This document shows, in pieces, positions 1 through 64,000 of a stretch of DNA of 64,000 nt. The stretch covers positions 9,424,001 to 9,488,000 of the forward strand of contig OW121857.1 of the NCBI GenBank assembly GCA_933228895.1, in the 5' to 3' direction. Position 1 is the stretch's first letter. The number at the start of each line of letters is the position of its first letter. The position numbers were made by a program, and so were the translations under genes. This DNA comes from Platycnemis pennipes (taxonomy: Eukaryota > Arthropoda > Insecta > Odonata > Platycnemididae). The notes below the pieces were generated by a model that saw nothing but the letters and a program-made list of their open reading frames with translations, did no database searches and had not been told where the DNA came from.

Positions 1-1614
1 ACCAAATCTCCCTTTCAGGGCTTATATGCTCATGGACTGGCAATTCGATGGTCACCACGCTCAAATGTAAGGAATAACTTGATATCAATGGAATCACACC
101 AAATTACAATCAAATAGAATCCGTCCATTGGGCCTAGTTTAAACTTGGAATATTGCTCAGCGAAACAACATCTCATGTGAATGTGCAACATGTTACACTT
201 AATTAGAGATGAATGTAGATTCAAATTACTCAAGATACTTTTAGTGTCTGCCTAAATCAGAAAATTATTTTTCCAGTATTTGTATTTTTGAAGAAATTTT
301 CTCATAGAAATAGTTTAGGTCAGAGTGTTTTATAAAAATAATATAAATTTGGCTAAAGAGCTGTATCAGGTAGGCTTGTGTAGAAAATAGTATTCAAAAG
401 TGGGTGCAGAAATATTACCTTCAGATATGCCTATTATCATTCTTGAAGCATAATGAAAATTATAATTTTATTAAATTATATATTTTTGAGGAAATTTTCT
501 TTATATAACTTTCACCCAGCATGTGAAGGTTCCTCTTTTATTGTGTATCAAATTTTATGCTTCCAAACTTTACCCTGGAGAAACTTCTTACCTTATCCCT
601 TCTACTTCTATTGGTGATTCTTTTTTGTCTGCAAGTTAATACTGCTTTGAAGTTTGATTTTCTTTTTCAAAATTGTGGCAATGCTGTAATTCATTTATGT
701 AAATAGTGTGAGGGAATGTAAAGGCATTTTTCAACGAAGTAAAGAAACTCATCAAGTAGTAGTTTATTTTATTCATATACCAGAGAGCTGACATTTCTGC
801 AATCCAATCTGTTATCAGGCATTCTTTCCGTATGGATTTACACTACTACTTCCCTAAAGGCAATATTGATTTTTTCTCAACAGGTACAGTCAACAAGAAT
901 TTCATGTATTTATTACAACCAATTTCTTACAAACACATACAGGCATGAGGTTACAAGCAGGATTTTGGTGTCAGATTGTATTTCAGTTGTACTATTTCAT
1001 TAATTCACTACACTCCTACTTTCTTGGATCTTTGATGCTACCTAACTTTATCCCAATCTATGCCTCAAATAAACGAAGAAATACTTGGAATTTCTATTTT
1101 TTACCTATGGATTCCATTTCAAATTTTACCTCTTCCATACCTCCAGAAAATGCTTCTCAAAATTTTTGAATAACACAGTTCATTTTCTTGTATTGCTCAT
1201 TAAAAATATTTTGTCAACAATTCCTAAATATAATATTTATTACTCTTTTTTACAATAATCCCACAGGATTAAAGCTGGTGACACCTATATGGTACAAAAA
1301 ATTACAACAATGTAATTCATCAGCACTCATACAATGCACAAATATGCAGCTTAATCATACACTTAGGCCTTCCAAAAATACCTAATCTTCGAACACCTGA
1401 GATGATATCCTTTCAGTATTTCCACAATTCTTTTCCTAACAGTACACAAACGAAAAACCTCTCCAATTGCATACCATTTATCCCCTAGGGAAGATTTTGG
1501 GCAGTTTTATTCAACATGGACAAAATAAAAGTCCCCTCGTGACCTCAAATACATCATTTTCTCATTATTTTTTTTTCTTTTAATATTTTTTTAATCGCTC
1601 TCCAGGCTGGCAGA
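1..1614. other. Downstream flank and probable 3' UTR of the HIF-alpha gene
   Basis: AT-rich sequence with no supportable coding region. It lies 3' of the HIF-alpha stop codon (that gene reads on the minus strand), so at least the part near 1614 should be 3' UTR. Minus-strand AATAAA hexamers (TTTATT on the plus strand) occur at 1506-1511, 1236-1241, 909-914, 763-773, 537-542 and 467-472. Any could end the transcript and the sequence does not say which is used. No LINE tail or MITE was recognised here, unlike the rest of the window. Confidence 0.5.
1506..1511 (-). terminator. Candidate polyadenylation signal of the HIF-alpha gene
   Basis: AATAAA on the minus strand, about 104 nt past the stop codon at 1615-1617. 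It is the nearest of several hexamers downstream. AATAAA is the standard animal poly(A) signal, but it is frequent by chance in AT-rich DNA, so its use here is inference. Confidence 0.25.
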
Positions 1615-2195
1615 CTAGGTTCGATTGGCCACACTGACACTTTTACTCCGCCCTACCTTATTCGGACCCCAACAAATGTAACCCGCGCTCATGTCACACC
1701 CACTAACCAGTAAATTCATCAGGACACTGTCCTTCATGTTCGGTGGCACCTGATGTTGCTGTGTGGAGCCATGCAGAGCGTTTGGTGCTATTTTGGCCGG
1801 TGCAGCAGCAGTCCTAGACTTGACATTCATCTGGACCTGGTTTCTGGCCTTGCCATTAGACGAAAGACCCTTCCCCAACCACCCGTTGACGTCCTCCTGG
1901 GACTTCCCTACTCCCAAGGAGTCTCCGCCCGGGGCAATCAACTGTTGCAGCAACTGAGAGCTGACCAACGCAGGGCTAGACTCCCCACTCCCCCCCCCTC
2001 CCTTGGGTCTCTTGCATAAAGACTCCTGCGAAAGCACCGCAGGACTTGCAGACGATGAGTTGTCCACTGGACGGCGCTTGCTCGTGTGGCGCTGTTGCCC
2101 TTCTCCTGCCCCCCCCCTGCTCTTGCGGCCATTGCTGGCTGCGCAGGAAGGAGCTCCGCCACCAGACACCCACTGTATCGTTTTCTCACTAGAGC
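1615..2195 (-). CDS. sima: HIF-alpha last coding exon: NLS-like region and C-terminal activation domain
   Basis: The acceptor is ...TACGTGAAG|GCTCTAG after a pyrimidine-rich stretch. The first two bases complete an AGC codon begun in the previous exon. The exon encodes 192 residues after the split codon and ends at TAG (1617-1615). It carries SKRRP and, about 20 residues on, CKRPKG, which resembles the LSWKRVKG nuclear-localisation half of vertebrate HIF-1alpha. Next come a Gly/Ser/Ala-rich linker, SSQLLQQLIAPGG and the activation segment DSVLMNLLVSGCDMSAGYIC. Aligned on the cysteine, CDMSAG corresponds to vertebrate CEVNAP. The residue at the FIH-hydroxylated Asn is Ser (codon at 1689-1687). 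Confidence 0.88.
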
Positions 2196-5100
2196 CTTCA
2201 CGTATTAGAAACGGGGAGAGATTACATTTTGACATGGAAGAATGTACAATTGTAAATAAATAGAAGGACCATTCAACGAACAGCTTGCCTCCATATTAAC
2301 ATTCTGAATTTTACATCAGTCACTTGGCTCACTATGGGCTGTCATTCACACTATATGAAGTGTGTCCAATAATTAACAATTATAGAAAAAGATTGGACAG
2401 AGGAAAAGGAAGAGCAGCCGCTGAATCATCACCTTGGTGATGAACAACATCATTTCAATGTCAAGTGCCGAGGTCAAGAAAAAAATAAGAGGCAGCAGGA
2501 AATTAAAGTTTACATGATGTACGTCTGCGAGGAGCATGAGGTGATGACTGTATGCTCAGGAAAAGCCTTATATAGGCCATGAAATTATGCAACATTAACA
2601 AAACTTGCTAGTTTTCAATGACATGTTGAGTGAAATAAATGACACAGCATCACGGATAGGTGGGTCACTTACTGTTTCTTGTGTAGACCTGATCTAATAT
2701 TTCGTTGGGATCCACCAGACCTCCTCCATGGTCATTCATCCTTACTCCAACTTTAGCAACTATAACATGGTCCTCATTGGTTGCCATGGTTTTCATCTTT
2801 TGGGACTGCTGAGACACTGTCTCCGTCCTTAACAACTGAGCCAGACTTGAGGTATCTAGGTTTTTGATGTCCGAAATGGTGGTGGACCTTTATTTAAAAA
2901 AAAAACTCGTACATTCAGTTTTGATTTTAACTAAGTTCTGTTTATATCTAAAAGGAGAAGTTCAGCCACAAATATGTAGTTAAATGATAAGGTTATGCCG
3001 GAAGAGCTGAATCATTTAGGGCTGAAATTAATACATTAAGTTCCACATATTATCAAATGACAAGGCTACTTAGTGGACCATTTTATAATTCAGGGGGAAG
3101 ATGTGGATGAAAATTATCTGAGCTAAAGTTGTGCTCAATCCGAAAGTTGTTCCAAGGAAGAGAAGATAAAGTGTGCAGAAACCTCACTTGTTGAGTCTTA
3201 AGGGGTGATATATAAAATTCATCCACTCCAAAAAGTTGACATACTTCAGTTGAGTGAAAAGTAATGATTGATGTTCCAACATGATGCTTTCCTCAGTGTG
3301 AGGCATTGTTTTGAAGTTCAATGGCAATGTGAAGAAAAGAAGGAGCAGCATAATTGGCTGGAAGCAAAATGCCATATGATATGCTCACGAAGATGGTACC
3401 AATATGTTTGATTTGAATTTAGGCAGCTCAAGCAACAGTTGACAAAGAATGAGGGAATCACGAGGCAATAAATGTCAATGCTGATCGAATCATAATTGCA
3501 ATTTAGCGCAACTTCCAGCGGGTTAAGTGAAAAGTCATGGATAATTAATTTCTCCAAAGAATGACTCCTGCAGCCATTGTTGCATACTTCATGAATCAAC
3601 TGCACATTGATAAACAAATACGGAATTAAAGATTTCTCCATCTATTACACTGATTCTTGCAGGGTAAAATCTCTGGCACAGTGGATTCCATTGTTGCCAT
3701 TACTTTTCACTCGACTACTGCAACACTCCGTTGGCAAGATGGGGAACCAAACAAGCAGGTCCCCACTTGAAAACCTACCAAGAGTCTTTCAGCAACTTCT
3801 CCTTCCTCCCCAATCCAATGCCGCTGACAGCATCGCCCCTGTTAGTGGGGCTTCCGTCCACCCCCCTGCCATTGTTCCCCCCAATCAAGTCCTCCCTGTT
3901 AATCGTCGCACCGTCTTCCACAAATATCTTTCCCCCAGCCTCCACCACAACTAGCTGCTCGGGAGAGGCACCCCACATGAGGTCCGTGGTGACAAGGAGA
4001 GGGAGGTCTTCCGCTATGGGGGGTATGTAAGGGGCCCGCATTCCCTGTTCGTCGTCACTCGAGTTGACCATGCCCATGTGCAGACTGCCCGTCAACCCAC
4101 CGAGAGAGTCATCGTCTTCGTCCTTCACACCTCCCACCAACGAACCACCACCACTCAACTCCGGACTGCCTAACGACGGGGCGTTCGACGACTTGAGGCC
4201 ACTCGAACACTATGAAGGGAGAGAAGACGTTTCATGCTTCCGGCATCCTCCCAAACGCACAACTGGAGCCATCATTTATTTTATTGCGTCACCACATTGG
4301 ATGACTACAAAGGAGTGAGGCAACTTGAAGAGAAAATTCTACCCTCAACAAATTGGAGTTAAATTTGTTATATCAAGGAGAGGAGAGAGTTAGTTGCCTG
4401 AGAAAAGTTGACGACATTTATACATAAGCTAAAATGAATACATAGATAATGATGACAGAGTTAAAATGGTGCATCTGCACCTTTATGTCATGTCTTGGAG
4501 AGACAACAAATGTAAATAGGGTTATGACAAAGGAAACAATATTTATCACAGAAATTCACAATTCATTTTAGAGTCAACACTCATCTCATAGGCTGTCAGG
4601 CCACCATTTTCTCTTCAATTACCACAAAAGTTTTAAAGACTTGACTTTTTATTTATACTTTCCAAAATCCTCAAACAGCTCACTTTATTTTCTTGGCTGA
4701 TACATTAAAGAAGTGAATTCTTTCTTAAACAATAGTTGAGAGGTTTTCTCACGTACATGTATAGAGAGGAAATTTTTTTATTCTTTTCATTGGCACAAAA
4801 AGGGATTGAAAACTAGATTTACAAGAGGTACTATTAAAAGGATAAATCAAAATACTGAACCATTCCACAGAAAAGGGTGATTTATTTTACAGCAACGGAT
4901 TTTCCAATACCAAAGAACCTTCAGATGCCAGTAGATGAGGAGCCAGGACAGGAAAAGTGACCGAAACTCTCGCATACGTCGCCCTGAAGACACCATGATA
5001 TAGGATAAATCTACATCCCTTTTCTGAGGCATGCATCCGAGCACTTCAATTCATTCCTCCAATACCACCGAGATTCAAGCAGCAGCCGGGTGGCGGGAAT

Positions 5101-6890
5101 ATTTCGTATACCTCAGAGGAGGAGAGGGGTGAGGTGGAGATGAAGTGATCGCTGGGCGAGCAAGAGGTGGACCCAGACGAGTCCTCTCGGTACGCCAGGA
5201 AGTGGTTCTCTTCATCCTTGCCCCCCCTCATGGGGTCCGCCAGGCCCCCCACCGTATCCGAGTCTTCGTCCTCTGGCACTGGCACCATGGACAGTGGAAC
5301 GCAATAGTCATCTGAGAGCATGATGTCATCGAACATGGAGTCCTCAAGGAAAGGGCCCCCACCAAGGGGAACACAGACATCCCCAGCAGTGGGGGCCAAG
5401 TGCGTCAAATCCTCAGGCTCCTCCTTCAACACTGTAAACGGATATGGGTGAAGAAAGCGTTCCTTCAGATTTTAGAGGGAAAAGGATTTAAAGCTGAGCA
5501 CAAAAATTACTCCAATATTCCTCACATTGGAATAGGAGAACCTAAATTAATGGCAGTGTATTTTAGAAGAGAGTAAAAATAGCATTACATCCCCCAAAAA
5601 ATGTTCGTTGATAACTTTGTTATGATTCAGCAACAATCCACTCAAAGTATAACATTTTAATGGACTTTACCTTTAATGGGGAATTTGAAAGTTTAGCTAT
5701 TGCTATTTCCTTTACTTTATGAACAAGACAAAAGAACTATTCTAATGGGAGTGAGGTTAAAAAAAGTCTTGAAACTTACTAGAGTTCCTAGCACTCTCGT
5801 TAAAAGTAATGGATATAGAATCATGAAAAATATGGTGGTGAGTTTTAGGTATGTTGTTTGAGTGAAACATTTCATTGAGGTGATAACAGATGCCAGTTAC
5901 AGCCAAAAGTTCTACCACCAAACTTTCTTCATCAATCTGCAGTGTCAATATTAAACAAGAGGAAGTGGTACCAAAAGTGGTGCACGTCATTTCAGCAGTA
6001 ATTCAATGGTGTACACTCTGATCGTCTAAAGTTGATACCATGGGCCTGCCTTCCATTGGGAATGTAAGGTCAAAGTTTATTGAGATTATCTCATAGCATC
6101 TCACTAAAATCTAAAACTCAATGCTTGATCCATAATTAGGTGAAGGCCTTGTCTTAGGCATGTTGTCAATCTGAAGAGAATTTCTCTCTATGAAACACCT
6201 GCCATTCATCAAATTATGGTGACTTTTGATCTTTATTGAGGTTGAGCAAATACATTAAGGAAGGAGCTTTGTGGTTTCCAGTGGATTCCAACTTCCATTC
6301 CAACTGAATTGCTGGCAGAACCATCTCAAAGGGGTTCTTACACCGATTCAGACCTGGAGGGAAAAATGCCTCATCCACAATTGGGAATAAAAAGGCTATA
6401 ATTCATGCTTAGCGTCTTTCCACACGTGGAAGACAGGCCGGCGATAGGAACCCTAGATGATGAGCGAAGAGTGTGAACGTTGCCACCAAGATGGCGACGC
6501 AAAGTGTTGATCCGACTGGGATGGAGTGACAACTCACTCGTGAGGCCCGGTTCGTCGTCCGAGAACATCAAGAAGCCCTTGTTCATCTCTTCCGTCCTGG
6601 GCACGAATATCTTGGAGGTGGTGGCCTGGGGGCGGGGGAAGAGGGTCCTCGGGGGCGGGAGGGGCGGCTCCTTCAACTGTTCCTCCTCCAGGCCGCCTTC
6701 CCCGGCGCCCTCCTTGTCCTCGAACAGGGAGGGCGCATCGGAGGGCAAGTCGGCCGGGGGCAGGCCCGGGGCGGAGGTCGCGTCAGCCGCCCTCCGTTCC
6801 ACCGTCACGGCCTCCGCCTTGGCGCTGTCGCGACACGCCTCCGCTACGAGCTGGCTGCACGAGAACACTTCATTCCGACGCTCGATGCCA
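1615..6890 (-). CDS. sima: Hypoxia-inducible factor alpha (HIF-alpha / Similar), 3' five exons of the gene
   Basis: HIF-alpha is a bHLH-PAS transcription factor that pairs with ARNT/Tango and activates hypoxia genes. In normoxia prolyl hydroxylases mark it for VHL-dependent degradation. Five minus-strand exons (6890-6538, 5431-5112, 4209-3779, 2887-2673, 2195-1615) join with GT-AG introns and fully matching phases to give about 632 residues. Diagnostic parts, numbered from the first complete codon: KIFVPRTEEMNKGFLMFS near 92-109, an N-terminal degron LTHLAPTAGD with Pro131, a C-terminal degron RAPYIPP with Pro284, basic clusters (SKRRP, CKRPKG), and a C-terminal activation region DSVLMNLLVSGCDMSAGYIC. 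The bHLH and PAS domains are missing from the window, so the model is 5'-partial. No frameshift or internal stop was seen. The asparagine target of FIH in vertebrates is replaced by Ser. Naming rests on the two degrons in the right order and spacing; telling HIF-1 from HIF-2 type is not meaningful in insects, which usually have one gene. Confidence 0.9.
2196..2672 (-). other. HIF-alpha intron (477 bp)
   Basis: Donor A|GTAAGT at 2673/2672 and acceptor GAAG at 2196. It is a phase-1 intron. No element or conserved site was recognised inside. Confidence 0.8.
2673..2887 (-). CDS. sima: HIF-alpha linker exon between the C-terminal degron and the last exon
   Basis: This 215-bp exon has no usable start codon of its own and was found by splice and phase logic. 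The acceptor TTTAAATAAAG|GTCCACC supplies the last base of a TGG codon opened by the upstream exon, and the donor AGAAACA|GTAAGT leaves one base for the next. The reading frame is open across 71 codons and begins STTISDIKNLDTSSLAQLL. A later stretch reads MNDHGGGLVDPNEILDQV. No named domain. The phase fit on both sides and the strong donor support it as a real exon. Confidence 0.8.
2888..3778 (-). other. HIF-alpha intron (891 bp)
   Basis: Donor CTCTTG|GTAGGT at 3779/3778 and acceptor AATAAAG at 2888; phase 2. No repeat element was recognised. A short extra exon inside cannot be excluded, but the phases of the two neighbours match without one. Confidence 0.75.
3779..4209 (-). CDS. sima: HIF-alpha exon with the C-terminal oxygen-dependent degron
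   Basis: The acceptor CTCTCCCTTCATAG|TGTTCG opens in phase 0 and the donor is TCTTG|GTAGGT. It encodes 143 residues plus two bases of a Trp codon. After an acidic Ser/Gly-rich stretch (VKDEDDDSLGG) comes GMRAPYIPPIAEDLPLL, equivalent to human LEMLAPYIPMDDDFQL. The proline codon for the hydroxylation site is at 4032-4030. In this family the hydroxylated proline is bound by VHL. The residue before AP is Arg rather than the Leu of vertebrates. The rest is Gly/Asp-rich and shows no motif I recognise. Confidence 0.9.
4210..5111 (-). other. HIF-alpha intron (902 bp)
   Basis: Phase-0 intron between GAG|GTATAC and CTTCATAG. A second possible donor, CTCG|GTGGTA near 5073, lies downstream but would break the phase with the next exon, so GAG|GTATAC was chosen. 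No repeat was recognised. Confidence 0.75.
5112..5431 (-). CDS. sima: HIF-alpha exon with the N-terminal oxygen-dependent degron
   Basis: The acceptor CCGTTTACAG|TGTTGAAG supplies TG to complete an ATG codon split by the intron. The exon reads MLKEEPEDLTHLAPTAGD at its start and ends in SSSE before GTATAC. LAP of LTHLAPTAGD is the N-terminal prolyl-hydroxylation site (proline codon 5393-5391), matching human LTLLAPAAGD. The preceding LKEE fits the psi-K-x-E SUMO consensus, and the human protein has a SUMO site at the same place. The acidic patch MFDDIMLSDDYCVPL follows, then an acidic Ser-rich tail. The exon adds 106 whole codons. Confidence 0.92.
5432..6537 (-). other. HIF-alpha intron (1106 bp)
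   Basis: Donor CACGA|GTGAGT at 6538/6537 and acceptor TTTACAG at 5432; phase 1, splitting ATG. Nothing coding or repetitive was recognised. Confidence 0.8.
6538..6890 (-). CDS. sima: HIF-alpha exon after PAS-B: KIFVPRTEEMNKGF region
   Basis: The acceptor is CCCTTTGCTCCTTCGCAG|TGGCATC with one base completing a codon from the missing upstream exon. It starts GIERRNEVFSCSQLV, which fits the end of the PAS-associated segment of HIF proteins (human SGIIQHDLIFSLQQT). A Glu/Pro-rich linker follows, then KIFVPRTEEMNKGFLMFS and DEPGLT at the donor. It encodes 117 residues. Its GC content is much higher than its surroundings. It is the most 5' HIF exon I can find in the window. Confidence 0.88.
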
Positions 6891-6959
6891 CTGCGAAGGA
6901 GCAAAGGGACGCGGTAGTGCCTAGGCACCAAACGACTCGCCCATCGCGAGGATGCGCAG

Positions 6960-7137
6960 TGTAACGTCGGGCACATATTACGGGAGAACACTCATTTCAA
7001 TAAAGAAAACGCTGATTCTCAGATTCTCCTTTATTCTTCATCTCCGCACAATATCAACAACCAATCAACAACCCAACAATTCACTCCCCCAGCAACCCAC
7101 CAACATCTCTCAAACAAAACAAATATCAGACGTTGCA
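6960..7137 (-). mobile_element. Solo LTR (178 bp) in a HIF-alpha intron, 70 bp from the exon acceptor
   Basis: On the plus strand it runs from TGTAACGTCGGGC to ATCAGACGTTGCA, TG...CA ended, and it is flanked by a perfect 4-bp direct repeat GCAG (6956-6959 and 7138-7141). A second copy in opposite orientation is at 52214-52404. In element sense (minus) it carries GAATAAAGGAG, a poly(A) signal, as LTRs do. No internal retroelement sequence is adjacent, so it is a solo LTR or a small LTR-like element. It sits in the intron upstream of the exon ending at 6890. Confidence 0.7.
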
Positions 7138-7141
7138 GCAG

Positions 7142-8083
7142 GGATTCAAAATGACGTGAGTCAGGGGCGTCGGAACTATTTTCGCTGTGAGGGGCTTTGA
7201 AAAGGGCCCGGTTCTTAACAAAAGGGCCCGGCTCCTATTAAAAGATGTCAGTTTGTAGTCGAACTTCACTTATAGCGTTATCAGCACAACGATTTATTTT
7301 ACAAAGCTGCATTGTTTACTCATACGCTCACATCATTTTCAAATCTCTGTGTTCTCAAAAATGCTGGAAATATATTCTCCGTCGAATAAATATAAAAGCA
7401 AGACAAGATATGGCAAATATGTTTCTAAATATTTTCTCTAACTTTTTGGACATTCATTGTAAAAACTATTTTTAATACTCATACGGCTTCATTTGACAAA
7501 AAGCCCGCATAAAATTCACACCCCCAGTCTCTCCTTGCCTATCCTCCGATGAAACGTATAATTTTCAACTCTTACTTCAAGTTCGTCATGATTTTCCGCG
7601 ATCGAAATCCACCAGCGACGATGGGACAGGAAGACGGACGAGAGCGGCGTAGAAACGTTTAAGGAAAAGCGTCCCAAAGCACAGGAAAGGGAATAGTCCA
7701 CTTTCGTCCCACTTGGAAAACATTTCTGCTCCGTCTCTCAGTAAAGTCTGCACGTGATCTGGAAACCAAGAGGACAAATGAATAGCGATTGCCGAATAGG
7801 TACTCGTCAGGAGAGGGAAGGTTGACGAAGGGGGTAACGGACGAGGAAGAGACGGATGCTGCATACCGGAGTGAAGACCGGACAGGTGGACTGCGGCGTG
7901 GGGAGGACGAACCATCGGAGCGGGAGTTAAAACGAATAATGGCAACAAATTCTTGGCTTCAGGTACAATATGGATTTCAGGCGGCTTTTCCATTCATCCG
8001 GGACTTGATTAAAGCGAGATTACCCTGACACTGCACGTCATTACGCTGACCCCACGCAGAATTTACCGCGTATGTTTCAGCCA
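7142..8083. other. No gene seen; short tandem motif
   Basis: Presumably intron of HIF-alpha. AAAAGGGCCCGG occurs twice, near 7198 and 7219. A start CAGGGGCGTCGGAAC at about 7163 looks like the end of a DNA transposon, but no partner end was found. Open frames here match nothing I recognise. Confidence 0.4.
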
Positions 8084-8808
8084 AGACCACACTTAGAGTA
8101 TGCTGCGAGTATATGGGACCCTTACGAAGCTGCCTTAATTTACGAATTAGATCGAGTGCAAAGAAGAGCGGCGAGATATGTATAAGGGTGTTACGATAGG
8201 GATAGCAGTGTGCCTGGTATGTTAGCCGAATTGGGATGGGAATCGCTGTCACAACGTAGGTTGAATTATAGACTTAATCTTCTGGGAAATTTAAGGAGGG
8301 ACATTTCATTAATGACGTTAATCATATATTTCTGGATCCGAATTATTATGGTAGGCTCGATGATTCTAATAAAATTAAGGAGATAGATTGCAGGACGGAC
8401 AGGTTTAAAATGTTATTTTTTCCACGTACGATTCGAGATCAGAACGTTAGACATCGCGTAAATCGGTAATAATTATAGAAGTAATATTCAGAGTGGGTCG
8501 ATAAGTATTTTTTTTTAATTCCTGCATGTTCAAATCAAGGTGTGTCTCGCATGCATTGCTTTTTTTGCATGCATGAGTATCTATGAAATTGGAGTCGGGC
8601 TTCAAGAGATGCGTGGTATTCGTGGGTGTGTCCTGCAGGATTGGGATTTGGTAGTTTTTTTCTTTTTTCCCCTAATTACTTTTAAAGGTGTAGTGTTTGT
8701 TTTGTATTGTTCATTTTTGTTTGTTGTGTCATTGTTCCTGGTGTGGATGCACCCCCTGCCGCATACCCTCGAGGTGGCTTGCAGGGTATGTCGTAGATAT
8801 AGATATAG
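8084..8808 (+). mobile_element. Old LINE (jockey/CR1-like) 3' end, related to LINE-A/B but diverged
   Basis: Translating in pieces gives RPHLEYAASIWDPYE, then RVQRRAARYV, LGWESLSQRRLNYRLNLL and EIDCRTDRFKML, with stops and frameshifts between. This is the C-terminal part of the ORF2 polyprotein after the reverse transcriptase. The 3' end is the family tail, CACCCCCTGCCGCATACC...GGTGGCTTGCAGGG, followed by GATATA repeats at 8788-8806. It is more diverged than the LINE-A and LINE-B copies, so it is probably the oldest or a third subfamily. Confidence 0.85.
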
Positions 8809-10133
8809 ATAACAAAATAAAAAATCGGCATCTCAATCAAATCTATAGTCCGACATCAGCCAAGAAGCTCATAATACACAAAACCGTTTTATCTTTTTTT
8901 TTAATGTTTCCTGAGAATTAAATAGGAAACGTGTTTACTTCATCCGAGACTATGACAGGCGATTTTTTTTCGCGAGAGGACATCAAATCTCAGTATCTTC
9001 TATCAACATCGAAACAGTCAGCGCGTCACCGATTGAAGATCTACGACGAATGTTCACAGAAATCCATCCTTGCGACTTCAACACTACTTGTATTTGCAGT
9101 CCTACTCAGCAGGAAAAGAAATATGTTTCTCGAAACCACTAGCCAACGAAAAAAAATGGGCGTAACGGGGAACGCGGAAGTGGTGGTTGCGGTCACAGGA
9201 TGGGATTGCTTCACATTAAATACCTCGTTTTACGAAATGAAAAATATTGTATCGTTAGACTGACAAAGGATTCGAGTGATGCATGGAGTAAACAACATCT
9301 ACAACATAACAATACTAGCAATTCATCAGCAGAACTAAGGCAATGGAAACAAAGGCGTAACGACTACAAAGGAGGGTCCCGTTACGTACTGAGGAGGATT
9401 TTCACTGCCAGTCACTAAGCTACTCCTGGTCGAGATTGAGCCGGCACGAGAAACCACGAGTTCCTTAAAGATAAGAGGCAGTGAAGCCGGCAGCGGCGAC
9501 CTAAAAAAGGAATAGTCTCGGAGGGTAAGGTACATACATACGACAAACCGCAGGATTACAGCAGGAGCGAGTGAACGTCGTACAAGCTATGCCCTCGTCA
9601 AAAAGCGGGGAATCGTGTTCACAGCGTACAGTGGGCCAAATGATATGGGATTTTTGTGACTTCACAAGTTATCCCGAATGGTGGAAAGATACTTTTCCGC
9701 TACTGAGGCCACTACCTTCCATATAGAACCGTTAGAGCCATCCAAAGATACCCTTTCTGAGAGGCCAAAACTCCGACCCAAATCAGCTTAATTTTTGTTT
9801 CGAATAAATTCTGTCACAGTTCGCTGCGCGGAGCAAGATATTTTTTTTCTTTTTCTCTAAAGAGATGTTTGAATTTTATGTAATAGTTTGGATTTTAAGT
9901 TTATACAATAGCAGACATGCAGAATGCTCTCGCTGTAGCGTAGCGAAAACTTCATCTACTCCATGGAAAGATGGTGAAAATACACTCAGAAATGGCATCT
10001 ATGAAGTAAAAGGATACCCGTAAGACATTAAAAAGTATATTAATGCATTGATCCAATGATATGCAAATTGTGTATGAATAATTGTAATGATAACCGGTGT
10101 AAATATAGTGGACGAGTGCGGCAGTTACTTGTG
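8809..10133. other. No gene or known repeat recognised
   Basis: About 1.3 kb of ordinary AT-rich sequence. Several short open frames exist on both strands with no homology I recognise and no repeat ends. Confidence 0.4.
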
Positions 10134-10136
10134 TAA

Positions 10137-10672
10137 AGGCGCGTTTACGTGTAGCAGTTGACTGCTATGATAGTCAACTGCTACTAACTGTTAAGCCCTA
10201 CTCGTATGTGTAAATAGCAACTGCGATGCGAGTTCAGGTCGATAATGAACACAAGTCGAACACTATCGATCCCAGTTCGAGCTATTAGCAAAGTTGAAGC
10301 CCGTGTACTTTCCAGCGGAAATGTATCCAACACAATCGCAACAATCGCCAACGGAAAGCAATACACGACGTCTGATATCGGGAATTTGGATATAATAACG
10401 AAAGTATCACTTCCCAAAAGGGGAGGTTCTACTCTTTAAAGAATGGGAACAAAAGATAATCGTCAATGGAATTTATTGCTTGAAGAATTTCATGAAAATG
10501 TAAACATCAATCATTATTGAAATAAAACGCTTTTTATTTATTGTGGCAACGTCTAAATAGCGGTTTTAAGCCGCAGAGCAGTTAACGCAGACGCATCATA
10601 GCAGTAGCGATATAGATACATCGCGCATCTCGCGACTGTCATAGCAGTCAACTGTTACGTGTAAACGCTGCG
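10137..10672. mobile_element. Harbinger-like MITE, family H1 copy 1 (536 bp)
   Basis: Terminal inverted repeats begin AGGCGCGTTTACGTGTAGCA and end TACGTGTAAACGCTGCG. The subterminal region contains CAGTTGACTGCTATGA and its inverse GTCATAGCAGTCAACTG. Target duplication TAA at 10134-10136 and 10673-10675. A 3-bp TAA/TTA duplication and this end structure fit PIF/Harbinger elements. No transposase is encoded. Copies 2 and 3 are at 54450 and 63209, and a relic end is at 52603. Confidence 0.8.
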
Positions 10673-10675
10673 TAA

Positions 10676-11035
10676 CAATGAAAAATATATCGAGCACCAT
10701 CGCCTCAACAAGCGAGCGATTAATAAACGCAAGGCAAGGATGAAGACCATCGGATTTAAAGCCCACAACATCATTCTTCGAAATGATAAACAGAGGCAAA
10801 GGGGCCTGCGATGGAGTCGCATCATTCGGAGATGGCATCATTTTTCGCACCATTCTAATCACTCGTCCGAAAAGCGAGATTCTGTAGCAGCAGTAAAGGA
10901 AGCGATCGAATCGACTCTTTTCGTGGGCCAACAAGATTGACAAAAAAACACACAGTCGCCGATAAAGATCATACTCTGGAGAGGAAGCACTGGAGTTCCT
11001 TGCTCACGACAATTTGACGAAATGTGAGCTAAGAT
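10676..11035. other. No gene seen
   Basis: Short open frames on both strands without recognisable products. Confidence 0.4.
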
Positions 11036-11124
11036 TCATCATCATCTTCAGTCAGCAATCCTGAGGTTGGTTTGACGCAGCTCTCCACACAATTCTCCTA
11101 TCAGCTAATCTCTTCACATTTATT
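11036..11124 (-). mobile_element. LINE-C (RTE-like) 3' stub, strongly 5'-truncated (about 90 bp)
   Basis: Reads VKRLADRRIVWRAASNQ on the minus strand, identical in layout to the end of the longer copies at 14805, 19963 and 46413. It then runs through a GATTGCTGACTGA segment into ATGATGATGA. Only the last 25 codons or so and the tail were retained, typical of 5' truncation in target-primed reverse transcription. Confidence 0.8.
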
Positions 11125-11326
11125 GATAAGATGAGAAGAGTGGAGTAGCTGAGACTCCTCGGGATAATAATGTGGCGGTTTCCCCTTGCTTTCCACATCG
11201 CAGTACTACAGTCGTTAAAGTAAATGTTACCTCGCCTGGAGTGAAATGAGAGTGTCACTGTACCGACCTCTGTGGTCTCCACCTCCACTCATGTGAAGAA
11301 GAGCTGCTGGGCCCGTATTCTCGTTT

Positions 11327-11376
11327 GAAACGCAACCTCGGTTATCTCCCCAGCAACGAAACCGAGGTTGCGTTTC
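11327..11376. repeat. Perfect 17-bp inverted repeat (hairpin)
   Basis: Arms GAAACGCAACCTCGGTT (11327-11343) and its exact inverse (11360-11376) are separated by 16 bp. It may be the core of a small foldback element. It is not near a gene. Confidence 0.8.
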
Positions 11377-12111
11377 ATTGATTTCCTCATTAGAATGTTT
11401 ACAAAAAGTTAACGCGAGTCCCGAAAAACCTATGTTATCCCTTGGATACCACGAGAGTTTCAGAAAGAGAATAAGGACCCTGCCCTCTCCTCCGGGTGAT
11501 GGAATGCAAAATTGTTGGCGGCCTCCCGTCGCCAAGTCACGGCATCTTCACAAGTTTACGTACCATTTTAAAGCCTTATTCTAAGCTTTAAATCTTACCC
11601 AAAGATAGACCAATACCCCCTCGGAATACCGTCGCTTTTTGTCCGCGACTGCTTATTCGACGAGTAAACTCGCTTATCTCGCAGCTAATCCTAGTATGAG
11701 CACCTAGTATGAGGCGTATGAGGTATTAGGTCGTATCGACGGGCCGCAAACAGCTACAATTCGAAAGAAATACAACGATGTCATTCTCAGTTTCACTGGA
11801 TAGAACGAGGCATGAGAGTAAGTTTTAAAACCCATTCACGAACAAATGCAACGACGAAGGGAAATAAGGTTTGAACCTTTCCGCAACAAGCGATAGAGCA
11901 TCAATATTCATAATTTATGTCACGAACGTAGCGGATACATTTCATCATCAGAAGAAATGAAACGCGTTTAGATGATAAGTTTGTGTCACATTGGGCAACA
12001 TTTTATGGAGACTTCTGAAGAACAACGCTCTGGGCCCCCTTACTGCGTGCACAGACGATAATGGAGGGTGGGAGGGAGAGTGATTTTCGTGAAATAGAGA
12101 TTTACATGGGG
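11377..12111. other. No gene or known repeat recognised
   Basis: No supportable coding region. No LINE tail or inverted-repeat ends seen. Confidence 0.4.
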
Positions 12112-12435
12112 ATCGGGTTGTGTGGTCGCTAGAGTACTGGCCTCCAATCCCGAGGGCCCGGGTTAGATTCCCGGCAGTGGCGGATTTTCAGTGGAAAACC
12201 GGTCCCCACTTGAGTGCAGGACATTTCAAGTTCAGTACTCCGTCCGTCGGATGGGACGTTAAGCCGTGGTCCCCTTGGCGCCTTTCGTTAAGAGTAGGCT
12301 AATGCCGACGCCGGGTTTCTCTCCATCCTTCCTGCGTTCCAGGAAAAATTCCTACCATTATCCAATTACCCACCTATCGTAAAATGGCGCAAATGACCTC
12401 AGCTGTCGGTGGCCTCCCCTGTATAACCAACCTAA
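12112..12435 (+). mobile_element. tRNA-derived SINE, type 1
   Basis: A tRNA-like head carries box A (TGGTCGCTAGAGTACTGG, 12123-12140) and box B (GGTTAGATTCC, 12161-12171), the internal RNA polymerase III promoter. A body follows with GGGACGTTAAGCCGTGG and GCCGACGCCGGGTTTC. The exact 3' end is uncertain because only one copy is present here. It would be transcribed by Pol III and mobilised by a LINE. Confidence 0.7.
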
Positions 12436-13198
12436 TTACATGCCTAAACGAAGGAGAGTGGGCTAAGCCACCGCCATAAGAAGTACCTACGTTTAGACGT
12501 GATTCACACGGGTAGACTTAGACGCAGAACACATTGCAATTCGCTCTCCGTCCACACCCTCGTAGCGGTGGGGAGGATTGGAGGGAAGGATTGGGGGAGG
12601 AGGGGTGGACCCACACCAACTCCCTTCTTCCCCTCAATGATTCGATAATTGGCTCCGAGTAGTTCGTGCAGCGTTGCCTCTTCTACTCGGGGGTCCCTCC
12701 TTCGACGATCACTCTAAACTCTGGCGTCACCGCCGGCCGGAGTATCCACCTGCTAACTCCGGCCGAGAAATTCTACGAGAAATGGCTCGGGACCCAATTC
12801 TCGAAAGCATCAAAAAATTTTAGCGTTCGATGCTGTCAGGACTAAAAGACACAGCTGCAAGAGCGAGCGTAAACATTTTACAAGCAGCACGGTTCAAGCC
12901 TACACTAACGATAACGTTCACAAATAACCGTGTGTGGCTTACGCATCAGATATTGTTTCCGCGTCGATGGGCATTCTAAACAGGCAAGTAACGTGTGGGG
13001 TATACACGCATGGCTGCCTACCTACTGCAAAAACAAACAGTTATTCTCAATCACGTTCAGATTGAAGTGTAAGGCAAGCAGGAAAAGCATATTCTTCCCA
13101 TTCTGGCCGTAGGAGCAATAAGCCTCGCTGGCGACGTCAGGAGAAACTGTCAGGCGAAAACATTCACGACAATCTGTAATCATACATCAGAAGACACA
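12436..13198. other. No gene seen; G-rich stretch at about 12560-12610
   Basis: Contains a purine-rich run GGGGAGGATTGGAGGG and no coding sequence I can support. Confidence 0.4.
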
Positions 13199-13736
13199 AG
13201 CCGTATCCGAAAACCAAATATGCTTCGGCAAAGCATTATTGGTGATGACGTATTGCTGACGTACAATGAAGCATGCTTGGGAAAGAATACTTCATATTCG
13301 GACAGTCTATGGTAAGGATCGACGTTAAAAGCGGTAGTGGCAAAATAAAAAACCACTAGGTATAGTGAAACACGATAAGAGGACAACATGTATCAAATGT
13401 TTAGATCGAAACAAAAAGAGCGATTATATGTATATTAACCTTTTCGTTCATATGTATATTAATAATAATGCAAATGTAATATACGAAGTAAAAAAATAGA
13501 TGCTAGACACATTTATAAGTAGCCAACGGCTCCGCCATATTTTGTTATTCTCGTCAACAATGCTTCGAAGCCTTTAACAATGGAAGCGTGCTTCTGTGCT
13601 TTGGCTTCGTATCATGCTTCCCCCAGAGTGCTTCGCGTTCGGACATACTTCGGGTGTTTCGGACGGTACCCCCCTCCACTTGCAAGTAAGCATTGTAGTA
13701 TGCTCAGCGCTATAAGCACACGTTTCGGACAGGGCT
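13199..13736. mobile_element. Possible DNA transposon/MITE with AGCC..TCCGAAA ends (538 bp)
   Basis: The left end AGCCGTATCCGAAA and the inverse of the right end AGCCCTGTCCGAAA match at 12 of 14 bases. The interior is rich in GCTTCG words. The 3-bp flanks are ACA and ACT, so a duplication is not clean. Size and ends resemble the Harbinger-like MITEs of this window, but a single copy makes the limits uncertain. Confidence 0.45.
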
Positions 13737-14804
13737 ACTAAGGGAGCCTTGGTCGGAATTTCAAGTCACTGCTGAAACAGTTTTCGCGCCCGTATTAGCT
13801 TGTGGATTCGCGTAAGCTCTCTCCGCTGTGAAAACTGGTCCCTCGGGTGGAGTGCTTGGCCGATGTGGCAATAAATTACTGCACGGGGGCGGGAGAGATC
13901 CGAGGCTCCGCCTACTCGGTACGTTGCCGTGCGGACTAACGGTAAAGCGTGACCGACATGAAGGACCAGGACTATCAAAGTTGAAACAGAACCTCTGAAT
14001 ACATTTTTTGTTTAATTTTGGTCAAACTAGACGTAAAGAGAGCGCATACGATTCCGAGTGTAAATCGCGGACCATACCTTATTCTAACAAATATTTTACT
14101 ACGGAGGATTAAAAGTTTTTGACGCACCATAATGTTTTTTAGTCACAGGTCGAAAACGGTGAGCGGGGAGTTAAGAGGACGTGCTCAGTAACTTACCTCT
14201 CGAGCAGACACACCCAGGTTATTGCGACTCAAGATCCAAAGGCCGAAAAACAAAAGCAATTTGTTTCGAGCGCGAGTCAGCAATTAAAATAGAGCCATTG
14301 ACGTTATCCGGAGACGGATACATGTACTCATAATTTCTGAATATTTACCTCCCGTTACACGATTCCTGTACATGGCTTCAACGCTGATCCTGTACCTGCG
14401 TGGACTATTTATTTTCCGTCACTGTAGACTGCTCTTAACTTCCATTAGTCTCCCACACACTAAATAACACCTTCTAAAAGGGAGACAGTGCTAGCTGACG
14501 CAAGGATCGTACCTAATCCCGCCTGGGGACACGTACCGGTAGCCTGGGTGAGGATTTCATTAAGGGGGTACACCCAAGGGACGAACAGGCTTAGTCGTTA
14601 AGAGTGTTAAATCCACACAACGCCCACGCTTTACGAGCTGTGAATGATGAAAAGGCAATGATCGATAAAATGGTTGCGTAGTTAAATCATAAAAACATAC
14701 ATAGGCAGCTAAATTAAACTATTGATGAGATAATAAATAAAACTGTATCGATTTTACACAATTAATACCAGTATTTCGATAAAAGGACAATGGCCATACA
14801 TCAG
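13737..14804. other. No gene or known repeat recognised
   Basis: No homology recognised on either strand. Confidence 0.4.
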
Positions 14805-15494
14805 TTGAAGATCAATAAGAAGAAAACTAAGATATTGGTATGCAGTAAGAGAAAGAGGCGGCCAAAACCAATGTTATACTACGAAAACAGAAACTGAAAG
14901 AGGTGAAAGAGTTCTGCTACCTGGGAAGACGAGTAACCAACGATGGACGAAGCAAGAAAGAAATAGTGAGTAGAATATCCCCGGCAAAGAGGGCATTTTA
15001 TCAAAAGAAGAATCTACTTGCAGCTGGAAATACACGCTTGGAAGTAAGGAAGCAATTCATCTGAACGTACATCTGGAGCATGTTTCTTTACAGCAGTGAG
15101 GCATGGACGATGACAGCAGCAGAGAAGAAAAGGGTGGAAGCATTCGAAATGTGGTGTTATCGAAGAATGATGAAGATAAAATGGATCGACCGAGTGACAA
15201 ATGAAGAAGTCCTAAGAAGAGTGGGAGAAAAGAGAAGTCTGCTGAAAACTATAAAAAGAATACAGGACAACTTAATCGGCCATATCTTGAGTCACGATGG
15301 CCTGATGAAGACAATCGTCGAAGGAAAAGTGAACGGGAAGAATGAAAAAGGCAGGCCTCGTATGAGTTACATAGAACAGGTCGTAAAAGACGTGAAAGAA
15401 GGGAACTGCGTTAAAGTGAAGAGGTTGGCCGATAGAAGAATCGAGTGGAGGGCTGCGTCAAACCAATCCTAGGATTGTTGACCCTTGATGATGA
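14805..15494 (+). mobile_element. LINE-C (RTE-like) ORF2 C-terminal fragment, copy 1
   Basis: Encodes the end of an endonuclease-reverse transcriptase polyprotein: KKTKILVCSKRKRRPKP, then VKEFCYLGRRVTNDGRSKKE, YSSEAWTMTAAEKKRVEAFE, WCYRRMMKIKWIDRVTNEEV, GKGRPRM-like EKGRPRMSYIEQVV and RRIEWRAASNQS. In-frame stops near 14894 and 15061 break it; the last 130 codons (15080-15472) are open. It lacks the RT catalytic core, so it is 5'-truncated. The 3' tail is GTTGACCCTTGATGATGAT. Assignment to RTE rests on the familiar order of these C-terminal motifs and the ATG-repeat tail. Confidence 0.8.
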
Positions 15495-16016
15495 TTTCGA
15501 TAAAAATATATTGTGACGCAAATGAATGATTCTTCACACTCTAAATTCACTTTAGTGCACCAGCAAAGCTTAACGAACAATAGAAAGCGAGCTACCGCAG
15601 TCCCAGCGCGAATGATTCCAAGAACAATTTAGCTATCATGGGCGATATTCTGACGGCTCGAACAAAGGAGAAAACAGAAATGTGTGATAACGAAGTCATA
15701 GAACGAGGCGCCGGGGACGGCCTAATTCAGGGCAGAAGAAATGGAGGAGGAGATATCCATGAGCCTCTTGGATTCCCTTCGAGGAATGCGTCTCGGCGCA
15801 AGGAGACGGAGCAGTACCAGAGGGGCCACGCCCGCCCATCCACTCAACAATGGGGGCCTCGAGAGGAAACGTGACTTTTGGGGAGGGACGAGGGAGGGAG
15901 TCGGGCTGGAACAGACACGCAACAGGAAGCGAGCGGAGTGAAAGACGTCTGCGCAGAGTCGGCATTGAAAACGTGCGGACAACGATTTCAGGAGATACAT
16001 CTATGTACATATTACA
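15495..16016. other. No gene seen
   Basis: GC-richer stretch with overlapping open frames in several phases (15638-15874, 15696-16010, 15741-15941). Overlap in so many phases argues for compositional openness rather than a gene. Confidence 0.4.
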
Positions 16017-16575
16017 TGATACATCTATCTACAGAATACCCTGCAGAGCCACCTCAAAGGTGTGTGGCAGGGGGCGAATTCTCACCAAATATGCACTGCA
16101 TATCATGCATTTAAAAGGATTAGTATTAATATTGTTGAACTGAGCAATTTCTCATATTGTTTTGTTTGTTTAATCCTGTGGCGTTTTACTTCTATCAATT
16201 GTTGTGGTTGTTGATAAATGTCTTCCTATAGGTAAAGACTTTTTTTCTTACTAAAAGATTATATAATGCGTCCTATGTGAATCTGCTCCCATCCTCAAAA
16301 CCCCGAGAATAACAACAAATACATTAGTCTAGACAGCAATATTTAGAAAGATAAAAATAGCAAACTACGCATGCAAAAACGTGCTGTTAGTTGGGTTACC
16401 TTCAAGTCCTTACACCAACATGCAACTACCTATGCTACGGATTGATTCACTCGTATTGGATATATTTACCGCTATTCATACTCCTAATTGTACGAGGAAA
16501 AAAAGGACATTTTGAATCTTTCAGTTCGGCAATCGATTTCTCTAATTTTGTGATTATGGTCCACTCTACCACCCA
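16017..16575 (-). mobile_element. LINE-B 3' fragment with an internal 190-bp insertion
   Basis: Minus-strand copy: tail AATACCCTGCAGAGCCACC..GTGTGTGGCAGGGGGCGAA at 16036-16079, then the 3' UTR and a short piece of ORF2 ending near the codons for DCRTERFKMSFF. Relative to other copies, 16133-16322 is extra sequence splitting the conserved TTAATAT/ATTAGTC. The extra piece shows no recognisable ends. Confidence 0.8.
16133..16322. repeat. Unidentified about 190-bp insertion inside a LINE-B copy
   Basis: Defined only by comparison: LINE-B copies at 17374, 18705 and 28396 read straight through TTAATATATTAGTC at this point. No clean duplication or inverted ends are visible, so it may be an insertion or a filler acquired during repair. 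Confidence 0.5.
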
Positions 16576-17373
16576 TCTCTTGAGAGTAACGTTTGTAAAA
16601 GTTGAGACCAGCTGAGGGCAATAAACACACGTGGAATCTTACGAAGTGCACTGATTTTATTTCAATCTTGATCAAATATTCAGGCCAGCTACCTCGCATA
16701 TTTTTGGAATTAAGAGCCTTCATTCATGATCCTTGTGCATGAAAATTCCCTCGATTTTATTTACTAACACACAATGGGAAGTGACACAGATGAAGAGTTC
16801 TCTCGGGAATCTTGCCAAACTTGAAAATCATGGGATATAAAGAAATCGCGGGCCAACCAGAGCCAAAAAATCTATTTTAAAATTCCTACCATCTTGCCCA
16901 CCCTAAGTTCCCATAACTCAAGTCTCTTCAAAAGGAATTCCCAAGAGCCTTCTCTCGCTACAATTGCCTTTCGGATGTGATACCGGCTCTATTTGTGGTC
17001 TACATGCATTAACACAGGTTATCTCCGTATACCGAAGGAGAATTAAGATTATTCACTTCCGCCTTGTGCAACATTGACTTTTAAATGCTATCAGTCCCCC
17101 TTGCCTTTCATAACAGAACGAAATCACGAGTATCTTGACCTTACACTAGGTTTCTGCACATTACCAATTAACGTACTGGAAGCAGGTATCTCCTTCGTAC
17201 GCTATTCTCTGGTATGATTCAAATAATAATACCCGGGAAATTATCTGTACCTACTGCACTCAAAAATCGAATAGTACAGATTTTCTCCAACGCAAGGGAA
17301 TAATAAAAGGGCGGTGGCAGGAACTGAGGGACATTTTATCCCAGGCATTAATTTAATGCGGAAAACTTCGACT
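16576..17373. other. No gene or known repeat recognised
   Basis: No supportable feature in this interval. Confidence 0.4.
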
Positions 17374-18066
17374 ACATCTACATAATACCCTGCAAGCCAC
17401 CATAAACGTGTGTGGCAGGGGGTGAATTCTCACCAAACATGCACTAAATATCATGCATTTAAAAGGATTAGTATTAATATGCAAGTCTAGACTGAAATAT
17501 TTAACAAAAGATAAAAATAGCAAAGCAAACATGCAAAAACATGCTGTTAGTTGGGTTACCTTCAAGTCCTTATACCAACATGCAGCTACCAATGTTATCC
17601 ATTGCTACACTCGTATTGGATACATTTACCTTTATTCATATCCCTAATTGTACGAAGAAAAAAGGACATTTTGAATCTGTCAGTTCGGCAATCAGTTTCT
17701 CTAATTTTGTGATTATGGTCCAGTCTACCATAGTAAGCTGGGGTTCGCAAAATATTTTTAACGTCATCACTCAAAATATGGTCTTGGAATTGGTTTAAGA
17801 GTTTAAGTCTAAATTTCAACCTGCGATCTGACAATGATTCCCAATTTAATTCATTTTAAAGACTTGTTACGCTAATATAATTATCGTACCGTCCCTTTAC
17901 AAATCTTGCCTATTTTTGCTGCACACTTTCAAGTTCATTATTTAGACCGATTTCGTAGGGATCCCATACACTGGCAGTATATTCCAAATGAGGTCTAACG
18001 AGGGAAAAGTAGCTGATTTCTCGCACATGATCGTCACATTTACCCAGTACTCTTTTACGTTTGAAG
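17374..18066 (-). mobile_element. LINE-B 5'-truncated copy
   Basis: Minus strand. Starts with the tail (CTACATCTACATAATACCC) and runs up through the 3' UTR into ORF2, with codons for DCRTDRFKMSFFLRTIRD, LKFRLKLLNQFQDHI and SLVRPHLEYTASVWDPYE. The truncation is near the KRKRVLGKCDDHV codons. Frameshifted and with stops, so a dead copy. Confidence 0.88.
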
Positions 18067-18704
18067 CTAGGGAACAAAGATTTTATGGCGAAGAGAGTCA
18101 TGGGGAGATACCGACCCCTCTAGCAATAGAAGCTACTCAAGAGCAGTTTCTCTTGATTCGAGTGAAGATTACGTGTGGGAGACCGTAAGATTTCCCCGAG
18201 CACATGATACGACATAGCCGCACACGAAAAGGGACGCCGATTCACAGAGACTGCCTGAAACATTCCAGACTTCTCCATTTTCCAGAATCGAGTGGAGTCG
18301 TCTTCGAACGCGATCTGCGCGACTACCACACTGTCAGCTGGAAGCACTTGAAGTTCGGCAACACCGAACTTCTTACTTCATCCATTTGCCTCAGAAGATA
18401 AGACTCGACGATAAGAGAATAGTGGCAGACGTGGGGAGGATGAGGGAGCGAGGAAGAAACGTTTTCTGATCGTAGGTGCCACAAACCCACAACGTAAAAA
18501 AATGGCTTTCGTGTTTCCGCAAAATTTTGAAACAAACTCCCTTTCCAGGTATGCGCGCGGTGAATTATCCTCGCCGAGTAACACGGCCTCCCCCCACTAC
18601 AACTTGCATCCTACAGAATACAAATCAATTTCGAAATGGCCAGAGAGATTCTCGCGGGCGTACGAGGCAGTGCAAGACGTTTCTCTCTTACATCACAATA
18701 AATG
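18067..18704. other. No gene seen
   Basis: About 640 bp between two oppositely oriented LINE-B copies. No recognisable coding or repeat. Confidence 0.4.
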
Positions 18705-19464
18705 TCTTGGAATAAGACTGACACGTGATCTTTCCTGGGGTAAACACATACGTGAAATAATGGGTCAAGCTATCGTAGAGTGAGATTCATCAAAAGAGTA
18801 TTGAGTAAATGTGACGAACATGTACGAGAAATCAGCTACTTTTCCCTTGCTAGACCTCATTTGGAATATGCTGCCAGTGTATGGGATCCCTACGATATCG
18901 GTCTAAATAACGAACTTGAACGTGAGCAGCGAAGATCGGCAAGATTTGTAAAGGGACGGTACGATAACCTTATTAGCGTAACCAGTCTATTAAATGAATT
19001 AAATTGGGAATCACTGTCAGATCGCAGGTTGAAATTTAGAATTAATCTCTTAAATAAATTCCAAGACCATGTTTTCAGTGATGATGTTAAAAATATTTTG
19101 CGAACCCCAACTTATTATGGTAGACTGGACCATTAGAGAAATTTATTGCCGAACTGACAGTTTCGAAATGTCCTTTTTTCCTCGTACAATTAGGGATATG
19201 AATAGCGGTAAATATGTCCAATACGAGTGAATCCAGAGCATAAGTAGTTGCATTTAAGTATAAGGACTTGAAGGTAACCCAACTAACAGCTAGTTTTTGC
19301 ATGCTAATTTGCCAATTTTATCTTTTTAAATAGAGCAGTTTAGACTAATATATTAATACTAATCCTTTTAATTCATGATATGTAGTGCATGTTTGGTGAA
19401 AATTCACCCCCTGCCACACACACCCGAGCGGTGGCTTGCAGGCTATCACGTATATATAGATGAA
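18705..19464 (+). mobile_element. LINE-B 5'-truncated copy
   Basis: Begins in the post-RT part (GIRLTRDLSWGKHIREIMGQ), then ISYFSLARPHLEYAASVWDP, QRRSARFVKGRYDNLISVTS, SDRRLKFRINLLNKFQDHVF and NILRTPTYYGRLD. A small deletion after 19134 breaks the frame. 3' UTR and tail end at the GGCTATCACGTATATATAGATG repeat. 118 codons remain open (18780-19136). Confidence 0.9.
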
Positions 19465-19962
19465 TATCATAAGTGCAAATACGACGAAAAGTGAAAAACT
19501 TGATTTTTTTCCTAATTAAGACGCCAAAGAGAGTGAGGTTAAAGAGTTTTAGGATAAAAATAAGGAAGCACGTAGAAACAGTTTGCTTTACGAATATATA
19601 ATATTCAAGCGACTAAGCCTTAAGCCATCTATCTAAAAATTAATTTACAACCCCAATACGAAAACTGCTTCAAACTGCGGAGTACGTGATCAAACGGCAG
19701 CAATCGATTACACGGACTCGGATTAATCGGTGACGTCAAGTTTTGCGATAACATTCAACTCAAGATGATGGATGATCGAGATTTAAGTTGGCCTATCTAA
19801 ATACTTGCCAAGCAGCAAATGCCCCTTAAGAAAGGGGGGAACACGTCATTTATCTAAATGGAGAAACATGCTAACGGATTCTCAGTAACGGATACTCAGT
19901 AACTGTCCCTAATAATAATTCATGTTTATAGCCTAAAAATAATTATAGTAAAGTAATATATA
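19465..19962. other. No gene seen
   Basis: AT-rich; no feature recognised. Confidence 0.4.
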
Positions 19963-20622
19963 TGGCAAAAGAGAAGAGGCCAAAACCAACGTTAAACTAG
20001 GAAAACAGAAACAGGAAGAGGTGAAAGAGTTCTGCTACCTGGGAAGCAGATTAACCAACGATGGACGAAGCAAGAAAGAAATAGTGAGTAGAATAGCCCA
20101 GGCAAAGAGGGCATTCTATCAAAATAAAAACCTACTTACAGCTGGAAATACCAGCTTGGAAGTAAGGAAGCAATTCATCAAAACGTATATCTGGAGCATG
20201 TTTCTTCACGGCAGTGAGGCATGGACGATGTCAGCAGCGGAGAGGAAAAGGGTGGAAGCATTCGAAATATGGTGCTACCGAAGAATGATGAAGATAAAAT
20301 GGATGGACCGAGTGACAAATAAGGAAGTCCTAAGAAGAGTGGGAGAGAAGAGAAGTCTGCTGAAAACTATAAAAAGAAGACGGGACAACTTAATCGACCA
20401 CATCTTAAGACACGATTGCCTGATGAAGACAATCATTGAGGGAAAAGTGAACGGGAAGAATGGAAAAGGCAGGCCTCGTATGAGTCACATTGAACAGGTC
20501 GTAAAGGACGTGAAAGAGAGGAACTACGTTAATATGAAGAGGTTGGCCGATAGAAGAATAGAGTGGAGGGCTGCGTCAAACCAATCTTAAGATTGTTGAC
20601 CCATAATGATGATGATGATGAA
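19963..20622 (+). mobile_element. LINE-C (RTE-like) ORF2 C-terminal fragment, copy 2, longest open frame
   Basis: Frame 20021-20590 is open for 189 residues: MKEFCYLGSRLTNDGRSKKE, SLEVRKQFIKTYIWSMFLHG, SEAWTMSAAERKRVEAFEI, WCYRRMMKIKWMDRVTNKEV, RRDNLIDHILRHDCLMKTII and GKGRPRMSHIEQVV, ending WRAASNQS. It is the C-terminal region downstream of the RT. A stop near 19997 cuts it from upstream codons and the copy is 5'-truncated. It ends in ATGATGATGATGATG. The cleanest of the four LINE-C copies, so probably the youngest. Confidence 0.85.
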
Positions 20623-21295
20623 AGCAATATAATAACTCAGTCGATTAAATGGACGTGAGAGCTCATCAATCGGTTTGTGAGTTTGTCCACCCTCGTTAAG
20701 GGGGAACTATACCTGCGGAAGCAGAGTTAACGAGCCTAAGATTAAGCATACATTAAAATTAAATGGAAAACGTCCTGAACACGCGAAACGTATTATGATA
20801 CATGATAGCCTCATGTTCTCCAAAGAATAGCCCACACGATCGAAAATGAAGCAAAGTCATGGAGTCCCTTATGTAGTACCTGAGCGGCTGACAAATTAGG
20901 CGAGATCTGACGAGGAATTCAGTTTAATGACATTCGCAACATCATCCACGGCTGTACTCTAGCGATACGAGGGAAAAAGCGTTGAGCTTGGGAGGAAAAA
21001 CTATAGAAATATACACAGGAGCACTGGGAGGAATAAGCGTTTTGCAACAACGAGAATTATAAAATGTCGTTTTCACTGGATGACCACATCGCAATATTCA
21101 CCACAACCAAATAAAGGACCCGTTTCCTATCGTGCTCACGAAGTCGATTTCAGACCAAATATAACATGTCCATTACATCTATCCACACTGTCACCGAGCA
21201 AAAAAGTAATAACGTTTCCAGAACAACAGAGAGAAGCTCTTTGATTTTCACATCTCCGGTGATTTCTGACGCTTAGCCATTATCCTCCTTTATGT
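20623..21295. other. No gene or known repeat recognised
   Basis: No supportable feature. Confidence 0.4.
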
Positions 21296-21858
21296 AGGCA
21301 GTGTATGAGATCCGACAGAATTAGGTTTGTTCAGGGAACTAGACAGAGTGCAGCGTAGATCAGCTAGGTTCGTTAAAAGGTGTTACGATAGGTTGAGTAG
21401 TGTATCAGAATTAATACAAGAATTAGGGTGGGAATCATTATCAGAGCGTAGGTTAAGGTACAGATTAAATCTATTAGAGAAATTTCAATCGGATAGCTTT
21501 ACAGAAGATGTTAGGCACATACTAAAAACACCAGCGTATTATGCTAGATTCGACCAGATAAATAAGATTAGAGAGATAGATTGTCGTACTGATAGATTCA
21601 AAATGGCATTTTTCCCCCGTAATATAAGAGAACAGAATAGGCAGCATTGCAAAGGGATGGGTAGGTGAAATATTTTAGAGTAGTCCGTAGTGCATGGTGC
21701 ATGTATTAACCCCTTAAATACTATAGATACTAACAATCTAGTTGCTTGAAACCCTATAGTTGCTTGTTTCCATGTCGGTAGTGCATGCTTGGTGATCTTC
21801 ACCCCCTGCCATACACCCTCGAGGTGGCTTGCATGGTATCGTGTAGATGTAGATGTAC
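21296..21858 (+). mobile_element. LINE-A 5'-truncated copy
   Basis: Codes for RELDRVQRRSARFVKRCYDR, LGWESLSERRLRYRLNLLEK, DVRHILKTPAYYARFDQINK and IREIDCRTDRFKMAFFPRNI (open from 21327 to 21668). The 3' UTR follows and the tail CACCCCCTGCCATACACCCTCGAGG...GCATGGTATCGTGTAGATG ends at 21858. Upstream of 21296 the element is missing. Confidence 0.9.
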
Positions 21859-22197
21859 CAGCTTTGAAGGGGTATCCCTCGGATCCAACCAAATCTAGTT
21901 CACGAGCCCTAATTTCAAACGAGAGGACAGGAATCACGGAATACAACTGGGGACAGTGCTTCCTCGGTTGGCATCACTGCGCGAATATGCCACTCTCTCT
22001 GTCTCGGGTGCTGCCACGGCCAAGGTCCGATGGGAGAGGGTGGGGGGGGGGTGTGGCTATTTATTTCGGGAGTCGGAGGAGTCGGGAGAGCACCAAGTAG
22101 ACGAGAGAAGCCTCGACACTTGCGAGAGCGCGCATTCGCCCGAACAAGCGATATGAATGCAAGACGGCCCCGAGAGCGGAGCTGAACTCGGGTCGAA
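21859..22197. other. No gene seen
   Basis: GC-richer, no feature recognised; a G run lies near 22040. Confidence 0.4.
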
Positions 22198-22856
22198 TAT
22201 CTACATTTACTTAATACCCTGCAATCACCATAAAGGTGTGTGGCAGGGGGTGAATACTCACTACATATTATGCATGAAAAAGGATTAGTATTAATTTGTT
22301 AGTCTAAACTGCAATATTTAAAAAGATACAAATACCAAACTAAGCATGCAAAAACGTGCTGTTAGTTGGGTTAGCTTTAAGGCCTTATACCAACACACAG
22401 CTACCAATGTTATCCATTGCTACAATCGTATTGGATATATTTACCGTTATTCATATCTCTAATTGTACGAAGAAAAAAGGACATTTTGAATCTGTCAGTT
22501 CGGCAATCAATTTCTCCAATTTTATAATCATGTTCCAGTCTGCCATAGTAATTTGGGGTTCGCAAAATATTTTTAACGTCATCACTGAAAATATTGTCTT
22601 GGAATTTATTTAAGAGAAGAAGTCTAAATTTTAACCCGCGATCTGACAATGATTCCCATTTAAATTCATTTAATCGACTGGTTACGCTAATAAGGTTATC
22701 ATACCGTCCATTAACAAATCTTGCCGATCTTCGCTGCACACGTTCAAGTTCGTTATTTAGACCGATTTCGTAGGGATCCCATACACTGGCAGCATATTCC
22801 AATTGAGGTCTAACAAGGGAAAAGTAGCTGATTCCTCGTACATGATCGTCACATTG
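22198..22856 (-). mobile_element. LINE-B 5'-truncated copy
   Basis: Minus strand; tail from 22198, then 3' UTR. 130 open codons (22802-22410) read MEYAASVWDPYEIGLNNELE, RVQRRSARFVNGRYDNLISV, LLLNKFQDNIFSDDVKNI and EIDCRTDRFKMSFFLRTIRD. Truncated at the codons for ECDDHVRGISYFSLVRP. Confidence 0.9.
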
Positions 22857-24708
22857 AGCGCTTTCGAATCATTGGATGCAAACGGGACGAGTTTGGAAGA
22901 TTGAGCGAATATCACTCGGAATACAGCGTGGTTGCAGAAAAAGGCCTTAAACCGCTACGGAAATGCCACTAGCAAATAATTAAAATATCACAAAACCAAA
23001 GGCCAAAGGAAGCAATTGACGGGAAACTGTATCTCTCAGAGGAAAACAATGAAAGCTGTTCCCGCAGTACTGAAATGTGAAAATGGTAACCTTTTCCTTC
23101 CTTACTCATAAGTCACGATAAAGCTTCTCACAAAATATTGACGATATGGGGTTTATTTAAATACAAATCACAAGAGGGTTTCATTATTGCCAGACAAGAA
23201 TGTTTTTTGAGGCACCGTGATATGCATTTTCGGCAGGGTCTTTTCTATTTCGAGGCGTGGTTTTTTCAATTTTTTCCTTCTCATCAATTAAAAAATTACG
23301 AGGATAGGAAGTATGCATGCTGCAACACTGAAAAGTAAGTGATCTTCCAGGAAGCCGTTACTGAATGGGTAAAACTCCCGAGTGGGACGATAAGAAATCG
23401 AAGACGTGACGACACTAATTCTTCAGTCGATTTCCAAACCGACAAGCAGATAGGTGACCTAGAGCGAATCTTACCAACTACACCTCGTTTAAACCAGTCA
23501 GCTAAACGCATGACAACTGTGATTAAAATCATCCATTAACACATTTAGGGGTTAGATGGCAGAAGGGACAGTTTTGTCTCAATCTCGCCCCAATAAAGAC
23601 CTTTTATTATTATTATTATTATTATTTAAGGGCCTATCAATCCAGGGGCTCGTGCAAGGAGATAATTCAAAATCTGAATCGAATTTGAGAGTTTGTGATG
23701 CTCAGGACTGTAGACCGAAGATTATGATAACAAATACGACTTTTCACTTCACTGGCAGAGCAGAACAAATTACAAAAAAAATTTTCATTTCAGTACTAAA
23801 TATAATATCACACGACAGACACATTTAGACGACAAGAAACTGCACAATGAACAGAAAGACTTTTCTATACGGCGAACCACTTGACAATACAATGTGACTC
23901 GTACGCGAGACAAGTCAACATTTCAGATAGACAATATGACTTTCCAGGAAACGATATCTGAAGGATAAACAATGGTCATATCCTCATGATAAAATATTTC
24001 GTCAATTTCCGTCCAGAGATAACACACTGGAGTGATTTCAAGAATGAAACACAAGTCACTGTCCACCGCATAGACTCTTTACACTTCTAATAGAACCGCA
24101 GACGAAGTATTATTGATTTAGAGCCTATGAGACGAAAAATTACCCTTTTCTGCTACAAAATTTCACTGTCGGCAACAAATGGAACACCGTCAGGAGAAAA
24201 AATCGATAGATACTTAGCCATTAGATGTAATCTGGTGGTTTGAGGAAAGTTTTCTACTCCTGCTAAAATATTAGAACATCTAGATATCATTGAGAGAAGC
24301 GAGTCAAATGCATGATGTGGTACAAAACGTTATTATCCTCCTGCTCAATTCTAAATTATTTCACACACTCTCCCAAATATAATCCTCAAGAAGCGAATTA
24401 TTCATCACCGTTTACCAAATTCAAGCATCTTCAGACATGAGACATCTGAGGATCTGGTAGCCTGAACCAGTTTAATGCAAAACAAGATAAAACAGAGTCA
24501 CACCAACGGATCCTCAACATTTCCAGCCAAGACACAAGCAAAACTGACGCGGCATTTTGCACTTATTCTGTGAAATAAAAATTATAGTCTTTGGGATCAT
24601 GTTCACAAAATTCCAGCTACATTCTTCAACGATAAATTCTCCATCTTCCCACCAAATGGAATATGGAGGATCAGGTTCAGTTTTCGGTAGAAGGCACGAG
24701 GGCGAACT
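22857..24708. other. No gene recognised; contains a TTA microsatellite
   Basis: About 1.85 kb without LINE tails or MITE ends. The only simple repeat is at 23603-23627. Open frames at 23138, 23339 and 23556 have no recognisable products. Confidence 0.4.
23603..23627. repeat. (TTA)n microsatellite
   Basis: TTTATTATTATTATTATTAT run, about 8 units. Confidence 0.9.
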
Positions 24709-25055
24709 TTACATCTACATCTACACGACACCCTGCAAGCCACTGCGATGGTGCGTGGCAGGGGGTGAAGATCACCAAGCATGCACCACCACCATGCAAA
24801 CAGGCAACTACAGGGTCTCATGCAACTTGATTGTCGTACCACTCTTGAATTGCATCTAAATCCTTGCTAAGCGATTTCCTGTCCTCTTCTTTTGATATAC
24901 CCCTATACACTACCGCATCGTCTGCAAAAAGTATAAGCTTATTACTAACTGGGGTACCCAAATCGTTTATGTATAAAAGAAATAGAAGCGGACCTAGTAC
25001 GCTACCCTGGGGAACTCCCGATGTGACTTTACAGGACGCGACGGATGTATTTTCG
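24709..25055 (-). mobile_element. LINE-A relic: RT core joined directly to the 3' tail (internal deletion)
   Basis: Minus strand. Codons for TSGVPQGSVLGPLLFLLYIN and LILFADDAVVYRG form the RT core with its catalytic FADD box. After DLDAIQEWYDN (about 24835) the sequence jumps straight to the LINE-A 3' UTR and tail (24709-24832). All C-terminal ORF2 codons that other copies have (RRAARFV ... DCRTDRFK, roughly 0.7 kb) are missing. The copy therefore has both an internal deletion and a 5' truncation. Confidence 0.85.
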
Positions 25056-27618
25056 GAGGGTAGGATAGAAGGACAGGGGTTCAAAGCGTGACTTTCTCCG
25101 TGTCGAGGGGCAGCGAGGAGGAACGCCACACGAGAAAGGAGGGAGGAGCCCTTTAATGCACGCGACGCCTCGAAGTGCCCCGAATGCCACGGTTCCATGT
25201 CCCCCGCCCTTACAAGCAGCTGCTTCGCTGAACACTGGAGGGGGCTGCGGCGATTCTAGTCTTAAGTACCATAGATGCGCGTGAAACGTTATACACGTGT
25301 CTTATTAGCGACCGCTATGGGTAAAAGTGTAAAATAAATGCTCTTTACCGATTTGATATTTTGGTAATTCGACGTTATTTTTAACACGTGACCCAATGGT
25401 ACATACATGAAAAACATTTCGCTATACTTTGATAACATGTGTACAATTTTCTTCTAAATGTAAACTAATTATAAGCATATAATTATAATTTGTACTAACA
25501 AATATCACGGTGTTTTACCGAGGCAAATCAATGCAAACAAGCGTATTCAAATATAACTTTCATCTTAATTTCGAAATCCGCTATTCTTTGTTGTTCTAAG
25601 TCATAACATGCTTTTATTAAGGAATATATACAATAATTTTTTAAATATATTTTCCATGATGGAATGTACTTAAATGTACAGTTAATCTAAATAAAATGTG
25701 GTCCTAGTTGTTTTCTACGTACTTCGAACTAAAGATCAATATCACAATTTCTTATCCACCCTTGTCTCCTAACTGTTTTTATGATGATGACAATCCCGTA
25801 GTACTGACTGTTCGAAGGGTGGAGTTTCTCTGCTAAATAAATAGTTAAATTAAGATTAACAACAAAATATTTGGGAATGCATAAGCCCTGGTAGATCAAA
25901 TTGCATGGATAGGGGTTATTCCGGGCGAATTTCACGTCTTGTGATGTGTCGAGACTTTCTACGATTTCTCAACTCAAGAAGTCCACAGTAATCAATATTC
26001 AGAAGTAACTCTTTTCCATGTAAACCACCAGTAGCTTTGCGAATACTAAATTAACAACTCAAGGGTCCCATGAATTTTCATGGAGCGGGGATGAATATTG
26101 AGAGGCATTAAATGGATTAAAACATTAAAGAGGGTCCCGCAGGCTGGAAGGGAGAGATTTTTCGCCGATTGAAATAAAAAATTTCAATTTATGGAAAAAT
26201 CAATGTTGGAGTCAAAAGGCGTTCTTCACTCAGGGATTGTATCCCTAGCGGAGTAAGGACTACAGTTCTAAGAAACAGCGGGGAGAGGGCATTACCCTGT
26301 TCCCAAGCACAATGCCTGAGGTTACTTGACACGACAACACGCTCTAAAAAATCTCGGCGATCACATGACCTCTGATCTCACATTTCTAATTTTATGAAAA
26401 GAGTCACGCCCCATGCACACTCACTCACCGAGTACGAAGAGCGAAAGCCATCAGATTCGAGAGGATTAAGCGTTCGCAAACAAGACGGATGGGCAGAGCA
26501 ATCCGATTAGTTCTGCAGTAAGACAGGAGATAAGAAAATGTTTCCCAACCGCCACAATCGCGATAAAATGTCATTCCCAAATTTAAATTATAAGCAATCT
26601 AGGTCGGAGCGATAGTGATAATGCACACGATATGCATCTGAATGACAAAGCGACGGAATCCAGAAAACATCCGAAAATATGGTAGGTGAAGGGTCTGATT
26701 ATCAATACGCAACCACTCAATGAGGATATAAATGATTTAAGGTATCACCATTAGAAGATGGTGGATGGAGAGTCGATAACGGAATCACGCAATGCTAGTA
26801 GCCAGTAACTTATTTTCTGCCATTAGCGAATTCCCCACACGCTCGGAGGCGAAAAATAAGCGAGTCTTTGACGAGATGAAAAATCGGTCAAGAGGTAATA
26901 ACACAAATTCGGGGCATAGCAATAAAATGGAAGATTCGAGCTAACTCAAAACCCCAATCGGCCACGGCACAGCATGGAACAATGGCTTCCACATAAAGCA
27001 GACTGAATATTAAGGAAGTATCTTGCCGAGTGGTTCAAAGTGGAAGGTGTCGAAGGTCTGGGAAGGAAGGAAGTTGCGGGAAAGCAAGGCTCGAAGGAAA
27101 AAATAATTCGGAAGGCGTCTGTCTTCGGACGGGTCGATCTCCATGGATACGGGAAAATAAACAATGCTAGCGGGGAAGAGTCTCCGGGCCACTTATCCCC
27201 CTAAACCACGCAGCGAGGGAAGTTTATCGAGAAAGGGCGAGGGATAAATATGTGAATGAAAAGAGGTGTATCAATAGGTGCAAGCACTCTCGCCTTAAAT
27301 AAATCGACGCTTCACAATCGACGAGGAGCGAAACATCCGACATCGCTTCAAGCGCACACCTCTCCAGAAAAACAGGCGAAACGGGAGTTGGGGCTCCACA
27401 ACACACTCCTTGTGATTGCAAGCAAAGAAAAGTATTGACAGTCAAGACAGAACACGAAACGGCATCGAGGAAAACCAGGCAAGAGGCTGCTTGCGCGTGC
27501 TTTAGAGCGTGAAGTAAGAAGTTCAGTCTTTCTCGCAGGAGAAAACATCCACTCTCACTTTTACATCACCGTCACCTTAGCGACAAGATGCCTCAATTTA
27601 ACCGGTGTCGAGACTTCC
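25056..27618. other. 2.5 kb with no gene or known repeat recognised
   Basis: Mostly AT-rich (25300-26000) then ordinary sequence. Short open frames on both strands (for example 26946-27164 and 27224-27445) resemble nothing I recognise. Confidence 0.4.
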
Positions 27619-27621
27619 TAA

Positions 27622-28147
27622 AGCCTGAATCACACGATCATTTTTTACGTCCCTTCTCAAGGATAGCTCAAATGATCGTCTGACTTGATCACGTCAGGGA
27701 TAGCGGCAATGATAAGGATCGCTGTCCCTTTTTTCGTCATTTGACAACGTCTTTTTTTCCGTCCCTCGGGCGTTATAGGTGCTCCCGTCATTTAGCCAAT
27801 CGGAGCGCACGCTCGGAAAGAGCGGAGTAGGTTACCGTATCAAAAAAGATAATATCTCGCGAACAGAAATGTATTCCTCCACACATTTTAGTAAATAGGA
27901 TTAATGCCATACCTAAGTATTCCTTGGCACTGGACCGCCATTCCAATATTCACAGATATCAAGGTAATGTTTATTTATGTTTTGCTGTTATTGAAGACGA
28001 CATAAATACACAAAGGTTATGGAATTAAGAGAAGGGACGGTAAAAATGATCGTGTGAGCGTTGAGCTATCATTTTTGCGGTCCCTGAAAGCTATAGCTTA
28101 AATGATCCCTTTAAAGGGACGAGAAAAATAATCGTGTGATTCCGGCT
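27622..28147. mobile_element. Harbinger-like MITE, family H2 (526 bp)
   Basis: Ends AGCCTGAATCACACGATCA and TAATCGTGTGATTCCGGCT are inverted repeats of about 40 bp with a few mismatches, including GGGACG-type subterminal words. Target duplication TAA at 27619-27621 and 28148-28150. Non-coding. The end signature AGCC..TCACACG matches H1, H3 and H4 in style. Confidence 0.8.
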
Positions 28148-28395
28148 TAAACGATCCAGTACCAAATGCGGCACCAGGAGAATACGAAAAAAAAGTACTT
28201 CGGTAAAAACGGGGAAGGAACACACCTGTTAAGAGGTTTGAACGCTGGGGGTAGTAAAGAAAGGGTGAGGAGTCATAATAGGCTTAAATAATCACATCAT
28301 TTCCAAAAACGTCAAATGTAAGACTAACCACAAACACCTATGGAGGCAGGGATACAGCGAGAAACTAGAAAGAGATTATAACATCAACATAGCTA
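28148..28395. other. No gene seen
   Basis: Short spacer between the H2 MITE and a LINE-B copy. Confidence 0.4.
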
Positions 28396-29741
28396 AGTAA
28401 TGTTGAAATTAAAATCTTATGGGTTAGACAATAATATAATATCATGGATAAATGATTTCCTTCATGATCGGGTACAAAGGGTTGTTCTGGACGGTGTTAC
28501 CTCCCCGGCAATTGAAGTCACTTCGGGTGTCCCACAAGGTAGTGTGATAGGCCCACTCCTGTTCCTTCTGTACATAAATTATATAAATAAGGAGGTAAAA
28601 AGTAAGCTTCGTCTATTTGCCGATGACGCAGTAGTGTACAGGGAAATTCTATGCCCAAATCATAAAGAATATTTAAATGATGACCTAAAAGCAATTGAAA
28701 AATAGTGTCATAGATGGCAGTTAGAAATAAATTTTAAGAAATGTGTAGTACTGAATTTTTGGAAAAATAATTGTTCTCCTCCTAGCACGTACAAAATGAG
28801 CAATAATGAAATAACAAACGTGGAATCCATTGTATATCTTGGAATAAGACAGACACATGATCTTTCCTGGGGTAAACACATACGTGAAATAATTGGTCAA
28901 GCTAATCGTAGACTGGGATTCATCTAAAGAGTATTGGGTAAATGTGATGAACATGTATGAGGGAGAGATGCGCTTCGGACCTTATCCTATCCCCATCCCT
29001 TCCATACCTATCCTTATACCTTTCCTTCCGGTCTGAAGCGCCTATTAGTGCGGAAACAGACTTGAAAACACCCATGATGATGAACATGTACGAGAAATCG
29101 GCTACTTTTCCCTTCTTTAGACACCATTTGGAATATGCTCCTAGTGTATGGGATCCCTACGAAATCGGTAAATAACGAACTTAAACGTGTGCAGCGAAGA
29201 TCGGCAAGATTTGTAAAGGGACAGTATGATAAATATACTGGAGTCACCAGTCTATTGAATGAATTAAAATGGGAATCATTGTCAGATCGCAGGTCGAAAT
29301 TTAGACTTAATCTCCTAAATAAATTCCAAGATAATATTTTCAGTGATGACGTTGAAAATATTTTGCGAACCCCAACTTACTCTGGTAGACTGGACCATAA
29401 TCACAAAATTAGAGAAATTGATTGCCGAACTGACAGATTCAAAATGTCCTTTTTTCTACCTGCAATTAGGGATATGAATAGCGGTAAATATGTCCAATAC
29501 TACTGATTGAATCCATAGCATAGGTAGTTGCATGTTGGTGTAAGGTCTTGAAGGTAACCCAACTAACAGCACGTTTTTGCATGCTTAGTATGCTATTTTT
29601 ATCTTTTTGAATATTGCAGTAAAGACTAATATATTAATACTGATCCTTTTAAATTCAGGATATGTGGTGCATGTTTGGTGAGAATTCACCCCCTGCCACA
29701 CATCTTTGAGGTGGCTTGCAGGGTATTATGTAGATGTAATG
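28396..29741 (+). mobile_element. LINE-B copy retaining the RT core, with a nested insertion
   Basis: Longest LINE-B copy of the window apart from the one at 60462. Open codons 28400-28705 read LKSYGLDNNIISWINDFLHD, then TSGVPQGSVIGPLLFLLYIN and KLRLFADDAVVYREIL (FADD is the catalytic box). A stop in the codon after AIEK ends this frame. Later pieces are THDLSWGKHIREIIGQANRR, QRRSARFVKGQYDKYTGVTS and EIDCRTDRFKMSFFLPAIRD. The copy is interrupted at 28958-29078 by a 121-bp insert. Tail at 29687-29736. Truncated upstream of the SYGLD motif. Confidence 0.9.
28958..29078. mobile_element. 121-bp insertion with 12-bp target duplication (SINE-like)
   Basis: GATGAACATGTA occurs at 28946-28957 and again at 29079-29090, whereas other LINE-B copies have it once. 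The insert contains GCGCTTCGGACC and, 60 bp on, GGTCTGAAGCGC, an imperfect inverted pair. It ends in CATGAT, which continues into the duplication as an ATGATGATG run, like the LINE-C tail. No box A or box B was found, so tRNA origin is not supported. Confidence 0.75.
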
Positions 29742-30534
29742 CAGACGGTTTTCCGACGCTTGAGAGTCTGATAGCGATTAGGGATTCCGTGCGTATCTGA
29801 AGCTGAACAAGAGAGGCGGTGAGGTAAGGGAAGCACAATCACTCTCGTAAGTATCCTCATTCGATGGAAGATACCTCATTCCCGCCCTTCAACACCATTC
29901 AACCCTCCCTTCCCCGATCGCTTGAGGGGCTTGGGGCCCCACTGCAAGGACTCGCCGCTCCACCTGGAAGGGTTCCACGCTCCCTGGCTAGCGGTGCCAG
30001 CGAGTACACAGGGAGGGGGAGATGGAAAAGAGTGAAAGCACTCGAGCCTTTTCTTCTTTTCCACACCACCCCCTTCCCTCTCTCTCTCGAAATAGGGGGT
30101 GGGGGGGGCATGCTTGTATAAATAGCCGCACCTTTGGATGGTCCGCACCCACGCCGCTCCCCCTCCTCGCCATACAATATCACGCGACGCCCGGAAGGGG
30201 GAGTATTCCCCCCTTTCCGAGCGACCCCTTCGCATTGGTGCACATCGCATCCATTCAATCAGGTGATGCGCTTTCCGGACGATTCGATATAGGGGCCAAT
30301 GCGGTGGTTGGGACGGTATCCACGAATGCCGAGTAAAGATGCCCCCCTTTTCATGCTGAATTTCAGTTTTTTTTCATTCACTCTCAAATTAGGTCCAAGA
30401 AGAAATAGAATGAGTTCAATAGGGAGCTTTAGGTAAAGGAAAACATATGCTGCGGTCACCATCAAGTGAATTACACAATCATTGGGACATAGCAAACAAA
30501 ATAAACCAAGAAATATCTTATGAATACCACAACA
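29742..30534. other. GC-rich non-element region, no gene supported
   Basis: Open frames run in several phases on both strands (29864-30121, 29876-30250, 29899-30258, 30022-30336), a sign of base composition rather than coding. A TATA-like site is listed separately. Confidence 0.4.
30117..30124 (+). promoter_or_regulatory. TATA-box-like site in GC-rich DNA
   Basis: TATAAATA preceded by a long C/T-rich tract and followed by GC-rich sequence. No transcript or gene can be tied to it, so it may be chance. Confidence 0.2.
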
Positions 30535-31087
30535 AAGAGCGATGTTACTTTTCACTAGTTAGTATGAGTTTCACCTTGAGTATGCAGCCAGAGTATGGGA
30601 TACTTATGAATTAGGTTTGATCAGAGAACTAGACAGTGTGCAGCGTAGAGCAGCTAGGTTCGTTAAAAGGTGTTACGATAGGTTGAGCAGTGTTTCAGAA
30701 TTAATTAAAGAATTAGGGTGGGAATCTTTATCAGAGCGTAGGTTAAAGTACAGATTAAATCTATTAGAGAAATTTCAATCGGATAGCTTTACTGTGGATG
30801 TTAGGCACATATTAAAAAACCAGAGTATTATGCTAGATTCGACCAGATAAATAAGATTAGAGAGATAGATTTTCGTACTGATAGATTCAAAATGGCATTT
30901 TCCCCCGTACTATAAGAGAACAGAATAGGCAGCATAGCAAAGGGATAGGTAGGGGAAATATTTTAGAGTAGTCTGTAGTGCATGATGCATGTATCAATCC
31001 CTTAAATACTATAGATACTAACGATCGAGTTGCATGACTGCCAATAATTGCTTGTTTGCATGACGGTAGTGCTTGGTGATCTTCACC
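30535..31087 (+). mobile_element. LINE-A copy lacking the extreme 3' hairpin
   Basis: Codons from ERCYFSLVSMSFTLSMQPE onward, then IRELDSVQRRAARFVKRCYD (open 30617-30850) and LGWESLSERRLKYRLNLLEK. A one-base loss after ILKN shifts the frame. The 3' UTR is present, but the element stops at GGTGATCTTCACC (31087), before the CCTGCCACACACC..GCAGGG hairpin found in every other tail. Confidence 0.88.
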
Positions 31088-31570
31088 TGAACTTCAATGC
31101 TTTACGGCAGTGAAATTCACTTCATATCCTCATTGACTCCACATTAGTGAGTGGCCGAGGACGCAATCTTCTCTGGGTAAGAAGAGTCGATTCTAATTCC
31201 CCAAATGACTTCTCAACACCGCATCTGCATCCCATTGACCGATTACTTGCATTGCAGGCGCTTGGAAGGCGATACTGCCAGAATCGAAAACTAGTCCCTG
31301 TCGCTCTGCTGAGAAGCCGAGAGGTGTGGCAGGAATCCGTATGTCCCCTTTAAGCCTTTGTAACCGTGGACTGTAATTGATTAGCAAGAGAATCAGCGTC
31401 GACTTGGCGGTTCACCCACTGTTCGCTTTCTCCATTCAGAGAATTCCATTGAACTCCTTACTCTTGCACGGCGTTCTCCTCACCTAAAAGCTTCCTTCGG
31501 GGACGATTTCACCATATTTTATTGCAGCTCGAAAAAAATATGCCTATCTCCGCCTAAGATTGCCAAATGA
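31088..31570. other. No gene seen
   Basis: No feature recognised. Confidence 0.4.
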
Positions 31571-32091
31571 GGTCGTTTACCATATTTTTTATGCCGAATA
31601 TATTAGATTTTGTAAAATAAAAAGACCCATATTTTTCCGTTTCTTGATCCGCCAATTATTTATCGAGTTATAAGCGACGAAATACTGATGTTTTTAACCC
31701 TTTCGGAAAAAAGGGTTGGTACAATTTCTGACGTATACTTCGTCCAATCACAACTGAGCCCGCGAAGCTACTTTGCTTTATCCCAATGCTGGGGACACAG
31801 CTGACTCTGCCAATAGGAGCAGTTGCGATCACATCTGTGGAGCAGAACTTCCGAGAACTCCACTCCACTCCCTTCCCTTCCCCTAAAAGCAGTCAAGGAC
31901 GGGAGGAAAATGACGTCGATGTTATCAAAGAAGCTTTTTCGGAGGGCGTCAACTTTTGCTTATTTTAATTATTGACTTATGAGTGAATGGTTGTGGTTAG
32001 AAGATTAATTTTTTCACTAAAATTCTCTTTTCGTTTCCATCTAACAATTTCGGGTACAAAATTGCGATTTCGGTTCCGAGTAAACGCCCCC
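31571..32091 (+). repeat. 0.52-kb dispersed repeat R520, copy 1
   Basis: Runs from GGTCGTTTACCATATTTTTT to CGAGTAAACGCCCCC. Near full-length copies are at 33396-33918 (inverted) and 51237-51744 (direct), and a 55-bp end fragment is at 44295. The ends are short inverted repeats (GG..CGTTTAC). It carries no open frame of note and is probably a non-autonomous DNA element. No clear target duplication seen. Confidence 0.8.
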
Positions 32092-33055
32092 ATTGCATGG
32101 GCCCAATCCAGGCACGCAAGCGCTCACAGCGAAAAACTCTTTTAAAAATCGCATGAAACATACGAGGTAAAAACGTACGACAATTAGCTTAAGAGGAGGC
32201 TAGCAATAGGAACTTGAGACGCGCGGCACAACTCAAGGTGGGGGGCTTCTTTAGCGCCTCCGACTAAAATTATGACTATGAGAAATAACTTCATTGCACT
32301 ATACAAGACGCTCATAGTGGCGAAGGGAAAACTACATCGTGTAAAGCAATGAATTCAATTGAAAGATGCCTTAATTCACCGACGACTAAGCAGTGAAAAA
32401 CACAGACCTATCGTAATGCATTCAACCATGCGATTTGACCTAGCTCCAAACTGTTCAAGTAATTGCCTCGCGTAAAACGGCCCTGAGAGTGAAGAGCGTC
32501 TACGCAGAGCATAATCTGCTCTGATTATATATTTCGATGATCTTCAGATACATGTAGACAGTGAAGTGGTTGCTTATTCCTTTCAGATTGATCAAAAACA
32601 ATAAACAAAATCGATATCCTTGTAAACAAGGTGACAGATCGAGGAGACACGACGCATGTTTTGAAAACCTATGACTTCCCAACACAGTTTCTGCACTTAC
32701 ACGCCACATCTCTCGCGTCTGTACAACGAATGAGATACATAACCAGAAAAAAATCCAATTTCCTTCACGAAATTTGAACCACAGAATCCAATTTCCGGAA
32801 TAGAGGTCGTAGAGCTGGGGTGTAAAGGGATCGAGCGATCAAACTCGAGTCCGACTTCTCAACACCGGTTCCGTTTCGAACTGAATGCCCGGTGCTCCCT
32901 CACGAGAATCACACAATTCAGTTCAAGCTGCTTCGAAAGCGTTTACACCAATGGGTCCCAGCAGAGTAAAAGCTAAATGGTTACGAATTTCTATAAAAGT
33001 AGGCTGTTACAGTTCACAGTATCAGGCGTCACGTAGTGGAAGTGAGGCATATTGG
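32092..33055. other. No gene seen
   Basis: Spacer inside the inverted R520 pair. No coding or known repeat recognised. Confidence 0.4.
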
Positions 33056-33106
33056 ATGAGTAAAAAACTTTAGCACTTTTCCACAATATATTTAAAATAA
33101 TAAAAT

Positions 33107-33147
33107 TACACAACAAATGTTTCGGCTTACTAAGCCATCATCAGTGT
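33107..33147 (-). ncRNA. Hammerhead ribozyme motif, left arm
   Basis: Minus strand: CTGATGA (33144-33138), stem II TGGCTTAGTAAGCC, GAAAC (33123-33119), short stem III ACA-TT-TGT, T at the cleavage position (33112), then GTGTA. Compared with the right arm, one C before TGATGA is lost, so stem I pairing is disturbed. Both arms also have one extra T between CTGATGA and stem II relative to the textbook core. Activity is uncertain. Confidence 0.6.
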
Positions 33148-33162
33148 GATCACTCATGTGTG

Positions 33163-33205
33163 TACACCTGATGATGGCTTAGTAAGCCAAAACACGTGTT
33201 GTGTA
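33163..33205 (+). ncRNA. Hammerhead ribozyme motif, right arm
   Basis: Stem I 5' strand TACAC (33163-33167) pairs perfectly with GTGTA (33201-33205). CTGATGA follows at 33168-33174, then stem II GGCTT/AAGCC with loop AGT, AAAAC where GAAAC is expected (G12 replaced by A), and stem III ACA-CG-TGT. The predicted cleavage site is after T33200. The G12 change would be expected to cripple catalysis. Confidence 0.6.
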
Positions 33206-33395
33206 ATTTTATTATTTTAAATATATTGTGGAAAAGTGCTAAAGTTTTTACTCATCCAAAAATAGGCTGCTACTTTCACGGCGTATCTTTTTTACAGAGC
33301 CGCTCTATTGCGTCTACCTTTAATAATTTACTCAAACATAACATTCTAGAATATTCAGGCGATAACTGGGAAACATTGGCTCATGACTTAGGAAT

Positions 33396-33918
33396 GGGGG
33401 CGTTTACTCGGAACCGAAATCGTAATTTTGTACACGAAATTGTTAGATGGAAACAAAAAAAAATTTTAGTGAAAAAATTAATCTTCTAACCACAACCATT
33501 CACTCATAAATCAAAAATTAAAATAAGCAAAAGGTGACGCACACCGAAAAAGCTTCTTTGATAACATTGACGTCATTTTCCTCCCGTCCTTGACTGCTCT
33601 TATGGGAAGGGAAGAGAGGGGGGTTCTCGGAAGTTCTGCTCGCATAGATCCTGTCGCAATCGCTCCCATTGGGAGAGCCAGCTGTGTCCCCCCCATTGCG
33701 ATTAATCAAAGTAGCTTCGCGGGCTCAGTTGTGATTGGACTAAGTCGATGTACGTCAGAGGTTGCACCACGCCCACTTTTCCGAAAGGGTTAAAAACATC
33801 AGTTTTTCGCCGCCTATAACTCGCGAAATAATTGACGGACAAAAAACGGAAAAATACGGGTCTTTTTATTTTACAAAATCTAATATATTCGGCAATAAAA
33901 AAAATATGGTAAACGACC
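33396..33918 (-). repeat. Dispersed repeat R520, copy 2 (inverted)
   Basis: Inverse orientation to copy 1: GGGGGCGTTTACTCGG at its left end and ATGGTAAACGACC at its right. The two copies face each other across 1.3 kb, making a long inverted repeat that encloses the hammerhead palindrome. Confidence 0.8.
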
Positions 33919-34488
33919 ACATTGCCGGCACCTTCTTACATAAGATAATGATTCAAATTTTGGTCGTCACAAGGGCTAGAATGGGGTGAACTGATGGTTT
34001 TCCTGGAATTGGTTGCTAAGAACGATTCGTTAGCCACGAGGATAACAAATCCAATACAAGATAATGCGTCCACTTGCTTTCAGTTTCAGAACTTCAGGAA
34101 AACCTTCAGGAATATTATGCATACGTTCCGCGGGGAGTCCTATAAATTGCCAACTCTTGAAATCCAGGTTTTGGTTCCTTGGGTCGCCACGAGAGCAGTT
34201 CTCGACTTGTCAGTCGATAGCACACGACGCTTTATTATTGAGTGGTCCCTCACAGCGGGGAAGGAACCAAAGAGCGAACCAACGAATAAAAAGGTTCCAA
34301 GCATTCGATTTTCCCGTGTTTTCGACGCGGCCCACGGAAGCGATTTGCCTCTCGACCCACTTTGCTCTGGAGGCAAATTTATTTGCGGCTTGCCGATGGA
34401 TTTCAGTAACTATACAACCATGAACCCGAAACAATCCTTAATTCATCCGACACTCGATTTATCGTTTGAACACCTAATTACTACTCAA
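33919..34488. other. No gene supported
   Basis: An open frame of 183 codons (33994-34545) begins here but runs into LINE-B sequence in the wrong phase, so it is not taken as a gene. Confidence 0.4.
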
Positions 34489-35130
34489 TACGACCTCATT
34501 TGGGATATGCTGCCAGTGTATGGGATCCCTACGAAATCGGTCTAAATAACAAACTTGAACGTGTGCAGCGAAGATCGGAAAGATTTGTAAAGGGACCGTA
34601 CGATAACGATATTAGCGTAACCTGTGTATTAAATGAATTAAAATGGGAACCATAGACAATCGCAGGTTGAAATTTAGACTTAATCTCTTAAAGAAATCCC
34701 AAGACCATATTTTCAGTGATGATGTTAAAAATATTTTGCGAACCCCAACTTACTATGGTAGACTGAACCATAATTACAAAATTAGAGAAATTGATTGCCG
34801 AACTGAGATTCAAAATGTCCTTTTTTCCTCGTATAATTAGGGATATGAATAACGGAAAATATGCTCAATACGAGTGATTGAATCCATAGGATAGGTAGTC
34901 GCATGTTGGTATAAGGACTTGAAGGTAACCCAACTAACAGCACGTTTTTGCATGCGTAGTTTGCTACTTTTATTTTTTTAAATATTGCAGTTTAGACTAA
35001 TATATTAATACTAATCCATTTAAATGCATGATATGTAGTGCATGTTTGGTGAGAATTCACCCCCTGCCACACACCTTTTAGGTGGCTTGCAGGGTATTAT
35101 GTAGATGCAGATGTAGATGTAAGACACGGC
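34489..35130 (+). mobile_element. LINE-B 5'-truncated copy
   Basis: Starts in the YDLIWDMLPVYG region (the HLEYAASVWD codons in a shifted phase), then KFRLNLLKKSQDHIF and NILRTPTYYGRLNHNYKIRE. Tail CACCCCCTGCCACACACC..TTTTAGGTGGCTTGCAGGG, ending TAGATGCAGATGTAGATG. Several frameshifts. Confidence 0.88.
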
Positions 35131-35196
35131 TACAGTTTCTCATCTCGTCATTGCCGACAACATGCTTGTTTTACCTTATAGTTAACCTTTGCTTTT

Positions 35197-35465
35197 TGGA
35201 AGCGTGGTGGCCTATTGGGTAGAGCGCTTGGTTACTGATCCAAGGGTCCCGGGTTCAAATCCGGTTGAAGCCTTTGGACGCCCCCGAATGAAAAATCCTC
35301 GGAGTGCGAGGTGGCCCAGGGAAAGGAACTGGCCCCCCCCTACCCTTAATGTGTGAATTCACATGCCTGTGGCTTAGTCCGGGGCGTCCGGGGTGAGCTC
35401 TACTTCAAAACCAACCTTCGGGATGAATCCCTGAGTGACCTTATAGTTCAGGCTACAAATAAGAC
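35197..35465 (+). mobile_element. tRNA-derived SINE, type 2
   Basis: Head GTGGTGGCCTATTGGGTAGA with box A at about 35205-35230, CTGATCC at the anticodon-loop position and box B GGTTCAAATCC at 35252-35262. The following body contains GGATGAATCCCTGAGTGACC. Not a tRNA gene: the 3' acceptor half does not pair with the head and the body is unrelated to tRNA. The 3' end is approximate. Confidence 0.7.
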
Positions 35466-36189
35466 ATGCTGTCTCAGTTATCAGAGCTGCCGAGCTGGAA
35501 GACTCACTGTGACGCCAGCATTAAGTGTGATTAAGTGGGCAATATTGCAATTCGATAACGGTGGCTACCACAGTCACACTCGCCGCCAATTATAACTTCA
35601 TTCATATTTCCATACTATCCAAGTTATTTAATTTAACATGGGAGCGACAGAAGACCTTTCAAGAGGAGAATAAAATTCCAGGCGGACCAGCTATGCACTG
35701 AACAAAGAACAGCCAAATGACGCAATATTGCCTCAAGAGTCTCAGTTACACGTAAAAAGGAAAAAAATCCCACACAGGGAAAACCCAGAAGTACGAACGC
35801 ATACCCATTACATCACCGCAACGGAGACCTATTCTTCCGCGGGCTGCAATGCTGCTAAGTACATCGGCACGTTTCCTGTTGGTGACGAGAAAGGAGAAAA
35901 TGACTCGTTTTCAAAAGGACGAATGCGCAACATTTTAAGAAGGATAAAGAATTGGATTTTAAACAGGGAAACTTAACGAAAAGGCTTCCCGATCAGGAGA
36001 GGCTAAATCAAACTGAAACATCATGCACTCTTGGGCATAGCCAGATTTTTCCCGTTCGAACAAGAATGAGAATGTCACAAGCGGCTAGATGTGTCAAGTT
36101 TTCTAATTCTCTTTGAGTTTCCTTTTGTGTAACTTGAGTGTGACCAATTGCAGACGCACTTTTACAGCTACTCTTACCTTGTTAGACCT
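35466..36189. other. No gene or known repeat recognised
   Basis: No supportable feature. Confidence 0.4.
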
Positions 36190-36897
36190 AGAATCAGCTA
36201 CTTTTCCCTTGTTAGACCTCTTTTGATATATACTGCCACAGTATAGGATCCCTACGAAATCGGTCTAAATAATGAACTTGAACGTGTGCAGCGAAGATCG
36301 GCAAGATTTGTAAAGGGACGGTACGATAACTATATTAGCGTAACCAGTCTATTAAATGAATTAAATTGGGAATCATTGTCAGATTGAAATTTAGACTAAA
36401 TAAATCCCAAGACCATATTTTCAGTGAAGACGTTTTTTTCCCTTGTGTTCACCATGAAGGAGTTCCACAAAGTAACGCCACCCACCATTGCATTCAGTGA
36501 AGACGTTAAAAATATTTTGCGAACCCCTAGTTACTATGGTAGACTGCACCATAATCATAAAATTAGATAAATTCATTGCCGAACTGACAGATTCAAAATG
36601 TCCTTTTTCTCTCGTACTATTAGGGATATGCATAACGGTAAATGTATCCAATACGAGTGTAGCTATGGTCAACATTGGTAGCTGAATGTTGGTATAAGGA
36701 CTTGAAGTTAACCCTACTGACAGCATGTTTTTGCATGTTTGCTTTGCTATTTTTATCTTTTTTTAAATAGTAAAGTATAGAACAGTATATAAATACTAAT
36801 CCTTTTTTATGCATGATATGTAGCGTATGTTCGGTGAGAGTCACCCCCTGCCACACACCTTCATGGTGGCTGGCAGGGTATTACGTAGATGTAGATG
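36190..36897 (+). mobile_element. LINE-B 5'-truncated copy with a small nested retro-insert
   Basis: ESATFPLLDLF-type codons in a shifted phase, then ERVQRRSARFVKGRYDNYIS, with a deletion in the SDRRLKF region. 36435-36492 is a foreign insert. After it: NILRTPSYYGRLHHNHKI and the 3' UTR. Tail ends TTACGTAGATGTAGATG. Confidence 0.88.
36435..36492 (-). mobile_element. 58-bp processed insert with 15-bp target duplication and poly(A)
   Basis: TTCAGTGAAGACGTT is present at 36420-36434 and 36493-36507, once in other LINE-B copies. On the minus strand the insert reads CAATGGTGGGTGGCGTTACT ... CACAAGGGAAAAA, so it has a short A tail. This is the signature of target-primed integration of a tiny RNA fragment. 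The 53 non-A bases could code NGGWRYFVELLHGEHKGK, whose source I cannot name. Confidence 0.7.
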
Positions 36898-37544
36898 TGA
36901 TGCCCTGAAAGCCACCGGTTGGGAGAATTGAAAACAAATCTCGACAAGTTCTACAGATCTCGTGGTCATAAACTGATGGCTGCAATAGAAGGGGAAATAG
37001 ACCTCCAACAAACCCTAGCACTTCAGACGAAGCTAACCGACTTCCTTACCCATGGGAGTCTCAGACTTGAGCACGATTCCTCTTCTCCTGAGCCATCGAG
37101 CACGAAGTCCCCGGAGGGAACGAAAGAGGATTAGGATAGGGGAGACCTCTTAGGGAACGACCTCCGGAAAAGGCCTGGAATCTTCCGAGGACTGAGTCAA
37201 CCTCCCCAACACGGGCGCTTCCACGGACATAAAGGGAGAGAACTGGAGGCGTGTTTCTGGATGAAAAAAAACCGGGAGCGAATCGAATGAGTGAAACATC
37301 GCGAGGGAAAGATGTTCGGTGGAGGAAAAGAACAAGAATGAGAACGTTAACTCGATTCCACGAAGTCCTGGGGAGAGTTCTGGATATATGTGGAACGTAA
37401 ATACATGGAGGAGCTTCCGTTCCTGCCATAAAAAATGGGAAGTTTGTGTAGCTATTGGGCTTTACAAATGGCTCGAGGTCCTTAGTTACATGATTCGGAA
37501 CAAGGGGCAAGGGAGAAGAAATATGCGGCCCCGGGAAATTTGCG
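36898..37544. other. No gene supported
   Basis: A 71-codon frame at 36919-37134 (MGELKTNLDKFYRSRGHKLM) is open, but I recognise no family. Nothing else seen. Confidence 0.35.
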
Positions 37545-37818
37545 GCCGAGCGAAGAGAAAGTTAGGATTTATAAAAAGAGTACTTGGGAAATGTGATGAG
37601 AAGACAAAAGAGCGATGTTACTTTTCACTAGTTAGGCCCCACCTTGAGTATGCAGCCAGTGTATGTGATCCCAATGAATTAGGTTTGATCAGAGAACTAG
37701 ACAGTGCGCAGCGTAGAGCAGCTAGGTTCGTTAAAAGGTGTTACCATAGGTTGAGTAGTGTTTCAGAATTAATGTGGGAATCATCATCAGAGCGTAGGTT
37801 AAAGTACAGATTAAATCT

Positions 37819-38303
37819 TGTAACATAACGCAAGGCCGCCATAGTAGTTCGCGGTCGCTAGGGGCGGAATCAACAAGGGGAGTCGAGGAAGAGGAGCGAG
37901 AGCGGCACGTCGCACGAGTGAGGCTGAGATTGGTGTTGGAATTTTGGCTGTTTTATTGGGGGAAGGAGGAAGTTTTGGAGGTGGGAGTACCAAGTGAGAA
38001 GTGCATTGACTGGCAGGAGTGGGAAGGCGAAGTGTGGAACTGTATGGACCGATCGGTGCTGTGGCGGAGCATATGGTATTTGGGTTGATAAAGTGACGTG
38101 GATAGTTTTGGAGGTATTGAAGATATTTTGCTATGTTTCCGCCATCGGAACATGTATTGATTTGTAGCTATATGTTGTTGCATGGATGGGAGAGTATATT
38201 ATATAATTTGAATTTGTGTGTTGAATATCTGTCCTCTTAAATCGTGTTGCATACTTGATTGTATAAATAGGTCCGTGTCCATTCGAACTCCACATAGGTT
38301 ACA
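37819..38303 (+). repeat. 5' LTR of the Gypsy-type element
   Basis: Starts TGTAACATAACGCAAGGCC and ends CACATAGGTTACA. Contains a TATA box near the 3' end. Nearly identical to the 3' LTR except for two bases near 37863 and a cluster in the last 30 bp. Confidence 0.92.
38262..38269 (+). promoter_or_regulatory. TATA box of the 5' LTR
   Basis: TATAAATA in GATTGTATAAATAGGTCC, 34 bp before the LTR end, where U3/R promoters lie. The same box is in the 3' LTR. Confidence 0.65.
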
Positions 38304-38306
38304 TTT

Positions 38307-38323
38307 TGGCGCTCAACGAGGGC
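38307..38323 (+). other. Primer-binding site (Lys-tRNA type)
   Basis: TGGCGCTCAACGAGGGC, three bases after the LTR. It resembles the TGGCGCCCAACGTGGGGC site used with tRNA-Lys by several retroelements, with a few differences. The exact primer tRNA is inference. Confidence 0.6.
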
Positions 38324-38578
38324 ACGATTTATTAAATTAACGTTTGCGAGGAAAATTAATAAGGGAAACGTTAGTAGTATATACCACGCGGAAGACCTGA
38401 GAAAGCGGAATTTATGGAAGCGTTTTAATACGGGAATTTAGCAACCATTAGGCGAGTCAACAATATCGGGACAATTTGTCAATAAGGACGCTTAGGTTCG
38501 TGCGCGTCCAGTCAACAAAAAATTGCATTCACAACAATTAAAGTAAATTCTCTCGTCGAGGCGTTCGTTTTGGGCAAA

Positions 38579-40255
38579 ATGGCCACGGTTGTTAAATATT
38601 TGGGTGAATTAAAGAAGACAGAAATTGTCGAGGAATTAAAACAACTGGGTTTAGATACCGTGGGGATTAAGAAAGAATTAATTAACAGATTACGATCGGC
38701 ATTTGAGGAGAAGGGAATAAATATCGATACTCATCAATTTAAAATAATGGAGTTTCCCGCAGTCGGATCTAACATTATTGCATGGTTAGAAGAAAAAGAA
38801 AGAGTGAGGGAAGAGGAGAGAAAGAAGGAAAGGATGGAGCGAGAAGAGAAAAGAAGAGAGGAGCTAAGAGCCATGTTCGTCGAACAATCCGAACAATTGG
38901 GAGAGAGAATAGAAAAAGGGCTAGCAGCTCATTTTGAGGAAAGAATAAAGGAAGCGAAAGCCGAAAGGAACGAAAATGTCTACGCTTACATAGCAAGAGT
39001 AGAAGAGGGACAGAGTCAGATTCGCACGGAAGTGAGGGAACTGCGAGAAGAGAATAGAAAGGAAAATCATGAAGTAATTTTACGGAACGGGAAGGAGAAG
39101 GTAGTATGTCCATTCAAAGATCCAAAAATATATTCACAACAGCTGGTGATGCACATTGAAGAAATAAGGATGAAGGAGAACCATACGAAGCGAGAGAAAG
39201 CGAGCATTTCGAAGGAGGAAATAGAGAGCAGCATTGAACAAATACCGGAATTGTCCAGGGAAGAAAGAAGATTATTAGCGGAAATAGTAAAGGAGAGGAA
39301 GGAAATATTTTCGAGTACGCCTGGGAAAATAAAAGGGTATTCGTACAAGTTAGAGATAAGGGAGAAACGAGAATTTAATAATAAATATTATAACATACCG
39401 CTAAATCTACGTACGAAGGCAAGGGAAGCCATTAAGGAGCTGCTAGTCGAAGGAATAATTGAAAGTAGCACGTCGTGTTATATCTCGCCATTAGTTTGCA
39501 TTATTAAGAAGGATAATTCAATAAGATTGTGTATGGATGCCAGAGCTGTTAATAAGATAATCAGGCCAGACTATGCTACCTCCAGGACACCGAAAGAATT
39601 ATTTCAAGAATGTGCGAATGCTAAAGTCATGACCTCATTGGACCTCACGCAAAGTTTTTATCAAATCCCATTGGATCAAAATTCACGCAAATACTGTGCT
39701 TTTTCATTTGAGGGAAAAATCTATCAATTCACCAGAGTACCTTTTGGATGTGCCATTAGTAGCAGTGCATTGGTGAGAGCTCTTGATCATGTTTTCGGGG
39801 ATGAAGTCAACAATTTCTGTTTAAACTTCGTTGATGATTTATTAATAATTTCCCGGAATTTTACAGAACATTTAAGGCATTTGGAAATTGTCTTGGATAA
39901 GCTTAAAGCCTCGGGAATTACAATGAATTTTAACAAAGTAAAGTTCTGTAGACAGAAGATAGAATTTCTTGGGCATGAGATTACTACAGAAGGAATAACG
40001 ATTGCGGAGGAGAAGTTTGCGCCGATCCGAAATTTCCCACGCCCTAGGAGCAGGAAACAAGTTAAGTCATTTCTAGGACTAATAAACTACTACGCAAAAT
40101 TCCACATGGATCATGCACAGATGACTGCGATGCTGAATGATCTCACCAAGAAGGACCGAAAGTGGGAATGGAATGGGGCAGGACTTAGGCAGCGAATATG
40201 TAGCGGAAGAAATAGTCACAAGGTAATTAGAAATGCCTTTCGAGATATGTTTTAA
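38579..40255 (+). CDS. Gag (SAP domain) fused to a truncated reverse transcriptase
   Basis: 558 residues from the ATG at 38579. Residues about 10-40 (LKKTEIVEELKQLGLDTVGI onward) match the SAP DNA-binding helix pair. Residues 70-165 are a highly charged Glu/Arg/Lys coiled coil. From about residue 170 the sequence is pol: an RT domain with PLVCIIKKDNSIRLCMDARA, SLDLTQSFYQIPL (catalytic Asp355), VPFGC, and NFVDDLLIIS (Asp419 and Asp420). It ends in SFLGLINYYAKF and WEWNGAG, the thumb/connection region, then 25 unrelated residues to the stop. No zinc knuckle and no DTG/DSG protease motif lie between gag and RT, and RNase H and integrase are missing. The fused frame is uninterrupted, so it may be translated. 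Confidence 0.85.
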   Translation: MATVVKYLGELKKTEIVEELKQLGLDTVGIKKELINRLRSAFEEKGINIDTHQFKIMEFPAVGSNIIAWLEEKERVREEERKKERMEREEKRREELRAMFVEQSEQLGERIEKGLAAHFEERIKEAKAERNENVYAYIARVEEGQSQIRTEVRELREENRKENHEVILRNGKEKVVCPFKDPKIYSQQLVMHIEEIRMKENHTKREKASISKEEIESSIEQIPELSREERRLLAEIVKERKEIFSSTPGKIKGYSYKLEIREKREFNNKYYNIPLNLRTKAREAIKELLVEGIIESSTSCYISPLVCIIKKDNSIRLCMDARAVNKIIRPDYATSRTPKELFQECANAKVMTSLDLTQSFYQIPLDQNSRKYCAFSFEGKIYQFTRVPFGCAISSSALVRALDHVFGDEVNNFCLNFVDDLLIISRNFTEHLRHLEIVLDKLKASGITMNFNKVKFCRQKIEFLGHEITTEGITIAEEKFAPIRNFPRPRSRKQVKSFLGLINYYAKFHMDHAQMTAMLNDLTKKDRKWEWNGAGLRQRICSGRNSHKVIRNAFRDMF

Positions 40256-40819
40256 GATAAGGAGTTCATTTTGGCACGGATAGGAGTTGATGTTGTAAGG
40301 ATTGAGACATGTCTTAGAATGTATACATTGTCCTGGCTTACCTCTGAGGCTTGTATGGGTGTATGAACATGTAACTGAGGTTGAGATGAAATGAAGGAGA
40401 TTGGTGAACTGTGGTGATAAAAGTGAGGTATGTCAAATGATCAGCTGTACAGTGGACATGAATGAATAGAGCAGGACAAAGGTTACCTTGGTGACCACTG
40501 AAATTTGTGAAAGTAATGATATGTGATGATGATGATGATAAAATGGAAGTGTTTATTTGGTGTTTGTAAAAATTAGAAAGTACGGATTTACGTTGCTTAT
40601 TATTTGATGTTATCAGTGTATATATATATTTATTTGATGTTATTAGTGTATACATGTTTGTAAGATGCACAGTCACGGACCATAAGGAGGTTTAATTTAT
40701 CTATGAAATTTAGCCTAAGTCAAAATTAGAGGTGTCGGGGCCACCTTTCATAGATCATTTTAGAGGTTTCGAAAGAGAATTTCTCAATGTTTTCTAAATT
40801 TCTTTCGACGGGGCAAATG
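40256..40819 (+). other. 3' non-coding part of the Gypsy-type element
   Basis: Between the fused frame and the 3' LTR, where RNase H and integrase would be expected. No integrase motif was recognised in any frame. A GATGATGATGATGAT microsatellite lies at about 40525, and the polypurine-like GACGGGGCAAA abuts the LTR. Confidence 0.6.
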
Positions 40820-41302
40820 TAACATAACGCAAGGCCGCCATAGTAGTTCGCGGTCGCTAGGGGAGAATCAACAAGGGGAGTCGAGGAAGAGGAGCGAGAG
40901 CGGCACGTCGCACGAGTGAGGCTGAGATTGGTGTTGGAATTTTGGCTGTTTTATTGGGGGAAGGAGGAAGTTTTGGAGGTGGGAGTACCAAGTGAGAAGT
41001 GCATTGACTGGCAGGAGTGGGAAGGCGAAGTGTGGAACTGTATGGACCGATCGGTGCTGTGGCGGAGCATATGGTATTTGGGTTGATAAAGTGACGTGGA
41101 TAGTTTTGGAGGTATTGAAGATATTTTGCTATGTTTCCGCCATCGGAACATGTATTGATTTGTAGCTATATGTTGTTGCATGGATGGGAGAGTATATTAT
41201 ATAATTTGAATTTGTGTGTTGAATATCTGTCCTCTTAAATCGTGTTGCATACTTGATTGTATAAATAGGTCCGTGTCAATATGAACTCCGACTAAGATTA
41301 CA
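40820..41302 (+). repeat. 3' LTR of the Gypsy-type element
   Basis: 483 bp, from TGTAACATAACGC to CGACTAAGATTACA. Identical to the 5' LTR over nearly all its length, but the final 30 bp differ at many positions. Confidence 0.92.
41260..41267 (+). promoter_or_regulatory. TATA box of the 3' LTR
   Basis: TATAAATA at the position equivalent to 38262 in the 5' LTR. Confidence 0.55.
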
Positions 41303-41690
41303 ATCTATTAGAGAAATTTCAATCGGATAGCTTCACTGAAGATGTTTGGCATATATTAAAAACACCAGCGTATTATGCTAGATTCGAACAGATAAATAAG
41401 ATTAGAGAGATAGATTGTCGTACCGATAGATTCAAAATGGAATTTTCCCCCCCTACTATAAGAGAACAGAATAGGCAGCATAGCAAAGGGATAGGTAGGG
41501 GAAATATTTTAGAGTACTCTGTAGTGCATGATGCATGTATTAATCCCTTAAATACTATAGATACTAACAATCTAGTTGCATGAGTCCCTACAGTTGCTTG
41601 TTAGCATGTCGGTAGTGCATGCTCTGTGATCTTCACCCCCAGCCACACACCCTCGCGGTGGCTTGCAGGGTATCGCGTAGATGTAGATGC

Positions 41691-41962
41691 AGAAGAATTT
41701 TCAAGGGACTTCAGATATGATTAGTGACAGTCGTGTATGGTCACCAACATGGCATCAACTCGTACTAATGTAACAAGACGGAACCACCAGAACGATATGC
41801 GTGAGACACAAATTGAAGAAGTTGAAGAGTTGACGTCGAAAATTGCTCACGCGAGAACGCATTTCGGCGTACGCACCAACGACCATCTTCACGGGACCCC
41901 TCGATCTATCTTCGGAGGCGGAAGCAAGCGACCTTAAGTGCCTTAGGGCCAATCGATTCCAC
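41691..41962. other. No gene seen
   Basis: Spacer; no recognisable feature. Confidence 0.4.
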
Positions 41963-42276
41963 GGGGGCTGTGTGAAACCATCGAGATTATCTCGAATAGG
42001 TAACCAAGGAGTCACGTGGTACAACCAAGAAAGTGTTCGAATATTTGGTGTGTTTGTATCGCTCATTACAATGTCAATAATTGTTTTTTTTTTAGTTTTC
42101 CTCGCTCTAAGGCTCTATATTTGAGTCAGATAAGATAAAACTCGTGAAAAAAACAATACAGCGAGATTGTAATCTACGATTATAATAGACCAAATTTGCG
42201 AACCGTTTGTGTTTATACCACGTGACTCCTTGGTTACCTATTAGAGATAATCTCGATGATTTCAAACACAGCCCCC
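41963..42276. mobile_element. Long-TIR MITE, copy 1 (314 bp)
   Basis: Left end GGGGGCTGTGTGAAACCATC and, inverted, right end GGGGGCTGTGTTTGAAATCA. The inverted repeats go on through CGAGATTATCTC and AATAGGTAACCAAGGAGTCA to CGTGGTA, about 65 bp. The interior is AT-rich and non-coding. No clear target duplication. The superfamily is undecided. A second copy is at 45361. Confidence 0.85.
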
Positions 42277-43240
42277 CAGGGGTTCTCAAAGGGAGCAGGA
42301 TTCTTCGAAATACATGTGGGTGACGCCGCGCGTGAAATCCGACGGAATTGGACGGAGCGGGAGAGGCGGAATAAAAAAGACGGGCGAATCAGGGGAGACA
42401 AGGAGCGCGCGGAAAAAAAATTCGAGGAGCGGAAGCGTCAGGGATCCACCCCCAGAAATCGCGGTCGAGGCAAACGGGCAGGAGGCAGCGAATTTCACGG
42501 ATGGGATCCGGAAGGATGATCGGGGAACAAGGGTGGAATGAGGGCGGGGAAATAAGGGCGAAGGATGATTGCGGCGGAGGCCGAGCGGCTTAAATCCCTC
42601 GGGGAATACGAGCGCTCTCGGAAAAAAAAGACAAACGCTGAGGCGTGAATACACGGATGGCGTATATTTGATCGTCGAGAGGACAGAAAGAGATCGAAAA
42701 GATTTCTAACTTCCATCGGAGATACTGGGATGGATAGATAATAGGTGATGGCGACGGAAAAGTAAGAAATGAAGAGGGATGGCCTCTATCTGAGGTTGTC
42801 AAAACAAAATAAACGGAGACAAGAGGTAATAGGCATTCGCATTTCGAGATACGGCACTGCTTTCAAAGAGAATTTCCCTTTCCAGATGAGAAGCATTACT
42901 GCAGGTAGTCCTGTAAGGTGTGGTAATTTTGTCACGGTATCCGACAACTTCATAACAGCCAGGTAGACAATACTCCTCAAGACTCACCCTGGAAAATAGC
43001 AATTTGTATTCTGTATTACGTTATAATTCCAAAAAATAACGCCAAACCTCTATTTTTATTGCACACAGAGATTCTTATTTCCCAAAATTATATGAATAGG
43101 CTTTTGGTAAGGAATATTGATAGACGCGTCAAAGCCAATCAAACGACGGGAAGTATTGAAACTAACTGAAATGCACGTCCTGGGATTGGAGCGAATTAAG
43201 AAGAAACAGCTGGAAAGTTCTAAGTTATCTCGACGAAGCC
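42277..43240. other. No gene supported
   Basis: Open frames overlap on both strands at 42256-42654 in purine-rich DNA; none has a recognisable product. Confidence 0.4.
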
Positions 43241-43243
43241 TAA

Positions 43244-43969
43244 AGGCCGTTTTACACGGTCATTGATACTGCGCAGGCTGTTGCGAGAACACTTGCGCAA
43301 GAAATATTGCACCGTGTAAAGCGACTACTTGCGGGGACAGGCAGCGCCACTGCGCGAACGCTTGCGAGCAAATTAGAACATGCTCTAATCCGATACATGC
43401 GTTCGCGAAAGTTTGAAGTTTATTTCTCTCAATAGATGGTGCATATGTAGCGGCAACGAACTGTCTGCGGAATTCTAGCAATTGAATTGGTTGTTTGACG
43501 ATTGAGTTGGGTATTTTTGTTTGCACTCAACTCCTTAGGTAGTGAATACAGTGCAATAATGATGAGCTGGGCGATCAATCACGTGGAAGCTTAAATTTCG
43601 TGCGTAAAGGAAGAACCTGTTACCTTGGCCCACATCTGTTCGTTCGTGGTGCAAATTTTGGGCTAAGTATACGGGACTAGGGTCTCCACTATTATGTTTA
43701 GACTATGGCTTAAAACATATTTTAAAGTGGTGGTAATTTACCGCATCTTTCACGTCCCATTAATTGCTACTAAACAGATCTTGACGTTATGCGATATAAT
43801 GACGGTATTACCGCTACTGAAAGGTATATTGTTACTGACATAATGCACCGTGTAAAGCTGTCAAGCAATTGCGTCCTCGCAATTTTCTACGTCACGGACT
43901 TTCGCAGACGACTGCTCAAACGGAATCAAAATCAACTTGCACAGTTTACAAAGACCGTGTAAACGGACT
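43244..43969. mobile_element. Harbinger-like MITE, family H3 (726 bp)
   Basis: Ends AGGCCGTTTTACACGGTCAT and AAGACCGTGTAAACGGACT are inverted repeats. The flanking duplication is TAA (43241-43243 and 43970-43972). The terminal motif recurs inside (GCACCGTGTAAAGC, twice). No transposase. Confidence 0.8.
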
Positions 43970-43972
43970 TAA

Positions 43973-44294
43973 CGGAGCTAACCAACAGCCGCAAGCGAAC
44001 GTATTGAGGGCTGCGTGAGAACGAGGTGAAGGCACATAGGTGATCTTGGGACAAGGAGGGTGTGACACGCAGAGAAATGGCGGCGAGAATGCGGGGAGTG
44101 GTCGGAAATAGACGAGGAGATGTGCAGGTGGGCGCGAAGAACAATTGGTCACCCGCCAAAAAATCAGCCGAGGCTAATATGTGCGAGGCTGCAATCCTAA
44201 AGGGGCGAAGGATTCAAGATTCCTCTTATAGTTCGCCTTTGAATCGTGGTTCAGGGAAGCTGGGTGGTTCGACGGTGGAGAATAGCTACAATGG
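43973..44294. other. No gene seen
   Basis: No recognisable product on either strand. Confidence 0.4.
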
Positions 44295-44349
44295 GGTCGT
44301 TTACCAAATTTTTTTATTGCCGAATCTGATAGAGTTTGTAAAATAAAGA
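44295..44349 (+). repeat. Dispersed repeat R520, left-end fragment
   Basis: GGTCGTTTACCAAATTTTTT followed by ATTGCCGAATCTGATAGAG and GTAAAATAAAGAG, matching the first 55 bp of the repeat. Confidence 0.75.
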
Positions 44350-44406
44350 GTTTATGCAAGAGCACACAAGAAATCTCGCCGAGTACAAACATTTAAGGGT
44401 CTAGGA

Positions 44407-44716
44407 CAGTGATGGGCAAACTGCGGCCCGCGGGCCGGATGCGGCCCCCCTGAAACCTTCTATCCAGCCCGCACGACATTATTCCTAATCCCAGTTCGAT
44501 CCAAATTATGAGAAAGTTTTAGGAATGCAGTACAGTTTCATTCATCACATTCTCTTTCATAATCTTTCAGTAATTAATAGGACTTTATATCACAAAAAAC
44601 ACAAGAATGTTGTAAAATGTATCATTTTTATTTTTTAATAAATTATATTGGCCCGCCTTAAGTTTTTTTTTTCCTTTCCTTTGGCCCCACCTCTTTAAAA
44701 AGTTTGCCCATCACTG
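44407..44716. mobile_element. hAT MITE (310 bp), CAGTGATGGGCAAACT type
   Basis: Ends CAGTGATGGGCAAACTGCGG and AGTTTGCCCATCACTG are inverted repeats. The interior begins GGCCCGCGGGCCGG and ends in the inverse sense with GGCCCC. An 8-bp target duplication GTCTAGGA / GTCTCGGA (44399-44406 and 44717-44724) differs at one base. End motif and 8-bp duplication are diagnostic of hAT. Confidence 0.92.
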
Positions 44717-44724
44717 GTCTCGGA

Positions 44725-45360
44725 GAAGGTGATGAAATCTCTCATTACGGTCAATAATTAATCATGTTAATCATCGTGGCAAATAATAATGTTCTGGATC
44801 GTGGATGATCAGAGTTCTGTACGATCCCAAACTATTAACGGAATAAACAAACGAGTTGTGTACCATGCAAATGAGGAAAGACTAACAAAAGAAGACGTCA
44901 TTATGGCGTATCTTGTTTTCCCGATGCTATATCAGATAAGTATGACTTTTGAAAATTATATAAGCTATTCCGATTGTCACTTTTAGGGTAAACAGCTGGC
45001 AATTGGAGGTCAGTGCAAGCCTTAGGGACGACGAGGATCAAACACGGAGCACTAATCGCGACGTGACCGGTACACCAACCACAACAACAATTCATTCCCA
45101 TTGCAGAGCCTCCAATGGTGCCGAAGTGATGCATACTCCCCTTGTTGGAGCAACTTCTAAGAGAAAAACTAGCTTGTCATTGGAAGAAACCGCTGTCTCA
45201 CTTTGCCAAGAGGAGGGGAGGGAGGCGCTTGAGGATCCAGAGGGAGGGAAGAGAAGAACGCCTCGCACTGGAAGGGATGCTCGAGGAGAGAAAACTGTCC
45301 GTGTGGATGACGGCACGCACACTGTAGGAGTGCCCACCCAGACGATACCATACTCGACCA
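44725..45360. other. No gene supported
   Basis: A 133-codon frame (45003-45404) runs into MITE sequence and is not taken as a gene. Confidence 0.4.
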
Positions 45361-46257
45361 GGGGGGTTGTTCTTGAAACCGCCGGGATTATCTCGAATAG
45401 GTAACCAAGGAGTCATGTGGTTCAAACAAGAAAGAGCGATGTTACTTTTCACTAGTTAGGCCCCACCCTGAGTATGCAGCCAGTGTATGGGATCCGAATG
45501 AATTAGGTTTGATCATAGAACTAGACAGTGTGCAGCGTAGAGCAGCTAGGTTCGTTAAAAGGTGTTACGATAGGTTGAGTAGCATTTCTGAATTAATAAA
45601 AGAATTAGGGTGGGAATCATTATCAGAGCGTAGGTTAAGGTACAGATTAAATCTATTGGAGAAATTTCAATCGGATAGCTTTACTGAAGATGTTAGGCAC
45701 ATATTAAAAACACCAGCGTATTATGCTAGATTCGACCAGATAAATAAGATTAGAGAGATAGATTGTCGTACCGATAGATTCAAAATGACATTTTTCCCCC
45801 CTACTATAAGAGTACAGAATAGGCAGCATAGCAAAGGGATAGGTAGGGGAAATATTTTAGAGTATTCTGTAGTGCATGATGCATGTATTAATCCTTTAAA
45901 TACTATGGATACTAACAATAAGTTGCATGAGACCCTATAGTTGCTTGTTTGCATGTCGGTAGTGCATGCTTGGTGATCTTCACCCCCTGCCACACACCCT
46001 CGCGGTGGCTTGCAGGGTATCGTGTAGATGTAGAAAAAAGGGTTCGAAATGGGGTATGTTTGTATTGCTCATTAAAATGTCGCTAATAGTTTTTTTTTAG
46101 TTTTCATCATCCTAAGGCTCCACATATGAGGCAGATGAGATAAAACTCGTGTAAAAAAACATAGTGAGATCGTGATGTACGATTCAAATAGACCAAATTT
46201 GCGAACCGGTCGTGTTTATACCACGCGACTCCTAGGTTACCTATTCGAGATAATCCA
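45361..46257. mobile_element. Long-TIR MITE, copy 2, split by a LINE-A
   Basis: Parts 45361-45433 (GGGGGGTTGTTCTTGAAACC, then GGGATTATCTCGAATAGG) and 46034-46257 (GGGTTCGAAATGGGGTATG to CTATTCGAGATAATCC). The join is at CAAGAAA / AAGGGTTCG, where copy 1 reads CAAGAAAGTGTTCG. The outermost right end is missing. Confidence 0.85.
45434..46033 (+). mobile_element. LINE-A 5'-truncated copy inside a MITE
   Basis: Open frame 45509-45940 (143 residues): IELDSVQRRAARFVKRCYDR, LGWESLSERRLRYRLNLLEK, DVRHILKTPAYYARFDQINK, IREIDCRTDRFKMTFFPPTI. It ends NGL-free with NPLNTMDTNN before the 3' UTR. The intact frame and intact tail suggest a young insertion. Confidence 0.92.
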
Positions 46258-46412
46258 CTCTAGTCACCAAGAAACTAATTGACCTAGCGTCATGTAAAAA
46301 TCGATTACGAAATAAACAGAAAATTTAGCGGTATTTACTTATTATTTTCAATTTACGTAACGATATTGATTGTTTGTGCTGACACTTTGCAATTAAATTA
46401 ACACGCATAATT

Positions 46413-46955
46413 AATCAAAAGAAGAATCTACTTACAGCTGGAAATACAAGCTTGGAAGTAAGGAAGCATTTCACCAAAACGTATATCTGGAGCGTGTTTC
46501 TTTACGGCAGTGAGGCATGGACGATGACAGCAGCGGAGAAGAAGAGGGTGGAAGCATCGAAATGTGGTGCTATCGAAGAATGATGAAGATAAAATGGATC
46601 GACCGAGTGACAAATGAAGAAGTCCTAGGAAGAGTGGGAGAAAAGAGAAGTATGCTGAAAACTATAAAAAGAAGACGGGACAACTTGATCGGCCCGATTA
46701 AGACACTTAAAAAAACTTAAAAACTTATCGTGTCTTATAATCTTAAGACACGATGGCCTGATGAAGACAATCGTAGAAGGAAAAGTGAACGGGAAGAATG
46801 GAAAAGGCAGGCCTCGTATGAGTTACATAGAACAGGTCTTAAAGGACGTGAAAAAATGGAACTGCGTTAATGTGAAGGGGTTGGCCGATAGAAGATTCGA
46901 GTGGAGGGCTGCGTCAAACCAAACCTAGGATTGTTGACCCTTGATGGTGATGAAA
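46413..46955 (+). mobile_element. LINE-C (RTE-like) fragment, copy 3, with a filler insertion
   Basis: Starts at QKKNLLTAGNTSLEVRK, then TYIWSVFLYGSEAWTMTAAE, WCYRRMMKIKWIDRVTNEEV and GKGRPRMSYIEQV. One base is lost near 46557 (GGAAGCATCGAAATG). About 45 bp are added at 46695-46739. Ends GATTGTTGACCCTTGATGG. Confidence 0.82.
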
Positions 46956-47570
46956 TTAAACTAAAACTTTTGCAGAGACGAACAAATGAATCAAAATCCA
47001 ATTCTTACCATTAGAACAGTGCTTTTGAGCTATTCAAGAATATTGCAACTATGGAGCCCACAGAGAACAAATTACAGACCCCAATCTCAAAGTTGGGGAG
47101 AATTTCGGGGTCGAGCGTAATGGCATTACAGGGGCAGAGACTCTGGATAGCTGCCAGAGAGATAAAGGCACAAAATTCCAAAAGTTGAGAGAGGGTCGAG
47201 TTTAACTGACGGAGAGAGAGAGAGTGAGGGGCAGTACGAAGATCTTTCAAAGCACAATACCTGTCCTCCTTCGGCCAATGAGAACACGCATGGATTACGC
47301 ACGGGGCAAACAAAATTATTAAATATCTCGTTGGCATTAAAGAGAAAGGGGTCATTTTTTGATGTTACAACGTCAGCAGAAGGGCTTTAATGACTGCCAC
47401 CTAAGGTAAATGATAATAGCAAAGTCAAAAACGGGGCATAAATTTATTCTCAAAAAACCGACATAGAGGACTTGATGAGAACTGATAATAAAAGAATTCC
47501 TGAATACCAAGACGTGATTGTGACGACACCAGTGGAAAATTAAAATTAGCACGCGGTGTTTCGTAATCGT
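46956..47570. other. No gene seen
   Basis: A GAGAGAGAGAG run near 47214; otherwise unremarkable. Confidence 0.4.
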
Positions 47571-48001
47571 AAAAGAATTAGGGTGGGAATCATTATCAGA
47601 GCGTAGGTTTAAGGTACAGATTAAATCTATTAGAGAAATTTCAATCGGATAGCTTTACTGAAGATGTTAGGAACATATTAAAAACACCAGCGTATTATGC
47701 TAGATTCGACCAGATAAATGAGATTAGATATAGATTGTCGTACCGATAGATTCAAAATGGCATTTTTCCCCCGTACTATAAGAGAACAGAATAGGCAGCA
47801 TATCAAAGGGATAGGTAGGGGAAATATTTTAGAGTAGTCTGTAGTGCATGATGCATGTATTAACCCCTTAAATACTATAGATACTAACAATCTACTTGCA
47901 TGAGACCCTATGTTTTCATGTCGGCAGTGCATGCTTGGTGATCTTCACCCCCTGCCACACACCCTCGCGGTGGCTTGCAGGGTATCGTGTAGATGTAGAT
48001 G
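47571..48001 (+). mobile_element. LINE-A short copy (about 430 bp)
   Basis: Begins at the codons for KELGWESLSERR with a one-base insertion in the next codons, then DVRNILKTPAYYARFDQINE. Intact 3' UTR and tail. Confidence 0.88.
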
Positions 48002-49424
48002 AATGTTTTTACATCAATGCGGAATTAGCAAGAACTTCGGCACGACATGGTCGTCTTCCGACTTGAATTAATCTGCCCATGATTACCACACTTCAGCGCA
48101 TTAATCTCGTTCTGCGTTCACGGGGTCGGGTGAAAAATGTCGATGGTGGCCCTTTAGCGGCCTGTGCGCATCCGCGACAGTCGAAAGTGAAAGCACGAAT
48201 CGATCCGTGCAGGGGGATCCGTACCCCTTCCTCCGCCCCTGGGAGAAAGTAGTGCATAGTCATCCCCTCCCTACCTCGTGCCCCTTCCACCCCCCCCCCC
48301 TCCCTCCTCCGCCGAGGGGAGGGTGGCCGAAAGGGGAGGTTTCAAGGTCCTCCCGAACATGTGACGGTGGTGGTCCAGAGGTTGTCACCTGGGAGATGCT
48401 CCCACTCCACCCTATTCGCGGATGCCAAATTTACATTTGGCAAAGTTAATGCGTCCGTATTTCAAAAGCCCTGCTGAAGATCAACGATACTCAGGACGAA
48501 AGCTTCAGGCTCGGTGGAACTATTGCGGAGAAACAAGACGAAGAGGTAGGTCTGAGAACTGTCAGAAATGCCACCTCCACAAGACGGTCACTTAGCGGTC
48601 AGGGACGCTCGGAGGAAGCGGATGCCAAATTTATATTTTGCTGACTTCCCATCAAACATTTCACGATTTACCGGCAGAAGCGAATGCTAATGGCGGCAAC
48701 ATTTCGGCGACAGCATCTCGGAAGACATGACATAGGTTCTGATCGCATCACTGATCATTAGATGTTGGCAGATACACTACTTCACGATGCCGGTACCCAC
48801 ACATTTGTTCAGAATGGGGCAATATGCTCCCGTACACTCATCATTACCTAGCGAATCAATTAACACGGATGACATTTTGGAATATTTACAGAATGTATAG
48901 TCAACTTTACAAGCCTAATGTATACCTCTTTAAGATATATTACTCCAGTATTGCTACGTAACAATGAACATTAATCAAGCACTCTGCTTCTAAAATATTT
49001 TGCCGGCCTACGACGTTCAAATAAGCACAATTTAGTCAAGTACCTAGAAAATGGGATTCTAGGGGACTAAAGCCCTTCTAAGTACGCTTAAGATTGAGAG
49101 GAGAGAGGAATCTTCCAACAAAATGAGTTCCCAGCAACTGTCGTAACGGAACACAGAATGATCGTTTCGACGCTTCTAGCGTCTCGTGGAATTAGCTACG
49201 TTTAGGTTCTCTCAACACCACTGACACCGGAAATTACCAATAAATATAGTCCTTCGCAAGCATTCTGACAAACAGAGATAAAAAGTTACTGATATGTGGG
49301 GTAGGCTTGGTACAAATATCACAATCACAGCGATGAGTTAGTTGAGAATTGATTTGTGGTTAAGATCACTGAACAAAGACAGAGACACTTGGACGTTTGG
49401 TCGCCCGTCAAGTAATACGAAATC
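48002..49424. other. No gene seen; poly-C tract at about 48291-48302
   Basis: No recognisable coding or repeat ends. C-rich low complexity around 48265-48325. Confidence 0.4.
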
Positions 49425-49427
49425 TAA

Positions 49428-49836
49428 AGCCCGTTTCACAGGATACTTGATCCAGTACAAGGTTTAGTATACTCGCTAGTATGCTAGCTTTCCAGTCTCG
49501 TGTGAACAGAACCAGTATACTGGCTGGCAAGCATGCTAGATAGTATACTCGCTGAGCTACTGGATTTCATACTTGATGCGGTACTAGATTACTAGTAGGG
49601 CCTAGTAGCCCAGTAGCCATCGACCAATCAAGTCACGTTACAGGCGCTGTGCGAACTTCTGTTTTTTTAAATTAGTATGGAATCATATGGAATAACCGAT
49701 TCATAGCAAGCACAAGGTCGATGATCGTGTGAAACCTCCCAGGACGGTTCCAATCATACTAGATTCCGTCCTCAATATCAAGTAGCCGCTAGCACACTGG
49801 GTCTTGTGCTGGATCAAGCATGGTGTGATACGAAAT
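49428..49836. mobile_element. Harbinger-like MITE, family H4 (409 bp)
   Basis: Ends AGCCCGTTTCACAGGATACT (inward TTGATCCAG) and, inverted, ATTTCGTATCACACCATGCT (inward TTGATCCAG). The duplication is CTAA at 49424-49427 and 49837-49840, containing TAA. Subterminal direct words AGTATACTCGCTAG recur. Non-coding. Confidence 0.72.
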
Positions 49837-49840
49837 CTAA

Positions 49841-50317
49841 CCGACGACAGAGACGGATTCTGGCACACGTGGTCCGTTGCCGGGATCGCCCGCTACGAGC
49901 GAAGCGGAACCGCCTTCCCGTCGAATCAAACTCCCGGCTGTCCCGCCTCGACTACGGGGCGATTATTAATTCGGGTTCTCTCCCCACCCTATGGGGGGCA
50001 AGGGGCAGGGACTGCGCGCCTCCAACCTACCCGAACCTCAAAACGCAAGGGCAAGGGAGGGAAGTTATCGATCAGCGGCGAGAAGGGTCCCTTTCTCTGG
50101 GTCGTCCCGAGAACATACTCCATCCCACAGCCTCGCTCACCACCCTCGGGAGTATCTGAGGATTACACCCAAGACGTCAAAATTACACCCCTTTAGATAA
50201 GGGTAAGGACCGGAAATGAAACAATGCAGCCATGTTTGCTTACGAAAAGTCTTATGAGGAGGATGGGTGGCAGCTCGGGTACAGGATTACCGAGTAGCCA
50301 AACAGTTTTCTTAACGG
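49841..50317. other. No gene supported
   Basis: Overlapping open frames in two phases (49804-50196, 49806-50159) start inside the H4 element and resemble nothing known to me. Confidence 0.4.
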
Positions 50318-50366
50318 TACGTGGCAGGGGGTGAACGTTCATCGGACAGGTACTGGTTAACATGCA
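50318..50366 (-). repeat. LINE-A/B tail relic
   Basis: GTGGCAGGGGGTGAACGTTCAT followed by ACATGCAG matches part of the LINE 3' end; the hairpin partner is absent. Confidence 0.5.
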
Positions 50367-51236
50367 GCATAAGATTTGCGAAAGTCGACAAAACTTAAGG
50401 CGATACAGCCCTTGAACATGAAACGATTTTCTACAGCTATTTTGTTCATTCACGTTCACGAGACCAGTAGAAATTTGAATCGCATTTCTCCCTCTTCAGG
50501 CTAAATTTCACAGCACGCAAATTGGAGGAATTTTATATCAACGGGTATATTATAAAACACCAACAGGCTGTAGGTGGGTCAGATGAAGGATAATAACCCA
50601 TGGATTGACCTGAGAATGTCCAGTCCCGGCGACGATGTAACGTCGCAACGATGAAGTGGGGTAAAAAGCGCCATTTCAAATCGCTCAGCCATATTGAAAG
50701 GCTCAAGTGTTGTGAATACAAGTCGCGCTGGGGGCAATTCATCAAGCCCGAGCCGACTTTTACTATGACTTCACCGGAATACGGTGCTGGGTCGTTCTAG
50801 ATATCATTCTTAGTTGAAAAAAGGTTTCGAGGCCCACGAGACAAGCGACCTCGAGCTCTGGTATGTTTCTCAATGCGCAATGAAGGAGGCTTTCAGTGGG
50901 GATTAGAATTATCTAATACTAAAGTTAGATTAGATGCAAACCATAGCGATGAAAGTTTACTTCCAAGGCAATGAATAACCGCATCCACATTCGAAGGTCT
51001 TATTTTGCGGTCAAGAGTTGAATTTCCCTGTTTTCCCTAATTGTAGCACTTTTATCAGCACGCCATACATACTGCGATTTGGTCCAAGCTAGAAAGAGCA
51101 CACAAGAAGATAGAAATATTCTGGGTTACGACATCCACTTCGGCGTCACCAAAGGACTGACACAATTGGACAACTCTGGACCCAAATGGAGCCCTATGAA
51201 TTCGGACAAGGCTTACGTCCTTATAGGGTAGAATTG
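50367..51236. other. No gene or known repeat recognised
   Basis: No supportable feature. Confidence 0.4.
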
Positions 51237-51744
51237 GGTCATTTACCATATTTTTTATTTCCGAATCTGATAGAGTTTCTAAAATAAAAAGACCCGTATT
51301 TTTCCGTTTTTTGATCCGTCAATTATTTCTCGAGTTATAAGCGGCGAAATACTGATGTTTTTAACCCTTTCGGAAAAGTGGGTGTGGTGCAACCTCCGAC
51401 GTATAACGACTTCGTCCAATCACAACTGAGCTCGCGAAGCTACTTTGCCTTATCGCAAGGGGGGGGACACAACTGATTCTGCCAGTGGGAGCAGTTGCGA
51501 CAGCATCTGTGCGAGCAGACCTTCCAAGAACAACCCTCCACTCCCTTCCCTTCCCCTAAAAGCAGACTAGGACGGGAGGAAAATGATGTCAATGTTATCA
51601 CAGAAGCTTTTTCGGTGGGCGTCACCTTTTGCTTGTTTTAATTTTTGATTTATGAGCGAATGGTTGTGGTTAGAAGATTACTTTTTTTTCCATCTATCGA
51701 TTTCGTGTACAAAATTGCGATTTCGGTTCCGAGTAAACGCCCCC
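51237..51744 (+). repeat. Dispersed repeat R520, copy 3
   Basis: GGTCATTTACCATATTTTTT to GAGTAAACGCCCCC with small deletions relative to copies 1 and 2 (for example near 51690). Confidence 0.8.
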
Positions 51745-52213
51745 ATACATGAATCAGATAATCAAGGAACAGCAACTTGCTGTAAGTGTAGAGTGGAAGG
51801 AAAGTGGGACGCGGAGGAAAAACGGTGTAAGGGGGTTTGGGAGGTGGTGGGAGGGGACACCGCGGCCGAAGCGCGCGGCAGTGGGTGACTGACTCGAATG
51901 CAAGGAGACGCCCAACGGGGAGGAGATCCGCATGCGAACGGGGGTGGACGCGAACAAATGAAACGAGGCCACCGCTTCCCCAGCTATGCACGCGCGAGAG
52001 AAAGGCCTGCTGGGAAGGGCTGGAAGCAGGGCAGCATGGGCTGAGAGGTACCGGGATCTGACCGCGGGCTGATACATGCTTTGGGGCGATACCAGAGCAG
52101 GTGATGCCACAATTTGGACGTCCAAATTCATGCGTGACAGAGACAAGTCCTATTTCACGACATGAAAAATGACCCACGTATCCAACAGAAATGTCGGTGA
52201 AATCTTCTAGAGG
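51745..52213. other. No gene supported
   Basis: Overlapping frames on both strands (51650-52177 minus, 51754-52146 minus, 51837-52061 plus) reflect composition. Confidence 0.4.
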
Positions 52214-52404
52214 TGTAACGTCTGATATTTGTTTTGTTTGTTTGAGAGATGTTGGTGGGTTGCTGGGGGAGTGAAGCGGGGGGATTGTTGGGTTGTTGAT
52301 CGGTTGTTGAGATGGTGTGGAGAGGAAGAATAAAGGAGAGTCTGATAAGCAGCGTTTTCTTTTTTGAAGTTAGTGTTCTCCCGTAATGTTTGCCCGACGT
52401 TACA
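52214..52404 (+). mobile_element. Solo LTR, copy 2 (191 bp)
   Basis: TGTAACGTCTGATATTTG to CCCGACGTTACA, with GAATAAAGG as the poly(A) signal. Flanks GAGG (52210-52213) and GAGT (52405-52408) would be a 4-bp duplication with one mismatch. Homologous to the copy at 6960. Confidence 0.65.
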
Positions 52405-52602
52405 GAGTCATTTCAGCCATGACACATTGGTATCCCGGGTCCACAGTCAGGAACATAACAAACAACCCCTTGATATTCTTCGCGTCAACTACCCTGGGGA
52501 AGGGATCCGAAGATTGACCAGGTGGGTATTATGCGAGGGGGAGAGGAATATCTAAGCGCCAAAAAAATTGATGAAAACATCAAAAACATATGACACAACC
52601 CA

Positions 52603-52652
52603 GAGCATCTCTCAACTGTCACAGCAGTCAACTACTAAGTGTAAACGCTGCT
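52603..52652. repeat. Harbinger-like MITE H1, right-end relic
   Basis: CATCTCTCAACTGTCACAGC, then AGTCAACTACTAAGTGT and AAACGCTGCT, followed by TAA. The rest of the element is missing. Confidence 0.65.
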
Positions 52653-53383
52653 TAACGGTTTCGACGCTTTCGATCCTCGTGTTATTAATTTTATAGGATC
52701 GAATTATTCGAATTATTGACTGATTCCAATTATCAAACTGCATTTTGGTATTTCCGTTGCGGGCCCAAGGGAGGACCCGAGTAATGATGTTGCAGTTCTC
52801 TCTCGCACTCCCAATACCACCTCCCCTCACCCCATTCTCTGTGCAACCGCGCTCGGCGCGCACCCAGCTTCGATGCCGGACTCGTGGCTGCTTAACCGGC
52901 TGTCACGTGGTCCGCCGCGCCCCCTTTTTCTCAATTGCCGCCAGCCCTTTGGACCTATCGCCCCTCACGCGACGGGGGCCCTCTCTCGAGAAATCTCCCC
53001 GCACTCCGTCACGTGCCATGGTGAATGGAGGGAACAATGAGCCTGAAGATCTCGGAGCGAGGCCGCCTTTTACTTCATGTTGCACTCGGAGTTACTCCAA
53101 ATACGGCGCTGCTGAACGAGCAGTGATCTATGCACTTCGGCATACCCTTGGGTACTACCATCGGCGCAGAAATTATGTGCACTCGAGTTTGAATACGAAT
53201 AACAAACTAATAGCTAGGCCTACAGAAAAACTAATCACACAGAAATTTTCCTTATTTCATTCTGCGTTATTCGATAGCAGATCTAAATTTTTAAAACGCA
53301 TTTTCATATTTTTTGCAACAGTTGTAACGTAAGAGGCCGGTTTTTGACGGTGTCCGAGCGAAGCGCCGACTTTCTATCTAAAT
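52653..53383. other. No gene supported
   Basis: A 195-codon frame at 52745-53332 is open but has no recognisable domain, a low-complexity N-terminal part and no partner evidence. Confidence 0.35.
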
Positions 53384-53502
53384 CTAGATGCATGAGACCC
53401 TATAGTTGCTTGTTTGCATGACGGTAGTGCATGCTTGGTGATCTTCACCACCTGCCACACACCCTCGCGGTGGCTTGCAGGGTATCGTGTAGATGTAGAT
53501 GT
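53384..53502 (+). mobile_element. LINE-A tail-only insertion
   Basis: Only the last 119 bp: TGCATGAGACCCTATAGTTG, then GATCTTCACCACCTGCCACA, the hairpin and TGTAGATGTAGATG. Either extreme 5' truncation or a decayed copy. Confidence 0.8.
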
Positions 53503-53567
53503 GCCTCACGTAAGATGCTCCCCCAACCTTTGCAATAGTCGTATTCGACTTCATTTCTCTCTTCTCT

Positions 53568-53581
53568 CTCTCTCTCTCTCT
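53568..53581. repeat. (CT)n microsatellite
   Basis: CTCTCTCTCTCTCT run between two LINE tails. Confidence 0.85.
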
Positions 53582-53619
53582 AAGCGAGCTCGCCCTCCTA
53601 AGGCGTGTCGTAGCAAATT

Positions 53620-53694
53620 GGTCCATGTTCGGTGATCTTCACCCCCTGCCACACACCCTCGCGGTGGCATTCAATGTATTGCATGGATGTAGAT
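53620..53694 (+). mobile_element. LINE-A tail-only fragment, second copy
   Basis: GTTCGGTGATCTTCACCCCC, then CTGCCACACACCCTCGCGGT and a diverged GGCATTCAATGTATTGCATG before GATGTAGATG. Confidence 0.7.
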
Positions 53695-53812
53695 GGTCAT
53701 TGCGTCGATTCCCACTCCCTCTGAGTTGGAGCATCACTCTTATGGATTTGATCAATCTCAGTCTGATTAACTTGATTAACCTATGCAAGATTAACAAAGA
53801 TTTAGAGAATTT

Positions 53813-54093
53813 GCACCTATCCCTTTGCTATGCTGCCTATTCTCTTCTCTTATAGTACGGGGGGAAAATACCATTTTGAATCCATCAGTACGACAATCTA
53901 CCTCTCTAATCTTGTTTATCTTGTCGAATCTAGCATAATTTTTTAATATATACCTAACATCCTCAGTAAAGCTATCCGATTGAAATTTCTCTAAGAGATT
54001 TAATCTGTACTTTAACCTACGCTCTGATAATGATTCCCACCCTAATTCTTTTATTAATTCTGAAACGCTACTCAACCTATCGTAACACATTTC
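53813..54093 (-). mobile_element. LINE-A internal fragment without tail
   Basis: Minus strand codons CYDRLSSVSELIKELGWESL, SERRLKYRLNLLEKFQSDSF, IREVDCRTDGFKMVFSPRTI. The 3' UTR is absent: it stops at KGIG. Truncated at both ends. Confidence 0.85.
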
Positions 54094-54446
54094 AAGGAGG
54101 GGGCAGCAGAGACAATAATGCAATGAGTGCAAAAGGCGACGGGTAGTCAAGGCCACTTCCTTCGGAGCGATACGCCCAGGGTCACGTGATCCGAGGCTTA
54201 TCTCGCTTTGTCTGTCGCGCGCAAATCGAGTTGCATCACACGAAGATCCTCCGTGTTGATGTCACCGCCCTGCATCACACTCGCAAACGGCGAGCCATAG
54301 AGGCAGCGAAGAAGGCTATTTGAGAAATGACATGGAGTACAGAGAGAAAAGGGCGAGTCCCAGCCGAACGTGGATTGCACTTTCGATGTAATGTACCGGC
54401 ATTGAATAACCTGAATTGGCCGCGTCAAAATAATAGGGTGGATGTG
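54094..54446. other. No gene seen
   Basis: No recognisable feature. Confidence 0.4.
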
Positions 54447-54449
54447 TAA

Positions 54450-54982
54450 AGTTGCGTTTACAAGTAGCAGTTGACTGCTATGACGGTCAACTGCTAACAA
54501 CTATTAAGCCCCACTCGCATGTGTAAATAGCAACTGCGATGCGAGTTCATGTCGATACTGGACACATGTCGAACACTATCAATCCTAGTTCGAGCTATTA
54601 GCAAAGTTGAAGCCCGTCTACTTTCCAGCGGAAATGTATCCAACACAATCGCAACAATCGCCAACGGAAAGCAAAACACGACGTCTGATACCGGGAATTT
54701 GGATATAATAACAAGGATATCCCTCCCAAAAGAGGAGATTCTGCTCTTTAAAGAATGGGAACAAAAGATAATCGTCATTGGAATTTATTGCTTGAAGAAT
54801 TTCATGAAAATTTGAGCATCAATCACTATTGAAATAAAACTTTTTATTCGTTATGACAACGTCTAAATAGCGGCTTTAAGCTGCATAGAAGTTGGTGCAG
54901 ACGCATCATAGCAGTAGAGATAGAGATATATCGCGCATCTCGCAGCTGTCATAGCAGTTTACTGCTACGTGAAAACGCTGCT
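54450..54982. mobile_element. Harbinger-like MITE, family H1 copy 2 (533 bp)
   Basis: AGTTGCGTTTACAAGTAGCA to CTACGTGAAAACGCTGCT, duplication TAA (54447-54449 and 54983-54985). Closely similar to the copy at 10137 throughout, including GAACACTATCGATCC-like and AATGGGAACAAAAGATAATC interior blocks. Confidence 0.8.
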
Positions 54983-54985
54983 TAA

Positions 54986-55154
54986 CAACAAAGGAGACAC
55001 CAAGAAAACGACGGGGGAAATTAGCGGAAGAGATTGTCAAAGGTAAGAATAATCAGGTAAACAGAGCTTATTCTTCAAGTCTACTGCCAATTATATCTAG
55101 TTTTCTTTTGGAATACGCAGCTCACAACGGAAAGAGAGTGATGTACACCCACGA
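54986..55154. other. No gene seen
   Basis: Short spacer. Confidence 0.4.
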
Positions 55155-55303
55155 CTAGGGCTGTGCGATAGCACGATATATCGTCGACGATACTCGATAT
55201 CTACTTGATATCGGGATTCGATATTTCGAAACGCGATATCACGATATGTCGAAATCCGATATCACGATACATCGATATCCGGTATGTCCATATCCCGATA
55301 TGA
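55155..55303. repeat. GATATC-rich degenerate tandem array with a hAT-like end
   Basis: Starts CTAGGGCTGTGCGATAG and continues as degenerate CGATATC / ACGATAT repeats for about 150 bp. A CAGGGCTG(G/T)GCGATA start followed by GATAT-rich DNA is common at the ends of hAT-group elements in animals. The opposite end was not found. Confidence 0.6.
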
Positions 55304-55785
55304 CTGAACTTTTCTTGTTGAATTCGAGTTTTCAGTGATGAAATCGCATCATGGCCATTCCATTCGCCACATCCAAATTCTATGATAAAACTTAATAGTT
55401 AATAACAATAACAAATTAGACAATTTAAATATATAATTAACGATTGAGGAAGTTTAATATTTTATAAGGAAGAGACCGTTTATAGCACTTCAAGCCGATC
55501 AACCAATCAACCAACGGGTCACTGGCGTTGGAGAAGTCCTCGTTAACCCTGTTTGCGTGTGTGATTGAACTCACGAAGGAGGCTGTATTTTGTATACTAA
55601 CCTGAGTGATTGTGAGAGTCACTTTTCGTTTTTGTTTTTACCTTCATTCCCTTAATTTTGAGTGTGACGGTTGTTTGTAACGTTGTGAGTGAGTGTGCGA
55701 ATGTATCATTTGCTGCCACTTAAGTTTCTCCGTATGCTTGACTTTGTACGTGTGACTGAGAACTTACTTTGTATATCGTTTCTGT
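55304..55785. other. No gene seen
   Basis: AT-rich; nothing recognised. Confidence 0.4.
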
Positions 55786-56249
55786 CAGATCGCAGGTTGA
55801 AATTTAGACTTAATCTCTTAAACAAATTCCAAGACCATATTTTCAGTGATGATGTTAAAAATATTTTGCGGACCCGAACTTACTATGGTAGACTGGACCA
55901 TAATCACAAAATTAGAGAAATTGATTACCGAACTGACAGATTAAAATGTCCTTTTTTCCTCGTACTATTAGGGATATGAATAACGGCAAATATATCCAGT
56001 ACGAGTGTAGCAATGGATGGCATAGGTAGCTGCATGTTGGTAGGCATAAGGACTTCAAGCTAACCCAACTAACAGCATGTTTTTGCATGTATGCTTTGCT
56101 ATTTTAATCTTTTTCTACATAGTGTAGTTTTGAACAGTGCCTATAATACTAATCCTTTTTTATGCATGATATGTAGTGCATGTTTGGTGAGAATTCACCC
56201 CCTGCCACACACCTTTATGGAGGCTTCCAGGGTATCATGTAGATGTATA
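55786..56249 (+). mobile_element. LINE-B short copy
   Basis: SDRRLKFRLNLLNKFQDHIF, NILRTRTYYGRLDHNHKIRE, then one base is missing in the DRFKMSFF codons. 3' UTR and tail (CACCCCCTGCCACACACC..TTATGGAGGCTTCCAGGG). Confidence 0.88.
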
Positions 56250-56998
56250 TACTCCTTCCTTCCCCCTCTTTCCCTTCCCCACCTTTTAATCCTTTGACCC
56301 CCTAATGGTCACGGCTTTGCGGATACTAATCCTCATTTGTTAAAATAAAACCTCTCCGAGCGGGGCTCGAACTAGCGACCGCGAGATTACCAGCCAATGG
56401 AGGGATTCGCCAAGGGAATATGCGTCGACCTACTTACATTAAATGGAAACTTAATGACGTTTCATGCGACCCTTACACACGGGGAAGCGTGGCTTCACAA
56501 ACGAGAAGAGGACCCGTGCCAGGGTAGAGCGGTTACGGAGCAGCAGCTGTGAATTACCACGATTCCTGGGAAGGAGCCACGCAGAAGGGGGTAAACGACC
56601 ATACTCACGCATGCAAGGGCGTGTTGCAAAGGGGGAGAGCAAGGGGATTTGGGGGAGGGCATTCCGCATCGGAGGAGTAGGAGGGTGAAGAGGAGAAATA
56701 AAAACTGGAGTGAAATAGTGTCGTGGGAGCGAGTGACGCATTTCCCAGAGGTGAGGTTTTATCGGCCGTTAAGACTGCCCCCTCCCGAGATAAGCTGTTA
56801 TGCAAACTGGAGAGAGTAAGATACAGAGGGCGAAGTGACGGAAAGCACTGTGGAGAGATATGAGGATTGAGAATTTCAACCAGTGTGGACGGTGGAGAGA
56901 GAAAAAAAGGACTTATTGCATCTCGGACCGCCAAACACTAGCAAGAATTTGGCACTCCAAAAAAGGCACAGCAATTGGCTCACGAACTCCGTAACAAA
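56250..56998. other. No gene supported; possible tRNA-derived stub inside
   Basis: Overlapping open frames on both strands (56464-56688, 56451-56741, 56605-56934) without recognisable products. Confidence 0.4.
56345..56405 (-). repeat. Possible tRNA-derived SINE stub
   Basis: Minus strand TGGTAATCTCGCGGTCGCTA followed by GTTCGAGCCCCGCTCGGAGA: a box-B-like GTTCGAGCC with a downstream arm. Box A and the acceptor pairing are not convincing, so it is not called a tRNA gene. Confidence 0.35.
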
Positions 56999-57587
56999 TT
57001 CACTAGTTAGGCCCCACCTTGAGTATGCAGCCAGTGTATGGGATCCTAATGAATTAGGTTTGATCAGAGAGCTGGACAGTGTGCAGCGTAGAGCAGCTAG
57101 GTTCGTTAAAATGTGTTACGATAGGTTGAGCAGAAGATATTTCAGAATTAATACAAGAATTAGGTTGGGAATCATTATCAGAGCATAGGTTAAAGCACAG
57201 ATTAAATCTATTAGAGAAATTTAAATCGGATAACTTTACTCAAGATGTTAAGAACATATTAAAAACACCAGCGTATTATGGTAGATTCGACCAGATAAAT
57301 AAGATTAGAGAGATTGTCGTACTGATAGATTCAAAAAAAACATTTTTCCCTCATGCTATAAGAGAACAGAATAGGCAGCATAGCAAAGGAATAGGTAGGG
57401 GAAATATTTTAGAGTAGTCTGTAGTGCATGATGCATGTATTAACCCCTAAAATACTACAGATACTAACGATCTGGTTGCATGAGACATTATAGTTGCTGT
57501 TTGCATGTTAGTAGTGCATGCTTGGTGATCTTCACCCCCTGCCACACACCCTCGCGGTGGCTTGCAGGGTATCCGGTAGATGTAGAT
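56999..57587 (+). mobile_element. LINE-A 5'-truncated copy
   Basis: SLVRPHLEYAASVWDPNELG, RELDSVQRRAARFVKMCYDR, then an insertion at 57132 shifts the frame. Later NILKTPAYYGRFDQINK. A six-base loss lies in the EIDCRTDRF codons. Intact 3' UTR and tail. Confidence 0.88.
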
Positions 57588-58087
57588 GAAGAAGAATGCT
57601 GAGGGAAACAGAAACATCGCTGCTTTCAGTAACACTGACGAAAATCGATATTAAGTGATATCTCTCATTTCGCAGACATTAGAAAATCCTGTATTTTACC
57701 CGCGGGAAAATTTTCCTCCGGACGGAGACCACTCTAACAATATGTACTTGAGGCCCAAAAGGGACACGGTATCACTTAACCGATTACCGAACAAAATTTT
57801 ATGAATCAATACGTTCAAGAAATAATTTCAAATTTTAGGAAAGGTTATCATCCGCCCTATCAAACGTGACCTGCCACCACGAGACGAATGACAACTGCGT
57901 GGATGTAATAAAACTGAGATTTTGGACGACAAAGATAACAGGGTCAACCTCTGACACCAAATCTACAGGGAGTAAATCAGAGAGAGAGGAATCGAGAACT
58001 ATGAACCGACACTCCTTAACAACGAAATAAACGAGAGATGTTGAAGTTTATACAAAACTTACGAATGGGGAAAAGTAAGAGGCAATT
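57588..58087. other. No gene seen
   Basis: No recognisable feature. Confidence 0.4.
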
Positions 58088-58701
58088 CATCTACATCTAC
58101 ATCCATACAATACCCTGCAAGCCACCGCGAGGGTGTGTGGCAGGGGAGAAGATCACCAGGCATGCACTACTGACATGCAAACTAGCAACTATACTGTCTC
58201 ATGCAACTTGATTGTTAATGTCTACAGTATTTAAGGGGTAAGACATGCATCACGCACTACATAATACTCTAGAATATTTCCCCTACCTATCCCTTTCCTA
58301 TGCTGCCTATTCTGTTCTCTTATAGTACGGGGGAAAAATGCCATTTTGAATCTATCGGTACGACAATCTATCTCTCTAATCTTATTTATCTGGTCGAATC
58401 TAGCATAATACGCTGGTGTTTTTAATATGTGCCTAACATCTTCAGTAAAGCAATCCGATTGAACTTTCTCTAATAGATTTAATCTGAACTTTAACCTACG
58501 CTCTGATAATGATTCCCACCCTAATTCTTGTATTAATTCTGATACACTACTCAACCTATCGTAACACCTTTTGACGAACCTAGCTGCTCTACGCTGCACA
58601 CTGTCTAGTTCTCTGATCAAACCTAATTCATTCGGATCCCATACACTGGCTGCATACTCAAGGTGGGGACAAACTAGTGAAAAGTAGCATCGCTCTTTTG
58701 T
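58088..58701 (-). mobile_element. LINE-A 5'-truncated copy
   Basis: Minus strand; open 58620-58231 (129 residues): IRELDSVQRRAARFVKRCYD, LGWESLSERRLKFRLNLLEK, DVRHILKTPAYYARFDQINK, IREIDCRTDRFKMAFFPRTI. Upstream CYFSLVCPHLEYAASVWDPN. Tail at 58088-58165. Confidence 0.92.
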
Positions 58702-60461
58702 TTTAAAGAATATAACGACACAAATTCGAGGTCATGTAATGTAATGAGTGTAACTGAGCGGCGATAAAAACGTAAAGATGGGAAGGTCATATTTCATACA
58801 GCTAAACGACAGTCTGCCTGAGCTGACTTCCATGACATGAAACTTTGAAGAACTTCTTGGAGGGTTCTAATGTAGTAACGGAAAGGGTCCCATGAAAAAT
58901 ATGATATTTCAAGCGCAGGTTAATGAGCACTGGCTCTCCATGAGTTCTGAATGAATGCCTAATCGTTTTCACAAATAAAACGAAAATGCTATTACTATAA
59001 TAAGTACGAAATTCTTACACATAAGGAATTTTTAAGGAAGGAATATAAAATTTTACATTTATATCAGGAAGATACTTAGCGGTTTATGAGTCGCTGTTAC
59101 GATATTATAGGTGTATTTACTGAAAAGAGTTCACTTCATTTTGCTATAAGTTGATATATTTAGCACTAAAACAGGATAATGACTTTCAAAGAAACTTTTC
59201 AGTATTTCGAAGGTTTAATAGTCAGGATCACGAGCTTTGAATCGAAGAAAGGTTAGAGGAAACCACAAACGTGGGGTTCCTTTGAGGGCTACGAGAAAAA
59301 ACGAGGCTACGAGAGAATTTGATCTAAGCGTATCTGAAGTTGGTAATGATTTCAAATAGGTATTTACAAAACTAAAGAAAGAATAATATGCTTCGAAATT
59401 TTTCGATCAGTTTCCCTAGAACTACTTTGAATAACCTTGCAGGTGAAGTAATATTTGATAAATTCAAAAAGGCACCAACGATTGAAGTGAAGAGAAAAGC
59501 AATGATTACTTCAACAGCGAAGGAAACGACAAGAAAAGTCTTAGTCAAGTCGGTGCTCTACCGACCAGGCTATTATGGCCAGATCCAACGACGATAACGG
59601 AAATTACGTCGAGTAAAGCACCAAGAAATTATCATACTTCACACACAATGAAACAGATCTTAGGAAAACAATCACTGGATAACTACAAGACTTAATTGCC
59701 ATCAGTGATAACTTTATAATGTTTATCCAATTCTGTGAAGACTTCTCGTATTTCCCTTCTAGCACTCACGAAACTCTTTGCGAACTAGTTAGTCTCACTT
59801 ATTTCTTACTATATCTTCGGTTTTCTCCTTCCCCTAATCCTTCATTTCTTTAGCTATCACGTACTTTCTTAACAGAAGTCAAATTGGTTGAATAGTTCCA
59901 GGACCCCAATTCCAGCGGTTAATCTGCTTGGAGACTATTGCAGATAGGACTGATGAAAATAAGTTAAATTATTTATTCTACCACAGTCCGATAAAATAAG
60001 TAAGAATGTGCCCCACACACAACAGAAGAAAATTAAATGCGAAAAACACAGTATTGATTTCACTCGTCTACTACGCAGATTCTAACTAATTATTTTTACG
60101 CGACTCTTACGTAAGACCTTTTCAACTAATAATCTTGATTGAAAATGTAACACATTAGTGAGATTGAATAACCTTGGCAATGCAGAATCGACAGCAAACT
60201 TTTAACGGATGGGTTTAACTTTCACCTGCCCTTTCTAGGAGGATCAATAGGGAGCATCACGTTCCCCCAACTACTGCGTCGTCGCATTTACACACGGTGT
60301 AAGGGGCGGGTTCGCGAGAAGAGCGGGAAACGGAAGCTTCGGCTCAATCTATCTCCATCGCATACAAACATTTGGCTCGCGACAGTCGCAAGAGGATGGA
60401 GAAAGAAAAGGCCACGTTTCTCTCCTCGGTTTAATCATTTAGGGTGAATTGCGAGTGGGCT
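58702..60461. other. 1.76 kb with no gene or known repeat recognised
   Basis: AT-rich; one 69-codon frame (59388-59597) with no recognisable family. Confidence 0.4.
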
Positions 60462-61537
60462 TAGTCACTTCAGGTGTCCCACAAGGTAGTGTGAAAGGCC
60501 CACTCCTGTTCCTTCTCTACATAAATGATATGAATAAGGTGGTAAAAAGTAAGCTTCATCTATTTGCCGATGACGCAAAGGTGTACAGGGAAATTCTATG
60601 CCCAAATGATAAAGAATATATAAATGATGACCTACAATCAATTGAAAAATGGTGTCATGCATGGCAGATAGGATTAAATTTTAAAAAATATATACAAATG
60701 AATGTTTGGAAAAAGAATTGTTCTCCTAGCCCGTACAAAATAAGTAATGATGAATTAACAAACGTGGAGTCCATTAAAAATCTTGCAATAAGACTGACAC
60801 ATGATCTTTCCTGGGGTAAACACATACGTGAAGTAATTGGTCAAGCTAATCGTAGACGGGATTCCTCAAAAGAGTATTGGGTAAATGTGACGATCATGTA
60901 CGAGAAATCAGCTACTTTTCCCTTGTTAGACCTCATTTGGAATATGCTGCCAGTGTATGGGATTCCTACGAAATCGGTTTAAGTAACGAACTTGAACGTG
61001 TTCAGCGAAGATCGGCAAGATTTGTACAGGGACGGTACGATAACCTTATTAGCGTAACCAGTCTATTAAATTAATTAAATTGGGAATCATTGTCAGGTCG
61101 CAGGTTGAAATTTAGACTTAATCTCTTAAACAAATTCCAAGACCATATTTTCAGTGACGATGTTAAAAATATTTTGCGGACCCCAACTTACTATGGTAGA
61201 CTGGACCATAATCACAAAATTAGAGAAATTGATTGCCGAACTGACAGATTCAAAATGTCCTTCTTTCTTCGTACAATTAGGGATATGAATAGCGGTAAAT
61301 ATGTCCAATACGAGTATATCAATGGTAGTTGCATGTTGGCAAAAGGCCTTGAAGATAACCCAACTAACAGCATGTTTTTGATTGCTTACTTTGCTATTTT
61401 TATCTTTTTAAGTAGTGCAGTTTAGACTAATATATTAATACTAATGCTTTTAAATGCATGATATGCAGTGCATGTTTGGTGAGAATACACCCCCTGCCAC
61501 ACACCTTTTGAGGTGGCTTGCAGGGTATTATGTAAAT
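60462..61537 (+). mobile_element. LINE-B copy retaining the RT core
   Basis: Open frame 60449-60982: VTSGVPQGSVKGPLLFLLYI, KLHLFADDAKVYREIL (FADD), IRLTHDLSWGKHIREVIGQA. A one-base loss follows. Then ISYFSLVRPHLEYAASVWDS and, after a stop, GRRLKFRLNLLNKFQDHIFS with DCRTDRFKMSFFLRTIRDMN (61090-61425). Tail ends GGGTATTATGTAAATG. Together with 28396 it shows the RT-to-tail order of the family. Confidence 0.9.
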
Positions 61538-62378
61538 GGGTGATTACGACGGCGAAGCCGATCTCGTGCTCTGTGAGCCGGTACCCCAATTGCGGGGTGG
61601 GTGAACGGGAGTTGCCTAAAGGGCATGTGGGAGAGTGAGCTTCCGGCCCGCGGCGAGAGGCGGAAGGGGGGGGGCTCTGAATATTGATTTCCGGAGACAG
61701 CGGGGGAGAAAAGGGAAAGGTCAACATGAAACACATTGACACGCGAGGGAGAGCACACACGTCCGGCGCTCCGAAAGCGTGTCAACGTCACGGATTTCGG
61801 GAATATCAACGAGGGGGAGGGGCGGTTCATTTTCTCCGTTCCAGCGCCCCCCTCGGATCGCGGCTGAGACCCCTCTTCCCAACAGCACCCTGCGCAAACA
61901 AACAAACAAAACACGCGCGAGGATCTGTCGACATCGAGGCGGAAACAGCCACCCACGAAGCGCACACAAAGAGAGGAAGAACGATACGCGACGGCAAAGA
62001 ACACGACCGGCGTATGTATCCTGGGAAGAGCTTCCGTTCAACCGAAGCTAACATTCCCGCATTTCATGTGAATTTCTCAATTGATAATCAAGCACATGTC
62101 GAAATTTTTGAAGCATAGCGCCTGAAATAGGGCAAAGTAGGTTAACGCACTTTTTTTTCTCTCAAAAAAATCGGAAATTCACAAAAATACAACTAATATG
62201 CTGATTCGTTTCGAAACAATTGAAAGAAGTCGTGCCACTGAATTTAATTCCTAACGCCAAAGGCCACCAAAGAACGCTTATATCCTAAATACATATCCTA
62301 CTACTCCCCAAACTGAGAATAAACAAAAGACTGGCGGGTTCTACAACATCAACTTCAAAAGGCCTCCGAGGTTGATAT
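61538..62378. other. GC-rich stretch, no gene supported
   Basis: Frames are open in at least four phases between 61528 and 62118 on both strands, with no recognisable domain. An ACAAACAAACAAA run is near 61896. Confidence 0.4.
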
Positions 62379-62866
62379 TACATCTACGCGATACCCTGCA
62401 AGCCACCGCGAGGGTGTGTGGCAGGGGGTGAAGATCACCAAGAAGTTTTACCGACCTATACCCCTCATATCCATTTCATGCAAGGTCCTGGAACATATAA
62501 TTGTCACTTCAGTCATGGGACACCTAGATAGCCAGAATTTATTGTCTAATGTTCAGCATGGCTTCCGGAAGAGCAGATCATGTGAAACTCAACTTGCTCT
62601 CTTTTCCCACAATATTTTAGTTTCTGGCGAAAATAATTTTCTAGTGGATGCAATATTTCTCGATTTCAATAAAGCTTTTGACAAGGTGTCTCATAGCAAA
62701 CTAATCTTGAAATTGAAAACTTATGGGTTAGACAGTAACATAATATCATGGATAAATGATTTTCTGCATAATCGGGTGCAAAGGGAATTTTGGACGGTGT
62801 TACCTAACCGGCAATTAAATTCACTTCGGATGTCCCACAAGGTAGTCTGATAGGTCCACTCCTGTT
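62379..62866. mobile_element. LINE with 5' inversion: minus-strand tail joined to plus-strand RT segment
   Basis: 62379-62443 is the LINE-A tail on the minus strand. From 62444 the plus strand encodes RT: YRPIPLISISCKVLEHIIVT, NVQHGFRKSRSCETQLALFS, AIFLDFNKAFDKVSHSKLIL (catalytic Asp of the FLDFNKAFD box), LKTYGLDSNIISWINDFLHN, then frameshifts to a SDVPQGSLIGPLL-type box. An inverted 5' part fused to a 3' tail is the product of twin priming. Confidence 0.85.
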
Positions 62867-63208
62867 CATATTAAGCTCGGTTTCATATTAAGACGTACTC
62901 CTCCGACTGAGACAATTACAGCGAGTACAGATCGCCCACGCACTTGTCACACACGAATTTCAATTCACTCGAGGGGAAACACTGACATCAATCATCACGG
63001 AGTGACTTTCGAGCGGACTTCGGCGTGCACGGACGGAAATCAATAAGGCGGCAGGAGCAAGGGCATTCACGAAATGTCCGCCGCCCACCTGCCGACGAAT
63101 CGGCGAACGAACGAAAATGCGCGTCAGGCTAGGGCGGGAGTCGAACGGGGGATCACCGGCTGGAGCGACTTCCCCATCGATCCGGGGGCCGCGCGACTGA
63201 CATTCTTA
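62867..63208. other. No gene supported
   Basis: GC-rich; includes a tRNA-like stretch listed next. Confidence 0.4.
63120..63195 (-). repeat. tRNA-like sequence (SINE stub or tRNA relic)
   Basis: Minus strand GATGGGGAAGTCGCTCCAGC then CGGTGATCCCCCGTTCGACT: a box-B-like GTTCGACTCCC with a plausible box A 20 bp earlier. The cloverleaf does not close well, so no tRNA gene is claimed. Confidence 0.3.
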
Positions 63209-63708
63209 ATGTGCGTTTACACGTAGCAGTTGACTGCTAACAACTATTAAGCCCCACTCGCATGTGTAAATAGCAACTGCGATGCGAGGTCAGGTCGATA
63301 CTGGACACATGTCGAACACTATCGATCCTAGTTCAAGCTATCAGCAAAGTTGAAGCCCGTCTACTTTCCAGCAGAAATGTATCCAACACAATCGCCAATG
63401 TAAAGCAATACACGACGGAATTAGGATATAATAACAAGGATATCCCTCCCTAAAAGTGGAGATTCTACTCTTTAAATAATGGGAACAAAAGATAATCGTC
63501 GATGGAATTTATTGCTTGATGAATTTAATGAAAATTTAAGCGAAATTCACCATTGAAATAAAACGCTTTTTATTTGTTGTGGCAACGCGTAAATAGCGGC
63601 TTTAAGCCGCATAGCAGTTAACGCACACGCATTCTAGCAGTAGCGATATAGATACACCGCGCATCTTGCGACTGTCATAGCAGTCAACTGCTACGTGTAA
63701 ACGCTGCT
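63209..63708. mobile_element. Harbinger-like MITE, family H1 copy 3 (500 bp)
   Basis: ATGTGCGTTTACACGTAGCA to CTACGTGTAAACGCTGCT, duplication TTA (63206-63208 and 63709-63711). Two small internal deletions relative to copies 1 and 2: after CAGTTGACTGCTA the usual inverted half is missing, and another lies near 63395-63420. Confidence 0.78.
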
Positions 63709-63908
63709 TTACACACGCCCACGGAGAACGAACAGCTGATTGGGACGCGCGGCGCCAGGTTCGAACAGTCCTCCCGGGAAACAGCCCCCCCACTCTCCCG
63801 AATGACGGAGGGGACGCCTGCCTAACACTCCGACGTCAACCAAAAGAGTTGAAAGCAATACACACACACATACATTACCCTCAAAGTCGATCCAAACGCG
63901 TGCAGGGA

Positions 63909-64000
63909 TGCCTAGGGATGGGTAAATTACCGTAATTTTCAATCGAGGTAAATTACCGCGACATATTAAAGTAATTTTCGAAAATTACCGTAATTTTCAG
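63909..64000. repeat. AAATTACCGTAATTTT repeats at the window edge (possible hAT end)
   Basis: TGCCTAGGGATGGGTAAATT opens a run with three GTAAATTACCG / AAATTACCGTAATTTTC units, continuing to the window end. Probably the end of a DNA element cut by the window. Confidence 0.5.

Follow-up and report, generated by a model that had tools for sequence, protein, structure and literature searches.

Copies of a short palindromic element in Platycnemis pennipes suggest that Penelope elements insert by inward RNA copying from the two ends of a staggered DNA break

How Penelope-like elements (PLEs) integrate is unsettled: a self-priming proposal has been published, and work in vitro ends at the cutting and extension of both target strands. 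Small PLE hammerheads reportedly cleave as dimers (Lunse et al. 2017, as cited in PMC7761336). Two PLEs are among the described systems closest to the element studied here.

In Pen2a_Av of Adineta vaga, a GIY-YIG PLE, an inverted pseudo-LTR is joined head-to-head to a direct one; one inverted pseudo-LTR may carry a tail of about 31 bp, and the target duplication measures 9-10 bp (PMC3846280). For Poseidon/PAc of Anolis carolinensis, cutting and extension by the PLE protein are reported for each of the two target strands, with starts at two internal RNA sites, the tail being the stretch between them and falling near the ORF start (PMC11167929). In the same work the two strands showed no difference in start sites, and insertion still took place with mutated hammerheads (PMC11167929).

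Here we analyse a palindrome in a 64,000-nucleotide stretch of the Platycnemis pennipes genome (contig OW121857.1; hereafter the window), together with the repeat family to which it belongs. Repeated inserts of about 250 bp, each with its own junction, are a natural readout of the integration reaction. The structure of the copies suggests an insertion mechanism for Penelope elements in which RNA is copied inward from each side of a break with staggered ends.

The palindrome and its hammerhead motifs

An earlier note on this DNA had placed a palindrome at 33056-33257. It is confirmed, with a real extent of 33052-33259: two opposed arms surround a centre at 33150-33162, a one-sided tail reaches to 33010, and target duplications lie beyond. 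The inverted-repeat arms 33063-33144 and 33168-33249 are 96% complementary, and the outer arm ends 33052-33066 and 33245-33259 are 100% complementary. The parts of the window copy are:

32995-33006, no strand: target duplication, tail-side copy, AAAAGTAGGCTG; three more bases separate it from the tail
33010-33051, minus strand: tail of 42 nt, at one element end only, continuing the minus-strand arm
33052-33149, minus strand: tail-side arm, a pseudo-LTR copy; its hammerhead motif keeps G12, has stem I out of register and CTGATGA at 33138-33144
33150-33162, no strand: centre, the head-to-head join, different in nearly every copy of the family
33163-33259, plus strand: tail-less arm, a pseudo-LTR copy, from the inverted-repeat comparison
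33163-33205, plus strand: plus-strand hammerhead motif, from the sequence and a descriptor with G12 relaxed
33258-33269, no strand: target duplication, tail-less-arm copy, AAAAATAGGCTG; its first two bases are common with the element end

The 12-bp target duplication of this copy (32995-33006 versus 33258-33269) contains one mismatch and sits right at the score threshold applied. The element is about 250 bp long and has no ORF or body, reverse transcriptase (RT) and GIY-YIG domain being absent in cis: none of the eight window ORFs scanned contains GIY-YIG, no PF01541 match falls inside the window among the genome matches listed, and the linked Penelope RT that the earlier note proposed to look for is not present in cis.

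The surroundings hold further repeats. Inverted stretches at 31862-32094 and 33393-33624 (92% complementary) flank the palindrome about 1.3-1.4 kb apart, and the palindrome may be nested in a larger inverted structure. Related inverted-repeat ends (GATTATCTCGAATAGGTAACCAAGGAGTCA...) at 41969-42268 and 45385-46256 likely represent another inverted-repeat element family; an Rfam MIR7996 match at 42014-42225 is below the gathering score. A long inverted pair at 56999-58681 consists of several aligned pieces, 84-94% complementary, and contains a retroelement-like ORF (58231-58620). At 38570-40255 lies a 561-aa ORF with SAP and reverse transcriptase domains, whose best homologues are 34% identical. 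An ORF on the minus strand at 5046-5432, with no Pfam match, contains LAPTAGD, reminiscent of the oxygen-dependent degradation motif of HIF-alpha.

Both arms of the palindrome carry CTGATGA, as had been noted (33168-33174 on the plus strand, 33144-33138 on the minus strand). The plus motif reads TACAC CTGATGA T GGCTTAGTAAGCC AAAA CACGTGTT GTGTA. Its stem I (33163-33167/33201-33205) is indeed perfect and A replaces G12 at 33189, both as first described; stem II spans 33176-33188, ACACGTGT lies at 33192-33199, and cleavage is predicted after 33200. Stem III can be read as this 8-nt palindrome. The minus motif has GAAAC and a whole CTGATGA heptamer, preceded by CACA in place of TACAC, so that the register of stem I is lost; this is the C that the earlier note had found missing before TGATGA. 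An extra T between CTGATGA and stem II (33175 in the plus motif) is present in both arms and was absent from that description.

We collected copies of the element from the 1.79-Gb genome with two queries. The first, 33056-33257, held both arms and no tail; the best 40 of 1,256 first-look candidates were scored, yielding 80 matches, two (one per strand) at each of 40 places, and all 40 places were read with flanks. The second, a copy with its tail included (L018), gave 40 places, of which 17 were new and all 17 were read. The sample is thus the top of two rankings, and single or tandem arms are under-sampled since the first query held both arms. One copy with the same flanks as another (L028, flanks of L027) was left out of the between-copy arm similarity, the first duplication counts, the motif and core-base tallies and the target context; it was kept for one-tail counts, centre comparisons and the reading of junctions.

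The consensus rebuilt from these genomic copies has the conserved core bases: the majority arm is a complete minimal type I motif, TACAC CTGATGA T GGCTTAGTAAGCC GAAA CACGTGTT GTGTA, with each core base kept in 73-78 of 78 arms. Of these arms, 69 have an undamaged CTGATGA and 37 a motif that is perfect throughout. Counted per independent copy, both motifs are perfect in 12/39, one in 13/39 and none in 14/39. The claim that the two motifs are each crippled differently therefore holds for the window copy and not for the family; the defects in both motifs are private to this copy, a decayed family member.

Chance offers a poor source for such motifs. CTGATGATGGCTTAGTAAGCC, with up to three mismatches, is found at the two motif sites only (expected, 0), although these two are not independent, the arms being inverted copies of each other. 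A hammerhead descriptor allowing one insertion has a single match in one strand of 30 Mb of order-1 Markov sequence; the family majority arm satisfies it with the insertion allowed and fails without it. With one core defect per arm, the window copy satisfies it only when position G12 is left free. By itself, CTGATGA is about as frequent as expected (11 observed, 8.9 expected).

Other tests lend the ribozyme reading less. On the window region there is no Rfam hammerhead match at the gathering score, the best score being 16 bits (RF00008, E 1.7), which counts against it; of the two refuting conditions named in the earlier note, the other, loss of the core bases in the family, is contradicted by the tally above and speaks in its favour. 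The Rfam hammerhead models likewise gave no match at E≤10 on eight loci with two perfect motifs, a search that had no PLE-hammerhead positive control; whole-genome searches with RF00008 and RF00163 gave 0 matches and are uninformative, since the controls were silent too. A pattern from the window motif had 0 matches in viral contigs. Folded on their own, the two motifs gain no stability over shuffled sequences (z -0.38 and -0.86), and no compensatory double changes were found in the stems across 78 arms, which are too similar for them. In the two copies folded whole, the transcript forms a single hairpin (-150 kcal/mol in L009, -174 in L018) that would hide a ribozyme. Plant-miRNA models of Rfam scored high on the palindrome, all below gathering, and were set aside as generic fits to a long hairpin. 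Judged from its sequence, the family motif is probably a hammerhead ribozyme by descent, putative in activity.

Relation to Penelope-like elements of the genome

GIY-YIG domains are plentiful in the genome: a search for them gave at least 117 matches above the cut-off among 150 scored, the best of 2,806 candidates, with open frames of up to 807 aa. We read 50 loci, which amount to fewer than 50 insertions: L056/L063, L057/L058 and L077/L078 are each two windows on one locus. Of the 87 matches lacking a locus, 53 are listed, most of two repeated-score groups being omitted, and 20 were read.

One of these PLEs links the palindrome to a pseudo-LTR. Arm columns 51-98, together with the tail as far as column 128, align to sequence that follows the GIY-YIG domain in L077, with 72.8% identity over 81 columns (E 1.3e-6); the local alignment scores 31.3, and the highest score among 300 shuffles is 18.3. 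This homology is confined to the outer half of the arm and the tail, the inner hammerhead half not being alignable. In L095, whose frames are interrupted, the upstream copy includes a tail-like stretch with an open frame into the PLE body; from the copy after the GIY-YIG domain the tail-like stretch is missing. None of the 50 loci read, among the at least 117 matches of 2,806 candidates, is a PLE with the palindrome family's own arm as pseudo-LTR. As the palindrome is about 250 bp long and lacks both RT and endonuclease, it is a derivative of a PLE and not itself one.

Hammerhead motifs are also found in these PLEs: 15 matches in 11 of the 50 loci (0.22 Mb), where a looser descriptor (0.5 per Mb per strand) would give about 0.2. 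In all 15 the core heptamer is followed by a single additional base, which is T in 12 of them, A in 2 and C in 1. They share the plan of the family motif with other stem letters, and many of them are copies of one PLE family. In a separate PLE locus, L084, a 540-nt unit at 2150-6174 occurs in three direct copies of 89-92% identity.

The full-size elements are inverted as well. Among the matches listed, all seven GIY-YIG pairs within 10 kb are head-to-head. We examined five inverted insertions (L077, L057, L073, L063/L056 and L088), with shared arms of roughly 500-960 bp. In the first four a perfect 12-bp target duplication directly adjoins one arm and is separated from the other by 36-53 nt, a distance taken up by the tail. 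The search provided for a tail at a single side, and with random flanks an equally good repeat turned up in 2 of 300 trials. In L088 the duplication is ambiguous, its flank being a microsatellite. L073 and L063/L056 have unpaired centres of 790 nt and 1,472 nt, which fit two cDNAs of unequal length. Opposed hammerhead motifs occur in L073 and L088. The earlier note had called a foldback element with two opposed ribozymes unusual: the arrangement is present, but the opposed layout is known for PLEs from the passages of PMC3846280 on Pen2a_Av. As a known habit of these elements, it is less odd than supposed.

Tails, centres and target sites

Every one of the 40 copies found with the tail-free query combines a pair of inverted arms with a single tail. 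The same holds for 17 of 17 further copies; here the query held the tail, and only the absence of a second one is informative. Overall, one arm per orientation and exactly one tail are found in 57/57 short copies. Beside one of them (L017), a 5S rRNA-like match on the minus strand at 285-406 scores 51 bits, above the gathering score.

Arms within one copy are more alike than random pairings (0.945 versus 0.913, a value reached in 0 of 5,000 permutations). This is what self-priming would produce, a single cDNA or antisense template folding back (snap-back) and copying itself into a palindrome, as proposed for Penelope in Adineta vaga in the relevant part of PMC3846280; many centres, too, are small near-palindromic loops. 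The same likeness is expected if both RNAs came from one source copy. Moreover, copying a strand back on itself should give equal ends, whereas in 57/57 copies one arm ends at a first start site and the other continues into the tail. For this reason we consider self-priming unlikely.

Junctions are readable in 44 of the 57 copies, and 41 of these are distinct. At three separate loci (L018, L027, L029) the arms are identical on either side, yet each centre is unrelated to the other two; L016 and L040 show the same combination. The join must then have been made at or soon after each insertion, since copying as a unit would keep the centre. Two junctions are shared, by L100/L103 and by L102/L104; relative to the tail they are mirror images of each other, and may reflect recurrent microhomology joining.

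A palindrome could still be copied whole if its centre were altered soon after insertion through cleavage of an extruded cruciform. Perfect palindromes are unstable, and in some copies part of one arm is lost near the join. Against this, many centres exceed a plain arm-to-arm join, with up to 28 nt of non-arm bases; recent copies with identical arms are already wholly different at the centre; and the full-size PLEs are head-to-head too, with the long unpaired centres described above. Whole-unit copying is, to our mind, improbable.

By score, a target duplication is present in 46 of 56 short copies, 27 of them with the modal 12 bp, compared with 1.1% for swapped flanks. As the duplication often overlaps the element end by at least one base, 12 bp is the length of a match and not a mapped cut. 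Across the nineteen 12-bp sites of the first copy set, 33 of the 38 bases next to the duplication are G or C; A is common before it and T after it. This dyad is as a symmetric pair of cuts would leave.

Long inverted arms, a short centre, a fairly constant 12-bp duplication and the lack of an Rfam hammerhead match would all suit an inverted-repeat DNA transposon (MITE or foldback) that resembles a hammerhead by chance. Its terminal sequences, though, are unequal: the 42-nt tail stands at one end only in 57/57 copies, which would not be the case in a DNA transposon with matching ends. New centres in copies with identical arms speak against it as well, as do the match of outer arm and tail to a PLE pseudo-LTR and the duplication length shared with PLE insertions, so that we hold this origin to be very improbable. 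The architecture had initially been compared to a Penelope-like terminal repeat, and that comparison is supported by the pseudo-LTR match (E 1.3e-6), the one-sided tail in 40/40 copies and the 12-bp duplication shared with PLEs. Least credible of all is a metazoan retrozyme spreading through hammerhead-cut circular RNA: the element is short, non-coding and hammerhead-bearing, and PLEs are suggested as helpers of animal retrozymes in a passage of PMC7761336, but animal retrozymes are direct tandem repeats with units of about 170-400 nt in the part of PMC7229834 that describes them, while here the units stand in opposite orientations and have their ends at PLE start sites instead of the predicted cut.

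Two-sided copying and comparison with known systems

We propose that the palindrome is probably a non-autonomous derivative of an endonuclease-bearing PLE: body-less, head-to-head pseudo-LTRs formed from two cDNAs primed at a staggered break. The pseudo-LTR homology, the single tail, the duplications, the freshly made centres and the symmetric target context are read directly from the letters of the copies. What we infer to lie behind them is a protein acting in trans, the point at which the RNA begins, the succession of steps and hammerhead cleavage, perhaps dimeric via ACACGTGT.

The RNA of the element would start just upstream of the minimal hammerhead motif and span two start sites of reverse transcription, the first where the arm ends (CATCCAA) and the second about 42 nt farther, where the tail ends. 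A PLE protein supplied in trans would make a cut in each target strand, with a stagger of about 12 bp. Both ends would then act as primers, one for a cDNA begun at the first site and the other for a cDNA begun at the second; the two would be extended to the 5' ends of the RNAs and joined head-to-head. Each such insertion would leave a palindrome that has a single tail and a centre of its own, flanked by a target duplication of about 12 bp. The opposed minimal hammerheads would be explained simply, as the 5' leaders of two cDNA templates. Their ACACGTGT, being self-complementary, would suit dimeric cleavage.

If start sites were chosen fairly and independently, the probability of exactly one tail in all 43 insertions (39 short and 4 long) would be about 1e-13. 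These counts suggest, as the boldest part of the model, a coordinated choice of start sites, perhaps by the two subunits of a dimer, a feature that the Anolis results in vitro would not lead one to expect. The short-insert family favours a reaction with a pair of cDNAs, two start sites and symmetric cutting; coordinated start-site choice is what it would predict.

More tentatively, and with somewhat less than even confidence, PLE integration might be obligately two-sided: a dimer of the endonuclease/RT would cut with a symmetric stagger of about 12 bp, and the two ends would always use different start sites. The palindrome family would then be a SINE-like parasite reduced to a ribozyme leader and two start sites. 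If so, each complete PLE insertion would be born as a head-to-head pair of cDNAs with exactly one tail, and an obligate two-sided reaction would explain the inverted pseudo-LTR and the one-sided tail together.

In the open-licence literature, as far as it was covered, we found no printed precedent for a body-less head-to-head PLE family. With dimer-cleaving PLE hammerheads the family shares the minimal type I form and the very short helix III, here the self-complementary ACACGTGT; those hammerheads sit in tandem pseudo-LTRs, whereas the present motifs lie in opposed arms and their activity is predicted. Like metazoan non-LTR retrozymes, it is a small non-coding retroelement with type I hammerheads and low G+C (compared with the relevant sections of PMC7229834). 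In those same sections, retrozymes appear as direct tandem repeats with canonical hammerheads, and no PLE tail is described (PMC7229834).

The likeness to Anolis PAc is mechanistic: a hammerhead stands upstream of two start sites that bound the tail, and both target strands are cut and extended. The PLE hammerhead as printed in that source has, by our reading of its letters, an extra U between core and stem II, like the T of the family (PMC11167929). PAc is autonomous and tandem, and its start choice is strand-independent in the sections concerned, whereas the palindrome family shows one of each start per insertion. Pen2a_Av offers the closest match in layout, with head-to-head pseudo-LTRs, a one-sided tail and a short target duplication in the passages that describe it (PMC3846280). 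The palindrome differs from that element in having no ORF or body, in its 98-bp arms, in forming a repeated family and in its modal duplication of 12 bp.
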